Assembly: GCF_017357525.1 (NCBI RefSeq)
Contig: NZ_CP036172.1
Location: 2,578,561 to 2,642,560 of the forward strand
Direction of reading: 5' to 3'
Origin: Methanofollis aquaemaris
GTDB taxonomy: Archaea; Halobacteriota; Methanomicrobia; Methanomicrobiales; Methanofollaceae
DNA length: 64,000 nt
Shown: positions 1 through 64,000 of the stretch, in pieces
How the letters are laid out: every line of letters starts with the position of its first letter
How positions within the stretch are numbered: the stretch's first letter is position 1
Notes under the pieces: model-generated
Seen by the model: the letters and a program-made list of their open reading frames with translations, nothing else
Database searches by the model: none
Told to the model about the DNA's origin: nothing
Made by a program: the position numbers and the translations under genes

Positions 1-6
1 CTCTTT

Positions 7-1782
7 TCAAATGGGGTTCTGAACATCTCCGTATCTGGCTATCGCATAGGGAAATGTATCATCAAGAAGGGAACGGTTTCGATATAACAAAAATCTATAA
101 TTCGATCCTGTGCTGTCATCGTCGTATTCATTAGATGTGTAATACCCATCGATGAGATCTTGAGTCATTGGTGAGATTTCAATCTCTGAAAACGCTTTCA
201 CATCGTCGAAATCCTCTCGCAATAATGTTCGATTGATTTCCTCGATCAGAAACGTAGTAAATGCGGACGTCGGTGCCTTGATGTTATCATACCGCAGAAG
301 CAAGTTTTGCATCCGGTTCGATAACTTACCTCGGATATGATTTGATACCCGGCTCTTTTCAGCCAATAAAGTTAGCAATAAAGTGATATCCTTGATTTCA
401 GTCTTCTTTATAAAGAACGGCGACACCTGCCTCACTCTGACTTTTACCCAAAATTTGTTTTGCTGAGGGTTTTTTTCTTCGATTGTTGGAATAATTGAAT
501 GATACTTTCTCTTTGACGTGGAATACCCCATATCATAATAAATGTCATACCCACAGGTCAGGCCGATCCTGAGAAGCGCATCTTCCTGGCTGTATTCGCC
601 GTCTATCGTCGGCCGGTCAGAAATCTCTCTGAGATCAAAGGAATCAACATTTTTATTTCCTGGAATGGTCAGGGTACGGGCCATATCGGAGATGGCGAGA
701 CTGATCAGACGCATGAAAAGGAGATTACTGAATTTTTCGTCTTTTTTGTGAGTAAATCCATGGTATATCTGGAACGGTTCCCATGTGCCCAAAACAAATT
801 CTGCCAACGCCGCCGGTGAAGATTGGATCAGTGCCAGGATAGGGAGGATCAGGCGTTCCTGTTCGATAGTTTTGAATTGATCATCGAGAATGCCAGGGAA
901 ATGTGTAATGGCATCTATAGAATTTGGGCTATAAGATGGGGGTGAATTATTTTCTTTTTGTATTCTTTCCAGTTTTTCCTTTCTGGGCATACCTTCGGGA
1001 AAAATAGGAATACTATGTTGAGCGAAGAACGGGGTAGAGAAAACCCAATCAGACGCGTTTCTAGTCTTATATCCTGGATGTTTTTCTATTTCCCTGATCT
1101 CATCAAGAATCATCTTTTCAAAATCCGCATCATTTCCCTCTTTTTTATCATCTAATATGGTGAGGACACTTGGGATTTCATCCGGGGCGAAATCGAAAAT
1201 ATCATGTTTGCTTATGATCGACACCTGCTTCTCAAATAATCTCGTCCTGACCAGATCTTCAGTGATGATATTTCTGCAATATGAGTGACTCAACATTTCG
1301 ACTCTTTCATAGGCATCACAATTTTGCATCAGGAAAAGAAGGACTGATTTAAAGGTTTCAAAATCACTTTTTAAAAAATACTGAGTTGTTTCCTGGAATT
1401 TTTTCTGGGTCCGCTTTTTTTCAACTCGTTCAAATATTCCCAGATCAACCAATTTTCTGCACGTCTTCCCCGCTGTTGGAATTGTAACGGCGTGGATATC
1501 CTTCACATAACCATCATCATATCTAGAACGGTAACTGCCCTCTTCCTCCGGATTGACATATTTATGCGTGGTCAGACGCGCAACGATATCGTCGGGATAG
1601 GAATAGAAATGGTTTGGAGCCAGATATAGTGGGTCGAATCCTTTCATCCTGCGGCGAGGATTGTGTTTGGCATTCTCAATTGCGAAACCCTCCTGGATAA
1701 TGAATAATTTTAAAATAATCCATTCCTTTTCTGTTAGTTTTGGTACCTGAGTCATTTTAAAAATCTCAAACGGTTTTATCAC
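7..1782 (-). CDS. Unknown 591-aa protein with N-terminal winged-helix-like region, divergent from viperin
   Basis: I do not recognise the family. Residues about 15-155 look like a winged-helix module: an alpha-helical start, then a recognition-helix-like stretch (TAGKTCRKLVDLGIFERVEK) and a basic wing. The remainder is hydrophilic and mixed alpha/beta, with no signal peptide, membrane segment or obvious catalytic motif. The longest frame begins at a GTG; an internal ATG at 1755 (MTQVPKLTEKEW) is an equally good or better start. Base composition is much more AT-rich than the genes after 3 kb, as for the viperin gene next door, which suggests shared acquisition. It could be a regulator or a partner of the viperin. 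Nothing in the sequence proves either role. Confidence 0.75.
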   Translation of the reverse strand: MIKPFEIFKMTQVPKLTEKEWIILKLFIIQEGFAIENAKHNPRRRMKGFDPLYLAPNHFYSYPDDIVARLTTHKYVNPEEEGSYRSRYDDGYVKDIHAVTIPTAGKTCRKLVDLGIFERVEKKRTQKKFQETTQYFLKSDFETFKSVLLFLMQNCDAYERVEMLSHSYCRNIITEDLVRTRLFEKQVSIISKHDIFDFAPDEIPSVLTILDDKKEGNDADFEKMILDEIREIEKHPGYKTRNASDWVFSTPFFAQHSIPIFPEGMPRKEKLERIQKENNSPPSYSPNSIDAITHFPGILDDQFKTIEQERLILPILALIQSSPAALAEFVLGTWEPFQIYHGFTHKKDEKFSNLLFMRLISLAISDMARTLTIPGNKNVDSFDLREISDRPTIDGEYSQEDALLRIGLTCGYDIYYDMGYSTSKRKYHSIIPTIEEKNPQQNKFWVKVRVRQVSPFFIKKTEIKDITLLLTLLAEKSRVSNHIRGKLSNRMQNLLLRYDNIKAPTSAFTTFLIEEINRTLLREDFDDVKAFSEIEISPMTQDLIDGYYTSNEYDDDSTGSNYRFLLYRNRSLLDDTFPYAIARYGDVQNPI

Positions 1783-1800
1783 TCATTGTCAGTTGATTTG

Positions 1801-1815
1801 TGGTATATATATTTT
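1801..1815. promoter_or_regulatory. TATA-rich divergent promoter between the 591-aa gene and viperin
   Basis: The run TATATATATTTT lies about 25 nt upstream of the minus-strand start region and about 80 nt before the plus-strand ATG at 1893. A symmetric TATA core can serve both directions. Its position argues that the GTG at 1800 is not the viperin start, because the TATA would lie inside that reading frame. Confidence 0.4.
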
Positions 1816-1892
1816 CACATTGGGTAAAGCATTGGTTCAAGTTCTTTACGGCGACATTTTGCCTATTAGTTCCTAGATTTAACGTATTATTC

Positions 1893-2723
1893 ATGCCCCA
1901 ACTGCTTCCCAGATCAGCGAACTGGCATATGACCTCTGCATGCAACTACCACTGCAAGTTTTGCTGTATGCAAAAACTCACTGGCGACCTCACTTCAATG
2001 ACCCGGGCAGAAGAAGTCCTGCACCATCTGAAACGTCTGGGGATTGAGAAGATCAATTTTGTCGGTGGCGAACCTTTGTGTAGTTCCTGGATATATGATG
2101 TTACCCAGCGTGCGAAGGAGATGGGGTTCGTCGTTGGAATCACCAGCAACGGCGCTCTGCTGACTGAAAATACACTGAACCGGCTATCCGGTTCGGTGGA
2201 TTGGATTGGTCTTTCCATTGACTCAGCATCTGATGAAATTGAAAAACGTCTGGGCCGCGGCGATGGTTCCCACGTCAGGCATTGTACCGAAGTATCAGAG
2301 ATGGTTCAGGGTCTTGGAATAAAATTAAAGATCAACACGACGGTTACGAAACTGACCTGCCAGGAAGATATGCGCGAGTTTATCCGGAGCATCAATCCTG
2401 ACCGCTGGAAAGTTTTCCAGTTCCTCCATGTTCCCGGTCAAAACGATGACGCAGTTGCATCTCTCGGGATAACTGATGAGGAGTTTTCCTGGTTCCGGTA
2501 CATCAATCAAGATCTTCGGTTACGACACGGCACATCTCCGGTCTTTGAGTCTGCGGACTGTATGTTAGATTCATATCTGATGCTTACTCCTTCTGGCTCG
2601 ATCTTTTTGAACACAGAATTTCCGTTTCGGGAGTATCCTATCGAATCCGTAAGTGCCGACATGCTGCCGAGGATTCTCAATGTTGAAAATTATTTTTCGA
2701 GAGGTGCGGTTTATGCCTGGTGA
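1893..2723 (+). CDS. Prokaryotic viperin-like radical SAM enzyme (pVip)
   Basis: Radical SAM protein of the viperin family. Known viperins use SAM to convert a nucleoside triphosphate into its 3'-deoxy-3',4'-didehydro form, a chain terminator of viral polymerases. With the ATG at 1893 the protein has 276 aa. The cluster motif CNYHCKFCC gives Cys17/21/24, followed by GIEKINFVGGEP (about 50-61), ITSNGALL, DSASDE with a GRGDG loop, KINTTVTK and NPDRWKVFQ (about 168-176). The last four are arranged as in animal viperin (SNGSLI, GRGQG, KINSVINR, NPVRWKVFQ). The C terminus ends in ...GAVYAW, like the aromatic tail of animal viperin. An upstream GTG at 1800 would add 31 mostly hydrophobic residues but overlaps a TATA-like run. 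No nucleotide kinase gene is adjacent. The nucleotide substrate cannot be predicted. Confidence 0.9.
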   Translation: MPQLLPRSANWHMTSACNYHCKFCCMQKLTGDLTSMTRAEEVLHHLKRLGIEKINFVGGEPLCSSWIYDVTQRAKEMGFVVGITSNGALLTENTLNRLSGSVDWIGLSIDSASDEIEKRLGRGDGSHVRHCTEVSEMVQGLGIKLKINTTVTKLTCQEDMREFIRSINPDRWKVFQFLHVPGQNDDAVASLGITDEEFSWFRYINQDLRLRHGTSPVFESADCMLDSYLMLTPSGSIFLNTEFPFREYPIESVSADMLPRILNVENYFSRGAVYAW

Positions 2724-2857
2724 TAAAACTATACATCCTCTTGATCTTATCTCTGGTTTCAGGATCTCCAGTGGAGGTGTTGATATGTAGTGCGCAGCAT
2801 CAGAACATCGTAAAGTGAGGTATAGTATTTTGAATACATAGAAAATGGAGGAAAGTT

Positions 2858-2986
2858 ATGGCAAGCAATCAACGTGCAGATGTAAAGAATCCGAACAATG
2901 CGAGTTATAAGGCAGCAGCAGATAATCGGTCAAATCAGATGAATCCCAATCATGCCCCATCAAAAAGCGGTGGAAATAAGAAGTAA
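2858..2986 (+). CDS. 42-aa Asn-rich small protein
   Basis: Short frame with a strong Shine-Dalgarno (GGAGGA at 2847-2852) 5 nt before its ATG. It encodes a very hydrophilic peptide built from two imperfect repeats, SNQRADVKNPNNASYK and DNRSNQMNPNHAPSK. The shape resembles widespread small Asn/Pro-rich hypothetical proteins, but I cannot name a family. It lies 134 nt downstream of the viperin stop and may be part of the same island. It is probably disordered, with no membrane segment. The good ribosome site and the internal repeat make it likely to be a real gene. Confidence 0.65.
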   Translation: MASNQRADVKNPNNASYKAAADNRSNQMNPNHAPSKSGGNKK

Positions 2987-3149
2987 TTTTTTCATCTTTT
3001 TCCAAACTTTCAATCATTTTTCGATGATTCCTGATCGGTTGCCCTGATCATAGAATCTTCACCCCCCTCTCGCGAGGAGTTGATCAAGGGTCCTTCCCCG
3101 CCCACAACCTTCTTATCCCCCATGACCCCATCCCGCCCCGGTGGAACCA

Positions 3150-3878
3150 ATGAAAATCGTGGCATTCAACGGGAGCCCCAGGGCCGAGGAGAGCGGCACC
3201 CACGTCATGGTCGACGCCTTTCTCGAAGGGGCGGCACAGGCGGACGCCGAGGTGGAGAACGTCTTCCTCGCACGCAAAAAGATCGATCACTGCCTCGGGT
3301 GTTTTCAGTGCTGGGCGTCGCCGGTAGGGAAGTGCGTGCTGAAAGACGACATGGACGATCTCATCAGCCGCTACTCCGCCGCCGACATCGTCGTCTTTGC
3401 GACGCCGCTTCACAACGACAACGTCTCCAGTCACCTGAAGGTCTTCATCGACCGTCTGCTGCCGATCGGAGATCCCCATTTTGCGGTGGACGAAGGGGGA
3501 GAGACGGTACACCCTTCGCGGGGCGGGAAGATCCCGAAGTTCGTGATGATCTCGAACTGCGGTTTCCCCGAACAGAGCCATTTTCAGGTGCTCAGGCTGC
3601 TGACGAAGCGGATGGCACGCAACTACAAGACCGAGTTCATCGCCGAGATCTATCGCAGCGGCGGGCCCTGGTTGACCGAACCGGCCGCCGCGGAGGCGGT
3701 CGCTGCGTACCGGGAGCAGGTGCGGGCGGCCGGGGAAGAGGTGGTGACGGCCGGCCGGCTCTCCGAAGAGACGAGGGAGCGCCTCGAACAACCGCTCATC
3801 CCGTCGCCGGATTTTCTCGATTTCTACCGGCAGGAGGTCAACCGGTACTGGGACGACCTGTGGGCTGAGCGGGGATAG
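3150..3878 (+). CDS. NADPH-dependent FMN reductase / iron-sulfur flavoprotein family
   Basis: Flavodoxin-fold oxidoreductase of about 242 aa. The N terminus has the phosphate-binding loop for FMN (AFNGSPRAEESGTH). A short cysteine segment follows (CLGCFQC...GKCVLKDDM), then ATPLHNDNVSSHLKVFIDRL, typical of NADPH-dependent FMN reductases and methanogen iron-sulfur flavoproteins. The compact CxxCxxC-type spacing is as seen in Isf-like proteins, so a redox role with a cluster or thiols is plausible. The ATG at 3150 is chosen over the in-frame GTG at 3141 because GGTGG lies about 7 nt before it. It stands alone, with no operon partner close by. Confidence 0.85.
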   Translation: MKIVAFNGSPRAEESGTHVMVDAFLEGAAQADAEVENVFLARKKIDHCLGCFQCWASPVGKCVLKDDMDDLISRYSAADIVVFATPLHNDNVSSHLKVFIDRLLPIGDPHFAVDEGGETVHPSRGGKIPKFVMISNCGFPEQSHFQVLRLLTKRMARNYKTEFIAEIYRSGGPWLTEPAAAEAVAAYREQVRAAGEEVVTAGRLSEETRERLEQPLIPSPDFLDFYRQEVNRYWDDLWAERG

Positions 3879-4612
3879 GGTCGGTGCCCTGGCCCCTCTG
3901 ATATCCATATTTTGGGCTCTATTTTTGATTTCCGGCCATTCAATTCAGTCAGGACGGGCCGAGTTTCGGTAATCGGCATTTAAAGGTTAAATTGCGGATC
4001 CGCCGCCGGAAACCGCCCTTGTATCCGGCTGAGGACGAGTTTTCTGGCGGGAGATGATTCATGGGTTGAGTTGGCGTGTCGAGGAGACGAGAGGAGGCGA
4101 TAAAACGAGCGGAAATCGACGCGAATTGGGGGAGAGCAGGTATGCCTGTTGCGGCCGGATTCCACAGGATCCAGGAGAGGAGATGGCAGTGTGGATACCT
4201 GTGCGGCGATCCGCCATTCCTTTGGTGAGCGTTGGAAAGGAAGGCTACTTTCGTTATTGAGCAGAAGATGAAGAAGAGTGAACACTGGAGTGTCATCTCT
4301 CTCATATGAACGATAGATAGCATGATCCCCTTGGAGAAGGTGACCGGTCGCAACAGTGTGCGGGCTTTTTACACCGAAGAAGAGGTTCTCATTATTCTGA
4401 TATGCATAGACACGACACACAAGCGACATATAACCATACAAATATACTTCTAGTCGAGGACGCCTGAATAGGTGTCCCGTCGGGGTCGGCGAACTTGACG
4501 AGAGTACTTCCCGACCTCAACACTTCGCACGGAGGCCAGGTTGCTGTTGGTCATCATCTTTGATACCTATTGTGACGCCGTGCTTTCGGGTAGGAGCAAG
4601 GAGGAATTAGAC
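3879..4612. other. 734-bp gap without a convincing gene
   Basis: Short frames on both strands lack good starts or recognisable sequence. On the minus strand, 4451-4508 reads STLVKFADPDGTPI, which resembles the end of a VOC/glyoxalase domain and may be a gene remnant. A good ribosome site (AAGGAGG at 4598-4604) at the right edge belongs to the next gene. Confidence 0.5.
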
Positions 4613-5071
4613 ATGGAAAGAAAAAAAGGCATCCTGGCTATTTTCTTTGCAACAATCCTTGTTACAACGTTCTTTGTGCCAGCAGCCGGTGCAACCCCCA
4701 TCACACCATTCGCGATGAGAGACCTTGGATCAATGTACACCAATGGTACAGCAGACACTGCTGTAGCATATGGTGCAGGATCGGTCACAGCACCACCAGG
4801 ATGGAATATCTTCTCCGTTGACTGCCATAACTCAGGTGATGTGGACAACGATGGACAGGGAGCGGTTTTCACATTGAAAATCTGGGATGACAATGACGTC
4901 TGTCACACCGATAGATGGGAGACTGACCGTGCAGGATCGCACGCTCTTCAAATCAGGGTCAACATAAAAAATCCAAATGAATCCAGATATGAACTCTACT
5001 GTCAGACAAACACCTGGTTTGATGCGATTCAGGCAGAAGACACTTATGAAGACGATCTTATTTTCAGGTGA
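4613..5071 (+). CDS. Secreted beta-rich protein, unknown function
   Basis: 152-aa exported protein. The start at 4613 follows AAGGAGG at 8 nt. Residues 1-30 form a signal peptide (KKKGILAIFFATILVTTFFV then PAAGATP). The mature part has a pattern of FSVDCHNSGDVDNDG, AVFTLKIWDDNDVCHTDRW and TDRAGSHALQIRVNI. This pattern recurs in the next gene (FTCHDKNDG, YTMTVWDASG, RDRTGTKTIELHF), so the two probably share a beta-sandwich domain. It heads a run of exported and membrane genes. Function is unknown. Confidence 0.75.
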   Translation: MERKKGILAIFFATILVTTFFVPAAGATPITPFAMRDLGSMYTNGTADTAVAYGAGSVTAPPGWNIFSVDCHNSGDVDNDGQGAVFTLKIWDDNDVCHTDRWETDRAGSHALQIRVNIKNPNESRYELYCQTNTWFDAIQAEDTYEDDLIFR

Positions 5072-5144
5072 ATGTTCTCAGACCTGCACCCCAAAGGGAG
5101 TGTCTCCATTTTTCGGTATGATGATTGATTCTTGATGAGGGAAG

Positions 5145-5633
5145 ATGATGAAGAGGCAGAGATGGATCATTGGTATCGTGATTGTTGTGTCCCTTGCTGT
5201 CGTACTTGGTGCCGCGGTTATGATGTTCTGGTGGGGTGAGGAGGTGGTTTCCAGTGATATGGTCGAGGGAAAAATCTATTTTGATGACAACCTCTCCAAA
5301 GGTGGCACCTATTCCCTGGGCGAGGCTCACACCGATCCAGAAAATAATGAGACCTGGGTATATCCTGGCCCTGATCTCAGGACCGGAATGAAACGGCAAT
5401 GTTTTCTTTTCACCTGTCATGACAAGAATGACGGCATCTTCGACCGCAACCGCGCCACCTACACGATGACCGTCTGGGACGCATCAGGCAGGGAGTACAA
5501 AACGTCATATTCACGGGACCGGACCGGAACAAAAACAATAGAACTCCACTTTACCCCGCGGCAGGCGGGAGAAGGAGGGTTCAGACTCACTGCAACAAAC
5601 ATTAGGTGGGTACCCGGCTGGGTGTCGAGATGA
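5145..5633 (+). CDS. Membrane-anchored beta-rich protein, paralog of preceding gene
   Basis: 162 aa with a single N-terminal membrane anchor (IIGIVIVVSLAVVLGAAVMM). The exterior domain carries FTCHDKNDG, a YTMTVWDASG strand and an RDRTGTKTIELHF strand, matching the order of motifs in the gene at 4613. The gene ends in a 4-nt ATGA overlap with the next gene at 5630, indicating translational coupling. No catalytic motif is seen. It is likely an envelope protein; the function is unknown. Confidence 0.75.
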   Translation: MMKRQRWIIGIVIVVSLAVVLGAAVMMFWWGEEVVSSDMVEGKIYFDDNLSKGGTYSLGEAHTDPENNETWVYPGPDLRTGMKRQCFLFTCHDKNDGIFDRNRATYTMTVWDASGREYKTSYSRDRTGTKTIELHFTPRQAGEGGFRLTATNIRWVPGWVSR

Positions 5634-6613
5634 ATAGAAAAATATCTTTTTTTCTCTCTCTTTTTGTTGTCCTTGCAGTATTCGTCATCTTCATCTTCAT
5701 CTCCTTCTCCGGCTCCGGGCAGGCCGATCCCGTCCGGCAAAGCCCTTCTCCCTCGCCAACCCCTCCAGAGACGACAACCCCCGCCACAGAAATCACCAAA
5801 GAAGAGGCGAAGGCCATCGCCGCCGACGCCTTCCCTGAGATTGTCGGTCCTGACACAGCGAAGGTCAGGTTCGAGCAGATTACCGACGCACTTGGGGAAC
5901 GCCGCTCATGGGAAGTCGACGACTACAGCGCCAACCTCAACGTCGAGGGTGCGAGACATGCTCAGGTCTGGGTGGATGCGGCCACCGGCGAGATCATGGA
6001 GTTTGCCATCCATACCGGTAAAAAGGGGCGACCTGACGACCCTGTCCTCAGCGAGGAAGAAGCGTGTGCATGTGCCGATGAATTCTTTCAGGGAAGAGAA
6101 GAAGGTGCCATTCTGGAACGGCGGCCTGATGTACTCTACCAGACCTACACCAGCCTAGTGGAAGGCGGGAAGGAGGTGGCCGGATTCTATCGGATCTGGT
6201 ATGCCCGCCTTGTAAGGGAGGTGCCGTGCAGCGGCGACGGGTGCGACCTTGAAGTTGACGCGGTCAACGGAGAGACGAGGCGGTTCTGCAAAACCTGGGC
6301 ACTCGACGAAAGTCGCTGCCGTGCCGACACCACCCCTTCGATACAGGCAGAAGAGGCGGAGGAACGTGCAGGGGCATATCTCAAGGAAACCTACGGGGAT
6401 CTGCCGGGGCTCACTATCCACACCACACTCCTGAAGTGGGCGGACCATCCTTTCTGGGCCAGAGACCCGTCCACCGCCGTGCCTCTCGGGTGGGAGGTCA
6501 CCTTCGACAACGACCACTACCGCTCGCTCACATGGCCGAGAAACGCCACGGCCTGGGTCGACGCCCACACCGGCGAGGTCTTTGCCTGCGACTATCGCCC
6601 TGACCTGACCTGA
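5630..6613 (+). CDS. Membrane-anchored protein with PepSY-like repeats
   Basis: About 327 aa from the ATG at 5630, which overlaps the previous stop (ATGA). An N-terminal hydrophobic anchor (about 6-27) and a Pro/Thr-rich linker are followed by repeated segments of the form 'TKEEAKAIAADAFPEI ... AQVWVDAATGEIMEF', then 'AEEAEERAGAYLKETYG ... AWVDAHTGEVFA'. Alternating 'EA..A..' helices and 'VDA.TGE' hairpins are typical of PepSY/YcdB-type extracytoplasmic modules. Two or three copies appear to be present. It sits 11 nt before an ABC-2 permease gene, so the proteins may act together at the envelope. The role is unknown. Confidence 0.75.
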   Translation: MNRKISFFLSLFVVLAVFVIFIFISFSGSGQADPVRQSPSPSPTPPETTTPATEITKEEAKAIAADAFPEIVGPDTAKVRFEQITDALGERRSWEVDDYSANLNVEGARHAQVWVDAATGEIMEFAIHTGKKGRPDDPVLSEEEACACADEFFQGREEGAILERRPDVLYQTYTSLVEGGKEVAGFYRIWYARLVREVPCSGDGCDLEVDAVNGETRRFCKTWALDESRCRADTTPSIQAEEAEERAGAYLKETYGDLPGLTIHTTLLKWADHPFWARDPSTAVPLGWEVTFDNDHYRSLTWPRNATAWVDAHTGEVFACDYRPDLT

Positions 6614-6624
6614 AGGAGGACGCA

Positions 6625-7644
6625 ATGGAGAGCAGACGGATCTTCATCATCGCCGGGAAAGAATTTGCCGAGACCCTCAGGGGCCGGCGTTTCTTGATGG
6701 TGCTCGGGATCTTCCTGATCATCGCCTTCATCGGCACCCTGCAGGGCATCCAGAGTTATACCGCCGACCTCGACCACTACACCCAGGCCCTGACCATGGG
6801 TGCGGAGTCGGTCTCGCCTCTCTGGCAGGTGCGGCCGACGCTCCTGGACGTCTTTTACCGGATGGGCGAGATGGTCGCGGTCCTGGGGGCGGTGCTCGGG
6901 ATCGCCGTGGGATTTGATCTCATCTCAGGCGAGAAAGAGGAGAAGTCGCTGAAGATCCTCCTCTCTCACCCGGTGTACCGCGACGAGGTGATCACCGGCA
7001 AGGCTCTCGGCGGGGTGGCGGTCCTCACCCTCACAGCCGTGACCGCCCTGCTCATCACCCTTGCCGTCCTCCTCCTCTCGGGCCACATGCCTCTCCCCGG
7101 AGAGTGGGGTCAGATCTTCCTCTTCGGCGCCTTCTCCCTCCTTTACCTCGTCGGGTGCTTTGCGATCGCCCTGGCGATGTCGACGGTTGCACGCCGGAGC
7201 GGCGAGGCGCTGATGTACAGTCTGGTCTGTTTCTTCTTCCTCTCCCTGGTGATGCCGGCCGCCGGGCTCGTCGTCGCCGACGCCGTCGTCGGCGAGGCAC
7301 CTGAGAAGGTGCCCGCCGGGGGCGATCTCGACGACTGGTACGACTACCAGGAGAGATGGGAGGCATGGGAGCACCGCACCGAACTGCGGGCGGCCGTCCT
7401 CTCGACCGGGAAACTCTTCTCGCCCGAGCAGAACTTCCATGCGATCAGCCAGGCGATCACCCGGCCCCAAAAATATCTGATCATGCGCGGGCAGGCCGAC
7501 GACCCCTGGCACCGCCCCGACGAAGAACCCGACTATGGCGTGGTGCTCGGCTACCTCTGGCAGAACGTCGTCGCGCTCTTTCTCATCCCGGCGATCTTCT
7601 TCGGGTTTGCCTATGTGCGGTTCCTGAGGATCGACCTGAGGTGA
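6625..7644 (+). CDS. ABC-2 type transporter permease
   Basis: 339 aa, starting after AAGGAGG. It has an N-terminal cytoplasmic stretch (FIIAGKEFAETLRGRRFL), a first membrane helix, a long exterior loop, then the ABC-2 hallmark AVGFDLISGEKEEKSLKILL followed by SHPVYRDEVITGKALGG. Four or five further helices complete it. This architecture matches NosY/NatB-type permeases used for export or for maintenance of envelope proteins. No ATP-binding subunit is encoded nearby, so it must pair with a distant ATPase. It is the last gene of the 4.6-7.6 kb run and converges with the next gene. Confidence 0.85.
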   Translation: MESRRIFIIAGKEFAETLRGRRFLMVLGIFLIIAFIGTLQGIQSYTADLDHYTQALTMGAESVSPLWQVRPTLLDVFYRMGEMVAVLGAVLGIAVGFDLISGEKEEKSLKILLSHPVYRDEVITGKALGGVAVLTLTAVTALLITLAVLLLSGHMPLPGEWGQIFLFGAFSLLYLVGCFAIALAMSTVARRSGEALMYSLVCFFFLSLVMPAAGLVVADAVVGEAPEKVPAGGDLDDWYDYQERWEAWEHRTELRAAVLSTGKLFSPEQNFHAISQAITRPQKYLIMRGQADDPWHRPDEEPDYGVVLGYLWQNVVALFLIPAIFFGFAYVRFLRIDLR

Positions 7645-7660
7645 GGCATCATGTTCTCTC

Positions 7661-8644
7661 TCATCCAGATCGATTTTTGATCCCGCCTGCCAGGAGGAGC
7701 ACGCCGGCGACGATGACCCCGGCGAGGACGAACCCGGTCAGGGGGTGGGCGGGGACCAGGATGGAAAGATCGGGATGTCCGGTGAGTCCCAGGAATACAT
7801 CAATGACCTTGATCGATGCCGCCCCCAGCAGGATCCCGACCGTCGGGGTGAACCTGGAGAGCCGGAGAAAGTCGGCGGCCTCAAGGGCCGCCACCATCCC
7901 GAGCGAGAGGATCGTTTGCGAGAGCAGCAGGACGAGGAGCGGTCTGTCATACGCGGTGACAATGCTCCCGGCAGAGGCAAGAAGGGCCGAGACCGTGAAT
8001 GCGAGCAGGAGCGGGAACGAGAGCGCAAACCCTGGGTGGCGGATGGACTTCGCCAGGTGTCGTCCGGCGGCGGCGAGGACGACGATGAAGAAGCAGTCCG
8101 CGACGTACAGCACCGGTGCGAGAACCACGACCGCACTCATCCACCCGATCTTCGAGAAGAAGTCGGGGGAGTCGTCTCTGATCAGGTCGACGAAGAGGAC
8201 GAACCCGCAGATCGAGGCGGCGACGAGCAGGTCGGTGAGGTAGGTCGAGAGGAGGTCCAGCGAGAAGAAGAAGGGGCCGACGGCCTCTGTGACCGGCGGG
8301 GCGTTGAACTCAGTCGCAAACCCTTGCAGGAAAAAGAAGAGGACCGAGGCACAGGAGACGGCAGAGGCCAGGAGATATTTTTTGTGGTCTTTAAACCTCT
8401 CCATGACGAGGGGGAGGGGTGTCATGATGCCAAGCACCTGCACGGCGACGATCGTGAGGGTGCCGGGCAGTGCCTCAGGGCCGGCGAGCCGGAACTGGTA
8501 GTATTGCGGTACGATGAGCGCAAGGGCGAGGGCGAGGAGGGCGGGCGTGAGAGCGCGGAGGAGAGCGGAGGGCAATCTCTCGAAGAGCCGGTACAGGACC
8601 GGCGGGGCGAGGATGAATCCGAGGAGGAGGATAATTTCGATCAT
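7661..8644 (-). CDS. Polytopic membrane protein, unknown
   Basis: 327 aa with about ten predicted hydrophobic segments spread along its length (for example IEIILLLGFILAPPVLY at the N terminus and GFVLAGVIVAGVLLLAGGI at the C terminus). I recognise no family motif. It is encoded convergently to the ABC-2 permease (16-nt gap) and lies directly downstream of the 282-aa secreted protein gene on the same strand (30-nt gap). The two probably form a small operon. Confidence 0.7.
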   Translation of the reverse strand: MIEIILLLGFILAPPVLYRLFERLPSALLRALTPALLALALALIVPQYYQFRLAGPEALPGTLTIVAVQVLGIMTPLPLVMERFKDHKKYLLASAVSCASVLFFFLQGFATEFNAPPVTEAVGPFFFSLDLLSTYLTDLLVAASICGFVLFVDLIRDDSPDFFSKIGWMSAVVVLAPVLYVADCFFIVVLAAAGRHLAKSIRHPGFALSFPLLLAFTVSALLASAGSIVTAYDRPLLVLLLSQTILSLGMVAALEAADFLRLSRFTPTVGILLGAASIKVIDVFLGLTGHPDLSILVPAHPLTGFVLAGVIVAGVLLLAGGIKNRSG

Positions 8645-8674
8645 CGTTGTCAGGAAAATGATTGCGGCCTCTTC

Positions 8675-9523
8675 TCAGTACACTCCTTCCCCGGTGATCA
8701 GGACGCCTCTCACCTGATACGTCCCGTTGCACGCTCCCTCGAATTCGTGCTCGATCCTCTCCCTATACGAGTTCGACTGCCACCCCAGCACCCACCACTG
8801 GTTGGTCCCCTGAAATTCGGTGGAGATGGTGAGGACGTTCTCGTCGTCGGCGTCGTAGGAGAGGATGAACGGCACCTCGACGAAATATCCGGAAGATCCC
8901 TCGCTCAGGTGGTAGCCGTCGTGCATGCCTCCCTCCGCCCTGCTGAAATTCTCGGTGATCCGGTAGGGCATGAAGAGGTGTTCGTGGCCGAGTGGCGTCC
9001 TGGTCTCGATCTCGTGGTCGACCGCGGTGTCGTACATACGCAGTTCCATCTCGATCAGCACCGGCGTCTCCTCAGAGTATTGGTCAGAATAGATATGCGT
9101 CGGTTGGGGGAGGTCGGATTCGTTCTCGCCCGGCATGACCGGGATCGGTTCGATCCGGTTGGTGTAGAGGGGGGTGATCCGGTCGGCCGCGATCTTCAGC
9201 ATCGGCACCCCGTTCACCCGCTCGATCTCGACCGATATGGTATCCTGATCGAAATTTTTGAAACTGGTGCGGGAGAGGTCGACGACCGTCTCGTTCTCTC
9301 CGGTGGTCGCGTTGTAATAGGAGGGTACGGGGATCAGAAGGGTCGCGTTCTCCAGCGGGCCGGAGGTGGAGAGTTCGAGTTCATAGATGTGGACCGCCTG
9401 TGAAGTTTCGGGTGCGGTGAGCGTGAAGTAGCCCAGGATCAGTGCGAAGGAGACGACCAGCATGGCGATGAGGATGACGAGGGCGAGGATGATTTTTGTT
9501 GCGATGTTTGGGAGGTTTCCCAT
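8675..9523 (-). CDS. Membrane-anchored exterior protein, unknown
   Basis: 282 aa. One N-terminal membrane helix (IILALVILIAMLVVSFALI) is followed by a beta-rich exterior domain with several N-glycosylation-type sites (YNATTGENETV). A cysteine near the C terminus (EGACNGTYQVRG) is present. No family is recognised. It is probably first in a two-gene operon with the polytopic protein downstream, which suggests a cell-envelope role. Confidence 0.7.
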   Translation of the reverse strand: MGNLPNIATKIILALVILIAMLVVSFALILGYFTLTAPETSQAVHIYELELSTSGPLENATLLIPVPSYYNATTGENETVVDLSRTSFKNFDQDTISVEIERVNGVPMLKIAADRITPLYTNRIEPIPVMPGENESDLPQPTHIYSDQYSEETPVLIEMELRMYDTAVDHEIETRTPLGHEHLFMPYRITENFSRAEGGMHDGYHLSEGSSGYFVEVPFILSYDADDENVLTISTEFQGTNQWWVLGWQSNSYRERIEHEFEGACNGTYQVRGVLITGEGVY

Positions 9524-9755
9524 GGGGAGTTCGTTGAGGGCGGGGGGATATATGGATGATCATGTATTGTCTGGGTGGAGATATTTTGTGGTCTGAGAGT
9601 TTGGGAAAAATCTGTGTCCGGCTCCCAGAACTCCGTCGTGAGATCGAACACTGAAGATATTTCGGTTCACTCATACATTAGTTTTCAAGAGTAAAATGCA
9701 CGAATGGGCCGTTATTATTGGGCCTAAAAATTGTGCTCTTATTTGTAAATGGGGG

Positions 9756-9763
9756 ATATTTAT
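9756..9763 (+). promoter_or_regulatory. TATA box for lipoprotein gene
   Basis: ATATTTAT lies 24-31 nt before the ATG at 9787, giving an almost leaderless transcript. Confidence 0.45.
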
Positions 9764-9786
9764 GTCTTTAAAGTGAAATTATACAG

Positions 9787-10191
9787 ATGAATGCACTGAA
9801 ATTCCTTTCGGCGCTTCTTGTTCTTTCTGCAGCGGTCATTCTCACTGCAGGGTGTTCCGGACCAGCAGACACAGCCTATGACTCTCAGTCCGCCCCGGCA
9901 AATTCAAGTTCTCATGGAGGAGAATTGGAAATCGCGTACACTAAATATGACTGGAGCCAGGAAGGATACCTCCACGTTAGCGGGACCGCAAAAAATGTCG
10001 GTGATGAAACCCTCTCGTCTGCTCAGATCGATGCCAAGTGTTATGACAAAGACGGCGTTCTCCTGCAAACGAAGTCTGATCTCGTCAGAGACCTTGAGCC
10101 CGGAGAGTTGTGGGAGTTTGAAGTAATGTATCAGATCTCGGATATTCAGGATTATTACAATTTCGAAACTATTGTTGGAAACTGTTTCTAA
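9787..10191 (+). CDS. FxLYD-domain lipoprotein
   Basis: 134 aa. The signal peptide ends in a lipobox (ILTAGC, Cys about 23), so it is probably lipid-anchored outside the cell. The mature domain carries GYLHVSGTAKNVGDETLSSAQI ... CYDKDGVLL ... LEPGELWEFEVMY, the pattern of the FxLYD family: an immunoglobulin-like fold common in archaeal and bacterial surface lipoproteins. The function of this family is not established. It is monocistronic, with its own TATA box and a poly-T terminator directly after the stop codon. Confidence 0.8.
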   Translation: MNALKFLSALLVLSAAVILTAGCSGPADTAYDSQSAPANSSSHGGELEIAYTKYDWSQEGYLHVSGTAKNVGDETLSSAQIDAKCYDKDGVLLQTKSDLVRDLEPGELWEFEVMYQISDIQDYYNFETIVGNCF

Positions 10192-10198
10192 TTTTTTT
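10192..10198 (+). terminator. Poly-T terminator
   Basis: T7 directly after the stop codon of the lipoprotein gene. Confidence 0.5.
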
Positions 10199-10232
10199 AA
10201 CTTGCGGGGATGACGGGGGTGGAGCGGGAAGT

Positions 10233-10252
10233 CCCCGGTCTTCAGGCCGGGG
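10233..10252 (+). repeat. IS left-end hairpin
   Basis: CCCCGG (10233-10238) pairs with CCGGGG (10247-10252) around a TC-TTCA-GG loop region. The 'CTTCAGG.CGGGG' core recurs in the right end, consistent with recognition of both ends by the same TnpA. Confidence 0.6.
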
Positions 10253-10290
10253 ATGAAAGCAGAACCACCCTTCTTCCCTACGACAGATAT

Positions 10291-10329
10291 ATCATATTGG
10301 GTATAATATTATGATTCACCCAATATGAT
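10291..10329 (+). promoter_or_regulatory. Inverted repeat covering the tnpA start codon
   Basis: A perfect 12-bp inverted repeat, ATCATATTGGGT (10291-10302) and ACCCAATATGAT (10318-10329), with a 15-nt AT-rich loop. The right arm includes the first ATG (10325). In mRNA the start would be buried in the stem. IS200-type transposases are known to be kept low by 5' structures that mask initiation. Confidence 0.6.
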
Positions 10330-10732
10330 GTATAAACTTGATAGGTCGGCGCATTCGGTCTTTGCTCTCTACTATCATCTGGTGATAGTAGTGAAGTATC
10401 GCCGGAAAGCGTTGTATTCTGACGACATTCGAGAACGTCTGAAAGATATTGTGTGGAACCTATCTGATGAATTGGGTATAGAGGTTGTTGCTCACGAACC
10501 CGCCGAAGATCACTATCATCTTGTCTTCAAAGCGACTCCGAAAACCAACCTTGTCAACGTTGTCAATGTGATCAAGGGAGTATCAGCACGGAGACTGCGG
10601 CAGGAGTTTCCTGCAACAAAGAATATGCTGTGGGGAAAATCCTTCTGGTCTCCATCGTATTTTCTTGCAACATCTGGACAGGTGAGCCTTGACACCCTGA
10701 AAGATTACGTCGATTCTCAATTGGAGAAGTGA
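10325..10732 (+). CDS. tnpA: IS200/IS605 Y1 transposase TnpA
   Basis: 135 aa, the usual length for this single-domain HUH enzyme. It cuts and joins single-stranded DNA at the element ends. The HUH motif is His63-Tyr-His65 (EDHYHLVF), and the catalytic tyrosine is Tyr128 in TLKDYVDSQ. KYRRK near residue 26 and GKSFWSPSYFLATSG are typical family blocks. A second in-frame ATG lies at 10328. The start lies inside a 12-bp inverted repeat and lacks a clear Shine-Dalgarno. The stop codon abuts the tnpB start without a gap. Confidence 0.95.
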   Translation: MMYKLDRSAHSVFALYYHLVIVVKYRRKALYSDDIRERLKDIVWNLSDELGIEVVAHEPAEDHYHLVFKATPKTNLVNVVNVIKGVSARRLRQEFPATKNMLWGKSFWSPSYFLATSGQVSLDTLKDYVDSQLEK

Positions 10733-11920
10733 ATGATCATTTCCTACAAGTATCGAGCATATCCAGATGCACCCGTGGAAACACGATTGCACGAGACCCT
10801 TGATACCTGTAGGTGGCTCTACAACAAACTCCTTGAAGAATGCAACACAGCGCGGGAAAACGGGATCACTCCGACGATGCGGGGAACGCAGGCTCGGATC
10901 GTCACGCTGAAAGATGAAAATCCATCTCTGAAGGGCGTGTACTCCAAAGTGCTTCAGATGGTCAACTATACCCTCTGGAGCAACATCGCTGCACTCTCGC
11001 AGACAAAGAAGAGAGGGCGAAAGATCGGCAAACTCCGGTTCAAGGGCACATTCCGGTACCGGACACTCAACTACAACCAGTCCGGGTTCAAGATCGACCG
11101 TGAACACAGCACGATCACATTCTCGAAGATCGGGACAATTCCGTTCACGATGCATCGACCGTACACGGGAAAGGTGAAGGGCGTTCTGATCACCCGTTCT
11201 GGTGATATATGGTACGTGATTGTTCAGGCAGAGCAGGAGGTCGCCGCGTCAAAGCGGGAAGGGAGATCTGTCGGGATCGATGTCGGTCTGAGCTCGTTTG
11301 CAGTCGATAGCGAGGGGGCGGTGATCGAGAATCCCCGGTTCTATGATCATTCACTGAAGAAGATCAAGACATTACAGCAGAGCATTGCCCGGAAAAAACG
11401 GTTTTCGCAGAACTGGAAGAAGGCAAAGAAGAGACTGGAGAAGACCTATGATCATATCACCAACCAGAAGAAAGATTTCCTGCACAAACTCTCCAGGCAG
11501 TACGTTGACACCTATGCAACAATCTGTGTCGAAGACCTGAATATCAAAGGTCTGAAGGAGAAAAGCAGCTCTAAAGGATTGCACAGGAGCATCCATGATG
11601 CTTCATGGGGACGATTCTATTCTTATCTTGCGTACAAGGCTGAAAGTGCTGGTACGGATTTCGTCAAAGTCGATCCCAGGAATACATCACAGATGTGCTC
11701 AAACTGTGGAAGTATTGTGAAAAAGACCCTCTCTGAGAGAGTCCACGAATGCCCATATTGTGGGTTTGTTGCCGATAGAGATTACAATGCTGCGGTGAAT
11801 ATTCACCGCGTGGGGATGGAACAGCCCTTTGAGCCTGTGGAGACGATACCTCTCCATCACATCTCTGTGATGCAAGTACTGTCCATGAAGCAGGAAGCCA
11901 CGCCCTTCAGGGCGGGGTAG
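10733..11920 (+). CDS. tnpB: TnpB RNA-guided nuclease (IS605 OrfB)
   Basis: 395 aa, normal length. It has a RuvC-like nuclease core: Asp183 in GIDVGLSSFAVD, Glu267 in VEDLNIKGL and the aspartates of DRDYNAAVNI (348-350). A four-Cys zinc ribbon lies between the last two blocks (CSNCG 322-326, CPYCG 340-344). TnpB proteins of this family are known to use a guide RNA from the 3' end of the element to cut donor joints, which favours retention of the transposon. The reading frame runs into the right-end hairpin. All catalytic residues appear intact. The start follows directly after the tnpA stop. Confidence 0.95.
   Translation: MIISYKYRAYPDAPVETRLHETLDTCRWLYNKLLEECNTARENGITPTMRGTQARIVTLKDENPSLKGVYSKVLQMVNYTLWSNIAALSQTKKRGRKIGKLRFKGTFRYRTLNYNQSGFKIDREHSTITFSKIGTIPFTMHRPYTGKVKGVLITRSGDIWYVIVQAEQEVAASKREGRSVGIDVGLSSFAVDSEGAVIENPRFYDHSLKKIKTLQQSIARKKRFSQNWKKAKKRLEKTYDHITNQKKDFLHKLSRQYVDTYATICVEDLNIKGLKEKSSSKGLHRSIHDASWGRFYSYLAYKAESAGTDFVKVDPRNTSQMCSNCGSIVKKTLSERVHECPYCGFVADRDYNAAVNIHRVGMEQPFEPVETIPLHHISVMQVLSMKQEATPFRAG
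11901..11914 (+). repeat. IS right-end hairpin
   Basis: CGCCC-TTCA-GGGCG overlaps the last codons of tnpB and precedes the probable end TTCAC (11920-11924). The 3' portion of the TnpB guide RNA would be transcribed from here, with the guide in the flank beginning near 11925. Confidence 0.65.
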
Positions 11921-12395
11921 TTCACCGGCTTTGTAGAATGCCTCTTCAAGATCTTCTTGCCTTCCCGGACGGATCTTGAGAGTGGAGGCGTTTAGGTCTG
12001 GGTTCACGCGAGTTGATCTTTCCAGGGCCCGAAAAATTGTGAAAAAAAGTTCTGTGAAGGTTGGACGGATCCTGACCATCATGAAGAGGTTTGAAAGAAT
12101 CTCTCCTGAACACACACCGACGATACGGCGGTAACGTGCCGGTGTCGGGTTCGAGGTCTTCACTCCCGGAGGAGCAGAGGGGTCTGCTCATGCCGGGTAT
12201 TTCGCCACATCGCTGTGGCATGAACGATCATAAAACGGTCGCGAGGATAAATATGGGCCGTGCGGTGCGAAAGTGATCTCCTCTCCGGCGGCGGCAGGGT
12301 GTGGCGGGTCGATCATGGGAAATATGGCCGATAAATGGCCTTGTAGAAACCATTCTCTTTTCATCACTTCAACCCCCCTCTGACCTGCATCCATC

Positions 12396-12463
12396 GCCTT
12401 CTCTCATGCTTGCGCCGGGGGCGCTGCCCCCGGACCCCCGGGATGAAGATAGGGGGGGAAGGC
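12396..12463 (+). repeat. Family A palindromic repeat, copy 1 (68 bp)
   Basis: Bounded by GCCTTCT and GGAAGGC. The centre is a hairpin, CCGGGGGC-GCT-GCCCCCGG, followed by ACCCCCGGGATGAAGATAGG. Other copies are at 17024, 25534, 38394 and 49865. Confidence 0.7.
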
Positions 12464-12495
12464 GCTATTGATGCACCTGAAGAGGGGGTTGGTGT

Positions 12496-12535
12496 CCGCC
12501 ACCTATCTTCGCGCGGGGCGGCCAGCCCCCCCGCA
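12496..12535 (-). repeat. Family A' GC-rich repeat, copy 1
   Basis: Read on the minus strand it gives GCGGGGGGGCTGGCCGCC then CGCGCGAAGATAGGTGGCGG. It lies in inverted orientation to the neighbouring family A copy. It shares the GAAGATAGG tail with family A. Confidence 0.6.
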
Positions 12536-12690
12536 GAGATAACCATCAAGAGCATTTCTACAGAGCCCAAATTCAATAATCCATGGAATTCTCCCACGAT
12601 CCTATCCCAGAGCGGGCTTTATTATCGAATGCGAAGACCTTCGCCTCTCCTCATCAACAGACAGGGCCGCACCACATCGAGCCCCCCCCC

Positions 12691-12699
12691 AAAAAAAAA
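12691..12699 (-). terminator. Poly-T terminator of SelB-like gene
   Basis: T9 on the minus strand, directly after the stop codon at 12702-12704 and followed by a G9 run. Confidence 0.55.
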
Positions 12700-12701
12700 G
12701 A

Positions 12702-13646
12702 TTACTCCAGAGTCAGCGTCCCGGCCACCCGCAGACTCCCACCCTCGAGGTACGTCACGACCGCCTTCGAACCATCCTTAAAGACCAGCTCCTTCTCCAG
12801 TTCGACGGTGACGCGGTTGCCCTCCACGGCGACGACCCGTGACGGCAGGAACTGCACCCAGTGCCCGAGGTGGAGGACCATCCCCTCGGTGATGGGGGTC
12901 TTCCAGACCGGGACGAGGTCCAGGGTGCCGGTGACGGTGGTCTCGCACCTGAGCGCGGGGTCGTTGGAGAGTACCGAGCCGCGGTCGAGGTCCGCCTCGT
13001 CGATGTTCTTGAGGGCGAGGCCGACGCGGTCGCCGACGGTCGCCTCGTCGAAGTCGTCGTCGTGCTTCTGGATGGAGCGGACGAGTGCCGTCTTCTCGGT
13101 CGGGAAAGCCCGGAGGGTGTCGTGCTTCCTGAGCGTGCCGTCGGCGACGGTGCCCAGGATCACGGTCCCGATCCCGCGGACATTGAAGAAGTGGTCGATG
13201 GGCACGATGCAGGTCTCTTTCTCTTCGGCGTCTGCACGGGGGGCCGCCGCCGCCTCCAGGAGCCGTTCCCTGAGCACGATGAGGTCGTCCTCCATGCACT
13301 CGTAGCCCGCGAGGCCCAGACCCTTCAGGAGCGGGGTCACCTGCTCGGGGGTGATGTAGTTTCTCAGCACCAAAAAGCCGCGGGGCACCCCGGCCGCCCG
13401 GAGCATCAGCAGGCACTCGCCGAAGACGGCGTCGAGCTGGTCCACCACCATGACCACCGCGTCGGCCATCGACGCCGCATAAAAGAGCGGAGCGAGGCGG
13501 TCGGGATATCGGGTCGGCTCGATGAACGTGAGCGTATCCGCGCCCTTCTTGAGGTTGTAGAAGGTGATGTCGGTGCTCGTCCCTTTCTTGCCCAGGTCCT
13601 TCGCATACCCGGCGGGGCCCAGCACCGCAACCGTGAGGTTTGCCAT
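12702..13646 (-). CDS. SelB/EF-Tu-like translation-factor paralog with degenerate GTPase domain
   Basis: 314 aa from the ATG at 13646 (MANLTVAVLGPAGYAKDLG). The region of the P-loop reads GPAGYAKDLGKKGT and does not fit GxxxxGK(S/T) cleanly. The DxxG motif is absent (FIEPTRYPD instead). Residues about 165-255 form an EF-Tu domain 2 beta barrel (CIVPIDHFFNVRGIGTVILG, GTLRKHDTL, VRSIQKHDDDFDEATVGDRV), as in SelB and EF-1A. A third barrel-like part follows. Similar SelB paralogs with damaged GTPase motifs are known in methanogens; their role is unclear. It is unlikely to be an active GTPase. It is transcribed divergently from the acyl-CoA synthetase gene. Confidence 0.75.
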   Translation of the reverse strand: MANLTVAVLGPAGYAKDLGKKGTSTDITFYNLKKGADTLTFIEPTRYPDRLAPLFYAASMADAVVMVVDQLDAVFGECLLMLRAAGVPRGFLVLRNYITPEQVTPLLKGLGLAGYECMEDDLIVLRERLLEAAAAPRADAEEKETCIVPIDHFFNVRGIGTVILGTVADGTLRKHDTLRAFPTEKTALVRSIQKHDDDFDEATVGDRVGLALKNIDEADLDRGSVLSNDPALRCETTVTGTLDLVPVWKTPITEGMVLHLGHWVQFLPSRVVAVEGNRVTVELEKELVFKDGSKAVVTYLEGGSLRVAGTLTLE

Positions 13647-13738
13647 AGATAGGTATTGGCAGGAGAACGGCATAATGGTTCTCAGGCGGGCAACCGCCGG
13701 ATCCCCGGATTTCTCCCCATCCGCACCTGGGCGGCAGA

Positions 13739-13748
13739 TGTATATACT
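13739..13748 (+). promoter_or_regulatory. TATA box for acyl-CoA synthetase gene
   Basis: TGTATATACT lies 32-41 nt before the ATG at 13780. Confidence 0.5.
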
Positions 13749-13779
13749 CACCGTCTGAATCCCGGCAGGGTGCCGGTTG

Positions 13780-15843
13780 ATGAGAGAGAGGCTCGACGAG
13801 GCCGCAGGCTATGCCCTGCTGGAGAAATACGGGATCGGCGTGCCCGCCCACCGTCTCGCCCGCGACCGTGCCGAGGCGGTGGCCGCGGCCAGGGCCATCG
13901 GCTACCCGGTGGTGGTCAAGGTCGTCTCCCCCGAGATCGTGCACAAGTCCGACGTCGGCGGGGTGGTGACCGGCGTCGCCGACCGGATCGGCGTCATGGC
14001 GGCCTACGAACAGGTCCGCACCGCCGCTGCGGCCGTGCCCGACGCCAGGTTCGAAGGGGTGATCGTCGAGGAGCACCTCCCGCCAGGCCGGGAATTTCTC
14101 ATCGGCGGGACGACCGACTCGGCCTTCGGGAAGGTGCTCACCGTCGGGACCGGCGGCACCCTCGTCGAACTCCTGCGGGACGTCTCGTTCAGGGTGCTCC
14201 CCATCGACGAGGCCGGGGTGCGGGCGATGGTGAGGGAGTTGCGGAGCTATCCTCTGGTGAAGGGCTACCGCGGCTCCCTCCCCCTCGACGAGGAGGCGCT
14301 GGTCCGCGCCGTCCTCGCGGCGGCCCGCCTCTTCGAGCACGAGGCGGTCGTCGAGTTCGACATCAACCCCCTTGTCCTGTACGCCGACGGCGCCGCGGCC
14401 GTCGACGCCCGTGTCATCGCCGGCACCCCGGAGGTCACGCAGATGCCTGAAAAAGTCCAGTTTTCATTTCCCGATCCCCGGACCATTGCGGTTGTCGGGG
14501 CCTCCGCGGACCCGACCAAAGTCGGGTACGCCGTCATGAGAAACCTGCTCGGCTTCGACGGCCGGCTCTGCCCGGTCAACCCGCACCGCGAGCAGGTGCT
14601 CGGCCTCCCGGCCTACCCCTCGGTTGGTGCGGTTCCGGGCGAGGTCGACCTCGCCGTCGTCGCGGTCAGGGCCTCGCTGGTGCCCGGCGTCGTGCGGGAT
14701 TGCGGGGAGAAGGGCGTGCCCCTCGCCGTCGTCATCTCGGCGGGTTTCGGCGAGACCGGCGATGTCGGACAACGGCTCGAAGACGAGACCTCTGCCGCGG
14801 CCCGAAAGTATGGGATGCGCCTCCTCGGCCCCAACTGCCTCGGGCTGATGCTCCCCCACCTCGGGATCAACGCCACCTTCGACCCCATCTCCCCGCAGAA
14901 GGGCCACCTCGGGTTTCTCTCGCAGAGCGGCGCCGTGATCACCACCGTCGTCGACTGGAGCGTCATGACCGGCACCGGGTTCTCGGCGGTCGTCAGCGTC
15001 GGCAACCAGGCCGACCTCAGTTTCACCGACCTCCTCCCGGCCGTCGCCGCCGACCCGGCGACGAGAGCGATGATCCTCTATGTCGAGGAGGTGAAAGAGG
15101 GGCGGAGGTTCCTGGAGGCGGCGCGGCAGGTGGCCGATACCGTCCCGGTCATCGCCGTCAAGTCCGGTGCCTCCGCAAAGGGCCGGGCCGCCGCCTCCTC
15201 GCACACCGGATCGCTCGCCGGATCGTTCGAAGTCTACTCGGCCGCCTTCAGACAGGCCGGAATCCTCCAGGCCGGTTCCATCGAGGAGGCCTTCCAGATC
15301 GGCGAACTCCTCGCCTCGGAGGGCTACCCGCAGGGCGAGCGCGCCTACGTCGTCTCGGGCGCCGGCGGGTTTGCCGTCCTCGCCTCCGACTATGCCGAGC
15401 GCCACGGCGTCGCCCTCCAGACGATCCCGGACGACATCCTCCGCGACCTCGACGCCGTCCTTCCTCCCATCTGGAACCGCTCCAACCCGATGGACATCGT
15501 CGGCGACGGCGGGGCCGGGCGGTACGCCCGCGTCTTCGACGTGATGATCGAGCACCAGGACGCCTGGGACATCGCCTTCGTCGTCACCGTCCCCTCGGCC
15601 GTCCTCAACCCCATCGAGATCGCCCACGAGATCGTGCGCTTCTCCGGGAAGACCGGGAAGATGGTGGTCCCCTGTCTCCTCGGAGGCGAGACGATGCGGG
15701 GTGCGGTGCGGGTGTTGAAGAACCACTGCATCCCGAACTTCCCCGAGATCGAGGACGCCTTCAGGGCCGTCGGGACGGTGCTTCGGAGCGGACGGCGGGG
15801 CCGGGGGGCGCTGCCGGCCTGCGACACCGGCGCGGGGGACTGA
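13780..15843 (+). CDS. Acetyl/acyl-CoA synthetase (ADP-forming), fused beta-alpha
   Basis: About 687 aa. This enzyme class converts acyl-CoA + ADP + phosphate into acid + CoA + ATP (reversible). Residues 1-225 form the ATP-grasp beta part (KVVSPEIVHKSDVGGVVTGV, with the conserved His of the nucleotide domain; later EFDINPLVLYADG). Residues about 235-688 form the CoA-binding alpha part (TIAVVGASADPTKVGYAV; GPNCLGLM; LGFLSQSGA; the phospho-His loop SSHTGSLAGS). Many archaeal enzymes have separate subunits or an alpha-beta order; here the beta part comes first. A TTG lies one codon upstream of the ATG. The gene ends 1 nt before corA. The substrate (acetate or aryl acids) cannot be told. Confidence 0.93.
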   Translation: MRERLDEAAGYALLEKYGIGVPAHRLARDRAEAVAAARAIGYPVVVKVVSPEIVHKSDVGGVVTGVADRIGVMAAYEQVRTAAAAVPDARFEGVIVEEHLPPGREFLIGGTTDSAFGKVLTVGTGGTLVELLRDVSFRVLPIDEAGVRAMVRELRSYPLVKGYRGSLPLDEEALVRAVLAAARLFEHEAVVEFDINPLVLYADGAAAVDARVIAGTPEVTQMPEKVQFSFPDPRTIAVVGASADPTKVGYAVMRNLLGFDGRLCPVNPHREQVLGLPAYPSVGAVPGEVDLAVVAVRASLVPGVVRDCGEKGVPLAVVISAGFGETGDVGQRLEDETSAAARKYGMRLLGPNCLGLMLPHLGINATFDPISPQKGHLGFLSQSGAVITTVVDWSVMTGTGFSAVVSVGNQADLSFTDLLPAVAADPATRAMILYVEEVKEGRRFLEAARQVADTVPVIAVKSGASAKGRAAASSHTGSLAGSFEVYSAAFRQAGILQAGSIEEAFQIGELLASEGYPQGERAYVVSGAGGFAVLASDYAERHGVALQTIPDDILRDLDAVLPPIWNRSNPMDIVGDGGAGRYARVFDVMIEHQDAWDIAFVVTVPSAVLNPIEIAHEIVRFSGKTGKMVVPCLLGGETMRGAVRVLKNHCIPNFPEIEDAFRAVGTVLRSGRRGRGALPACDTGAGD

Positions 15844-15844
15844 G

Positions 15845-16906
15845 ATGGCCCTGACGGGACGAAAACGCTCGGAAAAAGCAGGTCTCCCGCCGGGATCGCT
15901 CGTCTATGTCGGGGACACCGGACAGGAAGCGACCGGGATCGACATCATCGACTACACCTGGGATGAGATCAGGGAGGAGACCGGGGTCGACGCCGGCGAC
16001 CTCCCACCGTACCTGGAGAAGGAGTCAATCACCTGGATCGATGTGACCGGCCTTGGGGACATCGCCGCCATCGAGACGATCGGGGAGATCTTCGGCCTCC
16101 ACCCCCTCGTCCTCGAAGACGTCCTCAACACCGAACAGCGACCGAAGATGGAGGACTATGGCGAGACGATCGCCATCATCCTGAAGTGGATCGGTTACCA
16201 GGCGGGAGACACCCTCGTGGACGAACAGATCAGTCTTGTTCTCGGCAAAAACTATGTCATCTCCTTCCAGGAACGCCCGCTCAACGTCTTCGAACCGGTG
16301 CGGACGCGGATCCGGGGGGGCGCCTGGCGGGCGCGGCGACTCGGCGCCGACTACCTCGCCTACGCTCTCGTCGACGCCGTCGTGGACAGTTACTTTGCGG
16401 CGATGGAAACCTTCGGCGAGAAGATCGAGGCAGTTGACAACGCCCTCATCGAAGACCCCGACGCCGACGCGATCCGGGCGATCCAGAAGGTGCGGCGCGA
16501 ACTCCTGTACCTCAGGAGACAGATATGGCCGCTGAGAGAGGTGGTCTCCTCCATGGAACGGACCGAATCGCCTCTCTTCGCCGACCAGACCGGGGTCTAT
16601 CTCAGGGACGTCTACGACCATATCGTCCAGGTGATCGAGGCCCTGGAGACCTACCGGGATATGTCGGCCGGAATGCTCGACATCTATCTTTCGAGCACGA
16701 GCAACCGGATGAACGAGGTGATGAAAGTGCTGACGATCATCGCCACCATCTTCATCCCCCTCAGTTTCATCACCGGCATCTTCGGGATGAACTTCAGGTT
16801 CATGCCTGAGTTGGCCTGGGAGTTTGGGTACTATGCCTGCCTAGGGTTGATGGCCGCGGTCGCCATTGGGATGCTCGCCTATTTCAGGAAGAAAAAATGG
16901 ATCTAG
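15845..16906 (+). CDS. corA: CorA-type magnesium/cobalt transporter
   Basis: 353 aa. A large N-terminal cytoplasmic domain (SLVYVGDTGQ ... WIDVTGLGDIAAIETIGEIFGLHPLVLEDVLNTEQRPKMEDY) is typical of CorA. Two C-terminal membrane helices carry the GMN signature (ITGIFGMNF) that forms the pore entrance. The C terminus ends in basic YFRKKKWI, as in bacterial CorA. It takes up divalent cations as a pentamer in the cell membrane. It begins 1 nt after the acyl-CoA synthetase stop, so the two are probably co-transcribed. Confidence 0.95.
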   Translation: MALTGRKRSEKAGLPPGSLVYVGDTGQEATGIDIIDYTWDEIREETGVDAGDLPPYLEKESITWIDVTGLGDIAAIETIGEIFGLHPLVLEDVLNTEQRPKMEDYGETIAIILKWIGYQAGDTLVDEQISLVLGKNYVISFQERPLNVFEPVRTRIRGGAWRARRLGADYLAYALVDAVVDSYFAAMETFGEKIEAVDNALIEDPDADAIRAIQKVRRELLYLRRQIWPLREVVSSMERTESPLFADQTGVYLRDVYDHIVQVIEALETYRDMSAGMLDIYLSSTSNRMNEVMKVLTIIATIFIPLSFITGIFGMNFRFMPELAWEFGYYACLGLMAAVAIGMLAYFRKKKWI

Positions 16907-17023
16907 TGATGCGTCAAGAATGAATGAAAGGTCGCCACCACGATGCAATTGAACGAGAGATCTCTCTCTCCTTGCGTGAAGAGAACGTAGAGAACCATAC
17001 CGTCTCTTCATGATCCCCCCTCT

Positions 17024-17092
17024 GCCTTCCTGGCCCCATCGCAATCCCGGGGGTCCGGGGGCAGAGCCCCCGGCGTGAGCATGGGGGAAGGC
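17024..17092 (-). repeat. Family A palindromic repeat, copy 2 (69 bp)
   Basis: GCCTTCC...GGAAGGC boundaries enclose the hairpin CCGGGGGCAGAGCCCCCGG (17055-17073). Orientation is minus relative to copy 1. Confidence 0.7.
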
Positions 17093-17127
17093 GGTTGAAT
17101 CAGACTTAAACCTAGAAAAAGTGAGGT

Positions 17128-17140
17128 TTTCTACAGGGCC
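17128..17140 (+). repeat. 13-bp motif TTTCTACAGGGCC
   Basis: A copy of the motif that also ends the candidate element at 12337-12567. Further copies are at 17289-17301 and 62936-62948 and, reversed, at 11927-11939. Confidence 0.5.
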
Positions 17141-17152
17141 AAATTTTTGTCA

Positions 17153-17210
17153 CTCTCTCACGCCGGGGGGCTGGCCGCCCCCCGGTCCCCCCGCGCGAAG
17201 ATAGGCGGTG
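17153..17210 (+). repeat. Family A' GC-rich repeat, copy 2
   Basis: Reads CTCTCACGCCGGGGGGCTGG, CCGCCCCCCGGTCCCCCC, then GCGCGAAGATAGGCGG. It lies 60 bp from a family A copy of opposite orientation. Confidence 0.65.
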
Positions 17211-17288
17211 GACTGCAACCCCCTACAGGTTCACCGATTGTGCCTTCCCGCCCCTCACCGCCCTCTCGCGAGGAGCATAACCAAAAGT

Positions 17289-17301
17289 TTTCTACAGAGC
17301 C
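17289..17301 (+). repeat. 13-bp motif TTTCTACAGAGCC
   Basis: Identical over 13 bp to the copy at 12555-12567. It lies only 26 nt before the start of the DUF389 gene. Confidence 0.5.
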
Positions 17302-17326
17302 GATCGAAGAGAGAAAGGTCGTTCAA

Positions 17327-18295
17327 ATGAAAAAAGTCCTGATCAACGCACGCAAAGAGGACTACGCAAACCTCGCTTCCATCCTCGAAGAGCACCACCA
17401 CCTCGTCCTCAGGCAGGATCCCGTCTATGAGGTGAAGGTCTTTCTTCCCGACAGCGACCTCGACGCCTTCATCGATGAGGTGCGGGAGACGATCGACCTG
17501 CGGTATAAAGAGAATCTTATAGAGGTCTCGTCCCCCGAGTTCGTTATCTCGCCGTACCTCAAGCGGGCTGAAGAGAAAGCGGAGAAGACCGAGCGGACCC
17601 CCATCGAGAAACTCGTCGAGACGACGAGGCCCTACCTCCGCCTCAACGCCGGCACCCTGGCCATGACCTCCATCGCCGGACTCATCGCCCTCACCGGACT
17701 CTTTCTCAACAACGTGGCGGTGATCATCGGGGCCATGCTCCTCTCCCCGATCCTCGGACCCATCTACGCCTTCGCGATCAGCGTCGCCGTCGGCCGCGGG
17801 AAAGACGGCCTGCGGAGCCTCTCGGTCCTCGCCGCCCTCCTCCTATCGGTCTTCGTCCTCTCGGCCCTCACCACCGCCGGCCTCCACTTCCTCGTCCCGC
17901 TCGCCGTCACCCCCGAGATCCTCTCGCGCACCGTGGTCAGCCCGATCTATATTCTCATGGCCGTCCTCCTCGGGTTCGCGGCGGTGCTCGCCCTCGACCG
18001 CGGGATGTCGGACCTCATCGCCGGCGTCGCGATCGCCGCCGCCCTCCTCCCGCCGACCGTGGTGGCCGGGATCGCCACCGTTCTCCTCACCGACCGCGTC
18101 CTCCTGGCCGGGGTGCTCGTCCTGGAGAACGTCGTCGGGATGCTTGCCGGGGCGCTCATCGCCACCCTGGTGCTCGGGATCGGCGCCCGCGAGTACTACG
18201 AGCAGGTCGCCGCGAGGAAAGCGATGGCGCGGACCGCCCTCGCGATAGCCCTTCTCCTCGCCATCCTTCTCGGGCTCAGCCTGAGCCTCACTTGA
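17327..18295 (+). CDS. DUF389 / TIGR00341 family membrane protein
   Basis: 322 aa from the ATG at 17327 (MKKVLINARKEDYANLASIL). Upstream codons of the longer frame lie in repeat DNA and are rejected. The N-terminal cytoplasmic part (about 1-100) is followed by six or more membrane helices with the family signatures LNNVAVIIGAMLLSPILGPI and GVAIAAALLPPTVVAGIATV. The function of DUF389 proteins is not established. It ends convergently, overlapping the 3' end of phoU by 8 nt. Confidence 0.9.
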   Translation: MKKVLINARKEDYANLASILEEHHHLVLRQDPVYEVKVFLPDSDLDAFIDEVRETIDLRYKENLIEVSSPEFVISPYLKRAEEKAEKTERTPIEKLVETTRPYLRLNAGTLAMTSIAGLIALTGLFLNNVAVIIGAMLLSPILGPIYAFAISVAVGRGKDGLRSLSVLAALLLSVFVLSALTTAGLHFLVPLAVTPEILSRTVVSPIYILMAVLLGFAAVLALDRGMSDLIAGVAIAAALLPPTVVAGIATVLLTDRVLLAGVLVLENVVGMLAGALIATLVLGIGAREYYEQVAARKAMARTALAIALLLAILLGLSLSLT

Positions 18296-18938
18296 TCTCG
18301 ATCCGCTCGCCGGTCAGCATGAAATGGACCTTCTCGCCCATCGCACAACAATGGTCGCCGCACCGTTCGAGGTAGCGGGCCACCATCACATAGTCCATCC
18401 CGCGCTCGATGTTGCGCGGGTCTTCCATCATATAGGTGAGCGCCTCGCGGAAGACCGAATAGCGGAGATCGTCGACACAGTCGTCGCGTGCCGAGAGGTT
18501 CTCGATCGGCGAGACATCGTTCGTCTCATACGCCGCCAGGACGTCTTCGACCATCGAGACGACGAGCCCGGCCATATGGGGCAGGTTCAGCATCCGCCCC
18601 AGGTGGCCGTCGTCGGCGAAGGGGGGGACCAGCATGGCGATGTCCTTGCCATACCGCCCGATGCGATACAGCGAACTGTTCATCCTGATGGTGCAGACGA
18701 TCGCCCGCAGGTCCTGGGCCATCGGTTGGTACAGGGCGATGAGGGTGAGCAACCGCTCGTCGAAATCGTCGGAGCGGTTTGCGAGTTCTCTTTTCCGGTC
18801 CAGCACCGACCGGGCCAGATCTTCGTCGCCGGTCTTCAGGGCCTCGAAGGCGTCGACGAGCATCGAGCGTGCAAAATGCCCGTATTCAAGAAACTCATCT
18901 CTGAGGGTGTCCAGTTCTTCATGAAACTTGTCGCTCAT
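18288..18938 (-). CDS. phoU: Phosphate uptake regulator PhoU
   Basis: 216 aa, made of two repeats of the three-helix PhoU domain. FHEELDTLRDEFLEYGHFAR opens the first and ARYLERCGDHCCAMGEKVHF lies in the second, where acidic and polar residues bind metal clusters in known PhoU proteins. PhoU proteins dampen phosphate uptake through the Pst transporter and, in bacteria, two-component signalling. It is the last gene of pstS-pstCA-pstB-phoU, 7 nt downstream of pstB. Confidence 0.95.
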   Translation of the reverse strand: MSDKFHEELDTLRDEFLEYGHFARSMLVDAFEALKTGDEDLARSVLDRKRELANRSDDFDERLLTLIALYQPMAQDLRAIVCTIRMNSSLYRIGRYGKDIAMLVPPFADDGHLGRMLNLPHMAGLVVSMVEDVLAAYETNDVSPIENLSARDDCVDDLRYSVFREALTYMMEDPRNIERGMDYVMVARYLERCGDHCCAMGEKVHFMLTGERIEIK

Positions 18939-18945
18939 TTTTCAC

Positions 18946-19710
18946 CTACCCGAACCTGCCGGTGATGTAGCGTTCGGTCAACTCCTCCCGCGGCGCCTCG
19001 AAGACCTGCGGGGTCTCCCCGAACTCGACGAGTTCGCCGAGGTACATGAACCCCGTGAAGTCGCTGACCCGCGCCGCCTGCTGCATGTTGTGGGTGACGA
19101 TGATCACCGTGTAGCGGGTCTTGAGTGCTTCGATCAGCCCCTCGATCTTCGCGGTGGCGATGGGGTCGAGGGCCGAGCAGGGTTCGTCCATCAGGATCAC
19201 CTCAGGCTCGACGGCCAGCGTCCGTGCGATGCAGAGCCGCTGTTGCTGCCCGCCGGAGAGACTGAAGGCCGGGGCGTCGAGGCGGTCTTTCACCTCGTCC
19301 CAGAGTGCGGCGTCCCGCAGACTCTTCTCGACGACGGCGTCGAGGGTCGAACGATCCCGCATGCCGTGGACGCGGGGGCCGTAGGCGACGTTCTCGTAGA
19401 TGGACCTGGGGAAAGGGTTGGGCCGCTGGAAGACCATCCCGATCCGTTTCCTGATCTCGACCACGTCGACCTCAGGGGCGTAGATGTCGGTGCCGTCGAA
19501 GAGCACCTCCCCCTCGATGCGGACATGCTCGACCAGGTCGTTCATCCGGTTGAGACACCGCAGCAGGGTGGACTTCCCGCATCCCGAAGGGCCGATGAGG
19601 GCGGTGACCCGGTGTCTGGCAAAGCCGACCTCGATCCCCTTGAGGGCGTGGTGTTCGCCGTAGTAGAGGTCGAGGTGGCGTGCGGTGATGATTGCATCGT
19701 TTTCTGTCAT
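18946..19710 (-). CDS. pstB: Phosphate ABC transporter ATP-binding protein PstB
   Basis: 254 aa from the ATG at 19710 ([20 protein letters not shown]), with GGTGA as ribosome site inside the end of pstCA. Walker [11 protein letters not shown]-loop FQRPNPFP, signature LSGGQQQR and Walker [14 protein letters not shown] are all intact, followed by the H-loop (VTHNMQQA). It hydrolyses ATP to drive high-affinity phosphate uptake. It begins 2 nt after the upstream gene ends. Confidence 0.96.
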
Positions 19711-19712
19711 GT

Positions 19713-21551
19713 TCACCACTGGATCTTCTTCTCTGAACGGTGTCTGAGGGCGATGGCCGCGGCGTAGATCCCGACGACCAGGACCAGGAGGACGAGGGCC
19801 GTCCCGTACTGCTGCGTTTCCGCACCGGGCACGGTGGTCGCCAGGATGTAGAGGTGGTAGGGCAGGGCCATCACCGGGTCGCTGAGCGAGTCGGGGAGGA
19901 AGCGGGTGGAGAAGACCGCCGCCGTGAAGAGGATGGGGGCGGTCTCCCCCGCGGCCCGGCCGATGGAGAGGATGGTGCCGGTGAGGATGCCGGGGACGGC
20001 CGGGGGCAGGACGACGCGGCTGATCGTCTGCCACCTGGTGGCGCCGAGGGCAAGGCTCCCTTCCCGCACCGAGGCGGGGACGTTCCTGAGTGCTTCTTCG
20101 GTCGTCCTGATGATCGTCGGGAGGATCATCAGCCCGAGCGTGATCATCCCGGCGATGAGCGAGACCCCGAAGTTGAGGAAGATCACCAGGAAGGCGAAGC
20201 CGAAGAGCCCGAAGACGATCGAGGGCGTGCCGTTGAGGAGGTCGATCCCGGTCCTGATCGCCGCGGTGACGCGGCCGCCGCGGGTGTACTCCGAAAGATA
20301 GACCGCGGCCCCGATCCCGATCGGGAGGGCGATGAGGATCGCCCCGCCGACGAGGTACAGGGTGCCGACGATCGCCGGGAAGATCCCGCCGGCCCGTCCG
20401 AGGTCGCGGGGCGGCTGGGTGAGGAACTCCCAGCTGATGGCCGGGAGGCCGTTGACGATGATGTAGCCCAGGATCACGGCGAGGACGGCGATCACCACCC
20501 CGACCGCCGCCCAGAGGAGGGCGAAGGCGAGGTGCTGCACGGTGGTTCTGGAGAGGGGACGTGGCACGAGGGCGACGGCCCGACTGATTTTTTCCCTGAC
20601 CGGACGGAGGCTCAAACCCCGGCGCTTCTTCGCTGTCCCTTCTCCGGCCCTGATCGTCTTCATGATCCAGAGTGCGGCGAGGTTGACCGCGAGGGTGATG
20701 AAGAGGAGGACCACCGCCACGCCGAAGAGGGCGTGGTAGTGGGTGCTCCCGACGGCGACCTCGCCCATCTCGATGCCGAGGGTGCCGGTGAGCGTTCGGA
20801 TCGGGGAGAGGAGGTTGGTGATCGGGTCGGGGATGATCGCCGCGTTGCCGGTGACCATGATCACCGCCATCGTCTCACCGATGGCCCGGCCCATCCCGAG
20901 GATCACCGCGGCGGTGATCCCTGAGAGCGCCGCGGGGACGAGCACCCGGCTGATCGTCTCCCACCTGGTGGCGCCGAGGGCGAGGCTCCCCTCCCGGTAC
21001 GAGGACGGGACGCTGCGGAGGGCATCTTCGGAGACCGAGATGATCGTCGGGAGGGCCATCACCCCGAGGAGGATGGAACCGGCGAGCCAGCTCTCGCCCG
21101 ACGGGACGTCGAAGGCGATCCTGAGCCAGTCGGTGAGGACGATGAGGCCGAAGAACCCGTAGACGACCGAGGGAATGCCGGCAAGCAATTCGATGGCCGG
21201 TTTTGCAACGGCCTTCACCCGCGGCGGGGCGAGTTCGGCAAGACAGACGGCGCTCCCGATGCCGAGGGGGACGGCGATGACCATCGCCCCCAAGGTGACG
21301 AGGAGGGTGCCGACGATGAGGGGCCAGATCCCGTAGGACGGGACGGCGCCGGTCGGGTTCCAGGTGCCGCCGGTGAGAAACTCGATCGGGCTGACGGTGG
21401 CGAAGAGGGGGAGGGCGTTGTTGAGCAGGAAGAGGAGGATGAAGAAGACGGTGAGGGTGGCGAAGGACGCGGCAAGGAACCAGATCGCCCTGACGCCCTG
21501 CTCTTTGAGGTTCCTGAGCCCGGCCCTCCGCGGTTGGTGGGTCTCTGTCAT
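19713..21551 (-). CDS. pstCA: Fused phosphate ABC permease PstC-PstA
   Basis: 612 aa from the ATG at 21551 with CAGGAG before it. Two complete permease halves are joined in one chain. The PstC half (about 1-300) has its EAA-type loop [20 protein letters not shown]. The PstA half (about 330-612) has [20 protein letters not shown]. The two loops are nearly identical, and each half has about six membrane helices. Normally PstC and PstA are separate proteins. A charged linker ([20 protein letters not shown]) connects them. The reading frame is continuous through the linker, so this is a true fusion. Confidence 0.95.
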
Positions 21552-21591
21552 GGTTGACTCCTGAAAAAATGCCCGAAGGGGGCGGATGCCT

Positions 21592-22455
21592 TTACTGCAC
21601 CGGGACGAAACCCTCTTCTTCCACGATCCTCTGGCCATCCGGGCTGAGGATGAATTCGAGGTATTCCTGTGCCACGCCGGTCGGTTCGCCGTCGGTGAAC
21701 ATGTTGAGCGAGCGGGCGATCGGGTACTCGCCGCCGGTGACGGTGGCGACGCTCGGTTCGACCGGGGTGCCGTTCACTTCGATCGGCACGGTCTTCACCG
21801 AACGGTCGAGGTAGCCGAGGCCCACGTATCCGATGGCGCCCGGCGTCTGGGCGACGGTCTGCTGGACCGCACCGTTCGAGTTCTTCTCGAGCTGGGTGGC
21901 GACGAAGTCTTCCTTCTCCATCACGGCGTCGTGGAAGAACTCGCGGGTGCCCGAGGCGCTGTCTCTGCCGACGACGACGATCGTCTCGTCGGGCCCGCCG
22001 ACCTTGTTCCAGTTGACGGTCTCGCCTTTATAGATCGCCTTCACCTCTGCGATGGTGAGCGGTCCCACGGTGTTGGAGGGGTGGACGATGAGGGCGATCC
22101 CGTCGCGGGCGACGACATGCGAGACGAGGTCGGGGAACTTCGTCTTCTCCGGGTCTTTCAGGTCGCGGGAGGCCATGCCGATGTCGGCGGTGCCCCCGCC
22201 GACGGCCTGGATCCCGACGCTGGACCCGCCGCCGCTCACCTGGATCTCAGTCTTGGGATTGGTGTCCATGAAAAGGTCGGCGGTCAACTGGGCGATCGGG
22301 AGGACGGTGGTTGAACCGGCGACCGAGATGCTCTCCCGCGTCTCAGGCGGTTGTGCGGGTTTGTCGCCGTTGCCCATGCACCCGGTGAAGAGTGCGGCGG
22401 CAACGAGGAGTGCGAGGACAAACCCGGCAAGGATGGTGGTATTCCTGGCATTCAT
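21592..22455 (-). CDS. pstS: Phosphate-binding lipoprotein PstS
   Basis: 287 aa. The signal peptide has a lipobox (LFTGC, Cys26). Phosphate-binding loops are visible: VAGSTTVLPI, SGGGSSVGIQA, GMASRDLK and GRDSASGTREFF, all typical of PstS. It captures phosphate outside the membrane and passes it to PstCA-B. It is the first gene of the operon; GGAG (22463-22466) and a TATA box near 22484-22496 precede it. Confidence 0.95.
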   Translation of the reverse strand: MNARNTTILAGFVLALLVAAALFTGCMGNGDKPAQPPETRESISVAGSTTVLPIAQLTADLFMDTNPKTEIQVSGGGSSVGIQAVGGGTADIGMASRDLKDPEKTKFPDLVSHVVARDGIALIVHPSNTVGPLTIAEVKAIYKGETVNWNKVGGPDETIVVVGRDSASGTREFFHDAVMEKEDFVATQLEKNSNGAVQQTVAQTPGAIGYVGLGYLDRSVKTVPIEVNGTPVEPSVATVTGGEYPIARSLNMFTDGEPTGVAQEYLEFILSPDGQRIVEEEGFVPVQ

Positions 22456-22483
22456 GGTGGTTCTCCGACATCATACTCTCACC

Positions 22484-22577
22484 ATAAAAATATAATCCCT
22501 CTCGAAGGAGTCTATTTTTCGCCCTATACCTATTGGGCATTATGTATCTCTATAGAGCAAATACAAACACATATATC
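22484..22577. promoter_or_regulatory. Divergent pst control region with two palindromes
   Basis: A minus-strand TATA (22484-22496) faces pstS. A plus-strand TATA, ACATATATC (22569-22577), lies 25 nt before the regulator ATG, implying a leaderless mRNA. Between them lie GCCCTATACCTATTGGGC (22521-22538) and the perfect palindrome CTCTATAGAG (22548-22557), which are good candidates for a phosphate-responsive operator. Confidence 0.5.
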
Positions 22578-22601
22578 CTTCCGGGGAGAAGAAAAACCTG
22601 A

Positions 22602-23609
22602 ATGGAGATCAGGAAAGTTCAGGTCACCGGAGGCTCCTCCTATATCGTCTCCCTCCCCAAGGAATGGGTGAAGACGTCGGGGATCCAGAAAAACGATCCC
22701 GTCGGGCTCATTGTCCAGCCAGACGGCACGCTCCTCGTCACCCCCAAGATCACCCCCGAGGTGGCGCAGCGGGAGAAGCGGTTCGAGGTGAGCGCGGCCA
22801 CCGACCAGACGTTCATCTTCAGGTGCCTTATCGGCGCCTACATCGCCGGGTACACGACGATCACCCTCTTCGCCCAGGCCCGCCTCCCTCCACAGATCAG
22901 GATACAGGTGCGGCAGTTCACCCAGATGGCCATCGGCCAGGAGGTGGTGGACGAGACCGAGACCTCGATCACCATCAAAGATCTTCTCAGTCCGGCCGAG
23001 ATGCCCTTCCAGAACACCATCAAGCGGATGGGCGTGCTGGTGCGGGGGATGCACCAGGACGGCGTCGAGGCGCTGACGACCGGGAACCGGCGCCTGGCCG
23101 AGGACGTGCTGACGCGGGACAACGACATCGACCGCCTCCACTGGCTGGTGGCGCGGCAGACGCATCTCGTCCTCGCCGACCCCAACCTATCCAGGAAGAT
23201 GGAGGTGAGTCCGTCGATGGTCATGAGTTATTTCCTCATCTCGCGGATCATCGAGCGGATCGGGGACCATGCGACGCGGGTCGCAAAGAACGCTCTGCTG
23301 CTCATCGACGACGGAGCCACCGGCACAGTGACCGGGATGGTCCGCGAGGCGAGCGCCACCTCCCAGACGCTCTTCGACCAGGCACTCAGGTCGCTCTTCA
23401 GCCAGGACCTGGAGGCCGCGAACGAGACGCTCAAACGCCTGCCCGACCTGGAAAAACAGGCGCGGGCCATCAACGAGGTGGCGATGCAATTCGACGCGGC
23501 GACGGCGACGGCGGTTGTCTCGCTCTCAGACAGCATCAGGCGGACCGGCGAGTACTCGGGCGACATCTGCGAGACGGTCATCAACCACCTCATCAACGAA
23601 GGGGCGTGA
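22602..23609 (+). CDS. AbrB-type DNA-binding / PhoU-domain regulator
   Basis: 335 aa. Residues 1-50 form a SpoVT-AbrB swapped-hairpin DNA-binding fold (EIRKVQVTGGSSYIVSLPKE ... GIQKNDPVGLIVQPDGTLLV). Residues about 120-335 form two PhoU-like helical repeats (FLISRIIERIGDHATRVAKN; SIRRTGEYSGDICETVINHL). Archaeal proteins with this architecture are thought to control phosphate genes. Its location divergent from pstS, with palindromes in between, strongly suggests that it senses phosphate status through PhoU and regulates the pst operon. The start is chosen by the TATA distance. Confidence 0.9.
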   Translation: MEIRKVQVTGGSSYIVSLPKEWVKTSGIQKNDPVGLIVQPDGTLLVTPKITPEVAQREKRFEVSAATDQTFIFRCLIGAYIAGYTTITLFAQARLPPQIRIQVRQFTQMAIGQEVVDETETSITIKDLLSPAEMPFQNTIKRMGVLVRGMHQDGVEALTTGNRRLAEDVLTRDNDIDRLHWLVARQTHLVLADPNLSRKMEVSPSMVMSYFLISRIIERIGDHATRVAKNALLLIDDGATGTVTGMVREASATSQTLFDQALRSLFSQDLEAANETLKRLPDLEKQARAINEVAMQFDAATATAVVSLSDSIRRTGEYSGDICETVINHLINEGA

Positions 23610-23635
23610 GCGGAGGGGGGGCTTCGTGATCGCTC

Positions 23636-23642
23636 TTTTTTT
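23636..23642 (+). terminator. Poly-T terminator
   Basis: T7 located 27 nt after the AbrB-PhoU gene stop. Confidence 0.45.
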
Positions 23643-23750
23643 CTCGGTGCCTCTCTGATCGCTCGTCTTCCTTTCGCGCTTTTTTTACGATAAGCCGGCG
23701 ATGCCGTTGCTGTCTTTCCGGCGTTCCTGATTTTCGCAGATAAAAACCGT

Positions 23751-23762
23751 AAATATATATAT
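23751..23762 (+). promoter_or_regulatory. TATA box for serine hydrolase gene
   Basis: AAATATATATAT lies 31-42 nt before the ATG at 23793. Confidence 0.5.
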
Positions 23763-23792
23763 TCATCAAAATCATCCCTCGATGTATCCATC

Positions 23793-25292
23793 ATGCCCAA
23801 AAAGATCCTCCTGCTCATGATCCTTATCGCTGCCGCCCTGATCCTTGCTGCGGGATGCACCCAGACGACATCGGAGAACCGGTCCGCCGGAAAACTCGAC
23901 GGCTTTGATGTGTTTGTCACCCGGACGATGACGGAATACGAAGTGCCAGGCGCCGTTGTCGGTATTGTCGAGAACGATTCGGTCGTGTACTTGAAAGGGT
24001 TCGGCGTCCGCGAAATCGGGAAACCCGGAGTCGTGGGCCCGGATACCCGGTTCCAGATCGCATCGGTCACCAAGTACATCACCGCACAGGCAATCGGGAC
24101 GCTCGTTGACGAAGGAAAACTCGATTGGGACACGCCGGTCGTCACGTACATGCCGGACTTTGCGTTCAAAGAGCCTTATGTCACCGGGCACGCAACGCTC
24201 CGGGATCTGCTTGCCCACCGGACCGGCTTCAAAGAGTACGACGGCGATATGCTGGGCCGGCTCGGGTACTCGAACCGCGAGATGCTCGAACGGATGCGAT
24301 ACCTCGACCTGCCGTACGGGTTCCGGGAAAAATACGCGTACTCGAATGCCGGATATTTCATTGCCGGGGAAGTCGCGGCAGGCACGGACAACCGGAGCTG
24401 GGAGAACCTGACCGACGCCCGGATACTCCGGCCGCTCGACATGACCCGCTCGGGAGCCCATCCCGAGACCCTGTACCTTGACGACAACCATGTTGTCGCC
24501 CATGGCGGCAGCGAGGGAAATGTCACCGTCATCCCGCTCGAAGAGGCAGCGTTTCCGGCCGGCGGCCAGGTGGTCTCCACCGGCCGCGACATGACACAGG
24601 TTCTGCGGATGATGCTCAACGACGGTTCGGTCGACGGGAAGCAGGTTCTTTCGAAAAAGACCGTGGCGGAGATCCATACGGCGAGCCTGGTCGCAGGGCG
24701 TGCCGGCCCGCTGGGAGATCCTGACGGTGCGGTCTGTCTCGGCTGTGACGCCTATGATTTCCTGGGCGAGCGGGTCATCGAGAAGAACGGAGCGCTTGAA
24801 GGGGTCCGGTCAATCGTGATCCTCGTCCCGGACAGGAAAGTCGGCCTCGTGGTGATCGCAAACAAGCAGTTGACGGTATTTCCCGAGGCCGTAAGAGACG
24901 AATTCCTCGAACGCTACATCGGAAGGAGCGGGATCGACCTGCAGGCACGGGAAAAACTCAACCAGAAAGGATGGTATTCCCTTTTAATGAGCATGGAGGT
25001 GCCGGCCGATGCACAGCCCGCAGCGATCCCGGCGGCCGCGATTGCGGGGACGTACACAAGCGACCTGTACGGTACGATGATTCTCACAGCGGGACCGGAC
25101 GCCGACACCATGACCGTCCTGCTTGGTCCGGCAGAATACCCGGGCACCCTGGAACACCAGACCGGCGATACCTGGTACCTCTCGTGGCCGAACCCCGACG
25201 ATGCAGTCGGCTATCTCACCTTTGCCGCAAACCCGTCGGGAACAGTCACCGGTTTTACATCGGATGACTACGGGCCGTTTGCCCGGGCATGA
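23793..25292 (+). CDS. Class C beta-lactamase-family serine hydrolase (lipoprotein)
   Basis: 499 aa. Signal peptide with lipobox LAAGC (Cys22). Catalytic SxxK is Ser91-Val-Thr-Lys94, and the YxN motif is Tyr183-Ser-Asn185 (YAYSNAGYF). The third motif is not a clear KTG/HTG; 'EKNGALEG' near residue 330 is the best match. The C-terminal region (about 405-499) looks like the lipocalin-like extension found in many such esterases (GTYTSDLYGTMIL). Likely an exported esterase or D-amino peptide hydrolase; a beta-lactamase activity is not implied. Monocistronic with its own TATA box and terminator. Confidence 0.9.
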   Translation: MPKKILLLMILIAAALILAAGCTQTTSENRSAGKLDGFDVFVTRTMTEYEVPGAVVGIVENDSVVYLKGFGVREIGKPGVVGPDTRFQIASVTKYITAQAIGTLVDEGKLDWDTPVVTYMPDFAFKEPYVTGHATLRDLLAHRTGFKEYDGDMLGRLGYSNREMLERMRYLDLPYGFREKYAYSNAGYFIAGEVAAGTDNRSWENLTDARILRPLDMTRSGAHPETLYLDDNHVVAHGGSEGNVTVIPLEEAAFPAGGQVVSTGRDMTQVLRMMLNDGSVDGKQVLSKKTVAEIHTASLVAGRAGPLGDPDGAVCLGCDAYDFLGERVIEKNGALEGVRSIVILVPDRKVGLVVIANKQLTVFPEAVRDEFLERYIGRSGIDLQAREKLNQKGWYSLLMSMEVPADAQPAAIPAAAIAGTYTSDLYGTMILTAGPDADTMTVLLGPAEYPGTLEHQTGDTWYLSWPNPDDAVGYLTFAANPSGTVTGFTSDDYGPFARA

Positions 25293-25295
25293 GCG

Positions 25296-25315
25296 GCCAA
25301 AAAAACATTTTTTGG
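25296..25315 (+). terminator. Hairpin / T-run terminator
   Basis: GCCAAAAAAACATTTTTTGGC-type stem with a T6 run immediately downstream of the hydrolase gene. Confidence 0.55.
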
Positions 25316-25330
25316 CTCTGGGGAATTTTG

Positions 25331-25362
25331 CATGAACCCTGGGCTCAAGCATACGGGATGAA
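25331..25362 (-). repeat. Family E 33-bp repeat, copy 1
   Basis: On the minus strand it shares CGTATGCTTGAGCCC and GGGTTCATG with copies at 28444 and 38493. This copy lacks one base in the left part. Confidence 0.65.
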
Positions 25363-25427
25363 AATTTCTTGTCGCTTACTCTCCCTCTTTTCAAGACCAG
25401 AGACTTGATGGAGACCTTGTTCCATTG

Positions 25428-25487
25428 CCGCCCCCACCTATCTTCGGGCCGTGGGGGGTCCGGGAGGTGCAACCCCCCGGCGCGAGA
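25428..25487 (-). repeat. Family A' GC-rich repeat, copy 3
   Basis: On the minus strand: CTCGCGCCGGGGGGTTGCAC, CTCCCGGACCCCCC, then GAAGATAGGTGGGGGCGG. It is inverted relative to the family A copy 46 bp away. Confidence 0.6.
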
Positions 25488-25533
25488 TGGCAGGGGAATC
25501 TCAACGATTGGGGGTGGCACATCTGATCATCAT

Positions 25534-25601
25534 GCCTTCCAAAACATCGGTGCCGGGGGCTCTGCCCCCGGACCCCGGGATAAAGATAGGGCAGGGAAGG
25601 C
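25534..25601 (+). repeat. Family A palindromic repeat, copy 3 (68 bp)
   Basis: GCCTTCC...GGAAGGC boundaries with the hairpin CCGGGGGCTCTGCCCCCGG (25553-25571) and GGGATAAAGATAGGG. The 250 bp between this repeat and the next gene remnant hold nothing recognisable. Confidence 0.7.
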
Positions 25602-25851
25602 AGAAAGTCTGATCGTTCGTAAGACCGTTTTTTTCCACGCATATCAGATATGGGGGATTATATATTTTCAAATTCTAATCCGTAACTCCAGAATAGAACG
25701 TCTGGATCATTTTCATAGTAATTCGTCATGAAGTGAAAGCACGCCTCATGAAAAATTCTACACAACCATAAAAAGAAAAAAACAGGATCGGTCTTCAGGA
25801 GAGACCGTCCCTTTCGAGATCCTTCTCGTCGGCCTCTCTCATCGGCGATGA

Positions 25852-26220
25852 CTATGTCATCGGAGCGGCCATCTTCGGTTCGGGCACCGACTCGGCCGCC
25901 ATGATCCGGTGCAGGTGGTTGAAGTCCGCCTTCGCGGTCTCAACGAAAACACACCGGTTCCCTCCCATCACCACGGTCCAGTCTCCGCCGCTGTACATCT
26001 ACACCTTTTGGGGCATCCATTTCATCGAACTCATCCCGCTGTAGGCGCTGGCCAGCGAGGAGAACATCATGCTCACGGTGGTGCAGAACCTGGCCGTCAT
26101 CGCCGCCATCTCGGCAGACGTCTCGGTCTTCGACTTAAAATCCACGACGCTCCCGTCCGAGGTAAATTCACCGGCAGCGATGGCGCCTTCGATGCTGAGC
26201 AATTCGTTCAATGTTGCCAT
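25852..26220 (-). pseudogene. DUF2173-family protein gene interrupted by an amber codon
   Basis: From the ATG at 26220 the frame reads MATLNELLSIEGAIAAGEFT ... MTARFCTTVSMMF ... MKWMPQKV, then TAG at 25999-26001. It continues in the same frame as MYSGGDWTVVMGGNRCVFVE TAKADFNHLHRIM to a second TAG at 25852-25854. The two halves together give the usual length (about 122 aa) and motif order of DUF2173 (TPQKGWAYSGGDWTV in relatives). The stop sits where a Trp codon (TGG) is expected, so a single G-to-A change would explain it. No pyrrolysine genes are seen here, so readthrough is unlikely. The function of the family is unknown. Confidence 0.75.
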
Positions 26221-26680
26221 CTTCTTCCTCTCCGGCCGCCATACTGTCATACCTGCAATTATTTTTTTCGGCCGGGTAGATCTGACACGAACCCGGAGCA
26301 CGCCTCAGGCATCCTGCATGAAAAACTTTTCATTCGGCGTGCTCTCGCTTCCCGATTATCTTCTCGTTTGTCTCCTCCCCTCCCACGAAGAAGGTCGGCG
26401 ATGGGAAATCTTCTTGGTATTGACCGAAAGTTTCGGCAGACAAAATGCTACTCTTTATATTCTATGTAATATCAGATCCCTGTCACAGAACAAACCCTGA
26501 CACCGCCTCTCCGCAACCGGGAAGAGACAGGCGATTTTTATCGGGTTTGATCAACGAACCGATAATTGACCGGATTTATCAGAACACCTCCGCCGTGCGG
26601 CCGCCGGACGGCGTCGGGACCATCATGGCCGGCGGGATAACACCGGTTCATGCCGGGATAAAATACAGAGAACAGAGATC
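26221..26680. other. 460-bp stretch without a gene
   Basis: No convincing frame, repeat copy or structured RNA is recognised. It holds the promoters of the flanking divergent genes, which I cannot place with confidence. Confidence 0.4.
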
Positions 26681-27523
26681 ATGACACCGAACGCGATTGA
26701 CTGGAACAAAGAATGGAAGAGCATGATGACAAAATCCATGGGGGAAGACCTCCCCGACTGTGCGCAGTACTGGAACACGGCCGAGAGTGCACGGCGTTAT
26801 CTTCGCGACTATGGGCGAGAGAGCGCCGGTCACATCGACCGCGTCAGTGCAACCCTTGAAGCACTCTCCCTCACCCCGGACTTGCGGGTGCTTGAGATCG
26901 GGACCGGGCCCGGCGTGCTGGCGGTACCGATCGCCTCGCAGACCGCCCATGTGACGGCTGTCGAACCCTCGGACGGGATGATGACCGTGCTGCGGGAGTA
27001 CATGAACGAAGAAGGGGTCGAGAATGTCAGGTGCGTGCAGAAACGCTGGGAAGAAGTCACCGACGACGACCTTGAGCCTCCTTACGATCTCGTCCTCGCT
27101 TCGTTCTCGCTCGGCATGCCCGAGATCAAGGCGGCGATCGAGAAGATGAACGCGGTATCCTCCGGGCGGGTGTGCCTCTTCTGGCACGCCGGCGAACAGC
27201 AGTTCGAGACACTCTATCGTCTGGTCATGCCGCATCTCCGCGGGACCGACTACGTACCCGGTCCGAAGGCCGACGTCCTCTTCAACATCCTCTATTCGAT
27301 GGAGATCTATCCTGATGTGAGGCATTTCAATTACGAACAGGTGCATGTATTCGATTCTGAGGAGGAGATGGCCGAATATTTCCAGTACGAGCACCAGATC
27401 CCCTTCGATATCGGGAACCCCGGTTTGAAGACATATCTGGAAGAGTTCGTCGAAGAAGAGGACGGCAGGTTCGTACATTACGAAGAGTACCAGAGCATGA
27501 TGTTTCAGTGGGAGGCGCAGTGA
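26681..27523 (+). CDS. Class I SAM-dependent methyltransferase
   Basis: 280 aa. Rossmann motif I is LRVLEIGTGPGVLAVPIA (about 69-86), followed by motif II VTAVEPSDGMM and motif IV-like YDLVLASFSLGM. The N terminus starts with IDWNKEWKSMM, a block frequent in a methanogen methyltransferase group. The substrate is unknown. The stop is followed within 20 nt by a remnant of a second gene of the same type (27539-27610), so this was once a tandem pair. Confidence 0.85.
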   Translation: MTPNAIDWNKEWKSMMTKSMGEDLPDCAQYWNTAESARRYLRDYGRESAGHIDRVSATLEALSLTPDLRVLEIGTGPGVLAVPIASQTAHVTAVEPSDGMMTVLREYMNEEGVENVRCVQKRWEEVTDDDLEPPYDLVLASFSLGMPEIKAAIEKMNAVSSGRVCLFWHAGEQQFETLYRLVMPHLRGTDYVPGPKADVLFNILYSMEIYPDVRHFNYEQVHVFDSEEEMAEYFQYEHQIPFDIGNPGLKTYLEEFVEEEDGRFVHYEEYQSMMFQWEAQ

Positions 27524-27538
27524 AACCGCACCCCCCCC

Positions 27539-27610
27539 ATAGACTGGAACGAGGTCCGGATGGACAAATGCGAACAGAACAGCAGAATGAATGTACCGAT
27601 GATAGACTGA
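27539..27610 (+). pseudogene. N-terminal remnant of a paralogous methyltransferase
   Basis: The 23 codons before a TGA begin IDWNEVRMDKCEQ, matching the IDWNKEWKSMM start of the methyltransferase just upstream. No start codon or downstream domain remains. It looks like a deleted tandem copy. Confidence 0.4.
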
Positions 27611-27634
27611 TCTCAAGAAATACGGAGAGTAATT

Positions 27635-28210
27635 ATGGAAGAATCATCCACGAGACCGGCCCGTGCCGGCGATGACACGCCCGGCGAAATGGTCCTGCGG
27701 CCTGTGGGAGTGGTCAGGAACAGTACCAAAGAACCTTTTCTGGTCGCCGGCGGCGACGGTCTCGCCTTGCGGGAAGACCTTGACGATGCCATGGAGCATG
27801 TCCATGAAACCAACAATGGTACGTCGGAGATTGTCGTCAACAAGGATCTCATCGAGAGCCTCGACGGTATCGAAGATTATTCTCATCTGACTGTGCTGTA
27901 CTGGGCGCATCAGGTACCTGAAACAGGCCGTTCCCTCACGCGGGTGCACCCGATGGGGAGAAAGGATATGCCGTTGACCGGACTGTTCGGCACGTGCAGT
28001 CCCGCCCGGCCGAACCCGGTGCTCGTGACGGTCGTGCGTCTCTGCGGACGAAACGAAAATGTGCTGGAGGTCGCCGGACTGGACGCGATCGACGGGAGTC
28101 CGGTCATCGACATCAAACCCTATGTCAGGGAATTCTTCCCCCGGGAAGGTGTTCGGATACCCTGGTGGATGCAACAGTTCATGAGGGAATTTGGCAGAAG
28201 TGATCAATAA
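27635..28210 (+). CDS. trmO: TrmO-type tRNA m6t6A37 methyltransferase (TsaA family)
   Basis: 191 aa. TrmO uses SAM to N6-methylate t6A at position 37 of tRNA-Thr species. Family blocks seen: PVGVVRNSTKEPF, IVVNKDLIESLDGIEDYSHL, WAHQ, GLFGTCSPARPNPVLVTVV and LDAIDGSPVIDIKPYV, in the right order and at the usual length. The FGTCSPARPNP block carries the SAM-contact residues (canonical F.TRSP.RPNP; here Cys replaces Arg). Archaeal members may have other substrates. Monocistronic. Confidence 0.88.
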   Translation: MEESSTRPARAGDDTPGEMVLRPVGVVRNSTKEPFLVAGGDGLALREDLDDAMEHVHETNNGTSEIVVNKDLIESLDGIEDYSHLTVLYWAHQVPETGRSLTRVHPMGRKDMPLTGLFGTCSPARPNPVLVTVVRLCGRNENVLEVAGLDAIDGSPVIDIKPYVREFFPREGVRIPWWMQQFMREFGRSDQ

Positions 28211-28667
28211 TCGTCCGGTCGACGCGCGACTGATGGGCGGGAAGAAATATCGCGCCCAAATGCCGTCGTGGGTGAACAGTCCAATCTTTTTCATAATTTT
28301 TCAGAGCGGCGTTTGAGGGTGCGGGCGGATCTCTCTCAATCGCGAGAGGGGCGGCGAGGGCGGAATGTTCGCACCGAGTGTCACGGAGCGAGGAGAAGGA
28401 TCAACGATCCTTCGATACCCCCGGAGATCGGTGACGAGAAATTTTCAACCGCGTATGCTTGAACGCCGGGTTCATGAGCAATGCAACACACCCTTTTCTT
28501 GTTATTTCCTCTGTGACGGAGATGCGCCGTCCTTCAACGTCGGCGTCAACGTCGTCGCCTGGGCGGTCGCTGCGATCGCGATCAGGAAGAGGGAGTAAGC
28601 TCTCCCGCCGTTTTTTCCAACCGGACAAACTAAAAATACCCCGGCAACCACTCTCCCTCTGATTGCC
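28211..28667. other. 457-bp stretch: repeat copy, no gene
   Basis: It holds an imperfect CTCTC...CGCGAGAGG inverted element (about 28330-28345) and family E copy 2 (28444-28476). A TATA-like TAAAAATAC (28631-28639) precedes the thioredoxin gene by about 29 nt. Small frames here have no support. Confidence 0.5.
28444..28476 (+). repeat. Family E 33-bp repeat, copy 2
   Basis: Begins TTCAACCGCGTATGCTTGA and ends CCGGGTTCATG. It matches the copies at 25331 (reversed) and 38493. Confidence 0.65.
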
Positions 28668-29063
28668 ATGGCCGACGAGAAGACGCTGACGGAAGTGGGC
28701 GACAGCACCTGGGAGACGCGGGTCGAGAAGGGTGAGAGACCTGTCGTGGTCATGTTCTACAGCGAGACCTGTCCCTTCTGCAAACAGATCGAACCGTTTT
28801 TCCGGCAGTTCGCCGGGGAGTTCGGGGCCGACCTCCTCTTTGCCAGGTTGAACGTCTCGCAGAACCCCTGGACCGTCGAACGATATGGCGTGCGGCAGAC
28901 GCCCACCTTCAAGTTCTTCTGCCAGGGCCGCCCTGCCCAGGAGATCGTGGGTGCGGCGTTTCCCGCCCTGCTCAGGAAGAACATCGAGGGATTTCTGGAA
29001 CATGGAGAGGCGTGTATCCGGAGCAGTCGGGAGATCGATTATGAGATCACGGGATACGGGTGA
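28668..29063 (+). CDS. Thioredoxin-family protein
   Basis: 131 aa. Thioredoxin fold with the active site Cys35-Pro-Phe-Cys38 (SETCPFCKQIEPFF), then the cis-Pro loop GVRQTPTFKFFCQG. CPFC differs from the canonical CGPC and resembles methanogen and glutaredoxin-like redoxins. No signal peptide, so it is cytoplasmic. Likely a dithiol-disulfide oxidoreductase. The start has no Shine-Dalgarno and follows a TATA box by about 30 nt, which fits a leaderless mRNA. Confidence 0.88.
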   Translation: MADEKTLTEVGDSTWETRVEKGERPVVVMFYSETCPFCKQIEPFFRQFAGEFGADLLFARLNVSQNPWTVERYGVRQTPTFKFFCQGRPAQEIVGAAFPALLRKNIEGFLEHGEACIRSSREIDYEITGYG

Positions 29064-29492
29064 ACGCCTCAAATTGTCTTCAACCCTCTTCTCGGGTATG
29101 CCTGTGTGGAAGAGGGGTTCCGGGGCCGGGGTTTCGCAGAATTCTATCGGCCTGAGATCCTGGTCCCGCTCGCCAGATCAAAATTATATTATGCGGGAAA
29201 TACGATACAAAGAATTCAAATGAAAATAGAAATCTATTTATATTGCAGATGTCAACCATAATACTGGAGCGAGCAGGGGTCTCAGTGACACGTCCCCCCC
29301 GTAACATGTGTCTTTTTTCTGAGGCGTCTGTCCCTCCACTTTTCTGTGATTCCGATCCCGGGAGCCCATGGTGTCGGCGCCTCTGATCCCGCACCCACTA
29401 CCACGAGAAAAGAGTATTTTCCTGCAATATTCCGGATCGAACCGTCCAATATGAATATCTGGTCCTGACACCCCGCCGCCCCGGGGGGAGGA
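29064..29492. other. Gap before the rml genes, no gene seen
   Basis: No credible frame or repeat copy is seen. AT-rich around 29180-29240. Confidence 0.4.
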
Positions 29493-29500
29493 TTTATATA
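29493..29500 (+). promoter_or_regulatory. TATA box for rmlA-rmlB
   Basis: TTTATATA lies 35-42 nt upstream of the rmlA ATG; the GGGGGG run just before 29530 serves as ribosome site. Confidence 0.5.
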
Positions 29501-29534
29501 TTGGTCGGAGAATGAATGGCAGTGGGGGGACAGA

Positions 29535-30611
29535 ATGAAAGGGCTAATTCTTTCCGGCGGCCATGGCATCAGACTCAGACCACTCACATACTCCCAGCAA
29601 AAGCAGTTGATTCCGGTTGCCAACAGGCCGATACTCTTCTATTGTATTCAGGATCTCATCGATGCAGGGATCCACTCGATCGGGATCATCATTGGCCCGA
29701 ACCGGGAGCAGGTCATCAGCGAGGTGACCGCACACGAATGGGACGCGGAGATCGAGTTCATCAATCAGGACCACCCCGGCGGACTGGCCCACGCGGTCAA
29801 GGTCGCGGCACCGTACCTCGGGAACGAACCCTTCGTGATGTACCTCGGCGACAACATCCTGCTCGGGGGCATCCAGAAATTTGTGCAGGATTTTGTGGAT
29901 TCAAAGGCGGAAGCAAGCCTGCTCCTCACGAGAGTCACACACCCTGAGGAGTACGGGGTCGCCCTCGTCGACGAGCAGAAGAAGGTGATCGTCCAGCTCC
30001 TCGAAAAGCCGAAGAACCCGCCCTCAGACCTGGGCATCGTCGGGATCTACGGGCTGACACCCAGGATCTTCGATGCGATCGAGCATATCGACCCCTCCTG
30101 GCGGGGCGAACTCGAGATCACCGACGCCCTTCACTGGCTGATCCTCAACGGCCATGACGTCACCTACAACCTGGTCGAGGGGTGGTGGAAGGACACCGGG
30201 AAACCCGAAGATCTCCTGGATGCAAACCGTCTCATCCTCGACGCTCTCGTCACGGAGAACGGGGACGGCCTGAGTCGCGGGCGGGTCGAGGAGAGCACCG
30301 TCGCGGGTCGGTGCCGGATCGGGAAGAACACGGTCATCAAGGAGAACTCGGTGGTCAAGGGGCCGGTGATCATCGGAGACGACTGCATCATCTCCAACAC
30401 CTACCTGGGGCCTTACACCAGCATCGGCAACGGTTCGCACCTTGCGAACACTGAGATCGAGGACTCGATCGTGATGGAGGGGTCGGTCATCATGAACTCG
30501 GAACGGATCGTGGAGAGCCTGATCGGAAAGAACGTGACCATCAACCGGAACGGCCGGCACCCTGGCGGGAGGCGGTTTGTGATCGGCGACAACTCGAATG
30601 TGGTCATCTAA
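29535..30611 (+). CDS. rmlA: Glucose-1-phosphate thymidylyltransferase (long form)
   Basis: 358 aa. It makes dTDP-glucose from dTTP and glucose-1-phosphate. The N-terminal nucleotidyltransferase domain has the signature GGHGIRLRPLT (the usual GTRLRPLT has Thr for Ile), QKQLIPVANRPI and YLGDN. The C-terminal part (about 245-358) is a left-handed beta helix (GRCRIGKNTVIKENSVVKGP ... IIGDDCIISNTYLG), as in the archaeal long form. It is followed 16 nt later by rmlB. First step of dTDP-sugar synthesis for surface glycans. Confidence 0.93.
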   Translation: MKGLILSGGHGIRLRPLTYSQQKQLIPVANRPILFYCIQDLIDAGIHSIGIIIGPNREQVISEVTAHEWDAEIEFINQDHPGGLAHAVKVAAPYLGNEPFVMYLGDNILLGGIQKFVQDFVDSKAEASLLLTRVTHPEEYGVALVDEQKKVIVQLLEKPKNPPSDLGIVGIYGLTPRIFDAIEHIDPSWRGELEITDALHWLILNGHDVTYNLVEGWWKDTGKPEDLLDANRLILDALVTENGDGLSRGRVEESTVAGRCRIGKNTVIKENSVVKGPVIIGDDCIISNTYLGPYTSIGNGSHLANTEIEDSIVMEGSVIMNSERIVESLIGKNVTINRNGRHPGGRRFVIGDNSNVVI

Positions 30612-30627
30612 AAGGGGGGAGAGCGAC

Positions 30628-31584
30628 GTGAAGATCATCATCACCGGCGGGGCCGGATTTATCGGGTGCAACTTTGTCCGTCTCATGCTTTCGAAATATC
30701 CGGAGGCAGAGATTACGGTCTTTGACAAGTTGACGTATGCAGGAAGAATGGAGAACCTTCATGGGTTCAACGGCCAGATCGAGTTTGTCAGGGGGGACAT
30801 CTGCTCGGCCGAGGAGGTGGAGGCGCTCGGCGACTGCGACCTCCTCTTCAACTTCGCCGCCGAGACGCATGTCGACCGTTCGATCGAGGACGCCGGGGTC
30901 TTTGTAAGGACCGACGTGCTCGGCACGTACACTCTCCTCGAACACGCCCTGCACCACGACATCGGACGTTTTATCCAGGTCAGCACCGACGAGGTCTATG
31001 GGAGCGTGCCGACCGGGTATTCGCGGGAACACGATCCCATGTGTCCGTCTTCCCCGTACTCTGCAAGCAAGTGCGGGGCCGAGATGCTGGTGAAGGCCTA
31101 CCAGACCACCTACGGCCTCGACGCCGTGATCACCAGGAGTTCGAACAACTTCGGGCCATACCAGTACCCGGAAAAACTCATCCCGGTCCTGATCCTCCGG
31201 GCGCTCCGGGACCAGCACCTCCCGATCTATGGGAACGGTCAGAATATCAGGGACTGGATCTATGTCGTCGACAATTGCGAGGGGATTGCCGTCGCCGCCG
31301 AGGAGGGGAAGTCGGGCGAGGCCTACAACATCGGCGGCGGGAACGAGCGAACCAACCTCGAGATCGCGAGGGCGATCCTGGCGATCCTTCACAAGCCCGA
31401 GAGCCTTATCACCTATGTGGCCGACCGTCCGGGCCATGACCAGCGGTATGCCCTCGACTGTTCCAGGATGCGCGAGATCGGGTGGAAACCCCGTTACCTC
31501 TTCATGGACGCCCTCAGGCACACCTGCCGGTGGTACCTGGAGAACGAGCGGTGGTATGCCCCGCTCCTTATGGGGCACGCCTGA
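30628..31584 (+). CDS. rmlB: dTDP-glucose 4,6-dehydratase
   Basis: 318 aa from a GTG preceded by AAAGGGGGGA. Extended short-chain dehydrogenase: NAD-binding GGAGFIG at the N terminus, the active site region STDEVYGS, the catalytic pair YSASK, and RSSNNFGPYQYPEKLIP, all typical of RmlB. It converts dTDP-glucose to dTDP-4-keto-6-deoxyglucose. Neither rmlC nor rmlD is adjacent, so the final sugar is undetermined. Confidence 0.95.
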   Translation: MKIIITGGAGFIGCNFVRLMLSKYPEAEITVFDKLTYAGRMENLHGFNGQIEFVRGDICSAEEVEALGDCDLLFNFAAETHVDRSIEDAGVFVRTDVLGTYTLLEHALHHDIGRFIQVSTDEVYGSVPTGYSREHDPMCPSSPYSASKCGAEMLVKAYQTTYGLDAVITRSSNNFGPYQYPEKLIPVLILRALRDQHLPIYGNGQNIRDWIYVVDNCEGIAVAAEEGKSGEAYNIGGGNERTNLEIARAILAILHKPESLITYVADRPGHDQRYALDCSRMREIGWKPRYLFMDALRHTCRWYLENERWYAPLLMGHA

Positions 31585-31587
31585 ATC

Positions 31588-31594
31588 TTTTTTT
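31588..31594 (+). terminator. Poly-T terminator of rmlAB
   Basis: T7 run 4 nt after the rmlB stop. Confidence 0.5.
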
Positions 31595-31685
31595 AATGGA
31601 TCGAGATAGTATCCGAACTGTTTGAGCGAGGCGGAACCAAAGGCGAGAGGGCATCTGCTCCTCTCACGAAGGGCTCTTCCAGGCC

Positions 31686-31693
31686 AAAAAAAA
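31686..31693 (-). terminator. Poly-T terminator of glycosyltransferase gene
   Basis: T8 on the minus strand, 15 nt after the stop codon. Confidence 0.5.
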
Positions 31694-31708
31694 GGAACGG
31701 TCCGGGCC

Positions 31709-32638
31709 TCACGACCCCTTCTCTCTTCCTCTGAAGATATAGGTGAGATAACTGATGATAACGCCCAGGGAGAGGAGGAGGAGCCCGCCCGTGATGAAGA
31801 GCATGCCCAGGAAAGACTGGCCGAGCGGCAGGGGTGCCGACTGGAGAGGTGCGGTGGCCGCCACATACCAGGACGCCGACCCGAGGAAGAGGAGCGCCCC
31901 GCCGAAAGACCCGAAGATCATCACCGGGTGTTTGAAACTGATGTTCCTGACGATGTTGTTCAGGACGCCGAATCCATGGGTGACCGGGTGTTTCTTGTGC
32001 TTGTTCGGGACATCATACTTCACCGAGACCGGCACCTCACGGATCCTGGTGCCCTTCTCAGAGAGGCTTGAGATCATGTCCGACTCCACGCTGTAGCCCT
32101 CCGAGTCCAGGGTGAAATTCTGGATCGCATTCCGGCCCAGCACCCTGAAACCAGACTGCGAGTCGGTCGTTTTGACGCGGGAGTCCATGTTCGTCATCGT
32201 CGTGAGCACTCCCTGCCCGATGCGCCGGTAGAAGGGTATGCTGCTCTTTGTGTTGTCGAGAAAACGCGACCCGATGACGAGATCGGCGTCACCCTCCCTC
32301 ACCGGCGTCAGCAGTCTCGGGATCTCGTCGGGGTCGTGCTGCCCGTCCCCATCGAGGAGGACAAGATACTCAAAACCCCGGGCCCGCGCGTATTCAAGGG
32401 CCGTCTTCACCGCAGCCCCTTTTCCGACATTTTTCTGATGGGTGATCACGACGGCGCCCGCCTCCTGGGCGATGGCACGCGTATCGTCGGTCGACCCGTC
32501 GTCGATCACCAGCACTTCGTCGACATATCGCCGCGCCTTGAGCACGACCGAGCCCACGGAGAGGGCCTCATTATAGCAGGGTATCGCCGCAATCGATCGG
32601 TCGATGGGTCTTCGCCTGACCTCGGGACCGACGATCAC
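31709..32638 (-). CDS. Family 2 glycosyltransferase, polyprenyl-phosphate type, with two C-terminal membrane helices
   Basis: About 309 aa if started at the GTG at 32638, which follows AGGGGA; the open frame reaches 32710 without a better start. GT-A fold: AAIPCYNEALSVGSVVLKAR, VIDDGSTDDT and the DxD-type LLDGDGQHDPDEI, then a GSRFLD and QSGFRVLGRNA block. It resembles dolichyl-phosphate mannose/glucose synthases. Two C-terminal membrane segments anchor it. It probably loads a sugar on a lipid carrier for glycan or protein glycosylation, in line with the adjacent rmlAB. Confidence 0.88.
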   Translation of the reverse strand: MIVGPEVRRRPIDRSIAAIPCYNEALSVGSVVLKARRYVDEVLVIDDGSTDDTRAIAQEAGAVVITHQKNVGKGAAVKTALEYARARGFEYLVLLDGDGQHDPDEIPRLLTPVREGDADLVIGSRFLDNTKSSIPFYRRIGQGVLTTMTNMDSRVKTTDSQSGFRVLGRNAIQNFTLDSEGYSVESDMISSLSEKGTRIREVPVSVKYDVPNKHKKHPVTHGFGVLNNIVRNISFKHPVMIFGSFGGALLFLGSASWYVAATAPLQSAPLPLGQSFLGMLFITGGLLLLSLGVIISYLTYIFRGREKGS

Positions 32639-33096
32639 GGTCCCCTGCTGAACGGTCCCCTCATTATAGCGATGTACAATCGCCTCTGATCTCAATCTGT
32701 CCCCCCCCAAAGAAAATCAGTATTCCAGGATCTCTTACATGTCCATCGCACCAGGAGCCCGGACCCGGACAAATGTCATCAGGGTACGGAAATATCTCCT
32801 GGATGTATTCTGAAGGAGACCTAAATGGTGATCTTATATATATGGTTTTCTCACTGCAGGGAGTGAGCAGACTGTCCTGGTCCATAGGACCGCCTGATCG
32901 AACCTGATATGGGTGTCGCTCTCTTCCGGAACCCTCTTAATCGGCATGAAACCGGGCAAAATGCCAAAAAGAGGTCGCAAAAAGAAGAGAGCGCCAGTGA
33001 CCGTCTCCCAGGTTCACCGCAGCCCGAACCCCCCACCCGACTGCGGGGGGCATCGCCATGTTTTTTATCACAAAGAACCAACATAGGATGGATCCT
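32639..33096. other. Divergent promoter region of the glycosyltransferase gene and upstream of tRNA-Thr
   Basis: It carries a C8 run (32701-32708) and a TATATATATGG segment near 32836-32846. No gene is seen. A TTTTTTATC box about 35 nt before the tRNA probably drives its transcription. Confidence 0.4.
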
Positions 33097-33168
33097 GCCC
33101 CAGTGGCTTAGTGGTATAGCGGCTGACTTGTAATCAGCAGGTCGCGAGTTCAAGTCTCGCCTGGGGCT
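33097..33168 (+). tRNA. tRNA-Thr (anticodon TGT)
   Basis: 72 nt. Acceptor stem GCCCCAG / CTGGGGC with discriminator T. The anticodon arm GCTGA-CTTGTAA-TCAGC gives TGT (Thr). The T arm is TCGCGAGTTCAAGTCTCGC-like. There is no intron and the CCA end is not encoded. Confidence 0.95.
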
Positions 33169-33357
33169 CTCCACCTTTTGTTCAAATTTTCTGAAAGAGA
33201 AGGGTCGTCACGCCAGTCATCTGGAACTTTATCTCCCTGATCGCGACAGTCGTGAATTTCTCTACGCCTGGTTTGTTTCCCTCCGGATCCGGGTCTGCCA
33301 CCGGGAAGGTTAAATTGAAGACCCGCCTAACCATTCCGCTCATACAGGGGGAAGACC

Positions 33358-33666
33358 ATGCCGGATATGGGCAAGCCGCACTGCATCAAAAGACTGCCGA
33401 CGAAGGTGCTCGTCAAGGACGTGTCCGAAGAAGAGGCAATCGAGTACGTCAGGAAACATACCAGAGAGCACTACGAGATCCCACCCGACTATGAGATCCG
33501 CAACATCTGCATCCTCGGGAAGGCCCCGATGCTCGTCGGGATCAAAGAGAGGAAGAAAAAACTCATCTTCACCTTCACCAGGCCCTGCTTCGGGACCGAC
33601 GTCCTGGAAATGGACACCACCCCCGAAGAGATCGAGACGATCCGGTCAGACCTCAGGAAAGACTGA
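33358..33666 (+). CDS. Small conserved-looking cytoplasmic protein, unknown
   Basis: 102 aa, preceded by GGGGGAAG. Mixed alpha/beta, no signal or membrane segment: KVLVKDVSEEEAIEYVRKH, then IRNICILGKAPMLVGIKERK and KLIFTFTRPCFGTDVLEMD. Two cysteines are far apart. I do not recognise a family. The codon usage and the ribosome site support a real gene. Confidence 0.7.
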   Translation: MPDMGKPHCIKRLPTKVLVKDVSEEEAIEYVRKHTREHYEIPPDYEIRNICILGKAPMLVGIKERKKKLIFTFTRPCFGTDVLEMDTTPEEIETIRSDLRKD

Positions 33667-33734
33667 CCCCCTCTTTTCCGTCCACTCTCTCATCGGTGAG
33701 GGTACTTGAAGACCTCGCAGGCGCAAACCATGGG

Positions 33735-34247
33735 ATGATGACTCAGAAGAAATATCTGGCAGGCCTCGTCGTCGTCGCGGCGCTGGTGATCGCCGCGGGC
33801 TGCCTCGGCGCCGGCACGAAACCGACGACCGGCGACACCGTCTCTGTCGAGTACACCGGGACATTTGAGAACGGCACCGTCTTCGACACCAATGTCGGGA
33901 AAGAACCGTTCGAATTCACCATCGGGAATCGCGAAGTGATCCCCGGTTTTGAGAAGGCGGTTCTCGGACTTTCGGAAGGCGAGTCGGTGACCGTGACCAT
34001 CCCGGCCGTCGACGCCTACGGCGAGTACGACGCAGAGAGGATGAAGTACGTGGACAGTTCCACCTTCCCGGAGAACATCACCATCGGCCAGAGGTTCCTG
34101 ATGAGGAACGGCGAGAACTGGGTGCCCTACACCGTCACGGCGATGAACGAGACGACCATCACTCTGGACGGGAACCACGCCCTTGCGGGCAAGGATCTCA
34201 CCTTTACCATCACTCTTCTCTCTATCCAGACGCATGGAGAAGTCTGA
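33735..34247 (+). CDS. FKBP-type peptidyl-prolyl isomerase, lipoprotein
   Basis: 170 aa from the ATG at 33735. Signal peptide with lipobox VIAAGC. The FKBP core (VSVEYTGTFENGTVFDTN, PFEFTIGNREVIPGFEKAVL, GLSEGESVTVTIPAVDAYGE) is interrupted by an IF-type insert (about 105-150), as in SlyD-like archaeal FKBPs with chaperone activity. It is anchored outside the membrane and likely helps exported proteins fold. It overlaps the next gene by 14 nt. Confidence 0.92.
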   Translation: MMTQKKYLAGLVVVAALVIAAGCLGAGTKPTTGDTVSVEYTGTFENGTVFDTNVGKEPFEFTIGNREVIPGFEKAVLGLSEGESVTVTIPAVDAYGEYDAERMKYVDSSTFPENITIGQRFLMRNGENWVPYTVTAMNETTITLDGNHALAGKDLTFTITLLSIQTHGEV

Positions 34248-34854
34248 GAGCAAAGAGGCCTGGGAGACCGACTACCGGCAGCGGGGTGCGCTCTGGGGCG
34301 GAGCGGTCCACGACCTCCCCCGCCCGGGGCCCCGCGCCAGGATCCTTGAACTGGGCTGCGGGAACGGCAAGAGTCTCTCAGGACTGACCGGTGAAGGGGC
34401 GACGGTCGTCGGCCTCGATCTCGCCCGGAGTGCGGTCGCCCTCGCCGCCGGGACGACACCGGCACACCTCGTCGTCGGGGACGCCCGCCGTCTCCCCTTC
34501 CAGACCGGATCGTTTGATATTGTCTGTGCCTTCCATATCATCGGACACCTCAGGGAAGGCGACCGACAGACGGCCGCCATGGAGGGCGCCCGGGTGTTGA
34601 GGAAGGGGGGCCGCCTCTATTTCAGGGAGTTCTCGGTCATGGACATGCGCTCCGGGAAGGGAGAGGAGGTCGAGTCCCGAACCTTCCGGAGGGGTGGGGG
34701 GATCCTCACCCATTACTTCACCGAGGAAGAAGTCACAGCCCTCTTCCCCAACCTTCTCCCCTCCTCGGTGACGACCAGGCAATGGTCGCTCAGGGTGCGG
34801 GGCGTGGACCACCCGCGTGCGGAAATCGCGGGGTTCTTTGAGAAACTGCCATGA
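34234..34854 (+). CDS. Class I SAM-dependent methyltransferase
   Basis: 206 aa from the ATG at 34234, inside the end of the FKBP gene. Motif I ARILELGCGNGKSLSGL, acidic GLDLARSAVALA, DARRLPFQTGSFDIVCAFH and GHLREGDRQTA are typical of methyltransferase type 11. The substrate is unknown. It is coupled to the FKBP gene by the overlap. A tetrahydromethanopterin- or tRNA-related role cannot be inferred. Confidence 0.85.
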   Translation: MEKSESKEAWETDYRQRGALWGGAVHDLPRPGPRARILELGCGNGKSLSGLTGEGATVVGLDLARSAVALAAGTTPAHLVVGDARRLPFQTGSFDIVCAFHIIGHLREGDRQTAAMEGARVLRKGGRLYFREFSVMDMRSGKGEEVESRTFRRGGGILTHYFTEEEVTALFPNLLPSSVTTRQWSLRVRGVDHPRAEIAGFFEKLP

Positions 34855-34942
34855 TGAGTGAAAGAATCCTGTTCATGCTGTATATCCCCTGAAAAAGCAG
34901 AAACGAATCTACTTATACGCTCAGGGGAAAGAAAACACATTT

Positions 34943-35302
34943 ATGAAGAAAGACGCCGTAGACGCATCTGTCAATATACGGGACGGGTGGGCCGTTGTCT
35001 CGGTCGCCGGGCGGATCGACGCAGGTTCGGCCGGCACCCTCCAGGAAACGCTCACGCCGCTCATTGATGAGGGCCAGAAAAGAATTGTCATCGATATGGC
35101 CGGGCTTGATTATATCAGCAGTTCTGGCCTTCGGGTGCTGCTGGGCGCCCGCAAGGCTCTCCAGAAGCAGGGAGGGTCCGTCGCCCTCGCCGCCCTCACC
35201 CCCTTCGTCCATGAAGTCTTTGAGATCTCAGGCTTTCTCAGGATCTTTTCGGTCTATGAGAATGTCGAAGGGGCGATGGACGCGCAGGGACAGACCGGAT
35301 GA
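34943..35302 (+). CDS. STAS-domain anti-sigma-factor-antagonist-like protein
   Basis: 119 aa. It is a single STAS domain like SpoIIAA/RsbV (VVSVAGRIDAGSAGTLQETL; IDMAGLDYISSSGLRVLLGA). The phosphorylatable serine aligns with Ser60 in YISSSG. It overlaps the phosphatase gene by ATGA, which couples their translation. In bacteria such proteins are released by the phosphatase and bind the RsbW-type kinase. The target in archaea is unknown, because they have no sigma factors. Confidence 0.92.
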   Translation: MKKDAVDASVNIRDGWAVVSVAGRIDAGSAGTLQETLTPLIDEGQKRIVIDMAGLDYISSSGLRVLLGARKALQKQGGSVALAALTPFVHEVFEISGFLRIFSVYENVEGAMDAQGQTG

Positions 35303-36669
35303 TGCCGCAGGTCGGGGACTTTCTCGTCCTCTTCGAAATGATCTGCGTCATCGTCGTCGCAGCGTATTTCATCACCAGAACCCGGACCTTCACCGATGCC
35401 CTTGAGCAGCGGCTCACCCCGAAGGGTTCGGCCGCCCTCATCCTCTTCTTCGGCGCCCTCTCTATCTACGGCACCTTGAGCGGCGTCGAGGTGCTCGGCG
35501 CACCGATCAATGTCAGGGATCTCGGGCCGATGGTTGCGGGGGTCTTTTGCGGGCCTCTCGTCGGGATCGGGGCCGGGCTGATCGGCGGCGGGTTCAGGTT
35601 CGGGATGGGCGGGTTCACCGCAGTCCCGTGCGCCGTCTCCACCGTGCTCGCCGGCCTCCTTGGGGGCGTCGTCTACCTGCTCCTCCATCGCGGCGACCTG
35701 CAGGTGCCTGAGGTGAAGACCGTCGTCGGGTTTGCCGTCGGGATGGAGGTGCTGCACATGGGGGTTGTCCTCCTCGGCTGCTCGCCCTTCGAGGAGGCCT
35801 GGGCACTGGTGAGCCAGGTCTCGGTCCCGATGATCCTGGCCAACGCGACCGGGATGTTTGTCTTCGCCTTCATCATCACCAACCTTGTCACCGAACGACG
35901 GACACAGACCGAACGCGACGCCTACCAGGAAGAACTCAGGGTGAAGAAGGCCGAGTTGAAGGTCGCCGCCGAGATCCAGCAGACCTTCCTCCCGAGGAGC
36001 ATCCCGACGATGCAGGGCTTCGACCTGGCCGCGGTGAGTTGCCCGGCCCGCGAGGTGGGCGGCGACTTCTACGACGCCATCCGTCTTCAGGAGGGGAAGA
36101 CCGGGCTGGTCATCGCAGACGTCTCAGGCAAGAGCGTGCCGGCGGCGATCTACATGGCTCTCTCCAGGACGATCGTCAGGGCGATGGCGGCCCGGCATCC
36201 TGACGTCACCCTCGCCCTGGAGGACGCGAACTCGATGCTCATCGAGGAGTCGGACACCGGGATGTTCGTCACCCTCTTCTATGGCGTCCTCGACGAGGAG
36301 ACGCGGCTCCTCACCTATGCCAATGCCGGTCACAATCCCCCGCTCCTCCTCAGGAACGGCACCGACGAGTTCGTGTTCCTGGCCCCGACCGGGGTGGCGC
36401 TCGGCGCCGCGGAGGATATGGAGTACGGCGCCGGTGAGGTAAGGCTTGGGACCGGCGACCTCCTGGTGCTCTTCACTGATGGGGTGACCGAGGCCTTCAG
36501 CCCTGAGGGCGAGGTGTTCGGAAACGGGCGTCTGGAGGAGACGGTGCTGGCCGCCAGGACGCTCCCGGCTGCGGCGATGATCCGGGAGATCCGGGACGCG
36601 GTCCGGGCCTTTGCCGGCGAAGGGCCGCAGGATGACGACATCACGGTGATGGTGCTGAAGGGGGAGTGA
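35299..36669 (+). CDS. SpoIIE/RsbU-type serine phosphatase with membrane sensor domain
   Basis: 456 aa. Residues 1-200 carry about five membrane helices with NVRDLGPMVAGVFCGPLVGI and GFRFGMGGFTAVPCAVSTVL, as in the 5TMR-LYT sensor domain. A short coiled stretch (QEELRVKKAELKVAAEIQQT) leads to the PP2C-type SpoIIE domain (about 235-456). Its metal ligands lie in GGDFYDAI and in the final DDDITVMVLKG; LFTDGVTEAF is also typical. It dephosphorylates STAS proteins in response to a membrane signal. It is coupled to the upstream STAS gene and followed 2 nt later by the kinase gene. Confidence 0.92.
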   Translation: MMPQVGDFLVLFEMICVIVVAAYFITRTRTFTDALEQRLTPKGSAALILFFGALSIYGTLSGVEVLGAPINVRDLGPMVAGVFCGPLVGIGAGLIGGGFRFGMGGFTAVPCAVSTVLAGLLGGVVYLLLHRGDLQVPEVKTVVGFAVGMEVLHMGVVLLGCSPFEEAWALVSQVSVPMILANATGMFVFAFIITNLVTERRTQTERDAYQEELRVKKAELKVAAEIQQTFLPRSIPTMQGFDLAAVSCPAREVGGDFYDAIRLQEGKTGLVIADVSGKSVPAAIYMALSRTIVRAMAARHPDVTLALEDANSMLIEESDTGMFVTLFYGVLDEETRLLTYANAGHNPPLLLRNGTDEFVFLAPTGVALGAAEDMEYGAGEVRLGTGDLLVLFTDGVTEAFSPEGEVFGNGRLEETVLAARTLPAAAMIREIRDAVRAFAGEGPQDDDITVMVLKGE

Positions 36670-36671
36670 GC

Positions 36672-37076
36672 ATGGCCGGAGGCATCACCGTCAGTGCAGA
36701 GTTGTCGTCCCTTCCCGGGGTGCTGGCTTACATCACCGACGCCCTCCGGGCCCTCGGCCTCTCCCCGAAGGCAGTGCAGGAGATGGAACTTGCCGTCGAC
36801 GAGGCGGTGACGAACATCGTCCTCCACGGCTATGACGGGACAGAGGGGTGGGTCAGACTTTCGTGCGAGCGGGCCGGCGAGGGTGCGGTGGTGGTGATCG
36901 AAGATGCAGCCCCCCCCTTCGATCCGACCGCCGCCCCTTCACCTGAACTGGAGGGAGACGCGGACGAGCGGCCGATCGGCGGGCTCGGCGTCCATTTTAT
37001 CCGCACGATGACCGATGAGATGATATATGAATACCGGGATGGAATAAACGTCCTGAAACTTCTAAAAAGCGTCTGA
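36672..37076 (+). CDS. RsbW/SpoIIAB-like serine kinase (HATPase)
   Basis: 134 aa. GHKL ATPase fold: N-box MELAVDEAVTNIVLHGYDG, G1 VIEDAAPPFDPTAAP, G2 region IGGLGVHFIRTMTDEMIYEY. It would phosphorylate a STAS partner and bind an unknown target. It starts at the ATG at 36672, 2 nt after the phosphatase stop. With the genes on both sides it completes a partner-switching set. Confidence 0.92.
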   Translation: MAGGITVSAELSSLPGVLAYITDALRALGLSPKAVQEMELAVDEAVTNIVLHGYDGTEGWVRLSCERAGEGAVVVIEDAAPPFDPTAAPSPELEGDADERPIGGLGVHFIRTMTDEMIYEYRDGINVLKLLKSV

Positions 37077-37086
37077 GGAGAGAGAG

Positions 37087-38352
37087 ATGGAGATGAGATC
37101 CGAACGTGAGGACGCCCTCCTCACCGTCATGGTGAACGGGCGGCTTGATGGATATGCGGCTGAAGAACTGAAGGCAGGGATCGACGGCGCCCTGCAGGAC
37201 GACGACCGGGCGGTGGTCGTCGACCTTGCCGGGACAGATTACCTGAGCAGCGCCGGGATCCGGGTCTTCCTCGCCCTCCAGAAGCAGATGAAGGCGCGGG
37301 GAGGGTGTATGGCCCTCTGCAACGTGGAAAAATACCCGATGGAGGTGCTCTCGATGGCCGGGTTCGACCGCGTCTTCTCGATTGTCCCATCGCGGGAGGA
37401 GGCGAGGAGGATGTGTCTGCGCAAGGAGGACACGCTCTCGCTCATCGCCGACCTGGAACAGCCTGCGGATGAAATCGACGGGATGAAGTTCAGGTTCGAA
37501 CCTGGCACGCGTGCGGCCGCCCATCTCAGGATGCACGGCGACCTCGACACCCTCCTCCATGCCCGCCTCACCCGCGAGGGGGTGCGGGCCGTCCCGCTCT
37601 CCGAACTGGGATATGCCCTCGGGATCGGGGCGCTCGGCGGCAGCAGAGACGAGGCGGTCGGGCACCTCGGGGAGATGGTCTCCCTGCGCGGGGCGATGGC
37701 CTGGCTGCCGACCGACGGCCACGGTGCCCCTGACTTCCTGGTGCCGGCGACCCCCGGCGGCGGAGAAGGAGCGGCGTACACCGCCTTCGACCTGGCGCTC
37801 GACGGGTCGTTCCATGAGGTGGCGGTCGTCGAGGCGGGTTCTGAGGAGGGCTTCACCCTTGAGGCGCTGTACCGCGCGCTCCTCGCCCTGGCGCAGAGGC
37901 GCCGGTCCGAGTTTAGAGGGGTCGTTGCGACCGCCCTCTGGGGCGTGACCACCGGCGTGGCCGGCGCGGCGATGACGCGGGTGCCGTTCGCGGAGGAGGG
38001 ACTCGGCCCCGACGAGACTGATCGATGGGTCGAGCGGCGAGAAGGCCTGCGGCATGGCGGCGACACCCTCCTCTCCTTCGGGATCGCGGTCGACCGTGCC
38101 ACGGGTCCGGGGGAGATCGCCGCCCTCTGCCCGCCCCTCCCTGGCGAACCGGAAGAAGAAGGCCTCTGCTATCATGCCCATGGGGCAGTCTTCAGGCACG
38201 TCCCCTGGGACCAGAGCGCCAGCCTGGAAAAAGGGATCGACCGGTGTTTTGCCGACGGGGAAGTCGTGGACGTCTGCCACCTCCTGGGCTCGACGCGGCT
38301 GCGGCGGGCAAAGGTGGGGGTGGCGTACATCACCCCGGTCATGCAGGCGTGA
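37087..38352 (+). CDS. STAS domain fused to a large uncharacterised domain
   Basis: 421 aa. Residues 1-110 form a second STAS domain (MVNGRLDGYAAEELKAGIDG; VVDLAGTDYLSSAGIRVFLA), with Ser54/Ser55 as likely phosphosites. Residues about 115-421 form a domain that I cannot assign. It has a FALE-like first part (DEIDGMKFRFEPGTRAAAHL), a Ser/His/Gly-rich middle (WGVTTGVAGAAMTRVPFAEE) and LCYHAHGAVFRHVPWDQSAS. There is no membrane segment. The fusion may act as the output of the module. The gene is 10 nt after the kinase gene. Confidence 0.85.
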   Translation: MEMRSEREDALLTVMVNGRLDGYAAEELKAGIDGALQDDDRAVVVDLAGTDYLSSAGIRVFLALQKQMKARGGCMALCNVEKYPMEVLSMAGFDRVFSIVPSREEARRMCLRKEDTLSLIADLEQPADEIDGMKFRFEPGTRAAAHLRMHGDLDTLLHARLTREGVRAVPLSELGYALGIGALGGSRDEAVGHLGEMVSLRGAMAWLPTDGHGAPDFLVPATPGGGEGAAYTAFDLALDGSFHEVAVVEAGSEEGFTLEALYRALLALAQRRRSEFRGVVATALWGVTTGVAGAAMTRVPFAEEGLGPDETDRWVERREGLRHGGDTLLSFGIAVDRATGPGEIAALCPPLPGEPEEEGLCYHAHGAVFRHVPWDQSASLEKGIDRCFADGEVVDVCHLLGSTRLRRAKVGVAYITPVMQA

Positions 38353-38393
38353 TCGGCGGAGGACGGGAACAACCTCTGAACGATCAGCCCTCC

Positions 38394-38463
38394 GCCTTCC
38401 CGCTCCAATCTTCATCCCGGCGGTATCGGGGGCAGCGCCCCCGGTGCAAGCGTGCGGGAAGGC
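38394..38463 (-). repeat. Family A palindromic repeat, copy 4 (70 bp)
   Basis: GCCTTCC...GGAAGGC with the hairpin CGGGGGCAGCGCCCCCG (38427-38443). Its right part, GGAAGGCACGTCGATCAGAA, recurs exactly at the 49.9-kb copy. Confidence 0.7.
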
Positions 38464-38492
38464 ACGTCGATCAGAAGATCTCTAGAACAATG

Positions 38493-38525
38493 TTCAATCG
38501 CGTATGCTTGAGCCCGGGGTTCATG
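38493..38525 (+). repeat. Family E 33-bp repeat, copy 3
   Basis: Reads TTCAATCGCGTATGCTTGAG and ends CCGGGGTTCATG. It lies 30 bp after a family A copy. Confidence 0.65.
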
Positions 38526-38580
38526 CCGATTCCACACAACCAATCACTTCCTATTTTATCGAGCGCATGCAACGTCTTCT

Positions 38581-39735
38581 ATGCATGAATGCCAGGGAAA
38601 GCGGGACATCTTCATCACCCTTCTGACGATGGTGATCGTCCTCATCGCTGCAATCTCCTTCTGGCGGCTGGTGAACCCGCTCATCGTCGGGATCTCGGTT
38701 GCCATCGTGTTGATACCGTTCCAGCGCCGTCTTGCCGCCTCGATGAACTGTTATCTCTCGTCGGCGCTCATTACCGTCAGCGTCTTTATCGTCGCCTTCT
38801 TCGCCATATTCTCCACCCTGACGATTCTCGTTCAGAACGCCGGTTATCTGCAAGAGATGATCGGTGTTATCATCGAATGGCTCAGGAGTCTTTCGGGCAC
38901 CCATATCCACGCGAATATTCCGTTCCCGGAGATCCAACCCCTCTTCAACGCCTTTATCACCGACCTTGAGGTCACGCTCCTCAGTTATCTCACCATGGTG
39001 CCGATGATGGTCGTGGAGATGATCATCTTCTTCCTCACTGTCTACTTCCTCCTGGTCACCGGCGACCGGATCTGGGCCGATATCAAGAGCGTGATCCCGA
39101 TGCGCTCGCGCGAGGCCTTCAGGGTTTATGCGAAGACGGTCTCCGACACCCTGTACTCGATCCTGGTGGTGCACATCTCCATCGCGGTGATCACCTTCTT
39201 CCTTGCCATCCCCTTCTTCTCCATCCTGGGGTACGAGCATGTGGTCTTCTTCTCGGTCCTCTCCGGCCTCTTCGCGGTCATCCCGCTCATCGGCCCGGTC
39301 TTCCTCATCGTCTTCCTCGGCGTCTATGCCCTGGCGCTCGGTGACTGGCGAGGCCTGGCCCTCCTCGCCCTTATCGGCTACCCGGTCGTCTGCGGTCTTC
39401 CCGATCTCTACCTGCGGCCGGTGCTGATGGGCCGGCGGATCGAGATCAGGCCGGTGCTCATCTTCATGGCCTTCTTCGGCGGGATGGCGGTGATGGGCGT
39501 GATGGGTTTCATCCTCGGTCCGCTCCTGGTCGCCCTCCTCCTCGCGGGCTACCGAGTGATGGTGGCCGAGTACGGCAATCCCGAGGGAGTGGAAGGTGCC
39601 GTCGATACGGGCGACACGACTCCGTCCCCGTTTTTCCTGAAGGTTCCCGCGTTCCTTCGCCATTCTGGGGCGCAGACGATGGAGCATGAGATGGAAGACG
39701 GCCTTGGCGATGACCGGAATAAAAGAGAGACCTGA
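38581..39735 (+). CDS. AI-2E family transporter (TqsA/PerM-like)
   Basis: 384 aa, about seven to eight membrane helices. Typical blocks: an N-terminal helix pair (WRLVNPLIVGISVAIVLIPF), the long amphipathic exterior segment, and the C-terminal core ALLALIGYPVVCGLPDLYLR with PVLIFMAFFGGMAVMGVMGF ILGPLLVALL. In bacteria some members export autoinducer-2 and others act as Na+/H+ antiporters, so the substrate is not predicted. It is downstream of repeats and monocistronic. Confidence 0.9.
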   Translation: MHECQGKRDIFITLLTMVIVLIAAISFWRLVNPLIVGISVAIVLIPFQRRLAASMNCYLSSALITVSVFIVAFFAIFSTLTILVQNAGYLQEMIGVIIEWLRSLSGTHIHANIPFPEIQPLFNAFITDLEVTLLSYLTMVPMMVVEMIIFFLTVYFLLVTGDRIWADIKSVIPMRSREAFRVYAKTVSDTLYSILVVHISIAVITFFLAIPFFSILGYEHVVFFSVLSGLFAVIPLIGPVFLIVFLGVYALALGDWRGLALLALIGYPVVCGLPDLYLRPVLMGRRIEIRPVLIFMAFFGGMAVMGVMGFILGPLLVALLLAGYRVMVAEYGNPEGVEGAVDTGDTTPSPFFLKVPAFLRHSGAQTMEHEMEDGLGDDRNKRET

Positions 39736-39767
39736 GGATGGATCGGGCCCCGGGTGGATGCCCCCCC

Positions 39768-39773
39768 TTTTTT
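39768..39773 (+). terminator. C-run / T-run terminator
   Basis: CCCCCCC followed by T6, 33 nt after the AI-2E gene. Confidence 0.4.
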
Positions 39774-39804
39774 CTCAGAGACCCCGGTCTTCAAAATTTT
39801 TGCC

Positions 39805-40593
39805 TTATGACTCCTCGACCAGATGGCCCTGGAGCCACATGACCCCCGAGATGGGGTCACCGACTGCCGGGACATAGCCGTCGGTGACGTGCTCTGCGGC
39901 ATAGAGCATGATCTCCACATCGTCGTGCCCCTCTCCGTGCATCTGTCTGAAGAGGGGGGCGGTGATCTGGTAGACCGTCCGCGTCCCGAAGGTGAGTTCT
40001 TTGACCTGCCTGACCACCGTCTGGAAGACGAAGTCGTCGACATCCCCATTCTGGAAGGGGAGGTATGCCGCCATATGCTCCAGCGATAATGCTCTCCCGT
40101 CAGGCCCGGCCACCGTTCCCGGATTCGCTCTCCTGAGTTGGTAGGCAAGAGCGGAGAGAGAGAATCGGTATCGACCGCCGTTCAGGTATTTTTCCCGGTT
40201 CATGAAATACCGGGTGTCGAAGAAGGCCAGCCACGCCTCGCCGATATGGCCCCTGACCTGTCCTTCGACCTCGTTCATCCACTCCTCAACCCCCTCGACC
40301 TCGACATCGTGGACGATGCCCTCCGTGATGTAGGGATAACCGGTGCAGAGTTCCTGGTCGACGACGACCGAGCAGGTCTTCAGGGGATCGCCTCCTGACT
40401 GCGCCGCAAGGACCGTCCTGCGCCCCTTCTCGACCATCTTCAGATCGCCGGGATGTTCCAGTGCGTCGATGATCGATGCCTGGATCTCGCTCTCAGACGT
40501 GACGAGCGTGTCCCAGTGACTGCCATGGCACCCGATCTTTTTCGGTTTTTTCTTCTCTTCGGATTTATTTTTGAGTGCATCAGAGATTCCCAT
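39805..40593 (-). CDS. 262-aa cytoplasmic protein, unknown
   Basis: I do not recognise the family. The N terminus is a lysine-rich stretch (KNKSEEKKKPKKIGCHGSHW), followed by a mixed alpha/beta domain (SIIDALEHPGDLKMVEKGRR, TCSVVVDQELCTGYPYITEG, WLAFFDTRYFMNREKYLNGG). The C-terminal half has AYQLRRANPGTV and APLFRQMHGEGHDDVEIMLY. No signal peptide or membrane segment. Monocistronic. The good length and codon use make the gene real. Confidence 0.75.
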   Translation of the reverse strand: MGISDALKNKSEEKKKPKKIGCHGSHWDTLVTSESEIQASIIDALEHPGDLKMVEKGRRTVLAAQSGGDPLKTCSVVVDQELCTGYPYITEGIVHDVEVEGVEEWMNEVEGQVRGHIGEAWLAFFDTRYFMNREKYLNGGRYRFSLSALAYQLRRANPGTVAGPDGRALSLEHMAAYLPFQNGDVDDFVFQTVVRQVKELTFGTRTVYQITAPLFRQMHGEGHDDVEIMLYAAEHVTDGYVPAVGDPISGVMWLQGHLVEES

Positions 40594-40978
40594 CGTATCG
40601 CCTCGGGTTATGGGGGATTATGGTGGCTGATTTATCTTTGCAGGAGCATATGGGATTATACATATTTAGTTTACCAGAATAATTTGGACAAATATCATAT
40701 TCATGACTTAAAAAGTATTTGATAGTGGATTCAATTCGTCTTCAACTTGTTTAATACGGTGTCGCTCGTCTGAAGCAGCTGTTTATCCTCATGTGGTTCA
40801 AGTTTTCGGATCGCTGCAGCCCTCGCCTAATGTTCGTGCGAGGAGGATGGTTTCGGGACATGAAAGGGGTGTTGCCGATTTCGAAGTGCTCCCTTTGATG
40901 GAGAATCTCCCCTGTGAACAGAACCGCAGGATCGTTTCCGGGCTCCATAAGGAAGAACGATTCGCACCGTTGCAGAGC
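40594..40978. other. 385-bp gap, no gene seen
   Basis: AT-rich left part (promoter of the 262-aa gene); no repeat copy or credible frame. Confidence 0.4.
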
Positions 40979-40985
40979 AAAAAAA
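40979..40985 (-). terminator. Poly-T terminator of fasciclin gene
   Basis: T7 on the minus strand, 3 nt after the stop. Confidence 0.5.
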
Positions 40986-40988
40986 GAG

Positions 40989-41414
40989 TTATTTCGGGAT
41001 CAGCACCGAGTCGATGACATGGCAGACACCGTTCGAACAGACGATGTCTGGCTGGATGACGCTGACCCCGTTGATCCTGACGCCGCGGGTGGTGTCGACC
41101 TCGAGGTCCGAGCCCTGCAGCGACTTGATCGAGCGCATCTTCACGATGTCGTCGGCCATGTGCGTGCCCGAGACCACATGATATTTCAGAACCTCGGCCA
41201 GCTGGGTTGGGTTCTCCATCAGGTGGTCGATCGTCTCCTTCGGGATCTTGGCGAAGGCGGCGTCATTTGGTGCAAAGACCGTGAAAGGCCCCGGACTGCT
41301 GAGCGTCTCGACCAGACCCGCCGCCTTCACTGCTGCGACCAGGGTGGTGAACTGCCCGGCATCGATCGCGGTCTCCACGATATTTTTCTGTGCTTGAACT
41401 GCTCTCTGTTGCAT
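40989..41414 (-). CDS. Fasciclin (FAS1) domain protein
   Basis: 141 aa, one complete FAS1 domain: NIVETAIDAGQFTTLVAAVK, the H1 box GPFTVFAPNDAAFAKIP, the YHVVSG block and the H2 region CSNGVCHVIDSVLIPK. FAS1 domains mediate adhesion in surface proteins, but this one has no signal peptide and appears cytoplasmic, as do several archaeal single-domain members. GGGGATGAGAG before the ATG is its ribosome site. A TATA-like TTAAATATG lies at about 41454-41463 on the minus strand. Confidence 0.92.
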   Translation of the reverse strand: MQQRAVQAQKNIVETAIDAGQFTTLVAAVKAAGLVETLSSPGPFTVFAPNDAAFAKIPKETIDHLMENPTQLAEVLKYHVVSGTHMADDIVKMRSIKSLQGSDLEVDTTRGVRINGVSVIQPDIVCSNGVCHVIDSVLIPK

Positions 41415-41680
41415 CTCTCATCCCCTCCACGGGAGTCCCCTCATAGAATCTCGTCATATTTAACAGATTCGGCCGAAAATCGCCCCGGTTGCCGGTGCGA
41501 TCAGGTGGGTGTCAGGACGCTCTGTCCTGTCCGGTTGCCCGGCTCGGATTCGGGCGGTCATGCGGTCTCGTTGCCACGCGGCGCCGGGGTAATGGCGACC
41601 TCGGAGGAAGGGGAGACGCGGGAGGGGCCGCGGGTCATGGGTTCAAAGTTGGGAGGCGGGCGATCTGAAAAATTCGCCAG

Positions 41681-41689
41681 AAAAAAAAA
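41681..41689 (-). terminator. Poly-T terminator of the uvr operon
   Basis: T9 on the minus strand directly after the uvrB stop codon. Confidence 0.6.
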
Positions 41690-43626
<1,937 letters not shown>

Positions 43627-43630
<4 letters not shown>

Positions 43631-45177
43631 CCTCTCATCGCCTTCCTCCGCAGGAAGCGGTTGTAGGTGATCGCAAAGCGGTGCGCCTCGTCCCTGATCT
43701 CCTGGACGAAGAGGGACGAGCGGGCGTCGTTTTTGATCGGGAGGGGGTACGGGAAGCCCGGCACATAGATCTCCTCCTCGCGCTTTGCGATCGAGATGAT
43801 CGGGAGGCGGAGGCCGAGGGCGGCGATCGCATCGGTCGCCGCCTTCAACTGCCCCTTCCCGCCGTCGACGATGACCAGGTCAGGCATCGGCTTCTCTTCC
43901 CTGAGGAGACGGGCGTACCGGCGGCCGACCACCTCGGCGATCGCCGCGAAGTCGTCGATCCCCTCGACCGTCCTGATCTTAAAGCGTCGGTAGTTCCGTT
44001 TGTCCGGCCGCCCGCCCCTGAACTGCACCATCGACCCGACCATCGCCGTCCCGGCGAGGTGGGAGATGTCGAAACACTCGATGACATTCGGGGAGTCGGG
44101 GAGACGGAGGTCTTCCCTGAGGGCCTCGACCTTCATCCGGTCGGCGAAGAAGGTGAGGTCCAGGTTCTTGCCCGCGAGGTCGAGGAGCCGTCTCTTGTCG
44201 CCCCGCTGCGGGACCGTCACCCGGACCTTCCCACCCCGGCGGTCGGCAAGATACTCCGCGACCGGTTCGCCGACCCCGGCCGGGAGGACCACCTCCTTCG
44301 GCGGGGCGTGCTCGCCGTAGTACTGTACCAGGAACTCCTCGACGGCGTCGTCCGAGGACTCGAAGACGTACTCCTGTTTTCCGGTCAGGGTGCCCTTCTC
44401 GACATGGAAGAGGAGGAGGAAGAGGTTGCCGTCCTGCTCCTGGTAGGCGATGATGTCCTCGTCGTGGTCGGTCCGCCGCTCCATCCGCTGCCGCTCGGCC
44501 AGGTGCCGCACCGCCGCGATCTCGTCGCGGAGTTCGAGGGCCCGCTCGAACTCAAGACGCTCCGACCGCTCGGCCATCTCGGCCTCCATCTCCTCGATGA
44601 GGTCCTTTCCCCGGCCCCGGAGCACGGCCCGCGCCCGCCCCACCCGTGCGGCGTACTCCTCCTCAGGCATTGTCCCGGTGCATGGGGCCGCACAGATGCC
44701 GAGGTGACGGCGGAGACAGGGGCGCTTGGGGAGGCGCCGGCACGAGCGGAGACCGAAGGCCCTCTTCACCACGTCGAGCACCTCGTCTCGCTCTTTCGCC
44801 GAGACGAAGGGCCCGAAGTACTCGCCGTCGTCCCCGACCTCCCGGGCGATCGCGATCCGCGGGAACGGTTCCGCACTGAGATGGATGTAGGCGTACCGCC
44901 GGGCGTCCTTGAGGTCGATGTTGTACTTCGGCTGGTGCCGCTTGATGAGCGTGTTCTCCAGGATCAGCGCCTCGACCTCGGTCGCGGTCACGATGAACTC
45001 GGCCGAGGCGATCTGCCCGACGAGTTTCTGCGTCTTCGCGTCGTGGTCGTGCTTCTGGAAATAACTCGAGACCCGTCGCTTCAGGTGCTTTGCCTTGCCG
45101 ACATAGATCACCGTCCCGTCGGCGTCGCGGTACAGATAGCAGCCCGGCTCTTCGGGGACGAGCGCGAGGTCGATCAT
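43627..45177 (-). CDS. uvrC: Excinuclease ABC subunit UvrC lacking the C-terminal HhH domain
   Basis: 516 aa, against about 590-610 in most bacteria. GIY-YIG endonuclease at the N terminus (GCYLYRDADGTVIYVGKAKH), UVR motif (RLEFERALELRDEIAAVRHL), and the RNase H-like 5' endonuclease half (ECFDISHLAGTAMVGSMV; VIVDGGKGQL; QEIRDEAHRFAITYNRFLRR). It stops at KAMRG, right where the tandem helix-hairpin-helix domain normally begins. Both nuclease centres are present. The 4-nt overlaps with uvrA and uvrB indicate coupled translation. Confidence 0.95.
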
Positions 45178-47981
45178 GGCAGGATCTCTGCGAGATAGTG
45201 CCCGGTATAACTCTCCTTCACCCCGGCCACCTCCTCCGGCGTGCCGACGGCGACCACCCGGCCGCCGCCGTCCCCGCCCTCCGGCCCGAGGTCGATGAGA
45301 TGGTCGGCCGACTTGATCACGTCCAGGTTGTGCTCGATGACCACCACGGTGTTCCCTTTCTCGACCAGGCCGTCGAGGACGGCGACGAGTTTCTTGACGT
45401 CGTGGACGTGGAGCCCGGTCGTCGGTTCGTCCAGGAGATAGACCGTCTGCCCGGTCGCCCGCTTCGAGAGTTCGCGGGTCAGTTTGATCCGCTGGGCCTC
45501 GCCGCCGGAGAGCGTCGTCGAGCTCTGGCCCAGGGTGAGGTAGCCGAGCCCGACCTGGCAGAGGGTTTCGAGTTTGTTCCTGATCGAGGGGACGTGCTCG
45601 AAGAATGTCGTGGCCTCGTCGACCGTCATGGCCAGGACGTCGGCGATGGATTTGCCCCGGTATTTCACCTCAAGGGTCTCGGCATTGAACCGCCGCCCCT
45701 TGCACTCGTCGCACTCCACGAAGACGTCCGGGAGGAAGTTCATCTCGATCTTGATGACGCCCTCCCCCTGGCAGGCCTCGCACCGCCCGCCCTTGATGTT
45801 GAAGGAGAAGCGGCCCGGTTTGTAACCCCGCACCTTCGCCTCTTTTGTTTCGGCAAAGACCTTCCTGATCTCGTCGAAGACCTTGGTGTAGGTCGCCGGG
45901 TTGGACCTGGGCGTCCGGCCGATCGGGCTCTGGTCGATGACCACCACCTTGTCGACGGGAGCGTCGAGGGTGAGGGCGTCGTGGGGGCCGGGGTTTGTCC
46001 TGGCGCCCGAGATCTTTCGTGCGAGGGCCGGGTACAGGGTGTCGGCGATGAGCGTGGACTTGCCCGAGCCAGAGACGCCGGTGACGACGGTGAGGGTGCC
46101 GAGCGGGATGGCCACGTCGATCCCCCTGAGGTTGTGCGCCCGGCACCCGGTGAGGGTGATGTAGTCGCCGTTGGTCCGGCGCGACGACGGGACCGGGACC
46201 GAGAGGTCGCCGGAAAGGTAGCGCCCGGTGAGGGAGGCTGGGTTCTTCGCCACCTCCGCGGGCGTCCCTTCGGCGACCACCGTACCGCCGTGCACCCCGG
46301 CGCCGGGCCCGATGTCGACCACATGGTCGGCCGCCCTGATCGTCTCCTCGTCGTGCTCGACGACGACGATGGTGTTGCCGAGATCGCGGAGTTTCTGGAG
46401 GGTCTCGATGAGCCGCCGGTTGTCCCGCTGGTGGAGCCCGATGGAGGGTTCGTCCAGCACGTACAGCACTCCGGTCAGGTTGGAGCCGATCTGGGTGGCG
46501 AGCCTGATCCGCTGGGCTTCGCCGCCGGAGAGCGTGCCGGCGCTCCTGGAGAGCGTGAGGTAGCCGAGCCCGACCTCCTGGAGGAAGGAGAGCCTGGCCC
46601 TGATCTCCTTGAGCACCTGGGCGGCGATCGTCGTCTCCTTTGGGGTGAGGTCGAGGCTCTCGAAGAACTCGACCGCCCGGCTGACCGGCAGGTCGGTCAC
46701 CTCGATGATGTTCTTGCCGCCGACCTTCACCGCGAGCACCTTCTCCTTCAGGCGACGGCCGCCGCAGGCCGGGCAGGGGAGGACCCGCATGAACTTCTGG
46801 AGTTCGTGGCGGCGGTACTCTGACTTCGTCTGCTGGAAGAGGCGTTCGGCCTGGGGAAGGAGCCCTTCCCAGGCGCCGGTGTGCGACCAGCTGGCGTCGC
46901 CGTTCCTGGTGCTCACCGAGAAGTGGATCCTGTCCGGCGCACCGTACATCAGGGCATGGTACTGCTCGGGGGTGAGGTCTTTGATCGGCGTGAGCACCGA
47001 GAACCCGAAGTGTTTTGCGACGGCCCCGAGGTGCTGGGCCCGGTAGCCGTCGAGGAAGTTCCGGTAGGTTGCCACCGCTCCGTCGACGATGGACATCTCG
47101 GGGTCGGGGATGATGAGGTCGGGGTCGAACTCGGTCCTGAACCCGAGGCCGTTGCACTCCTCGCAGGCACCGAAGGGGGAGTTGAAGGAGAACATCCGCG
47201 GCTGGAGTTCTTCAAAGGAGAGCCCGCAGACCGGGCAGGCCATCTTTGCCGAGTAGGTCTCTTCCTCGCCGTCCTCGCCGAGGGCGACGACCAGGCCGTC
47301 CGACTTTGCGACGCCGGCCTCCACCGCCTCGACGAGCCGCGAGCGTTCGGCCGCGGGGTCGAGGCGGTCGACGACCACGTCGATGTCGTGCTTGACATAG
47401 CGCTCCAGCGGATGCTCCTCGTCGGTCCTGACGATCTCGCCGTCGAGACGGACGCGGGCGTAGCCTTCGGCGTCCAGGTCCTTGAGGAGCTGGGCATACG
47501 TCCCTTTCTTCTGCCTGACCACGGGAGCGAGGACGGTCACCTGCCGCCCGGCAAATCTCTCGGCGACGGCGTCGGCGATCGCCTCGGGCGAGCGCGACTC
47601 GATCCTAGTCCCGTGCTCCGGGCAGTACGGCACCCCGATCCGTGCGAAGAGGAGTCTGAGGTGGTCGTAGATCTCGGTGACCGTGCCGACGGTGCTGCGC
47701 GGGTTCTTCGAGGTGGTCTTCTGTTCGATGGAGATCGCGGGGGAGAGCCCCTCGATCGCGTCGACGTCGGGTTTCTGCATCAGTCCGAGAAACTGGCGGG
47801 CATAGGCGGAGAGCGACTCGACGTACCGTCGCTGTCCCTCGGCGTAGATGGTGTCGAAGGCAAGGGTCGACTTGCCTGACCCGGAGACGCCGGTGAGGAC
47901 GATGAGACGGTCCCTGGGGAGCGAGAGGGTGATGTCTTTGAGGTTGTGTTCCCTCGCGCCCCTGATCACGAGGTGTTTCAT
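45174..47981 (-). CDS. uvrA: Excinuclease ABC subunit UvrA
   Basis: 935 aa. Damage-recognition ATPase dimer. Two ABC modules: the first with GVSGSGKSTLAFDTIYAEGQ, the second with GVSGSGKSTLIADTLYP, and two LSGGEAQRI signatures. Zinc-binding blocks CPVCG...CEECNG (first insert) and CEACQG...CDECKG (second) are complete. Standard length. First gene of the operon uvrA-uvrC-uvrB; the stop overlaps the uvrC start by 4 nt. Confidence 0.97.
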   Translation of the reverse strand: MKHLVIRGAREHNLKDITLSLPRDRLIVLTGVSGSGKSTLAFDTIYAEGQRRYVESLSAYARQFLGLMQKPDVDAIEGLSPAISIEQKTTSKNPRSTVGTVTEIYDHLRLLFARIGVPYCPEHGTRIESRSPEAIADAVAERFAGRQVTVLAPVVRQKKGTYAQLLKDLDAEGYARVRLDGEIVRTDEEHPLERYVKHDIDVVVDRLDPAAERSRLVEAVEAGVAKSDGLVVALGEDGEEETYSAKMACPVCGLSFEELQPRMFSFNSPFGACEECNGLGFRTEFDPDLIIPDPEMSIVDGAVATYRNFLDGYRAQHLGAVAKHFGFSVLTPIKDLTPEQYHALMYGAPDRIHFSVSTRNGDASWSHTGAWEGLLPQAERLFQQTKSEYRRHELQKFMRVLPCPACGGRRLKEKVLAVKVGGKNIIEVTDLPVSRAVEFFESLDLTPKETTIAAQVLKEIRARLSFLQEVGLGYLTLSRSAGTLSGGEAQRIRLATQIGSNLTGVLYVLDEPSIGLHQRDNRRLIETLQKLRDLGNTIVVVEHDEETIRAADHVVDIGPGAGVHGGTVVAEGTPAEVAKNPASLTGRYLSGDLSVPVPSSRRTNGDYITLTGCRAHNLRGIDVAIPLGTLTVVTGVSGSGKSTLIADTLYPALARKISGARTNPGPHDALTLDAPVDKVVVIDQSPIGRTPRSNPATYTKVFDEIRKVFAETKEAKVRGYKPGRFSFNIKGGRCEACQGEGVIKIEMNFLPDVFVECDECKGRRFNAETLEVKYRGKSIADVLAMTVDEATTFFEHVPSIRNKLETLCQVGLGYLTLGQSSTTLSGGEAQRIKLTRELSKRATGQTVYLLDEPTTGLHVHDVKKLVAVLDGLVEKGNTVVVIEHNLDVIKSADHLIDLGPEGGDGGGRVVAVGTPEEVAGVKESYTGHYLAEILP

Positions 47982-48409
47982 CTTCAGGATCGTCTTGTCC
48001 CTGACCCTAATAGAAGGGTTGGCGCGGGCAGTGAAAGTGAAGGGGTGGGGCGTCGCTCGGGTATCTGGTGCTTTTGTTATCGCGTCCGGGTCAGACCATA
48101 ACGATTGCCTGGAGGAGAACGTGACGCAGAGTGGGCCGCCTCCATCGCAGGATCTTTTTCACCGTCTCGCGCCGGGGGGCGCGGGCGGCGAAGAACTCTT
48201 AAAAATGATTGAAATCTCAAAATAAAGGATGATTATATATTCTGACGAGTTTCCCGGATCTTGCAGGTACGAGATCCCGTGAGCGTGACCCGATGTGTAG
48301 AGAATCCGCTCACAATCGATATATATAACGAATATGATATTCCGCCGCGTGGAGATTGAAAGAGATTCCATAGGTCAGGTAATCCCTTCATCTTTTTCGA
48401 GGTGAACTG
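47982..48409. other. Divergent region between uvrA and a membrane protein gene
   Basis: It contains a partial family A'-like start (CTCGCGCCGGGGGGCGCGGG at about 48165-48184) and a TATA box ATCGATATATATAACG (about 48315-48330) that would drive the plus-strand gene with an approximately 65-nt leader. The strong ribosome site GAGGTGA is at 48399-48405. No gene is seen. Confidence 0.5.
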
Positions 48410-49819
48410 ATGAAAAACATTCACTATTATATTGTTGCCTCTGTTATTGTGGTCGTGCTGGCCGTTGTCGTCATATTCATGGTTTCAGATCTCTCCCCTG
48501 ATGCGACTCCCCCGCAGCAGGAGAACGAAACTCCCCTGCCGACGGTGGAGGAGACCATACGGCCGGACACATCATATATCGAGATCCGCACCATCGATGG
48601 CCGGAGGGTCATCCTCTATCCTGAAGACCAGAGATACCCGGCCATCGAAGCGGAGTGCCGCGAGCAGGTGCAGGGTATCAACGGTCAACTCAAAACCGGT
48701 TTTTCCCGGCGAGAACTGGATGCCATGAAGCGCAATGGCACCTCTGTGACAATCCACTTCTCAGAACCCACACACTTTGTGACAAGTTACATCGTCGACG
48801 GATCACCGAAGGAGATCACCATCGAAGAGGCGCTCTTCTTCCTGGACTACGAAGACGATCCGAATATGGTCATCACCCCGTCACAGAACGGTTCAGGGGT
48901 CTGGACTACATCACGCGATCGCTCGAAACTCGCCGCTCTGGCCACACAAGTCCTCGTCGAGGAGGGGCGGAGCGGGGAGAAGGTCTCAACCTCTCCGGCC
49001 AACCTCACCTTTGCCCCGGTCGACTTCCAGCCGATGCCTGAGACGGTCCCTCTCTACCGGTTGGAGACGCCTGAGGTGACAAAAGAGATGTTCTCTGAGA
49101 TGGCGGAGGCGCTGGGACTTGAGGGGACGGTGCGGGAGGCATATGACCAGTTTGTCCTCGAAGACGGAGTCTTCTCGCTGGAGATGCATATGCAGTCCGG
49201 CCGCGTTGCCATGATCGACATCTCTCGCTGGGTGATTCCAAATGACAAAGATCTACCCGAAAACCTCCCTTCAGATGAGGAGGCGGTCGAGATCGCAACA
49301 GAATATCTAGAAGAAAAGGGGTTGATGCCTCCTGATGCAGTATTGTTGGATGTCCAGCATCCCCATATCATTACAAGCAATGAGAATGGTGAGGTGATCG
49401 GTATCGCCTATGAAGCCATCCAGGTCTCGTTCTGCCGCGAGGTCGACGGGCGGGAGGTTGCCGGGTCTGAGTTGACTGTCGATGTCGGCGGCGGCGGGGA
49501 CGTCATCGGAGTCTACAAACTCTGGCGCGACTGCGTCGAGGAGAGGGAGGTCGAGGTCATCACGCCGGAAGAGGCATTCGAGGAGGTGAAGGCCCTCGGG
49601 GTGCCGAATGATCCCATGAAACCGCAGACCGCGGAGATCACCGAGATCGATCTGGGTTACTACGAGGCGCAGGCCATGGAAGCCCCGGCCTACCTGGTGC
49701 CGGTCTACATCTTCTCCGGCGAGGTGACGGACGAGAGCACGACGACACCCTTCGTCAGGTATGTCGCCGCCGCCCCAGAGTTCAGGGGTGAAGTGCCGCT
49801 GGTCAAGGCGGCATCCTGA
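48410..49819 (+). CDS. Membrane-anchored exterior protein with PepSY-like features, unknown
   Basis: 469 aa after GAGGTGA. One N-terminal anchor (YYIVASVIVVVLAVVVIFMV), then a Pro/Thr-rich spacer and a long exterior part. Segments such as SDEEAVEIATEYLEEKGLMP, TPEEAFEEVKALGVPNDP and GEVIGIAYEAIQVSF recall PepSY/YycH-like domains. The architecture resembles the protein at 5630 in the window. No catalytic motif is visible. It is followed by a T9 terminator. Probably part of the cell surface. Confidence 0.7.
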   Translation: MKNIHYYIVASVIVVVLAVVVIFMVSDLSPDATPPQQENETPLPTVEETIRPDTSYIEIRTIDGRRVILYPEDQRYPAIEAECREQVQGINGQLKTGFSRRELDAMKRNGTSVTIHFSEPTHFVTSYIVDGSPKEITIEEALFFLDYEDDPNMVITPSQNGSGVWTTSRDRSKLAALATQVLVEEGRSGEKVSTSPANLTFAPVDFQPMPETVPLYRLETPEVTKEMFSEMAEALGLEGTVREAYDQFVLEDGVFSLEMHMQSGRVAMIDISRWVIPNDKDLPENLPSDEEAVEIATEYLEEKGLMPPDAVLLDVQHPHIITSNENGEVIGIAYEAIQVSFCREVDGREVAGSELTVDVGGGGDVIGVYKLWRDCVEEREVEVITPEEAFEEVKALGVPNDPMKPQTAEITEIDLGYYEAQAMEAPAYLVPVYIFSGEVTDESTTTPFVRYVAAAPEFRGEVPLVKAAS

Positions 49820-49828
49820 TTTTTTTTT
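49820..49828 (+). terminator. Poly-T terminator
   Basis: T9 directly after the stop codon of the 469-aa gene. Confidence 0.6.
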
Positions 49829-49864
49829 CATCCGGGTGACGCTTCAGGTCTCCACAGATCCCGT

Positions 49865-49904
49865 GCCTTCCCTTGTGCCCCAGGCGCCGAGCATGGAGGA
49901 AGGC
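49865..49904 (-). repeat. Family A palindromic repeat, copy 5 (40 bp, internally deleted)
   Basis: GCCTTCC...GGAAGGC ends are kept but the core hairpin is mostly missing. The right flank repeats the 38.46-kb copy exactly for 21 nt. Confidence 0.55.
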
Positions 49905-50024
49905 ACGTCGATCAGAAGGCCCACCTCGTTTGAAAGATCAGGTCAGAGATCGCGATCTTCTGCTCCCGAGGCGCGGCCCGGGCCGGGCGCGCCTTTATGC
50001 CCGGAGGGTCCAAGAGTTGAGAGG

Positions 50025-52172
50025 ATGGAGACAGGAACGGCCGGGGAGCGGGCATGCCGGTTCGCCGCCGGGATTGCGGCGGCCCTCGGGGTGAGGGAGG
50101 AGCAGGTGGCGGGGACGGCGGCGCTCCTCGCGGGCGGGGCGACGGTCCCCTTCATCGCGAGGTACCGGAAGGAGGCGACCGGGTGTCTGGACGAGGTGGC
50201 CGTCGCGGCGGTCAGGGACTGTCTTGCCGCGATGGAGCGGCTCGAAGAGCGGAGGGAGACGGTGCTCGCGTCGCTCAGGGAGCAGGGCGTGCTCACCCCT
50301 GACCTGACGGCGCGGGTGATGGGGGCGGAGAGTCTGGCCGTCCTCGAAGATCTCTATCTGCCGTTTCGGCCCGGACGCCGGACCCGCGCCTCGGCGGCGC
50401 GGGAACTGGGGCTTGCCCCCCTGGCCGCGGCGCTGCTCCGCGGGGAGTGTGCCGACCCGCTCGCCGCGGCGCAGAGGTATGTCCGGCCCGACGGCCCGGC
50501 CGACGCTGCGGCGGCGCTTGCCGGTGCGAGCGACATCATCGCCGCCACGGTCTCTGAGGATGCCGGTGTCAGGGCGTCGATGCGCCGGCTCTTCATGGAG
50601 GCGGGTGTGCTCACGGTGCGGGCGGCCCGCGGGAAGGACCTCGCCGCCACCCCGTACGCCGACTATGCGGGATATACCGGGCGGCTCGGGGCGATGCCCG
50701 GCCACCGCGTCCACGCGGTGCTGCGCGGGGCGCGGGAAGGGCTGCTCTCGCTCACCGTCGCCCCGCCTGAGAGACGGGCGCTCGGCCTGATGGGGATGCG
50801 GGGCCGCGGTCCGGGGGCGGAGGTGGTGGCTGCGGCGGTGCAGGACGGGTACCGTCGCCTCCTTGCCCCGGCGATGGAGCGCGAGAGCCTCGCGGCCGCG
50901 AAGGCGCGGGCCGACGAGGAGGCGGTGCAGGTCTTTGCCGCCAACCTCAGACGCCTCCTCCTCGCACCCCCGCTCGGGAGAACAATCGTGCTCGCCGTCG
51001 ACCCTGGTTTCGCGGCCGGATGCAAGGTCGCCTGCCTGGACCGGCAGGGGACGCTCCTCCACGCGACGGTCGTCCGTCCCCTCCCGCCGCACCGGCAGGA
51101 GGGGAAGGCCGGGGCGGTGCTCGCCGACCTCTGCCGGCGGTACGGCGTCGAGGTGGTCGCCGTCGGGAACGGCCACGGCGGCCGGGAGGCGCGGGCCTTC
51201 CTGCTGGGCCTCGGCCTGGGGGTGCCGGTGATCACGGTGAGCGAGTGCGGGGCCTCGGTCTACTCGGCCTCGGCGGAGGCCCGCCGGGAGTTCCCCGACC
51301 TCGACCTCACCCTCAGGAGTGCGGTCTCCATCGGCCGGCGTCTTCAGGATCCGCTCGCCGAACTGGTGAAGATCGACCCGCAGGCCCTGGGCGTCGGGCA
51401 GTACCAGCACGACGTCGACGGACGGCTCCTGACCGCGGCCCTCGACGACACGGTGGTCAGCGCCGTCAATGCCGTCGGGGTGGAGGTGAACACGGCGAGC
51501 GCCCCGCTCCTCGCCAGGGTCTCCGGGATCGGGCCGAAGCAGGCCGGACAAATCGTCGGCTTCAGGGAGGAGCACGGCCCCTTCGGATCGCGGCAGTCCC
51601 TCCTCGAAGTGCCCGGCATCGGCCCGAAGACCTTCGAGCAGGCGGCCGGGTTCCTCAGGGTCGTCGGCGGCGCCGACCCGCTGGACGCCACCGCCGTCCA
51701 CCCGATGCACACTCCGGTCGTCAGGGCGATGGCCGACGACCTGGGGGTCGGGGTCGGCGACCTCGTCGGCAACCCGGCCCTCCTCGGGCAGGTCGAACCG
51801 GAACGCTATGTGCACGGTGCCGTCGGTCTCCCGACGGTGCACGACATCTGCGCCGAACTCGCTGCCCCGGGCCGCGACCCGCGGCCGCCCTTCGACCTGA
51901 GCGCCTACGAGGGCGCCCCGGCCTCGATCGACGACCTCGCGCCCGGCATGGCCCTCCAGGGCACCGTGACCAACGTGACGGCCTTCGGTGCCTTCGTGGA
52001 CATTGGAGTCGGGACCGACGGCCTGGTCCACGTGAGCGAACTCGCCGACGCCTATGTCGCCCGCCCCCTCGACGTCGTCGGGGTGCACGACCGCGTCGCG
52101 GTCACCGTCCTCTCGGTGGACCTGAAACGCCGGCGGATCGCCCTCTCGATGCGGGAGCGTCGGGAAGGATGA
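50025..52172 (+). CDS. tex: Tex-like S1 RNA-binding protein
   Basis: 715 aa from the ATG at 50025; upstream codons of the longer frame lie in repeat DNA. Domain order is as in bacterial Tex: N-terminal helical domain (PFIARYRKEATGCLDEVAV), YqgF/RNase H-like domain (VLAVDPGFAAGCKVACLDRQ), two helix-hairpin-helix motifs (SGIGPKQAGQIVGFREEHGP; VPGIGPKTFEQAAGFLRV), and a C-terminal S1 domain (GTVTNVTAFGAFVDIGVGTD GLVHVSEL). Likely a nucleic-acid-binding factor linked to transcription. It overlaps the next gene by ATGA. A TTTATGCCC box lies near 49995. Confidence 0.94.
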   Translation: METGTAGERACRFAAGIAAALGVREEQVAGTAALLAGGATVPFIARYRKEATGCLDEVAVAAVRDCLAAMERLEERRETVLASLREQGVLTPDLTARVMGAESLAVLEDLYLPFRPGRRTRASAARELGLAPLAAALLRGECADPLAAAQRYVRPDGPADAAAALAGASDIIAATVSEDAGVRASMRRLFMEAGVLTVRAARGKDLAATPYADYAGYTGRLGAMPGHRVHAVLRGAREGLLSLTVAPPERRALGLMGMRGRGPGAEVVAAAVQDGYRRLLAPAMERESLAAAKARADEEAVQVFAANLRRLLLAPPLGRTIVLAVDPGFAAGCKVACLDRQGTLLHATVVRPLPPHRQEGKAGAVLADLCRRYGVEVVAVGNGHGGREARAFLLGLGLGVPVITVSECGASVYSASAEARREFPDLDLTLRSAVSIGRRLQDPLAELVKIDPQALGVGQYQHDVDGRLLTAALDDTVVSAVNAVGVEVNTASAPLLARVSGIGPKQAGQIVGFREEHGPFGSRQSLLEVPGIGPKTFEQAAGFLRVVGGADPLDATAVHPMHTPVVRAMADDLGVGVGDLVGNPALLGQVEPERYVHGAVGLPTVHDICAELAAPGRDPRPPFDLSAYEGAPASIDDLAPGMALQGTVTNVTAFGAFVDIGVGTDGLVHVSELADAYVARPLDVVGVHDRVAVTVLSVDLKRRRIALSMRERREG

Positions 52173-52666
52173 GCGGCCTCCCCCCGGTCGTCGGGCCGTC
52201 GCCGATCATTCTCGTGCTCGGGAGTTTCCCGAGCGTCGTCTCGCTCCGCGCTCAGGAATACTACGGCAATCCGCGGAACGGGTTCTGGCGGGTGATGGAG
52301 GCGCTCTTCGGGGTGCCGGCAGACCGCCCCTATCCCGAACGGCTGGAAGGACTGAAAGCGGCCGGGGTCGCGCTCTGGGACGTCGTCGGGGCGTGCACGC
52401 GGGACGGGAGCAGCGACGCATCGATTAGAGAGGTGGCGGCAAACGACATCCCCGGCTTCCTCGACCGCCACCCGACCGTCTCCGTTGTCGCCCTCAACGG
52501 CCGGACCGCGGAGCACTGGCTCCGGCGCGTCCACCCCGCCGTCTGGAACCGCCCCGGCGTGCAGGTGCTCGTCCTCCCCTCGACCAGTCCGGCGAACGCC
52601 CGCCTCACCATCGAGGAGAAGATCGAGGCATGGCGGGCGGTGGTGGGGACCGGCGAGAAAGTTTAA
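52169..52666 (+). CDS. Hypoxanthine-DNA glycosylase (UDG family 6)
   Basis: 165 aa. Small uracil-glycosylase fold. Motif A region GSFPSVVSLRAQEYYGNPRN then GFWRVMEALFG, and motif B-like VLPSTSPANARL. This combination marks family 6 (HDG), first described from Methanosarcina, which removes deaminated adenine (hypoxanthine) from DNA. Other neighbours of the fold (MUG) cannot be excluded. It overlaps the tex stop codon by 4 nt, so the two are co-translated. Confidence 0.85.
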   Translation: MSGLPPVVGPSPIILVLGSFPSVVSLRAQEYYGNPRNGFWRVMEALFGVPADRPYPERLEGLKAAGVALWDVVGACTRDGSSDASIREVAANDIPGFLDRHPTVSVVALNGRTAEHWLRRVHPAVWNRPGVQVLVLPSTSPANARLTIEEKIEAWRAVVGTGEKV

Positions 52667-52696
52667 ACCCGGTGCGGCCCACTGCGGGTGAGCGCC

Positions 52697-53293
52697 ATGC
52701 GATGGCCCGGGTTCGTTCTTGCCGGCGGGATCGCCGCCCTCTTTCTCATCGTCAGCCTCAGGGCCGTCATGCAGGGCGGGCCTCCGCTCGGGCTTGCCAT
52801 CCGCCTCGTCGCCCTCAACGGCGTCCTCGCCCTCTCGGTCGCGGCGGCGATGACCCCCTTCCTCGGCGGGATCAGGGCCGTCTTCGGCCGCTCCTTCCTC
52901 ACCGTCCACCACCTCTTCGCCGTCGTCGGCCTCGCCGCCGTCATCCTCCACCCGGCGCTCGTCGCCATCAGGGCCGGCGACCTATCGGTCCTCGTCCCAT
53001 CCTTCGCCTCGTGGACCCTCTTCTGGACCTACGGCGGGCGGGTTGCTCTCATCCTCATCCCCATCGCCCTGGCGGCCGTCCTCCTCAGGAAGCGTTACCC
53101 CGCCTCGTGGCGGCCGTTTCATATGCTGATGTACGCCGCCCTTCTCCTCGTCGTTGTTCATGCGAACCTCATCGGCACCGACTTTGGCGATCCGGTCGTC
53201 CGGGTGGTAGTGAATGGCGCCTTTGTCGTGGTTGTGGGGGCTTTTGTGGCGAAGCGGTGGCGGGGGAGGAGGAAGAAGGTTGAGGGAAGATAG
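52697..53293 (+). CDS. Ferric-reductase-like (haem b) membrane protein
   Basis: 198 aa from the ATG at 52697 (an in-frame GTG at 52688 is possible). Five to six membrane helices. Histidine pairs typical of ferric reductase/MsrQ-type haem b binding occur in FLTVHHLFAVVGLAAVILHP and RPFHMLMYAALLLVVVHANL. There is no flavin or NAD-binding domain, so an electron donor must be separate. A TATA-like GTTTAAAC (52662-52669) lies about 28-35 nt upstream. Possible membrane electron transfer. Confidence 0.75.
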   Translation: MRWPGFVLAGGIAALFLIVSLRAVMQGGPPLGLAIRLVALNGVLALSVAAAMTPFLGGIRAVFGRSFLTVHHLFAVVGLAAVILHPALVAIRAGDLSVLVPSFASWTLFWTYGGRVALILIPIALAAVLLRKRYPASWRPFHMLMYAALLLVVVHANLIGTDFGDPVVRVVVNGAFVVVVGAFVAKRWRGRRKKVEGR

Positions 53294-53538
53294 GGAGGAA
53301 GTGGGAGATTCATTGTCTTCCTACGATCTCTTGCCGGATTGTTCACTCCCTGTATGAAATCAGCCTGGAGTTTTTCCAACAAAGTCCTCTTTCCTGTCTT
53401 TCATCATCGCCTCCATGACCTGCAGAGAATTCGCACAGAAGGGTCAAATATATCAATGGATCTATTCCTGGTGATGAATGCCAGGATCAATCCCCCAAAG
53501 GCGCAGGAAACCGCCGATGATGCTGGAGCGGGAAGAAC

Positions 53539-54096
53539 ATGAATATGGAATCCATTCCTGTTCTCGTGGGAATATTTCTTATATTCGGCGTGCCTTTGCT
53601 GCTCTTCGCGGCATATACCACCGTGCTCTATTATCTCATCCGGAAGATCCCAAATACCGCCGTCCGTATTCTCGCACCCCTCGGCATCGCCCTTCTGTTT
53701 CTCTTCGTCGAACTGGACAATCCATTTTTTATCCTTCAAGCACTGGCTGTCCTCCTGCCGTTTCCGCTCATCGAAGGCCATCTGCAGGCAAAGAGAAAAG
53801 GAGTCCCCGTCTTTATCTGTGTAACTCTGACGATGTTCTATGTGTTCATAACCGGGTTTGCGACCTTCATGAGTTATTCCGGGCCTGATAGTAGTGTGGG
53901 GCCGTTATTTTTCGATTTAATCCAGCCATGTCTCGATTCTTTCCAGAGCGACTATCTCTTCAAGGTCGTGTACAGGCTGATGCAATTTCTTGAAGCGATT
54001 CTTGTGGGGGTGGTGGTCTATGGGATACTTCTCGTTGCGTACAGAGTCAGGGGTATGATGGGCGGGTTAAAACAGTCCGATTCAAGAGATCAATAA
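53539..54096 (+). CDS. Polytopic membrane protein, unknown
   Basis: 185 aa with five or so hydrophobic segments (for example LVGIFLIFGVPLLLFAAYTT, ILAPLGIALLFLFVELDNPF, LVGVVVYGILLVAYRV). No family is recognised. Base composition is somewhat more AT-rich than the flanks. There is nothing else on either side within 240 and 145 bp, respectively. Confidence 0.65.
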   Translation: MNMESIPVLVGIFLIFGVPLLLFAAYTTVLYYLIRKIPNTAVRILAPLGIALLFLFVELDNPFFILQALAVLLPFPLIEGHLQAKRKGVPVFICVTLTMFYVFITGFATFMSYSGPDSSVGPLFFDLIQPCLDSFQSDYLFKVVYRLMQFLEAILVGVVVYGILLVAYRVRGMMGGLKQSDSRDQ

Positions 54097-54244
54097 TCTG
54101 GGATCTTCAGTGTTTTCATGATGGAAATATTCCCATGAAACACACCGTGGTGTTTTTCAAAGAATTGTCTGAAGTTCTGTTTCACCGGCGATTCTATCGA
54201 ACTTGAAAATTATTATTCGAGAGGATCTTATCCTGTGCCGGAGA

Positions 54245-55366
54245 TCATCTCATCCCTTCATCAATCCCCGCGAACGGGTCGAGCAACGCGCCGACCGGCA
54301 CCCCCCGCAGCGCCACCGCCGCCAGGGCGCCGACGACTCCCCGCCCGCCCTGGAGGAGGATGCCGCTTTCGGCCGCGAGGTTCCTCGCCTCGTCCTGGGT
54401 GACCCGCACCGAGCGTGCCCGCACCCCGAAGCCCCGGAGGGCCGGCAGGAGCCTGAACCCCTCCCTGACCGCAACCCCCCACTCAGGCGAGAGCGCCTCG
54501 GCCGAGACAAACCGGACCGCCCGCTCCGTGACCTCCTCGACCTTCATGGGCTCCACCGCGAGTTCGATATAACTGCACGAGTTCCCGGCCGTCCGCTCGG
54601 GCAGGTCGGGCTTGAGCATCGCCACCTGGTGACCGATCGGGATCACCCCCCTGATGGTGCTCAGATGCTGGAGGAGGGCGAGGGCCAGGGCAAAGGTCGC
54701 CCCCCCGCCCGGTGCGTCGGTATCATCGACCCCGATCCCGAGATGGACCAGGGCCCGCGTCCGCACCTCGCCCTCGATCGTCTGGCCGCGCTGCCGCGCC
54801 TCGACCCCGCAGACCCCCTCGGCCTCGGCCATCTGGTCGGTGAGCGAGTAGGCCGGGCCGCCGACGCATCGGATCCGCTGCACGATCTCGTCGCCCTCGC
54901 GCCTGATCCCGACCACCCCGACCGCCGGCAGGGGGGCAAGCCCGATCTCGACGCCGTCGTGCTCGGAGATGACCCCGCACTCGCGCAGCAGCGTGCCGTC
55001 CCGCTGCACATGGAGGAGCGGCCCGCCGGCCAGGGCATGATGATACGCGCAGAAGGCCGCACACCCGCTGCTCATGCACTCGTGATAGCACTCCACCAGG
55101 TCGCCGTCGACCGTCGTGAAGATCCGGCGGCACGCACTCGCCGGCAGGGCCGAGGCCGCTGCATAGATCGCCGGGTGCCGCCCGCGCCGCTCCTCCTTCT
55201 GCACGATACACCCCTCCTCAAAGAGTCTGGTCACCCAGTCCTGGACCGTGCTCCGCGGGAGCGTGCAGAGTTCCATCACCTCGGGGACCGTGAAGTGTCC
55301 CCTTTCCAGTGTCAGCCTGCGCATCACGGCGAGAAGTTCCCGCCGCCTCTCAATGACCCTCGACAT
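54245..55366 (-). CDS. wHTH protein with a TiaS / methanogenesis-marker-11-like domain
   Basis: 373 aa from the ATG at 55366 (MSRVIERRRELLAVMRRLTL). Residues 1-70 form a winged helix (FTVPEVMELCTLPRSTVQDW VTRLFEEG). A Cys-rich segment follows (LVECYHECMSSGCAAFCAYH). Residues about 215-373 have the ATP-binding signature of TiaS-like proteins, HLGIGVDDTDAPGGGATFAL, with later NSCSYIELAVEP and a Gly-rich end GGRGVVGALAAVALRGVPVG. TiaS modifies tRNA-Ile2 and marker 11 is a related methanogen protein of unknown role. The wHTH fusion suggests a regulator with a nucleotide-binding sensor domain. Its start overlaps the end of hom by 17 nt. Confidence 0.7.
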   Translation of the reverse strand: MSRVIERRRELLAVMRRLTLERGHFTVPEVMELCTLPRSTVQDWVTRLFEEGCIVQKEERRGRHPAIYAAASALPASACRRIFTTVDGDLVECYHECMSSGCAAFCAYHHALAGGPLLHVQRDGTLLRECGVISEHDGVEIGLAPLPAVGVVGIRREGDEIVQRIRCVGGPAYSLTDQMAEAEGVCGVEARQRGQTIEGEVRTRALVHLGIGVDDTDAPGGGATFALALALLQHLSTIRGVIPIGHQVAMLKPDLPERTAGNSCSYIELAVEPMKVEEVTERAVRFVSAEALSPEWGVAVREGFRLLPALRGFGVRARSVRVTQDEARNLAAESGILLQGGRGVVGALAAVALRGVPVGALLDPFAGIDEGMR

Positions 55367-56336
55367 GACAGTCTCTGATAAAGAGAAGATCGCCGATGAC
55401 CGCACTCGCCGTCTCGACCGACCCCGCCCCCTTCCCGACCTCGGTGACCGCTCCGGCAAGGTCGGTGACCACCGTCACCGCGTTGAGGTTGTCGCGGACG
55501 ACCAGCGGGTGCTTCTTCGGGAGGATCCTGGGGGATACCCTGAGCAGCCCCTTCTCAGGCACCACCTCACCGATGAGCCTGATGGTAGAGTTCTTTCTCC
55601 CGGCAAGAGAGAGGGCCTCCACCGTCAGGAGGTCGATGCCCGTGCAGTCGACGTCGGCCAGGGTGGCGCCGTTCTTCCAGATCGTATTGGCCAGGATGAC
55701 CAGTTTCAGGGCGGTGTCGATCCCCTTCACGTCGAAGGTCGGATCGGCCTCGGCATACCCCATCTCCCGCGCCTCGTCGAGGGCCTGCTCGTAGGTGAGC
55801 CCCTCGTCGGCCATCCTGGTAAGAATATAGTTGCAGGTGCCGTTCATGATCCCGTAGACCGCCTGGACCGTGTTCCCGGCAAGCCCGTGCTGCAGCGTCT
55901 GGATGATCGGGATCGCCCCGCAGACCGTCGCCTCGTAGCGGAGCTGCACCCCGTGCTCCCCGGCAAGGTCCATCAGTTCCCTGAACCTGAGCGCGAGCGG
56001 CCCCTTGTTCGAGGTGACCACATGCTTCCCCATCGAGAGGGCCATCCGGATCGCGGTGAGGCCCGGTTCCCCGCTCTTGATATCGGTGGGGGTCACCTCC
56101 ACCAGGACGTCGTACTCGCCGCGTTCCACGATCTCCATCGCAGAGATCGCCTGGTCGCCGCAGCATCCGGTCGTCTTCTTCTGTTCGAGGGCGGCCGCAA
56201 GATCGATACCCTCAGGCTCGATCAGCCCGCTCTTTGAATCGGCAAGCCCGGTGACCGTGAGCCCGAGCCCCTTCTCGGCGATCACCGAGACGACGCCGCG
56301 GCCGACCGACCCCATGCCAAGGACCGCGACTCTCAT
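55350..56336 (-). CDS. hom: Homoserine dehydrogenase
   Basis: 328 aa from the ATG at 56336. NAD(P)-binding Rossmann start VAVLGMGSVGRG, then VTSNKGPLA, YEATVCGAIPII, IMNGTCNYILTRM, AEADPTFDVKGIDTALKLVI and the catalytic Lys region. It reduces aspartate semialdehyde to homoserine for Thr/Met synthesis. No ACT domain is fused; the upstream gene supplies a separate one, overlapping by 4 nt. Confidence 0.95.
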   Translation of the reverse strand: MRVAVLGMGSVGRGVVSVIAEKGLGLTVTGLADSKSGLIEPEGIDLAAALEQKKTTGCCGDQAISAMEIVERGEYDVLVEVTPTDIKSGEPGLTAIRMALSMGKHVVTSNKGPLALRFRELMDLAGEHGVQLRYEATVCGAIPIIQTLQHGLAGNTVQAVYGIMNGTCNYILTRMADEGLTYEQALDEAREMGYAEADPTFDVKGIDTALKLVILANTIWKNGATLADVDCTGIDLLTVEALSLAGRKNSTIRLIGEVVPEKGLLRVSPRILPKKHPLVVRDNLNAVTVVTDLAGAVTEVGKGAGSVETASAVIGDLLFIRDCHVEGH

Positions 56337-56824
56337 GCGGCCTCCTCCATCGTCTCGACCATGAGCAGATCCTTCTCCCTGGCCACCGACCTGAGGCCCT
56401 CCATCGCACGCTCCATATTTTCCTCGTTGGTTGCAGATATTGTGAGGAGGGCCGACGAACGCTGGTTGATCCCCGGCATGGTCACATGCATCTCCACCAC
56501 CTCGGCATACCCCGTCTGATCGATCGAACCGACGGTGTCTGAGAGGTCGGTGTGCATGATATGCCCGATCATGATGACGCTCCGTTTCATCAGGAGACGT
56601 TCCTCGCCGATCCCCAGGATCGAGACCCCCCGCGCCTTGAGGATCTCGATGAGGTCGTCGAGGCGCTCGTCGGTGATCTCCAGGACCACCTGGACGATAC
56701 GCGTCTTCGGCCTCAGGGTGGGATCCCACTCATGGATCACCGCCATAATGTTCCCGCCGACCTCAGAAATCGGCTGCAGGGCGCCCACAAGTTGCCCGGG
56801 GGCATCTTTCACCTCGATCTTCAT
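56333..56824 (-). CDS. ACT-domain regulatory protein
   Basis: 163 aa from the ATG at 56824. Two ACT-type repeats: MKIEVKDAPGQLVGALQPIS ... VVLEITDERL, then a second (VEMHVTMPGINQRSSALLTI SATNEENMERAM). It probably binds an amino acid (threonine is a natural guess) and controls the homoserine dehydrogenase that it precedes. The genes overlap by ATGA. First gene of the three-gene operon. Confidence 0.9.
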   Translation of the reverse strand: MKIEVKDAPGQLVGALQPISEVGGNIMAVIHEWDPTLRPKTRIVQVVLEITDERLDDLIEILKARGVSILGIGEERLLMKRSVIMIGHIMHTDLSDTVGSIDQTGYAEVVEMHVTMPGINQRSSALLTISATNEENMERAMEGLRSVAREKDLLMVETMEEAA

Positions 56825-56936
56825 GGAAACCTGCAACAAACCACCGTTCTAATATTTACATCCCGGCAAAATAAGCCTTCCATAAGAGCGCACTCCGGGC
56901 ACCCCCGCGAACTGATCCTATATAATTCACATGAAA

Positions 56937-57147
56937 AATATATTTATAATCTTACTCCAAAGTTATAAACAACCAGAACAAAAGGTCCCTGCTCACTGTC
57001 AGAACACGAAAAAAATCTCGTTTTGGACATCTTATTTATGATGTTCAACATGGGTCCTGACAGAGTTTGGCAGAACACCTGCATTGTCCGGGTATACCTG
57101 TAATGCACCTGTAGTGGGGATCCAGAAACCGCTTAGCGGAGGTTTTC
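56937..57147 (+). promoter_or_regulatory. Promoter and leader of the glycine-betaine transporter operon
   Basis: Two TATA-like boxes, AATATATTTATAA (about 56937-56949) and TTATTTATG (57032-57040), precede proV. The leader has inverted TGCATT (57080-57085) and AATGCA (57102-57107), and the ribosome site GGAGG at 57138-57142. An osmotic operator is likely but not identified. Confidence 0.4.
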
Positions 57148-58365
57148 ATGGATCAGGAGATGGAAAAACCCAAACTCGTTATCAAATCGCTGTATAAAAT
57201 TTTCGGAAAACACCCCTCCGATGCAACCGCCCTCATCAAGGAAGGACGGTCCAAAGAAGAGATCCTGGAAAAGACCGGGCAGACCGTCGGTCTCAGGGAC
57301 GTCAACCTCTCGGTTGAAGAGGGTGAAATTTTTGTGGTCATGGGCCTCTCGGGTTCAGGTAAGTCCACTCTTCTCAGATGTGCAAACCGGCTCATCGACC
57401 CGACGTCGGGTGAGATCCTCATCGACGACACCGACATCGCTTCTCTTGATGAGGACGCACTCAGAGATGTGAGACGGAAGAAACTGGGTATGGTCTTCCA
57501 GAACTTTGCCCTCCTCCCCCACCGCAGCGTCATCGAGAATGTCGCCTTCGGCCTGGAAGTCCAGGGGATGCCTGAGGAAGAACGGATCGAGAAGGCAAAG
57601 AAGACCATCGAGATGGTCGGACTTGTCGGATATGAGGAGAGCATGCCGGATGCCCTCTCTGGCGGGATGAAGCAGCGGGTCGGTCTGGCCCGCGCCCTTG
57701 CGAGCGACCCCGACATCCTCCTGATGGACGAAGCCTTCAGCGCCCTCGACCCCATTATCAGGAGCGGGATGCAGGACGAACTCCTCGACCTCCAGAACGA
57801 ACTGAACAAGACGATTATCTTCGTGACCCACGACCTTGACGAGGCCCTCAAACTCGGGAACCGCATCGCCCTGATGAAGGACGGTGTCGTCGTCCAGGTC
57901 GGCACGCCCGAGGAGATCCTCACCTCGCCGGCCGACGAATATGTGACAAGTTTTGTCGCCGGGGTCGACATGACGAAGGTGCTCACCGCCGAGGGCGTCA
58001 TGAAGCCACCCGACCCGATGGTCTCGATCGTCTCCGGTCCCAGGGTCGCCCTGAAACTGATGGAAGACCATGGGATTTCGACGATCTTTGTGGTCGGGAA
58101 GGGGAGGATCCTGAAGGGTCTGGTAACCGTCGAGGACGCCATCGCGGCGGCACGCGCAAAGAAGACAAACCTCGAGGAGATCCTGATCACCGACACCCCG
58201 GTCACGAGCCCTGACACCCCGGTCCGCGACCTGATGGGCCTGGTGGCCACGAGCCAGTACCCGGTTGCGGTCGTCGATGGGTGCAACCGGTTCAAGGGCG
58301 TCATTGTCAGGGGTTCGCTCCTTGCCGCCCTGGATGTTGGCAACGGTGAGGAGGGAGAAGCATGA
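57148..58365 (+). CDS. proV: Glycine betaine/proline ABC transporter ATP-binding protein
   Basis: 405 aa. ProV/OpuAA type: N-terminal YKIFGKHPSDATALIKEGRS, Walker A GLSGSGKST, Q-loop, signature LSGGMKQRVGLARAL, Walker B ILLMDEAFSALDP. A C-terminal pair of CBS domains (about 270-395) acts in relatives as an ionic-strength sensor that activates transport. It couples to proW by ATGA. The system imports glycine betaine or a similar compatible solute. Confidence 0.95.
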   Translation: MDQEMEKPKLVIKSLYKIFGKHPSDATALIKEGRSKEEILEKTGQTVGLRDVNLSVEEGEIFVVMGLSGSGKSTLLRCANRLIDPTSGEILIDDTDIASLDEDALRDVRRKKLGMVFQNFALLPHRSVIENVAFGLEVQGMPEEERIEKAKKTIEMVGLVGYEESMPDALSGGMKQRVGLARALASDPDILLMDEAFSALDPIIRSGMQDELLDLQNELNKTIIFVTHDLDEALKLGNRIALMKDGVVVQVGTPEEILTSPADEYVTSFVAGVDMTKVLTAEGVMKPPDPMVSIVSGPRVALKLMEDHGISTIFVVGKGRILKGLVTVEDAIAAARAKKTNLEEILITDTPVTSPDTPVRDLMGLVATSQYPVAVVDGCNRFKGVIVRGSLLAALDVGNGEEGEA

Positions 58366-59216
58366 ACGAAACATTCGAACTCCCCAAGATCCCGCTCGGC
58401 GATGCGGTCGAGGCTCTTGTCGAGTGGATCGAGATCAACTTCGCCGTCATCCTGGACTGGATCAGCGACGGCCTGGACTGGATCATCAGCGGGATCAAAT
58501 TCCTTCTCCTCCTCCTGCCGCCGCCGGTCTTCATCGTCCTGACGGCGGTGCTCGTCTGGTTTGTCACCAAACGCGACACCAGACTTGCCATCGGTTCGGC
58601 GCTCGGGCTTCTGCTCATCTGGGACCTGCACCTCTGGACTCTGGCGATGGAGACACTTGCTCTGGTCCTGGCGTCCACGCTCTTTGCGCTCCTCATCGGG
58701 ATCCCGACCGGGATCTTTGCGGCGCGTTCAGAGACCGTGCACAAGATCGTCAAGCCGTGCCTCGACTTCATGCAGACGATGCCGGCCTTCGTCTACCTCA
58801 TCCCCGCGGTGGTCTTCTTCGGCCTTGGCAACGTGCCCGGCATGATCGCCACCGTCGTCTTTGCGATGCCGCCGGTGGTCAGACTCACCGCCCTCGGGAT
58901 CCAGCAGGTGCCCAGGGAACTGACCGAACTCGCCGACGCCTTCGGGACCACCGAGCGGCAGAAACTGGTCAAGGTGCAACTGCCGGTCGCCCTGCCGACG
59001 ATCATGGCCGGCATCAACCAGTGCATCATGATGGCCCTCTCGATGGTGGTCATCGCCGCCATGATCGGGGCCCAGGGTCTCGGTTACAAGGTGCTGGAGG
59101 GGATCCAGCGTCTCGACATCGGCCTCGGCTTCGAGGGCGGGCTTGCGATCGTGATCATCGCGATCATCCTCGACCGGGTGACCCAGAGCCTGGCTCCCGG
59201 GCCCATCGAACAATAA
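58362..59216 (+). CDS. proW: Glycine betaine ABC transporter permease
   Basis: 284 aa. Six or so membrane helices. N-terminal ELPKIPLGDAVEALVEWIE, later FMQTMPAFVYLIPAVVFFGL and the EAA-type loop LADAFGTTERQKLVKVQLPV ALPTIMAGINQ typical of ProW/OpuAB. It starts inside the proV stop codon and is followed by three genes for binding proteins. Confidence 0.95.
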   Translation: MNETFELPKIPLGDAVEALVEWIEINFAVILDWISDGLDWIISGIKFLLLLLPPPVFIVLTAVLVWFVTKRDTRLAIGSALGLLLIWDLHLWTLAMETLALVLASTLFALLIGIPTGIFAARSETVHKIVKPCLDFMQTMPAFVYLIPAVVFFGLGNVPGMIATVVFAMPPVVRLTALGIQQVPRELTELADAFGTTERQKLVKVQLPVALPTIMAGINQCIMMALSMVVIAAMIGAQGLGYKVLEGIQRLDIGLGFEGGLAIVIIAIILDRVTQSLAPGPIEQ

Positions 59217-59231
59217 CAACCAGTGATATCC

Positions 59232-60116
59232 ATGAAACAGCACAACACAATCGGAATGATCCTCTGCGGTTTCCTGGCCGTTGCACTCGTCCTCAGCGCC
59301 GGGTGCACCGCCACCGGGGACACAGGAACACAGCCTTCAGAACAGAAATCGATCTCCATCGGGTATGTCCTCTGGGACTCCGAGATCGCGAGCACCAACG
59401 TGCTCAAGCAGGTCTTCGAGCAGGCAGGGTATGACGTCACCATCACCGCCGTCGACGCCGCACCCCTCTACCAGGCCGTCGCCAGCGGCGACGTGGACTG
59501 CACCGTCTCGGCCTGGCTCCCCAGGACTCAGGAAGCCTATATGGACGAGTTCGGGGATCGGCTCGACTTTGTCGGGAAGAACCTCGAAGGTGCGAAGATC
59601 GGCATGGTCGTCCCGAGTTATGTGACCATCGATTCCATCGAGGAGATGAACGGGGTCAAGGACCAGTTCAGCGGGAAGATCGTCGGCATCGACGCGGGTG
59701 CCGGAGTCATGAAGACGACCGAGGACGCAATCGAGGCATATGATCTCGAGTACGATCTCATCTACAGTTCGAGCGCCGGCATGGCCTCGGCCCTGAAGAA
59801 GTCGGTCGATCGGGCCGAATGGGTCGTGGTCACCGGGTGGACGCCACACTGGATGTTCGCCCGCTGGGACCTGAAGTACCTCGATGACCCGAAGGGGGTC
59901 TACGGCGGCGAGGAGTACATCGGCACGCTGGCCAGGAAGGGCCTCGCCGGAGACGACCCCGAGGCCTACGGGATCCTGAAGCGCTTCCACTGGACTCCTG
60001 AAGACATGGAGTCGGTGATGCTTGATATCGAGGACGGTATGTCTCATGAAGACGCTGCACAGAAGTGGATCGACGCCCACCCGGACCAGGTTAACACCTG
60101 GCTGGGTAAGGCATAA
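59232..60116 (+). CDS. proX: Glycine betaine-binding lipoprotein, copy 1
   Basis: 294 aa from the ATG at 59232. Lipobox LSAGC. OpuAC-type fold: SISIGYVLWDSEIASTNVLK, CTVSAWLPRTQEAYMDEFGD, VVPSYVTIDSIEEMNGVKDQ, VVTGWTPHWMFARWDLKYLD. The tryptophans of SAWLP and GWTPHW are expected to cage the betaine cation. The copies at 60257 and 61400 are close paralogs. After the stop lies a remnant of a protease gene (60137-60235). Confidence 0.93.
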   Translation: MKQHNTIGMILCGFLAVALVLSAGCTATGDTGTQPSEQKSISIGYVLWDSEIASTNVLKQVFEQAGYDVTITAVDAAPLYQAVASGDVDCTVSAWLPRTQEAYMDEFGDRLDFVGKNLEGAKIGMVVPSYVTIDSIEEMNGVKDQFSGKIVGIDAGAGVMKTTEDAIEAYDLEYDLIYSSSAGMASALKKSVDRAEWVVVTGWTPHWMFARWDLKYLDDPKGVYGGEEYIGTLARKGLAGDDPEAYGILKRFHWTPEDMESVMLDIEDGMSHEDAAQKWIDAHPDQVNTWLGKA

Positions 60117-60136
60117 TACTCCTTTTTCTTGCCCCA

Positions 60137-60235
60137 CTGAAGGTTCTGACCCTCGTCTGCTGTATGCCCGGTACGAGCAACGACGACGTTGGACATCTCT
60201 TTCGTGAGGCCCTGGCACTCCTGCGTGCCACCTGA
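60137..60235 (+). pseudogene. N-terminal stub of a hydrogenase-maturation-protease gene
   Basis: 32 codons reading LKVLTLVCCMPGTSNDDVGH LFREALALL to a TGA. It aligns without gaps with the start of the intact protease at 62322 (KVRVIACGNPYMGNDGVGHA VMETL). No start codon or remaining body exists; it is truncated after about 30 residues and has diverged strongly. It occupies the same position after binding protein copy 1 as the intact gene does after copy 3. Confidence 0.6.
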
Positions 60236-60256
60236 TGAACACATTTTGCATCCTGA

Positions 60257-61153
60257 ATGATGAACATGAAAAAAACCAGCATAATTATGGTCTTTTGCCT
60301 CCTGGCCGTTGTTGCACTTGTCCTCACCGCCGGATGCACCTGCACCGGGGGGGCACCGCCTTCAGAACAGAAATCGATTTCTATCGGCTATGTCCTCTGG
60401 GACTCCGAGATCGCGAGTACCAACGTGATCAAGCAGGTCTTCGAGCAGGCCGGCTACGACGTCACCATCACCGCCGTCGATACCGCTCCGCTCTTCGAAG
60501 GGCTTGCAAAGGGAGACATCGACTGTTCGGTCTCGGGATGGCTCCCGGTGACGCAGAACGTGTACTGGGAGAAATATGGGGATCGGATCGACCTGGTCAG
60601 GAAGAACCTCGAAGGCGGGGCGTTCATCGGCCTGGTTGTCCCGTCCTATGTGACTGTCGACTCGGTGGAAGACCTCAATGACCCTGTGGTCAGGGAGAAG
60701 TTCGGCGGGAAGGTCTATGGGATCGACCCGGGTTCGGGGACCATGCACACGGCCGAAAAACTGATCGAAGCGTACGATCTGGATTACGAACTCGTCCCGA
60801 GTTCGACCGCCGGGATGGTCAGCGCCCTGAAGAGAGGGATCGACCGCAACGAGTGGGTGGTGGTCACCGGGTGGACGCCGCACTGGAAGTTCGCCCGCTG
60901 GGATTTGAAGTTCCTGGACGAGCCGCGTGACGTCTTCGGGAAGAACGAATATATCGCCACCTTTGCACGGCAGGGTCTGGCCGAAGATGATCCCGAAGCC
61001 TACGGGATCCTGGAACGTTTCCACTGGACCGCCGAGGACATGAACAGCGTGATGCTCGATATCGAAGAGGGCATGACGCCCGAAGACGCCGCACAGAAGT
61101 GGATCGACGCCCACCCCGAAGAGGTCAAGGCCTGGATCGGGATAGCGGCCTAA
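60257..61153 (+). CDS. proX: Glycine betaine-binding lipoprotein, copy 2
   Basis: 298 aa (alternative ATGs at 60260 and 60266). Lipobox LTAGC. Same motif order as copy 1: SISIGYVLWDSEIASTNVIK, CSVSGWLPVTQNVYWEKYGD, VVPSYVTVDSVEDLNDPVVR, VVTGWTPHWKFARWDLKFLD. The mature sequences are closely similar but the binding-site region SGWLPVTQN differs from SAWLPRTQE and SSWLPRTHG. A second protease stub follows. Confidence 0.93.
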   Translation: MMNMKKTSIIMVFCLLAVVALVLTAGCTCTGGAPPSEQKSISIGYVLWDSEIASTNVIKQVFEQAGYDVTITAVDTAPLFEGLAKGDIDCSVSGWLPVTQNVYWEKYGDRIDLVRKNLEGGAFIGLVVPSYVTVDSVEDLNDPVVREKFGGKVYGIDPGSGTMHTAEKLIEAYDLDYELVPSSTAGMVSALKRGIDRNEWVVVTGWTPHWKFARWDLKFLDEPRDVFGKNEYIATFARQGLAEDDPEAYGILERFHWTAEDMNSVMLDIEEGMTPEDAAQKWIDAHPEEVKAWIGIAA

Positions 61154-61191
61154 AATGTAAAGATATAATAATTACGACTCCCTTTTTTCTG

Positions 61192-61326
61192 GTGAAGGTC
61201 CGGGTCATCGCCTGCTGCACCCTGCATCTGGGCAACGACGGTGTCGGACGCGCTGTTGTGAGGACGGTTTTCCCTGCTCATACCTTTGAGCCGATGATCG
61301 TTGTGAGCAGTCTCGGCGGGTTTTGA
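61192..61326 (+). pseudogene. Second truncated protease copy
   Basis: Starts GTGAAGGTCCGGGTCATCGC, as in the intact gene at 62322 apart from its first base. It reads VKVRVIACCTLHLGNDGVGR AVVRTVFPAHTFEPMIVVSS LGGF to a TGA, 44 codons. It corresponds to residues 1-44 of the intact protease (MKVRVIACGNPYMGNDGVGH), with GNP changed to CTL. It is frame-preserving but stops at the position of GGFGLIP in the full gene. Older identity is clear at DNA level in the first 30 nt. Confidence 0.7.
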
Positions 61327-61399
61327 TGATCTCTCCTGACCGGAGGGCCCGGACCCTGTGCCCGGAGACACCACGAAAAACTCTGGAAAGGTGTAATGT

Positions 61400-62296
61400 A
61401 TGATTCAATCTGGAAAATTATCATGTATCCTTGTCACTCTTCTGGCCGTTGCATGTCTTTTCGCTGCCGGGTGCACCGGCACCGGCGACGGACCTCCTCC
61501 TGCCGGGACGCAGACTTCCGAACAGAAATCGATCTCCATCGGCTACGTCCTCTGGGACTCCGAGATCGCGAGCACCAATGTGATCAAACAGGTCTTCGAG
61601 AGGGCGGGCTACGATGTCACGCTCATTGCGGTCGATGCCGCCCCTCTCTACCAGGGACTTTCGAAAGGCGAATTTGACTTCACTGTCTCTTCATGGCTGC
61701 CAAGAACCCATGGGGCCTATATGGAGAAGTTCGGAGATCAGATCGACGAAGTCGGCAGAAACATGAACGGCACCAGGATCGGCCTGGTCGTCCCGACCTA
61801 TGTGACCATCGACTCCATTGAGGAGATGAACAGTGTCAAAGATCGGTTCGACGGCAAGATCACCGGTGTCGAACCTGGTGCCGGGATCATGTCCGCGACT
61901 GAGGAGGCGATCAAGGAGTACGACCTTGACTATGAACTTGTCTACAGTTCGAGTGCCGGCATGGCTTCGGCCCTCAGAAAAGCGGTTCAGGGCGAGGAGT
62001 GGATCGTGGTCACCGGATGGACCCCACACTGGAAGTTTGCCCGCTGGGATCTGAAGTACCTCGAAGACCCGAAGGGCATCTATGGCGGCGAAGAGCACGT
62101 CGCCACCCTCGCACGCACAGGCCTGGCCGAGGATGATCCCGAAGCATATGCGATCCTTCAGCGTTTCTTCTGGACCCCTGACGACATGCAATCGGTGATG
62201 CTCGATATCGACGACGGGATGTCGGAGACCGAGGCGGCGCAGAAGTGGCTCGACGCCCACCCCGACCAGGTCGATGCCTGGCTTGGGAAGGCATAA
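61400..62296 (+). CDS. proX: Glycine betaine-binding lipoprotein, copy 3
   Basis: 298 aa. Lipobox FAAGC. Motifs as in the other copies: SISIGYVLWDSEIASTNVIK, FTVSSWLPRTHGAYMEKFGD, VVPTYVTIDSIEEMNSVKDR, VVTGWTPHWKFARWDLKYLE. DNA identity among the three genes is high over long stretches. An intact protease gene follows 25 nt later. Three binding proteins for one permease suggests different affinities or solutes. Confidence 0.93.
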   Translation: MIQSGKLSCILVTLLAVACLFAAGCTGTGDGPPPAGTQTSEQKSISIGYVLWDSEIASTNVIKQVFERAGYDVTLIAVDAAPLYQGLSKGEFDFTVSSWLPRTHGAYMEKFGDQIDEVGRNMNGTRIGLVVPTYVTIDSIEEMNSVKDRFDGKITGVEPGAGIMSATEEAIKEYDLDYELVYSSSAGMASALRKAVQGEEWIVVTGWTPHWKFARWDLKYLEDPKGIYGGEEHVATLARTGLAEDDPEAYAILQRFFWTPDDMQSVMLDIDDGMSETEAAQKWLDAHPDQVDAWLGKA

Positions 62297-62321
62297 TAAT
62301 ACCGAACACCCCTTTTTTCTG

Positions 62322-62762
62322 ATGAAGGTCCGGGTCATCGCCTGCGGCAACCCCTATATGGGCAACGACGGTGTCGGTCATGCTGTGATGGAAACTCTCT
62401 CTGTAGAACACCCTGAACTCGATGTCGTCGACGGAGGGCTCGGCGGGTTCGGGCTCATACCCCTGATGGAGGAGTGCGATCGCGTCGTCATCGTCGACGC
62501 CACGACCGGGATGGGAACACCCGGCGAGGTGCAGGTCTTCCATGAGGTGCCTCCCTCTTCCGCCTTCCCGATGTCCCTCCACGACCTCGGGATCGCCGAG
62601 ACGCTTGCCCTCGCCCGCGAGGTCGGGGTGACCGCCGAGGTGGTCATCGTCGGGATCGAGGGAGGAGAGATCGAGGCGTTCTCGAAAGTTCTGACCCCTG
62701 AGGTGACGGCGGCCGTTCCTGAGGCGTGCCGGCGGGTGCTCGAAGAGGTGGGGAGGGAGTAA
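62322..62762 (+). CDS. Hydrogenase-maturation-type endopeptidase (HycI/HyaD family)
   Basis: 146 aa, normal length. The family cleaves the C terminus of NiFe hydrogenase large subunits after nickel insertion. VRVIACGNPYMGNDGVGHAV carries the conserved Asp of GND (nickel ligand) and the acidic and His ligands expected later (VDATTGMG; PMSLHDLG). The N-terminal stub copies at 60137 and 61192 derive from the same gene. No hydrogenase gene lies in the window, so the target is elsewhere. Confidence 0.88.
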   Translation: MKVRVIACGNPYMGNDGVGHAVMETLSVEHPELDVVDGGLGGFGLIPLMEECDRVVIVDATTGMGTPGEVQVFHEVPPSSAFPMSLHDLGIAETLALAREVGVTAEVVIVGIEGGEIEAFSKVLTPEVTAAVPEACRRVLEEVGRE

Positions 62763-63044
62763 AGGAGTTATTCCAGCTCTTTAGAGTGCCTATTCTTGTG
62801 CAAGGAGGTGGGAAGGCAGATCGATCAAAATGGTCGCCCCGACAGAAGGAAATTCTCAGTTGCTCTCTCGCGCCGGGGGGCGGTGAGGTGCTCTGTTCTC
62901 GCCTGCTGCCATGGTGAGAGGAGAGTGATCGAGGCTTTCTACGGAACCCTGCAATCTTTGATCGGAGGATCGTCACGACAGAACTATGAAAAATTCTCCA
63001 GAGCAAAAAAAAAAAGTTCTAAGATCAGGACAAATCCCGGACGT
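62763..63044. other. Repeat-rich gap between protease and DUF169 genes
   Basis: It holds a degenerate family A copy (GTGCCTATTCTTGTGC to GTGGGAAGGCAG, about 62787-62820), an A'-like beginning (CTCTCGCGCCGGGGGGCGG, about 62864-62882) and the 13-bp motif TTTCTACGGAACC (62936-62948). No gene. Confidence 0.5.
63005..63015 (-). terminator. Poly-T terminator of DUF169 gene
   Basis: T11 on the minus strand, 29 nt after the stop codon. Confidence 0.55.
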
Positions 63045-63761
63045 CTACTTCTTGACCGAGCCCGGTGCGCCGGTGACGATCGGGAGTGCCTCGGCGATAT
63101 CGGGCAGGAGTTCGACCGGGATGCCCATGACCATCTCGCCGTCCTCGATCCCGGAGAACTTTCTGGAACCGTCACACCCGAGCGAGAAGTTCACCTTCCC
63201 GTTGAGGTAGGTCTGGGTGGCGGTGTCGGCGCAGACCGACTGGATCCCGGAGAAGTTCGACTCGATCCTTCCGCCGAGTTTGTACAGCACGGCCTGGGCA
63301 AGTTTGAGCATCATCCTGGCCTCGGCAACGATGAGGACGACCGTCGGAGTGAAGGGCGTTTTCTCGAGCGGGGCATACATCGTGGCATAGGTCGTCCCCG
63401 ACTCAAGGTGCGGGATGCGGTCGATGGTCCGCTTGCACGCCGCCCAGGTGTCGAACTTGCCGAGTTTGAAGTAGAACTCGCCTGACTTCAGGCTCGGGGT
63501 GATCTCCTTGAGCCCGAGAGCCCAGGCACCGCCCGAGCACGAGTGCTTGTCCGCGGTTGCATAGAAGATCTTCCCCTCCTTCCTGGCCAGACTGACCATC
63601 TGGCAGTGGCGGGTGTTCTCGGCGAGCGCTTCGACGCCCTCCGGGATTTCTTCTTCCGTCCGGGCGAACTTTACGGCGACCGGCGAACCTGAGAGACCAA
63701 GGTTCTTTTTCAGGCTCTCAGAGACTTCTGCATAATCAATCGTGGTTCTTATGTCTTCCAT
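63045..63761 (-). CDS. DUF169-family protein
   Basis: 238 aa from the ATG at 63761, with GGAGG (63770-63774) before it; a GTG at 63776 would remove that site and is rejected. Family blocks: LGLSGSPVAVKFARTEEEIP, HCQMVSLARKEGKIFYATAD, HSCSGGAWALGL, VVLIVAEARMMLKLAQAVLY and FSGIQSVCADTATQTYLNGK. Several conserved cysteines suggest a metal or cluster site. The role of DUF169 is unknown; it is common in methanogens. Confidence 0.92.
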   Translation of the reverse strand: MEDIRTTIDYAEVSESLKKNLGLSGSPVAVKFARTEEEIPEGVEALAENTRHCQMVSLARKEGKIFYATADKHSCSGGAWALGLKEITPSLKSGEFYFKLGKFDTWAACKRTIDRIPHLESGTTYATMYAPLEKTPFTPTVVLIVAEARMMLKLAQAVLYKLGGRIESNFSGIQSVCADTATQTYLNGKVNFSLGCDGSRKFSGIEDGEMVMGIPVELLPDIAEALPIVTGAPGSVKK

Positions 63762-63830
63762 CGAGGTTACCTCCACTCTCTACTCTGATCCAGGAGATAA
63801 AAAATGTGGGTATGGAGGAAAAATATGGGT

Positions 63831-64000
63831 TTAGAGAGAATGGAGTTTCTCGCGCACCTTCAGGAAGAAATTTTTCCCGGCGTCGATGAAGACTGCCGGG
63901 TTCTCGGCTCGCCGGATCGTGAGTTCAACGTTGGTGCCGACCGGGACACTGCCCCGGCCGTCGAGCACGAGTTGAGCTGCTTTCGCACTCTCCAGCCTGA
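63831..64000 (-). CDS. nadK: NAD kinase, C-terminal end (gene continues beyond the window)
   Basis: Partial. The last 55 codons, ending at TAA (63831-63833), read LESAKAAQLVLDGRGSVPVG TNVELTIRRAENPAVFIDAG KNFFLKVREKLHSL. The pattern D-G-x-G-S-V-P-V followed by 'xIRRAENPxxFxDxGxxFFxKVREKL' is typical of the beta-sandwich end of archaeal NAD kinases, which phosphorylate NAD to NADP. The catalytic part lies outside. Confidence 0.75.
   Translation of the reverse strand, partial: RLESAKAAQLVLDGRGSVPVGTNVELTIRRAENPAVFIDAGKNFFLKVREKLHSL

Follow-up and report, generated by a model that had tools for sequence, protein, structure and literature searches.

Four open reading frames on the forward strand, at positions 34943–38352 of the Methanofollis aquaemaris window (the whole 64,000-nt stretch of DNA analyzed here), encode in order a STAS protein (STAS1), a 5TMR_LYT–SpoIIE phosphatase, an RsbW-like kinase and a second STAS protein, STAS-X, in which a STAS domain is fused to a C-terminal domain that we call X (Table 1; coordinates verified). 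In gene order, the junctions are two overlaps of 4 nt each and a gap of 10 nt; reading frames, Pfam domains and junctions of no more than 10 nt all agree with the single tight operon described in the initial annotation. The 88-nt gap 5′ of the operon holds the motif CTTATA and, judging from its sequence, may place the start of a leaderless transcript. Gene order is kept in mapped close relatives (loci L086 and L088–L093; also L087, except that the first of the four genes was not called there), so the arrangement is not due to chance. The parts list of the initial annotation stands, but it missed a decarboxylase-like domain on the STAS fusion and a pyruvate-site signature in the phosphatase sensor, which supply the missing output and input hypotheses.

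Table 1. Features of the partner-switching locus, numbered by position in the window.
Feature	Position	Strand	Support
Possible archaeal TATA box, CTTATA	34912–34917	+	~25 nt 5′ of first ATG; read from sequence
STAS1, stand-alone anti-anti-factor-like protein, 119 aa	34943–35302	+	PF01740 8.4e-26; TIGR00377 4e-26
Ser60, predicted phospho-acceptor of STAS1	35120–35122	+	S in 121/122 aligned STAS domains
5TMR_LYT–SpoIIE membrane phosphatase, 456 aa	35299–36669	+	PF07694 1.8e-44; PF07228 5.4e-53
5TMR_LYT sensor domain, aa 31–195	35389–35883	+	PF07694
Sensor stretch with pyruvate-site-like residues	35515–35640	+	BtsS alignment and spacing
R73	35515–35517	+	Counterpart of BtsS R72
R100	35596–35598	+	Counterpart of BtsS R99
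C111	35629–35631	+	Counterpart of BtsS C110
S114	35638–35640	+	Counterpart of BtsS S113
SpoIIE/PP2C catalytic domain, aa 265–454	36091–36660	+	PF07228
RsbW/SpoIIAB-like serine kinase, 136 aa, GTG start	36666–37076	+	PF13581 (HATPase_c_2) 5.7e-28
STAS-X fusion, 421 aa (STAS + acetolactate-decarboxylase-like domain)	37087–38352	+	Pfam; AF2/Foldseek
STAS domain of STAS-X	37102–37404	+	PF01740 5.7e-17
Ser55, predicted phospho-acceptor of STAS-X	37249–37251	+	S in 135/136
X domain, 309 aa as modeled, decarboxylase-like fold	37423–38349	+	AF2 model; Foldseek
E196 of GEM motif	37672–37674	+	40/40; counterpart of acetolactate decarboxylase DGEM
H363-A-H365, HxH, predicted metal ligands	38173–38181	+	H in 39/40 at each
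H398 of HLLG, predicted third metal ligand	38278–38280	+	39/40

Intact switch components and a pyruvate-site signature

The kinase matches the RsbW chain 6m36_A (5.5e-5) and falls short of both the RsbW and the SpoIIAB equivalog cut-offs. Loss of key residues from the kinase N-box or the phosphatase metal site, a concern raised in the initial annotation, was not seen: N-box E46 and N50, D80 of G1 and glycines G105, G106 and G108 of G2 are invariant in 42/42 kinase orthologues, and the metal-site aspartates D256, D274, D394, D446 and D447 are invariant among 30 phosphatases, with D259 retained in 29/30. Residues 256 and 259 lie just upstream of the called SpoIIE/PP2C domain. When modeled, the STAS domain of STAS-X resembles SpoIIAA and RsbV chains (rmsd ~1.5–2), and we take Ser60 and Ser55 to correspond in alignment to Ser58 of SpoIIAA. 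The genome holds a single SpoIIE phosphatase, one close RsbW-like kinase (the single top-scoring HATPase_c_2 match) and two STAS genes besides one of transporter length, so that each partner of the switch is unambiguous.

Fusions of 5TMR and SpoIIE domains have been noted mainly in archaea (PMC11109136). In the sensor of this phosphatase, R73, R100, C111 and S114 have exactly the spacing of R72, R99, C110 and S113 in E. coli BtsS, which bind pyruvate (PMC10653868). R-R-C occurs at BtsS spacing in 25/25 sensors and the full R-R-C-S in 9/25, M. aquaemaris included; alanine replaces the serine in 16/25. The signature suggests that the phosphatase is probably pyruvate-sensing. Its sensor belongs to the same membrane family as the BtsS/LytS receptors, but its output is a PP2C phosphatase and not a histidine kinase.

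A decarboxylase-like domain on the second STAS protein

The C-terminal ~300 aa of STAS-X match no Pfam or NCBIfam family, and a sequence profile of X retrieved nothing relevant from the PDB. An AlphaFold (AF2) model of X (pLDDT 88.4, pTM 0.89) matched 1xv2 (E = 2.4e-8), 4bt3 (1.0e-7) and 1xcr (2.7e-7) in Foldseek. Two AF2 models pointed to the acetolactate decarboxylase/PTD012 fold (E = 2.4e-8 to 1.4e-5), and for X alone, each of the 13 matches below 1e-3 was either PTD012 or an acetolactate decarboxylase (or a protein akin to one), with TM-scores of ~0.5 (query) and ~0.65 (target). We rejected the assignment of X as a true acetolactate decarboxylase; it has no PF03306 match, and hhalign against the real family gave a probability of 3.7%. 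Because neither comparison is significant, the kinship of X with this enzyme rests on predicted structure and motifs.

Acetolactate decarboxylase has a structural relative in PTD012 (C11orf54), a zinc decarboxylase of the three-His kind (PMC12435205). X shares with both the predicted fold and a GE motif, and by motif position its HxH plus a further His would map to the zinc ligands. In the sequence alignment, the full E/HxH/H quartet is retained by 38/40 members of the X family, most of which read HLLD where M. aquaemaris has HLLG. X differs from both proteins in escaping recognition by PF03306, in its length of ~300 aa, in an insertion between the second and third His, and in its attachment to a STAS domain. 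In models and motifs, X looks like a putative metal-binding protein of the acetolactate decarboxylase/PTD012 fold.

Distribution of X and the switch

The module is not an oddity of one archaeon, which the initial annotation missed. It is a common system of Methanomicrobiales, with kinase relatives in ~60% of the sampled genomes, and has bacterial examples too. Co-occurrence across methanogens was suggested there as a check: among 199 genomes of the order, counted without regard to kinship, 85 had X and the kinase, 4 had X alone, 34 had the kinase alone and 76 had neither, so that 85/89 X-bearing genomes also carry the kinase. The 4 exceptions are all assemblies less than 90% complete. Among 393 genomes of the phylum, SpoIIE was present in 45/46 with X (raw counts, kinship ignored). 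Archaeal X therefore depends genomically on the switch, being almost never found without kinase or phosphatase. X cannot be the sole output, since 34 kinase-positive genomes lack it.

Linked modules also occur in Bacillota and Verrucomicrobiota, and bacterial X likewise adjoins module genes; in Dethiobacter, a triple fusion of 5TM, SpoIIE and kinase lies directly 3′ of STAS-X. A Chloroflexota locus (L158) was set aside as a bacterial example: its X clusters with Methanolliviera, and the locus may be mis-binned. The X domain of STAS-X is a family spanning methanogens, Bacillota and Verrucomicrobiota, uncurated in Pfam and NCBIfam. In the complete genes examined, X was attached to a STAS domain. 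Around unlinked STAS-X genes, mainly module genes recur across families, and other conserved neighbors looked lineage-specific. One family, f6, has a genuine acetolactate decarboxylase gene next to the kinase and divergent from it; this was not counted as evidence, being confined to one genus and hence a single event.

A candidate output in a genome without sigma factors

Bacteria often use such switches to control sigma factors, which archaea, to our knowledge, lack. In the complete genome no sigma-70 domain scored above cut-off, the single Sigma70_r2 match (12 bits) being sub-threshold, and the earlier claim that the output is not a sigma factor is borne out. The initial annotation goes too far in calling the module complete. 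Such a switch must also have a target that the kinase sequesters, and for that role the locus offers STAS-X as the leading candidate rather than a proven target. A search limited to the open-licence literature found nothing published on archaeal partner switching, though such work may exist outside it.

We propose, and give an even chance to, a sigma-free switch that senses a carboxylate and has as its output a decarboxylase-like metalloprotein tethered to STAS. The kinase would bind STAS1 and the STAS domain of STAS-X and phosphorylate Ser60 and Ser55. The LytS-type pocket of the phosphatase would read a small extracytoplasmic carboxylate, the likeliest being pyruvate or something closely related to it, and the phosphatase would take the phosphates off both proteins. 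Occupancy of the kinase by STAS1 would then set whether STAS-X is held or free, and X would act on, or bind, a keto acid such as acetolactate, perhaps with a bound metal. Acetolactate is made from pyruvate. That external pyruvate controls a decarboxylase-fold enzyme through phosphorylation of a STAS domain on the same chain, with no transcription factor, in methanogens and some bacteria, is a more specific claim that we consider unlikely.

Alternatively, STAS-X could be an input, in which X binds a metabolite and gates engagement of STAS with the kinase. In that case the kinase would sequester an archaeal transcription or motility factor, the real target of the switch. Sequestration of a regulator is classical switch behavior, and another target must exist at least in the 34 genomes of the order with kinase and no X. 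TCAD9-fused X paralogues, in which the metal quartet is lost or broken, have nonetheless been kept, which fits a ligand-binding or scaffold role. However, the conserved neighborhood of the module encodes no candidate regulator, the sole further STAS-bearing gene found in the genome is of transporter length, and bacterial and archaeal X alike show strong conservation resembling that of an active site; we regard this alternative as possible, though on the unlikely side.

Two further readings were considered. A putative DNA-binding protein, 3htn (E = 2.5e-3, prob 1.00), ranks next after the decarboxylases among the fold matches, and 2h6l (AF0104) was matched more weakly, as might be expected if X were a nucleic-acid- or protein-binding module of PPC/DUF296-like halves and STAS-X a DNA-targeting effector. 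The 3htn-type match is much weaker than those to decarboxylases and covers about half of X, and the conserved E/HxH/H quartet favors the decarboxylase branch, leaving this binding-module reading highly improbable. The module might instead be decaying in this lineage and do little: M. aquaemaris X and its sister at L086 sit on a long branch, the composition of M. aquaemaris X is atypical, an R → C change adjoins H398, and in sister G015, X carries an internal deletion and has lost H398 and probably the first His. Yet the catalytic residues of kinase and phosphatase are all intact, the reading frames are open and overlapping, kinase identity to the two closest species is 81–89%, and M. aquaemaris X retains E/H/H/H, so general decay is very unlikely. 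Given the long branch, the composition and the changes in G015, this clade may be able to dispense with catalysis, and the decay of the metal site in a sister cautions against assuming it for M. aquaemaris X.

Should X turn out to be an enzyme, the reach of partner switching would extend from the control of regulators to the direct control of metabolism. The locus brings together, in a single operon of a small genome, one kinase, one phosphatase with a defined signature at its ligand site, two predicted phospho-acceptor serines and a single domain as candidate effector. It offers a bounded, testable answer to the question of how archaea, which lack sigma factors, use RsbW-like kinases and STAS proteins.

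Classical partner switches sequester a regulator, and the Bacillus systems RsbU/RsbV/RsbW and SpoIIE/SpoIIAA/SpoIIAB share with this operon the three core domains, the E and N of the N-box, the STAS phospho-serine and the SpoIIE metal residues. Unlike them, M. aquaemaris has no sigma factor in its genome, a LytS-type membrane domain as phosphatase sensor and a decarboxylase-like domain on its second STAS protein. SiaABC(D) of Pseudomonas aeruginosa, a non-sigma partner switch that reads carbon availability (PMC7647112, PMC8457831), is similar in its membrane PP2C phosphatase, kinase, STAS-like target and metabolic input, and its output is likewise an effector, the diguanylate cyclase SiaD, rather than a sigma factor. 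Its sensor differs, and SiaC binds SiaD as an enzyme in its own right, whereas in STAS-X the effector-like domain and STAS share one chain. The RsbU/RsbW/RsbV1/RsbV2 switch of Chlamydia also combines a metabolite-sensing membrane phosphatase with one kinase and two STAS substrates; its reported signals are alpha-ketoglutarate and phosphoenolpyruvate, and its kinase binds sigma66 (PMC11619594). In contrast to M. aquaemaris STAS-X, neither of its STAS substrates carries a fused effector.

The switch proteins and their partners

The four open reading frames placed by the initial annotation were borne out in existence and position by the window sequence. They encode a STAS protein (STAS1), a 5TMR_LYT-SpoIIE phosphatase, an RsbW-like HATPase_c_2 kinase and a fusion of STAS to a C-terminal domain, X, all far over the curated profile cut-offs. 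Adjacent genes overlap by 4 nt at the first two junctions, and 10 nt separate the third gene from the fourth. The gap that precedes the operon is 88 nt long and includes a TATA-like CTTATA ~25 nt 5' of the first ATG; 228 nt separate the operon from a gene matching AI-2E-type transporters.

None of the key residues on which the claim of a complete bacterial-style module hinged has been lost in orthologue alignments. The kinase N-box Glu46 and Asn50, G1 Asp80 and G2 glycines do not vary in 42 orthologues, each of the phosphatase Asp residues is present in 29 or more of 30 sequences, and serines at the predicted STAS phospho-acceptor position, equivalent to SpoIIAA Ser58, are kept in >99% of aligned domains. 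B. subtilis RsbW is the closest solved kinase by sequence (5.5e-5), and none of the four proteins reaches the sigma-specific equivalog cut-offs for RsbW, SpoIIAB, SpoIIAA or SpoIIE.

The single-contig, 2.75 Mb genome containing the window has one SpoIIE domain, one HATPase_c_2 at 1e-27 (the remainder far weaker, in frames of 400-1000 aa) and three STAS matches, the third in a 487-aa frame taken to be a transporter; thus, the module's partners are unambiguous. Its single Sigma70_r2 match is sub-threshold (12 bits), which excludes a sigma target as far as this profile tells.

The phosphatase sensor matches E. coli BtsS, which binds pyruvate via Arg72, Arg99, Cys110 and Ser113 (PMC10653868), in having R73, R100, C111 and S114 at identical spacing. 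R-R-C is present in 25/25 orthologous sensors, and the fourth position is Ser in 9 and Ala in 16. Our best guess from these residues is that the ligand is pyruvate or a similar carboxylate. Fusion of LytS/BtsS-type sensors to SpoIIE is already known to be prevalent in archaea (PMC11109136).

Predicted fold and metal site of X

X matched no family in Pfam or NCBIfam profile searches. AlphaFold models were confident (STAS-X, pLDDT 88.8; X alone, pLDDT 88.4, pTM 0.89), and the STAS half resembled SpoIIAA and RsbV chains. For X alone, the only PDB matches below 1e-3 were acetolactate decarboxylases, a similar S. aureus protein and human PTD012 (E 2.4e-8 to 1.4e-5; TM ~0.5 by query, 0.45-0.70 by target); next, at 2.5e-3, came a putative DNA-binding protein, presumably of the PPC kind. 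Sequence searches left X and PF03306 unconnected, so the relation to acetolactate decarboxylase is one of fold.

By eye, three X motifs, GLG..(L/M)GEM..(L/I).G, LHNH and RHLLD, line up with G(I/L)GTFD.LDGEM..LDG, YHLH and GGHLLD of true acetolactate decarboxylases. E196, H363, H365 and H398 are jointly kept in 38/40 X family members and lost or broken in four TCAD9-fused paralogues, and we infer that X carries a predicted metal site. In PTD012, zinc is bound by three conserved His; this protein is a decarboxylase, and its structure is related to that of acetolactate decarboxylase (PMC12435205). STAS-X-type proteins of ~780-860 aa that carry an additional TCAD9 / APH-like kinase domain occur in Methanomicrobiales and other archaea (Table).

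The X sequences of the window and of its nearest relative (G027) share a long branch in the X tree and are unusual in composition. In the MRHLLD motif, the window's X has Cys397 where Arg is usual. In STAS-X of another close relative, G015, X has an internal deletion, H398 is Arg and the HxH is disturbed too, a sign of decay or functional shift. X catalysis, even if ancestral, may be under relaxed selection in the window's clade.

Distribution of X and the module

Among 199 genomes of Methanomicrobiales, the order of the window's relatives, 122 have kinase relatives and 122 have STAS-X matches, STAS-only matches included. With E-value limits of 1e-30 (STAS-X) and 1e-9 (kinase), 85 have X and kinase, 4 X alone (assemblies 79-89% complete), 34 kinase alone and 76 neither. 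In a phylum sample of 393 genomes, SpoIIE was found in 82 and X in 46. Of these 46, 45 also carry SpoIIE and one, an assembly in 270 contigs, does not. All these are raw genome counts that ignore shared descent. The module genes are contiguous in close relatives, and X is divergently adjacent or unlinked in some other families.

An X-only scan of bacterial and archaeal genomes also found X in Bacillota, Verrucomicrobiota, Lentisphaerota, Kiritimatiellota and Sumerlaeota, with module genes close by in Syntrophothermus, Peptococcaceae, Opitutales and Dethiobacter. The Dethiobacter sensor, phosphatase and kinase are joined in a single protein of 620 aa, encoded immediately downstream of STAS-X. 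The reading in the initial annotation broadly holds, but the system is both wider in distribution and more specific than it claimed. Archaeal and bacterial X cluster well, except that Methanolliviera and related archaeal rows fall on the bacterial side, a pattern consistent with inter-domain transfer. A contig labelled Chloroflexota (L158), possibly a mis-binned archaeal contig, has an X domain and module nearest Methanolliviera.

Proposed output and a second candidate effector

We propose a sigma-free switch in which a ligand would act on the phosphatase, which would set the STAS phosphorylation state and so release or capture STAS-X, with X as effector; from phosphotransfer onward, every step is inferred. 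Bacterial precedents are SiaABC for a non-sigma output (PMC7647112) and Chlamydia RsbU for a metabolite-reading phosphatase (PMC11619594). The main alternative makes X a ligand-sensing input, with some other, unnamed regulator held by the kinase. It is favored by the 34 kinase-positive genomes without X, since other kinase targets must exist somewhere. Both ends of the proposed pathway are now testable.

A metallo-beta-lactamase-fold protein of 560-600 aa, a candidate second effector, adjoins STAS1 in Methanoregulaceae; in genome G145 a protein of this type carries a fused STAS domain at its C-terminus, and the homologue in the window's genome is unlinked to the module. In genus g16, the kinase domain is C-terminal in proteins of 800-1000 aa with Cthe_2159 or DUF2225 matches, alongside STAS and SpoIIE genes.

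Positions of STAS-X variants, a second candidate effector, kinase-domain proteins and acetolactate decarboxylases
Feature	Genome or group	Position
STAS-X with altered X	G015	L087:9167-10354
TCAD9 / APH-like-extended STAS-X-type proteins		L073, L074, L075, L076, L079, L080, L157, L160
Metallo-beta-lactamase-fold protein		L083:4942-7026
Metallo-beta-lactamase-fold protein		L180:2844-4643
Metallo-beta-lactamase-fold protein		L202:5774-7570
Metallo-beta-lactamase-fold protein	Window's genome	G000:C1:821134-822666
Kinase-domain protein	Genus g16	L081:6256-8664
Kinase-domain protein	Genus g16	L082:769-3840
Acetolactate decarboxylase beside kinase gene	Family f6	L196-L200
Acetolactate decarboxylase	Window's genome	G000:C1:1625520-1626173 (L203)

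A genuine acetolactate decarboxylase is encoded in the window's genome (PF03306, 2.5e-77), as in most genomes of the order. In one genus only, of family f6, the gene for a true acetolactate decarboxylase divergently adjoins the kinase (or STAS1-kinase) gene.
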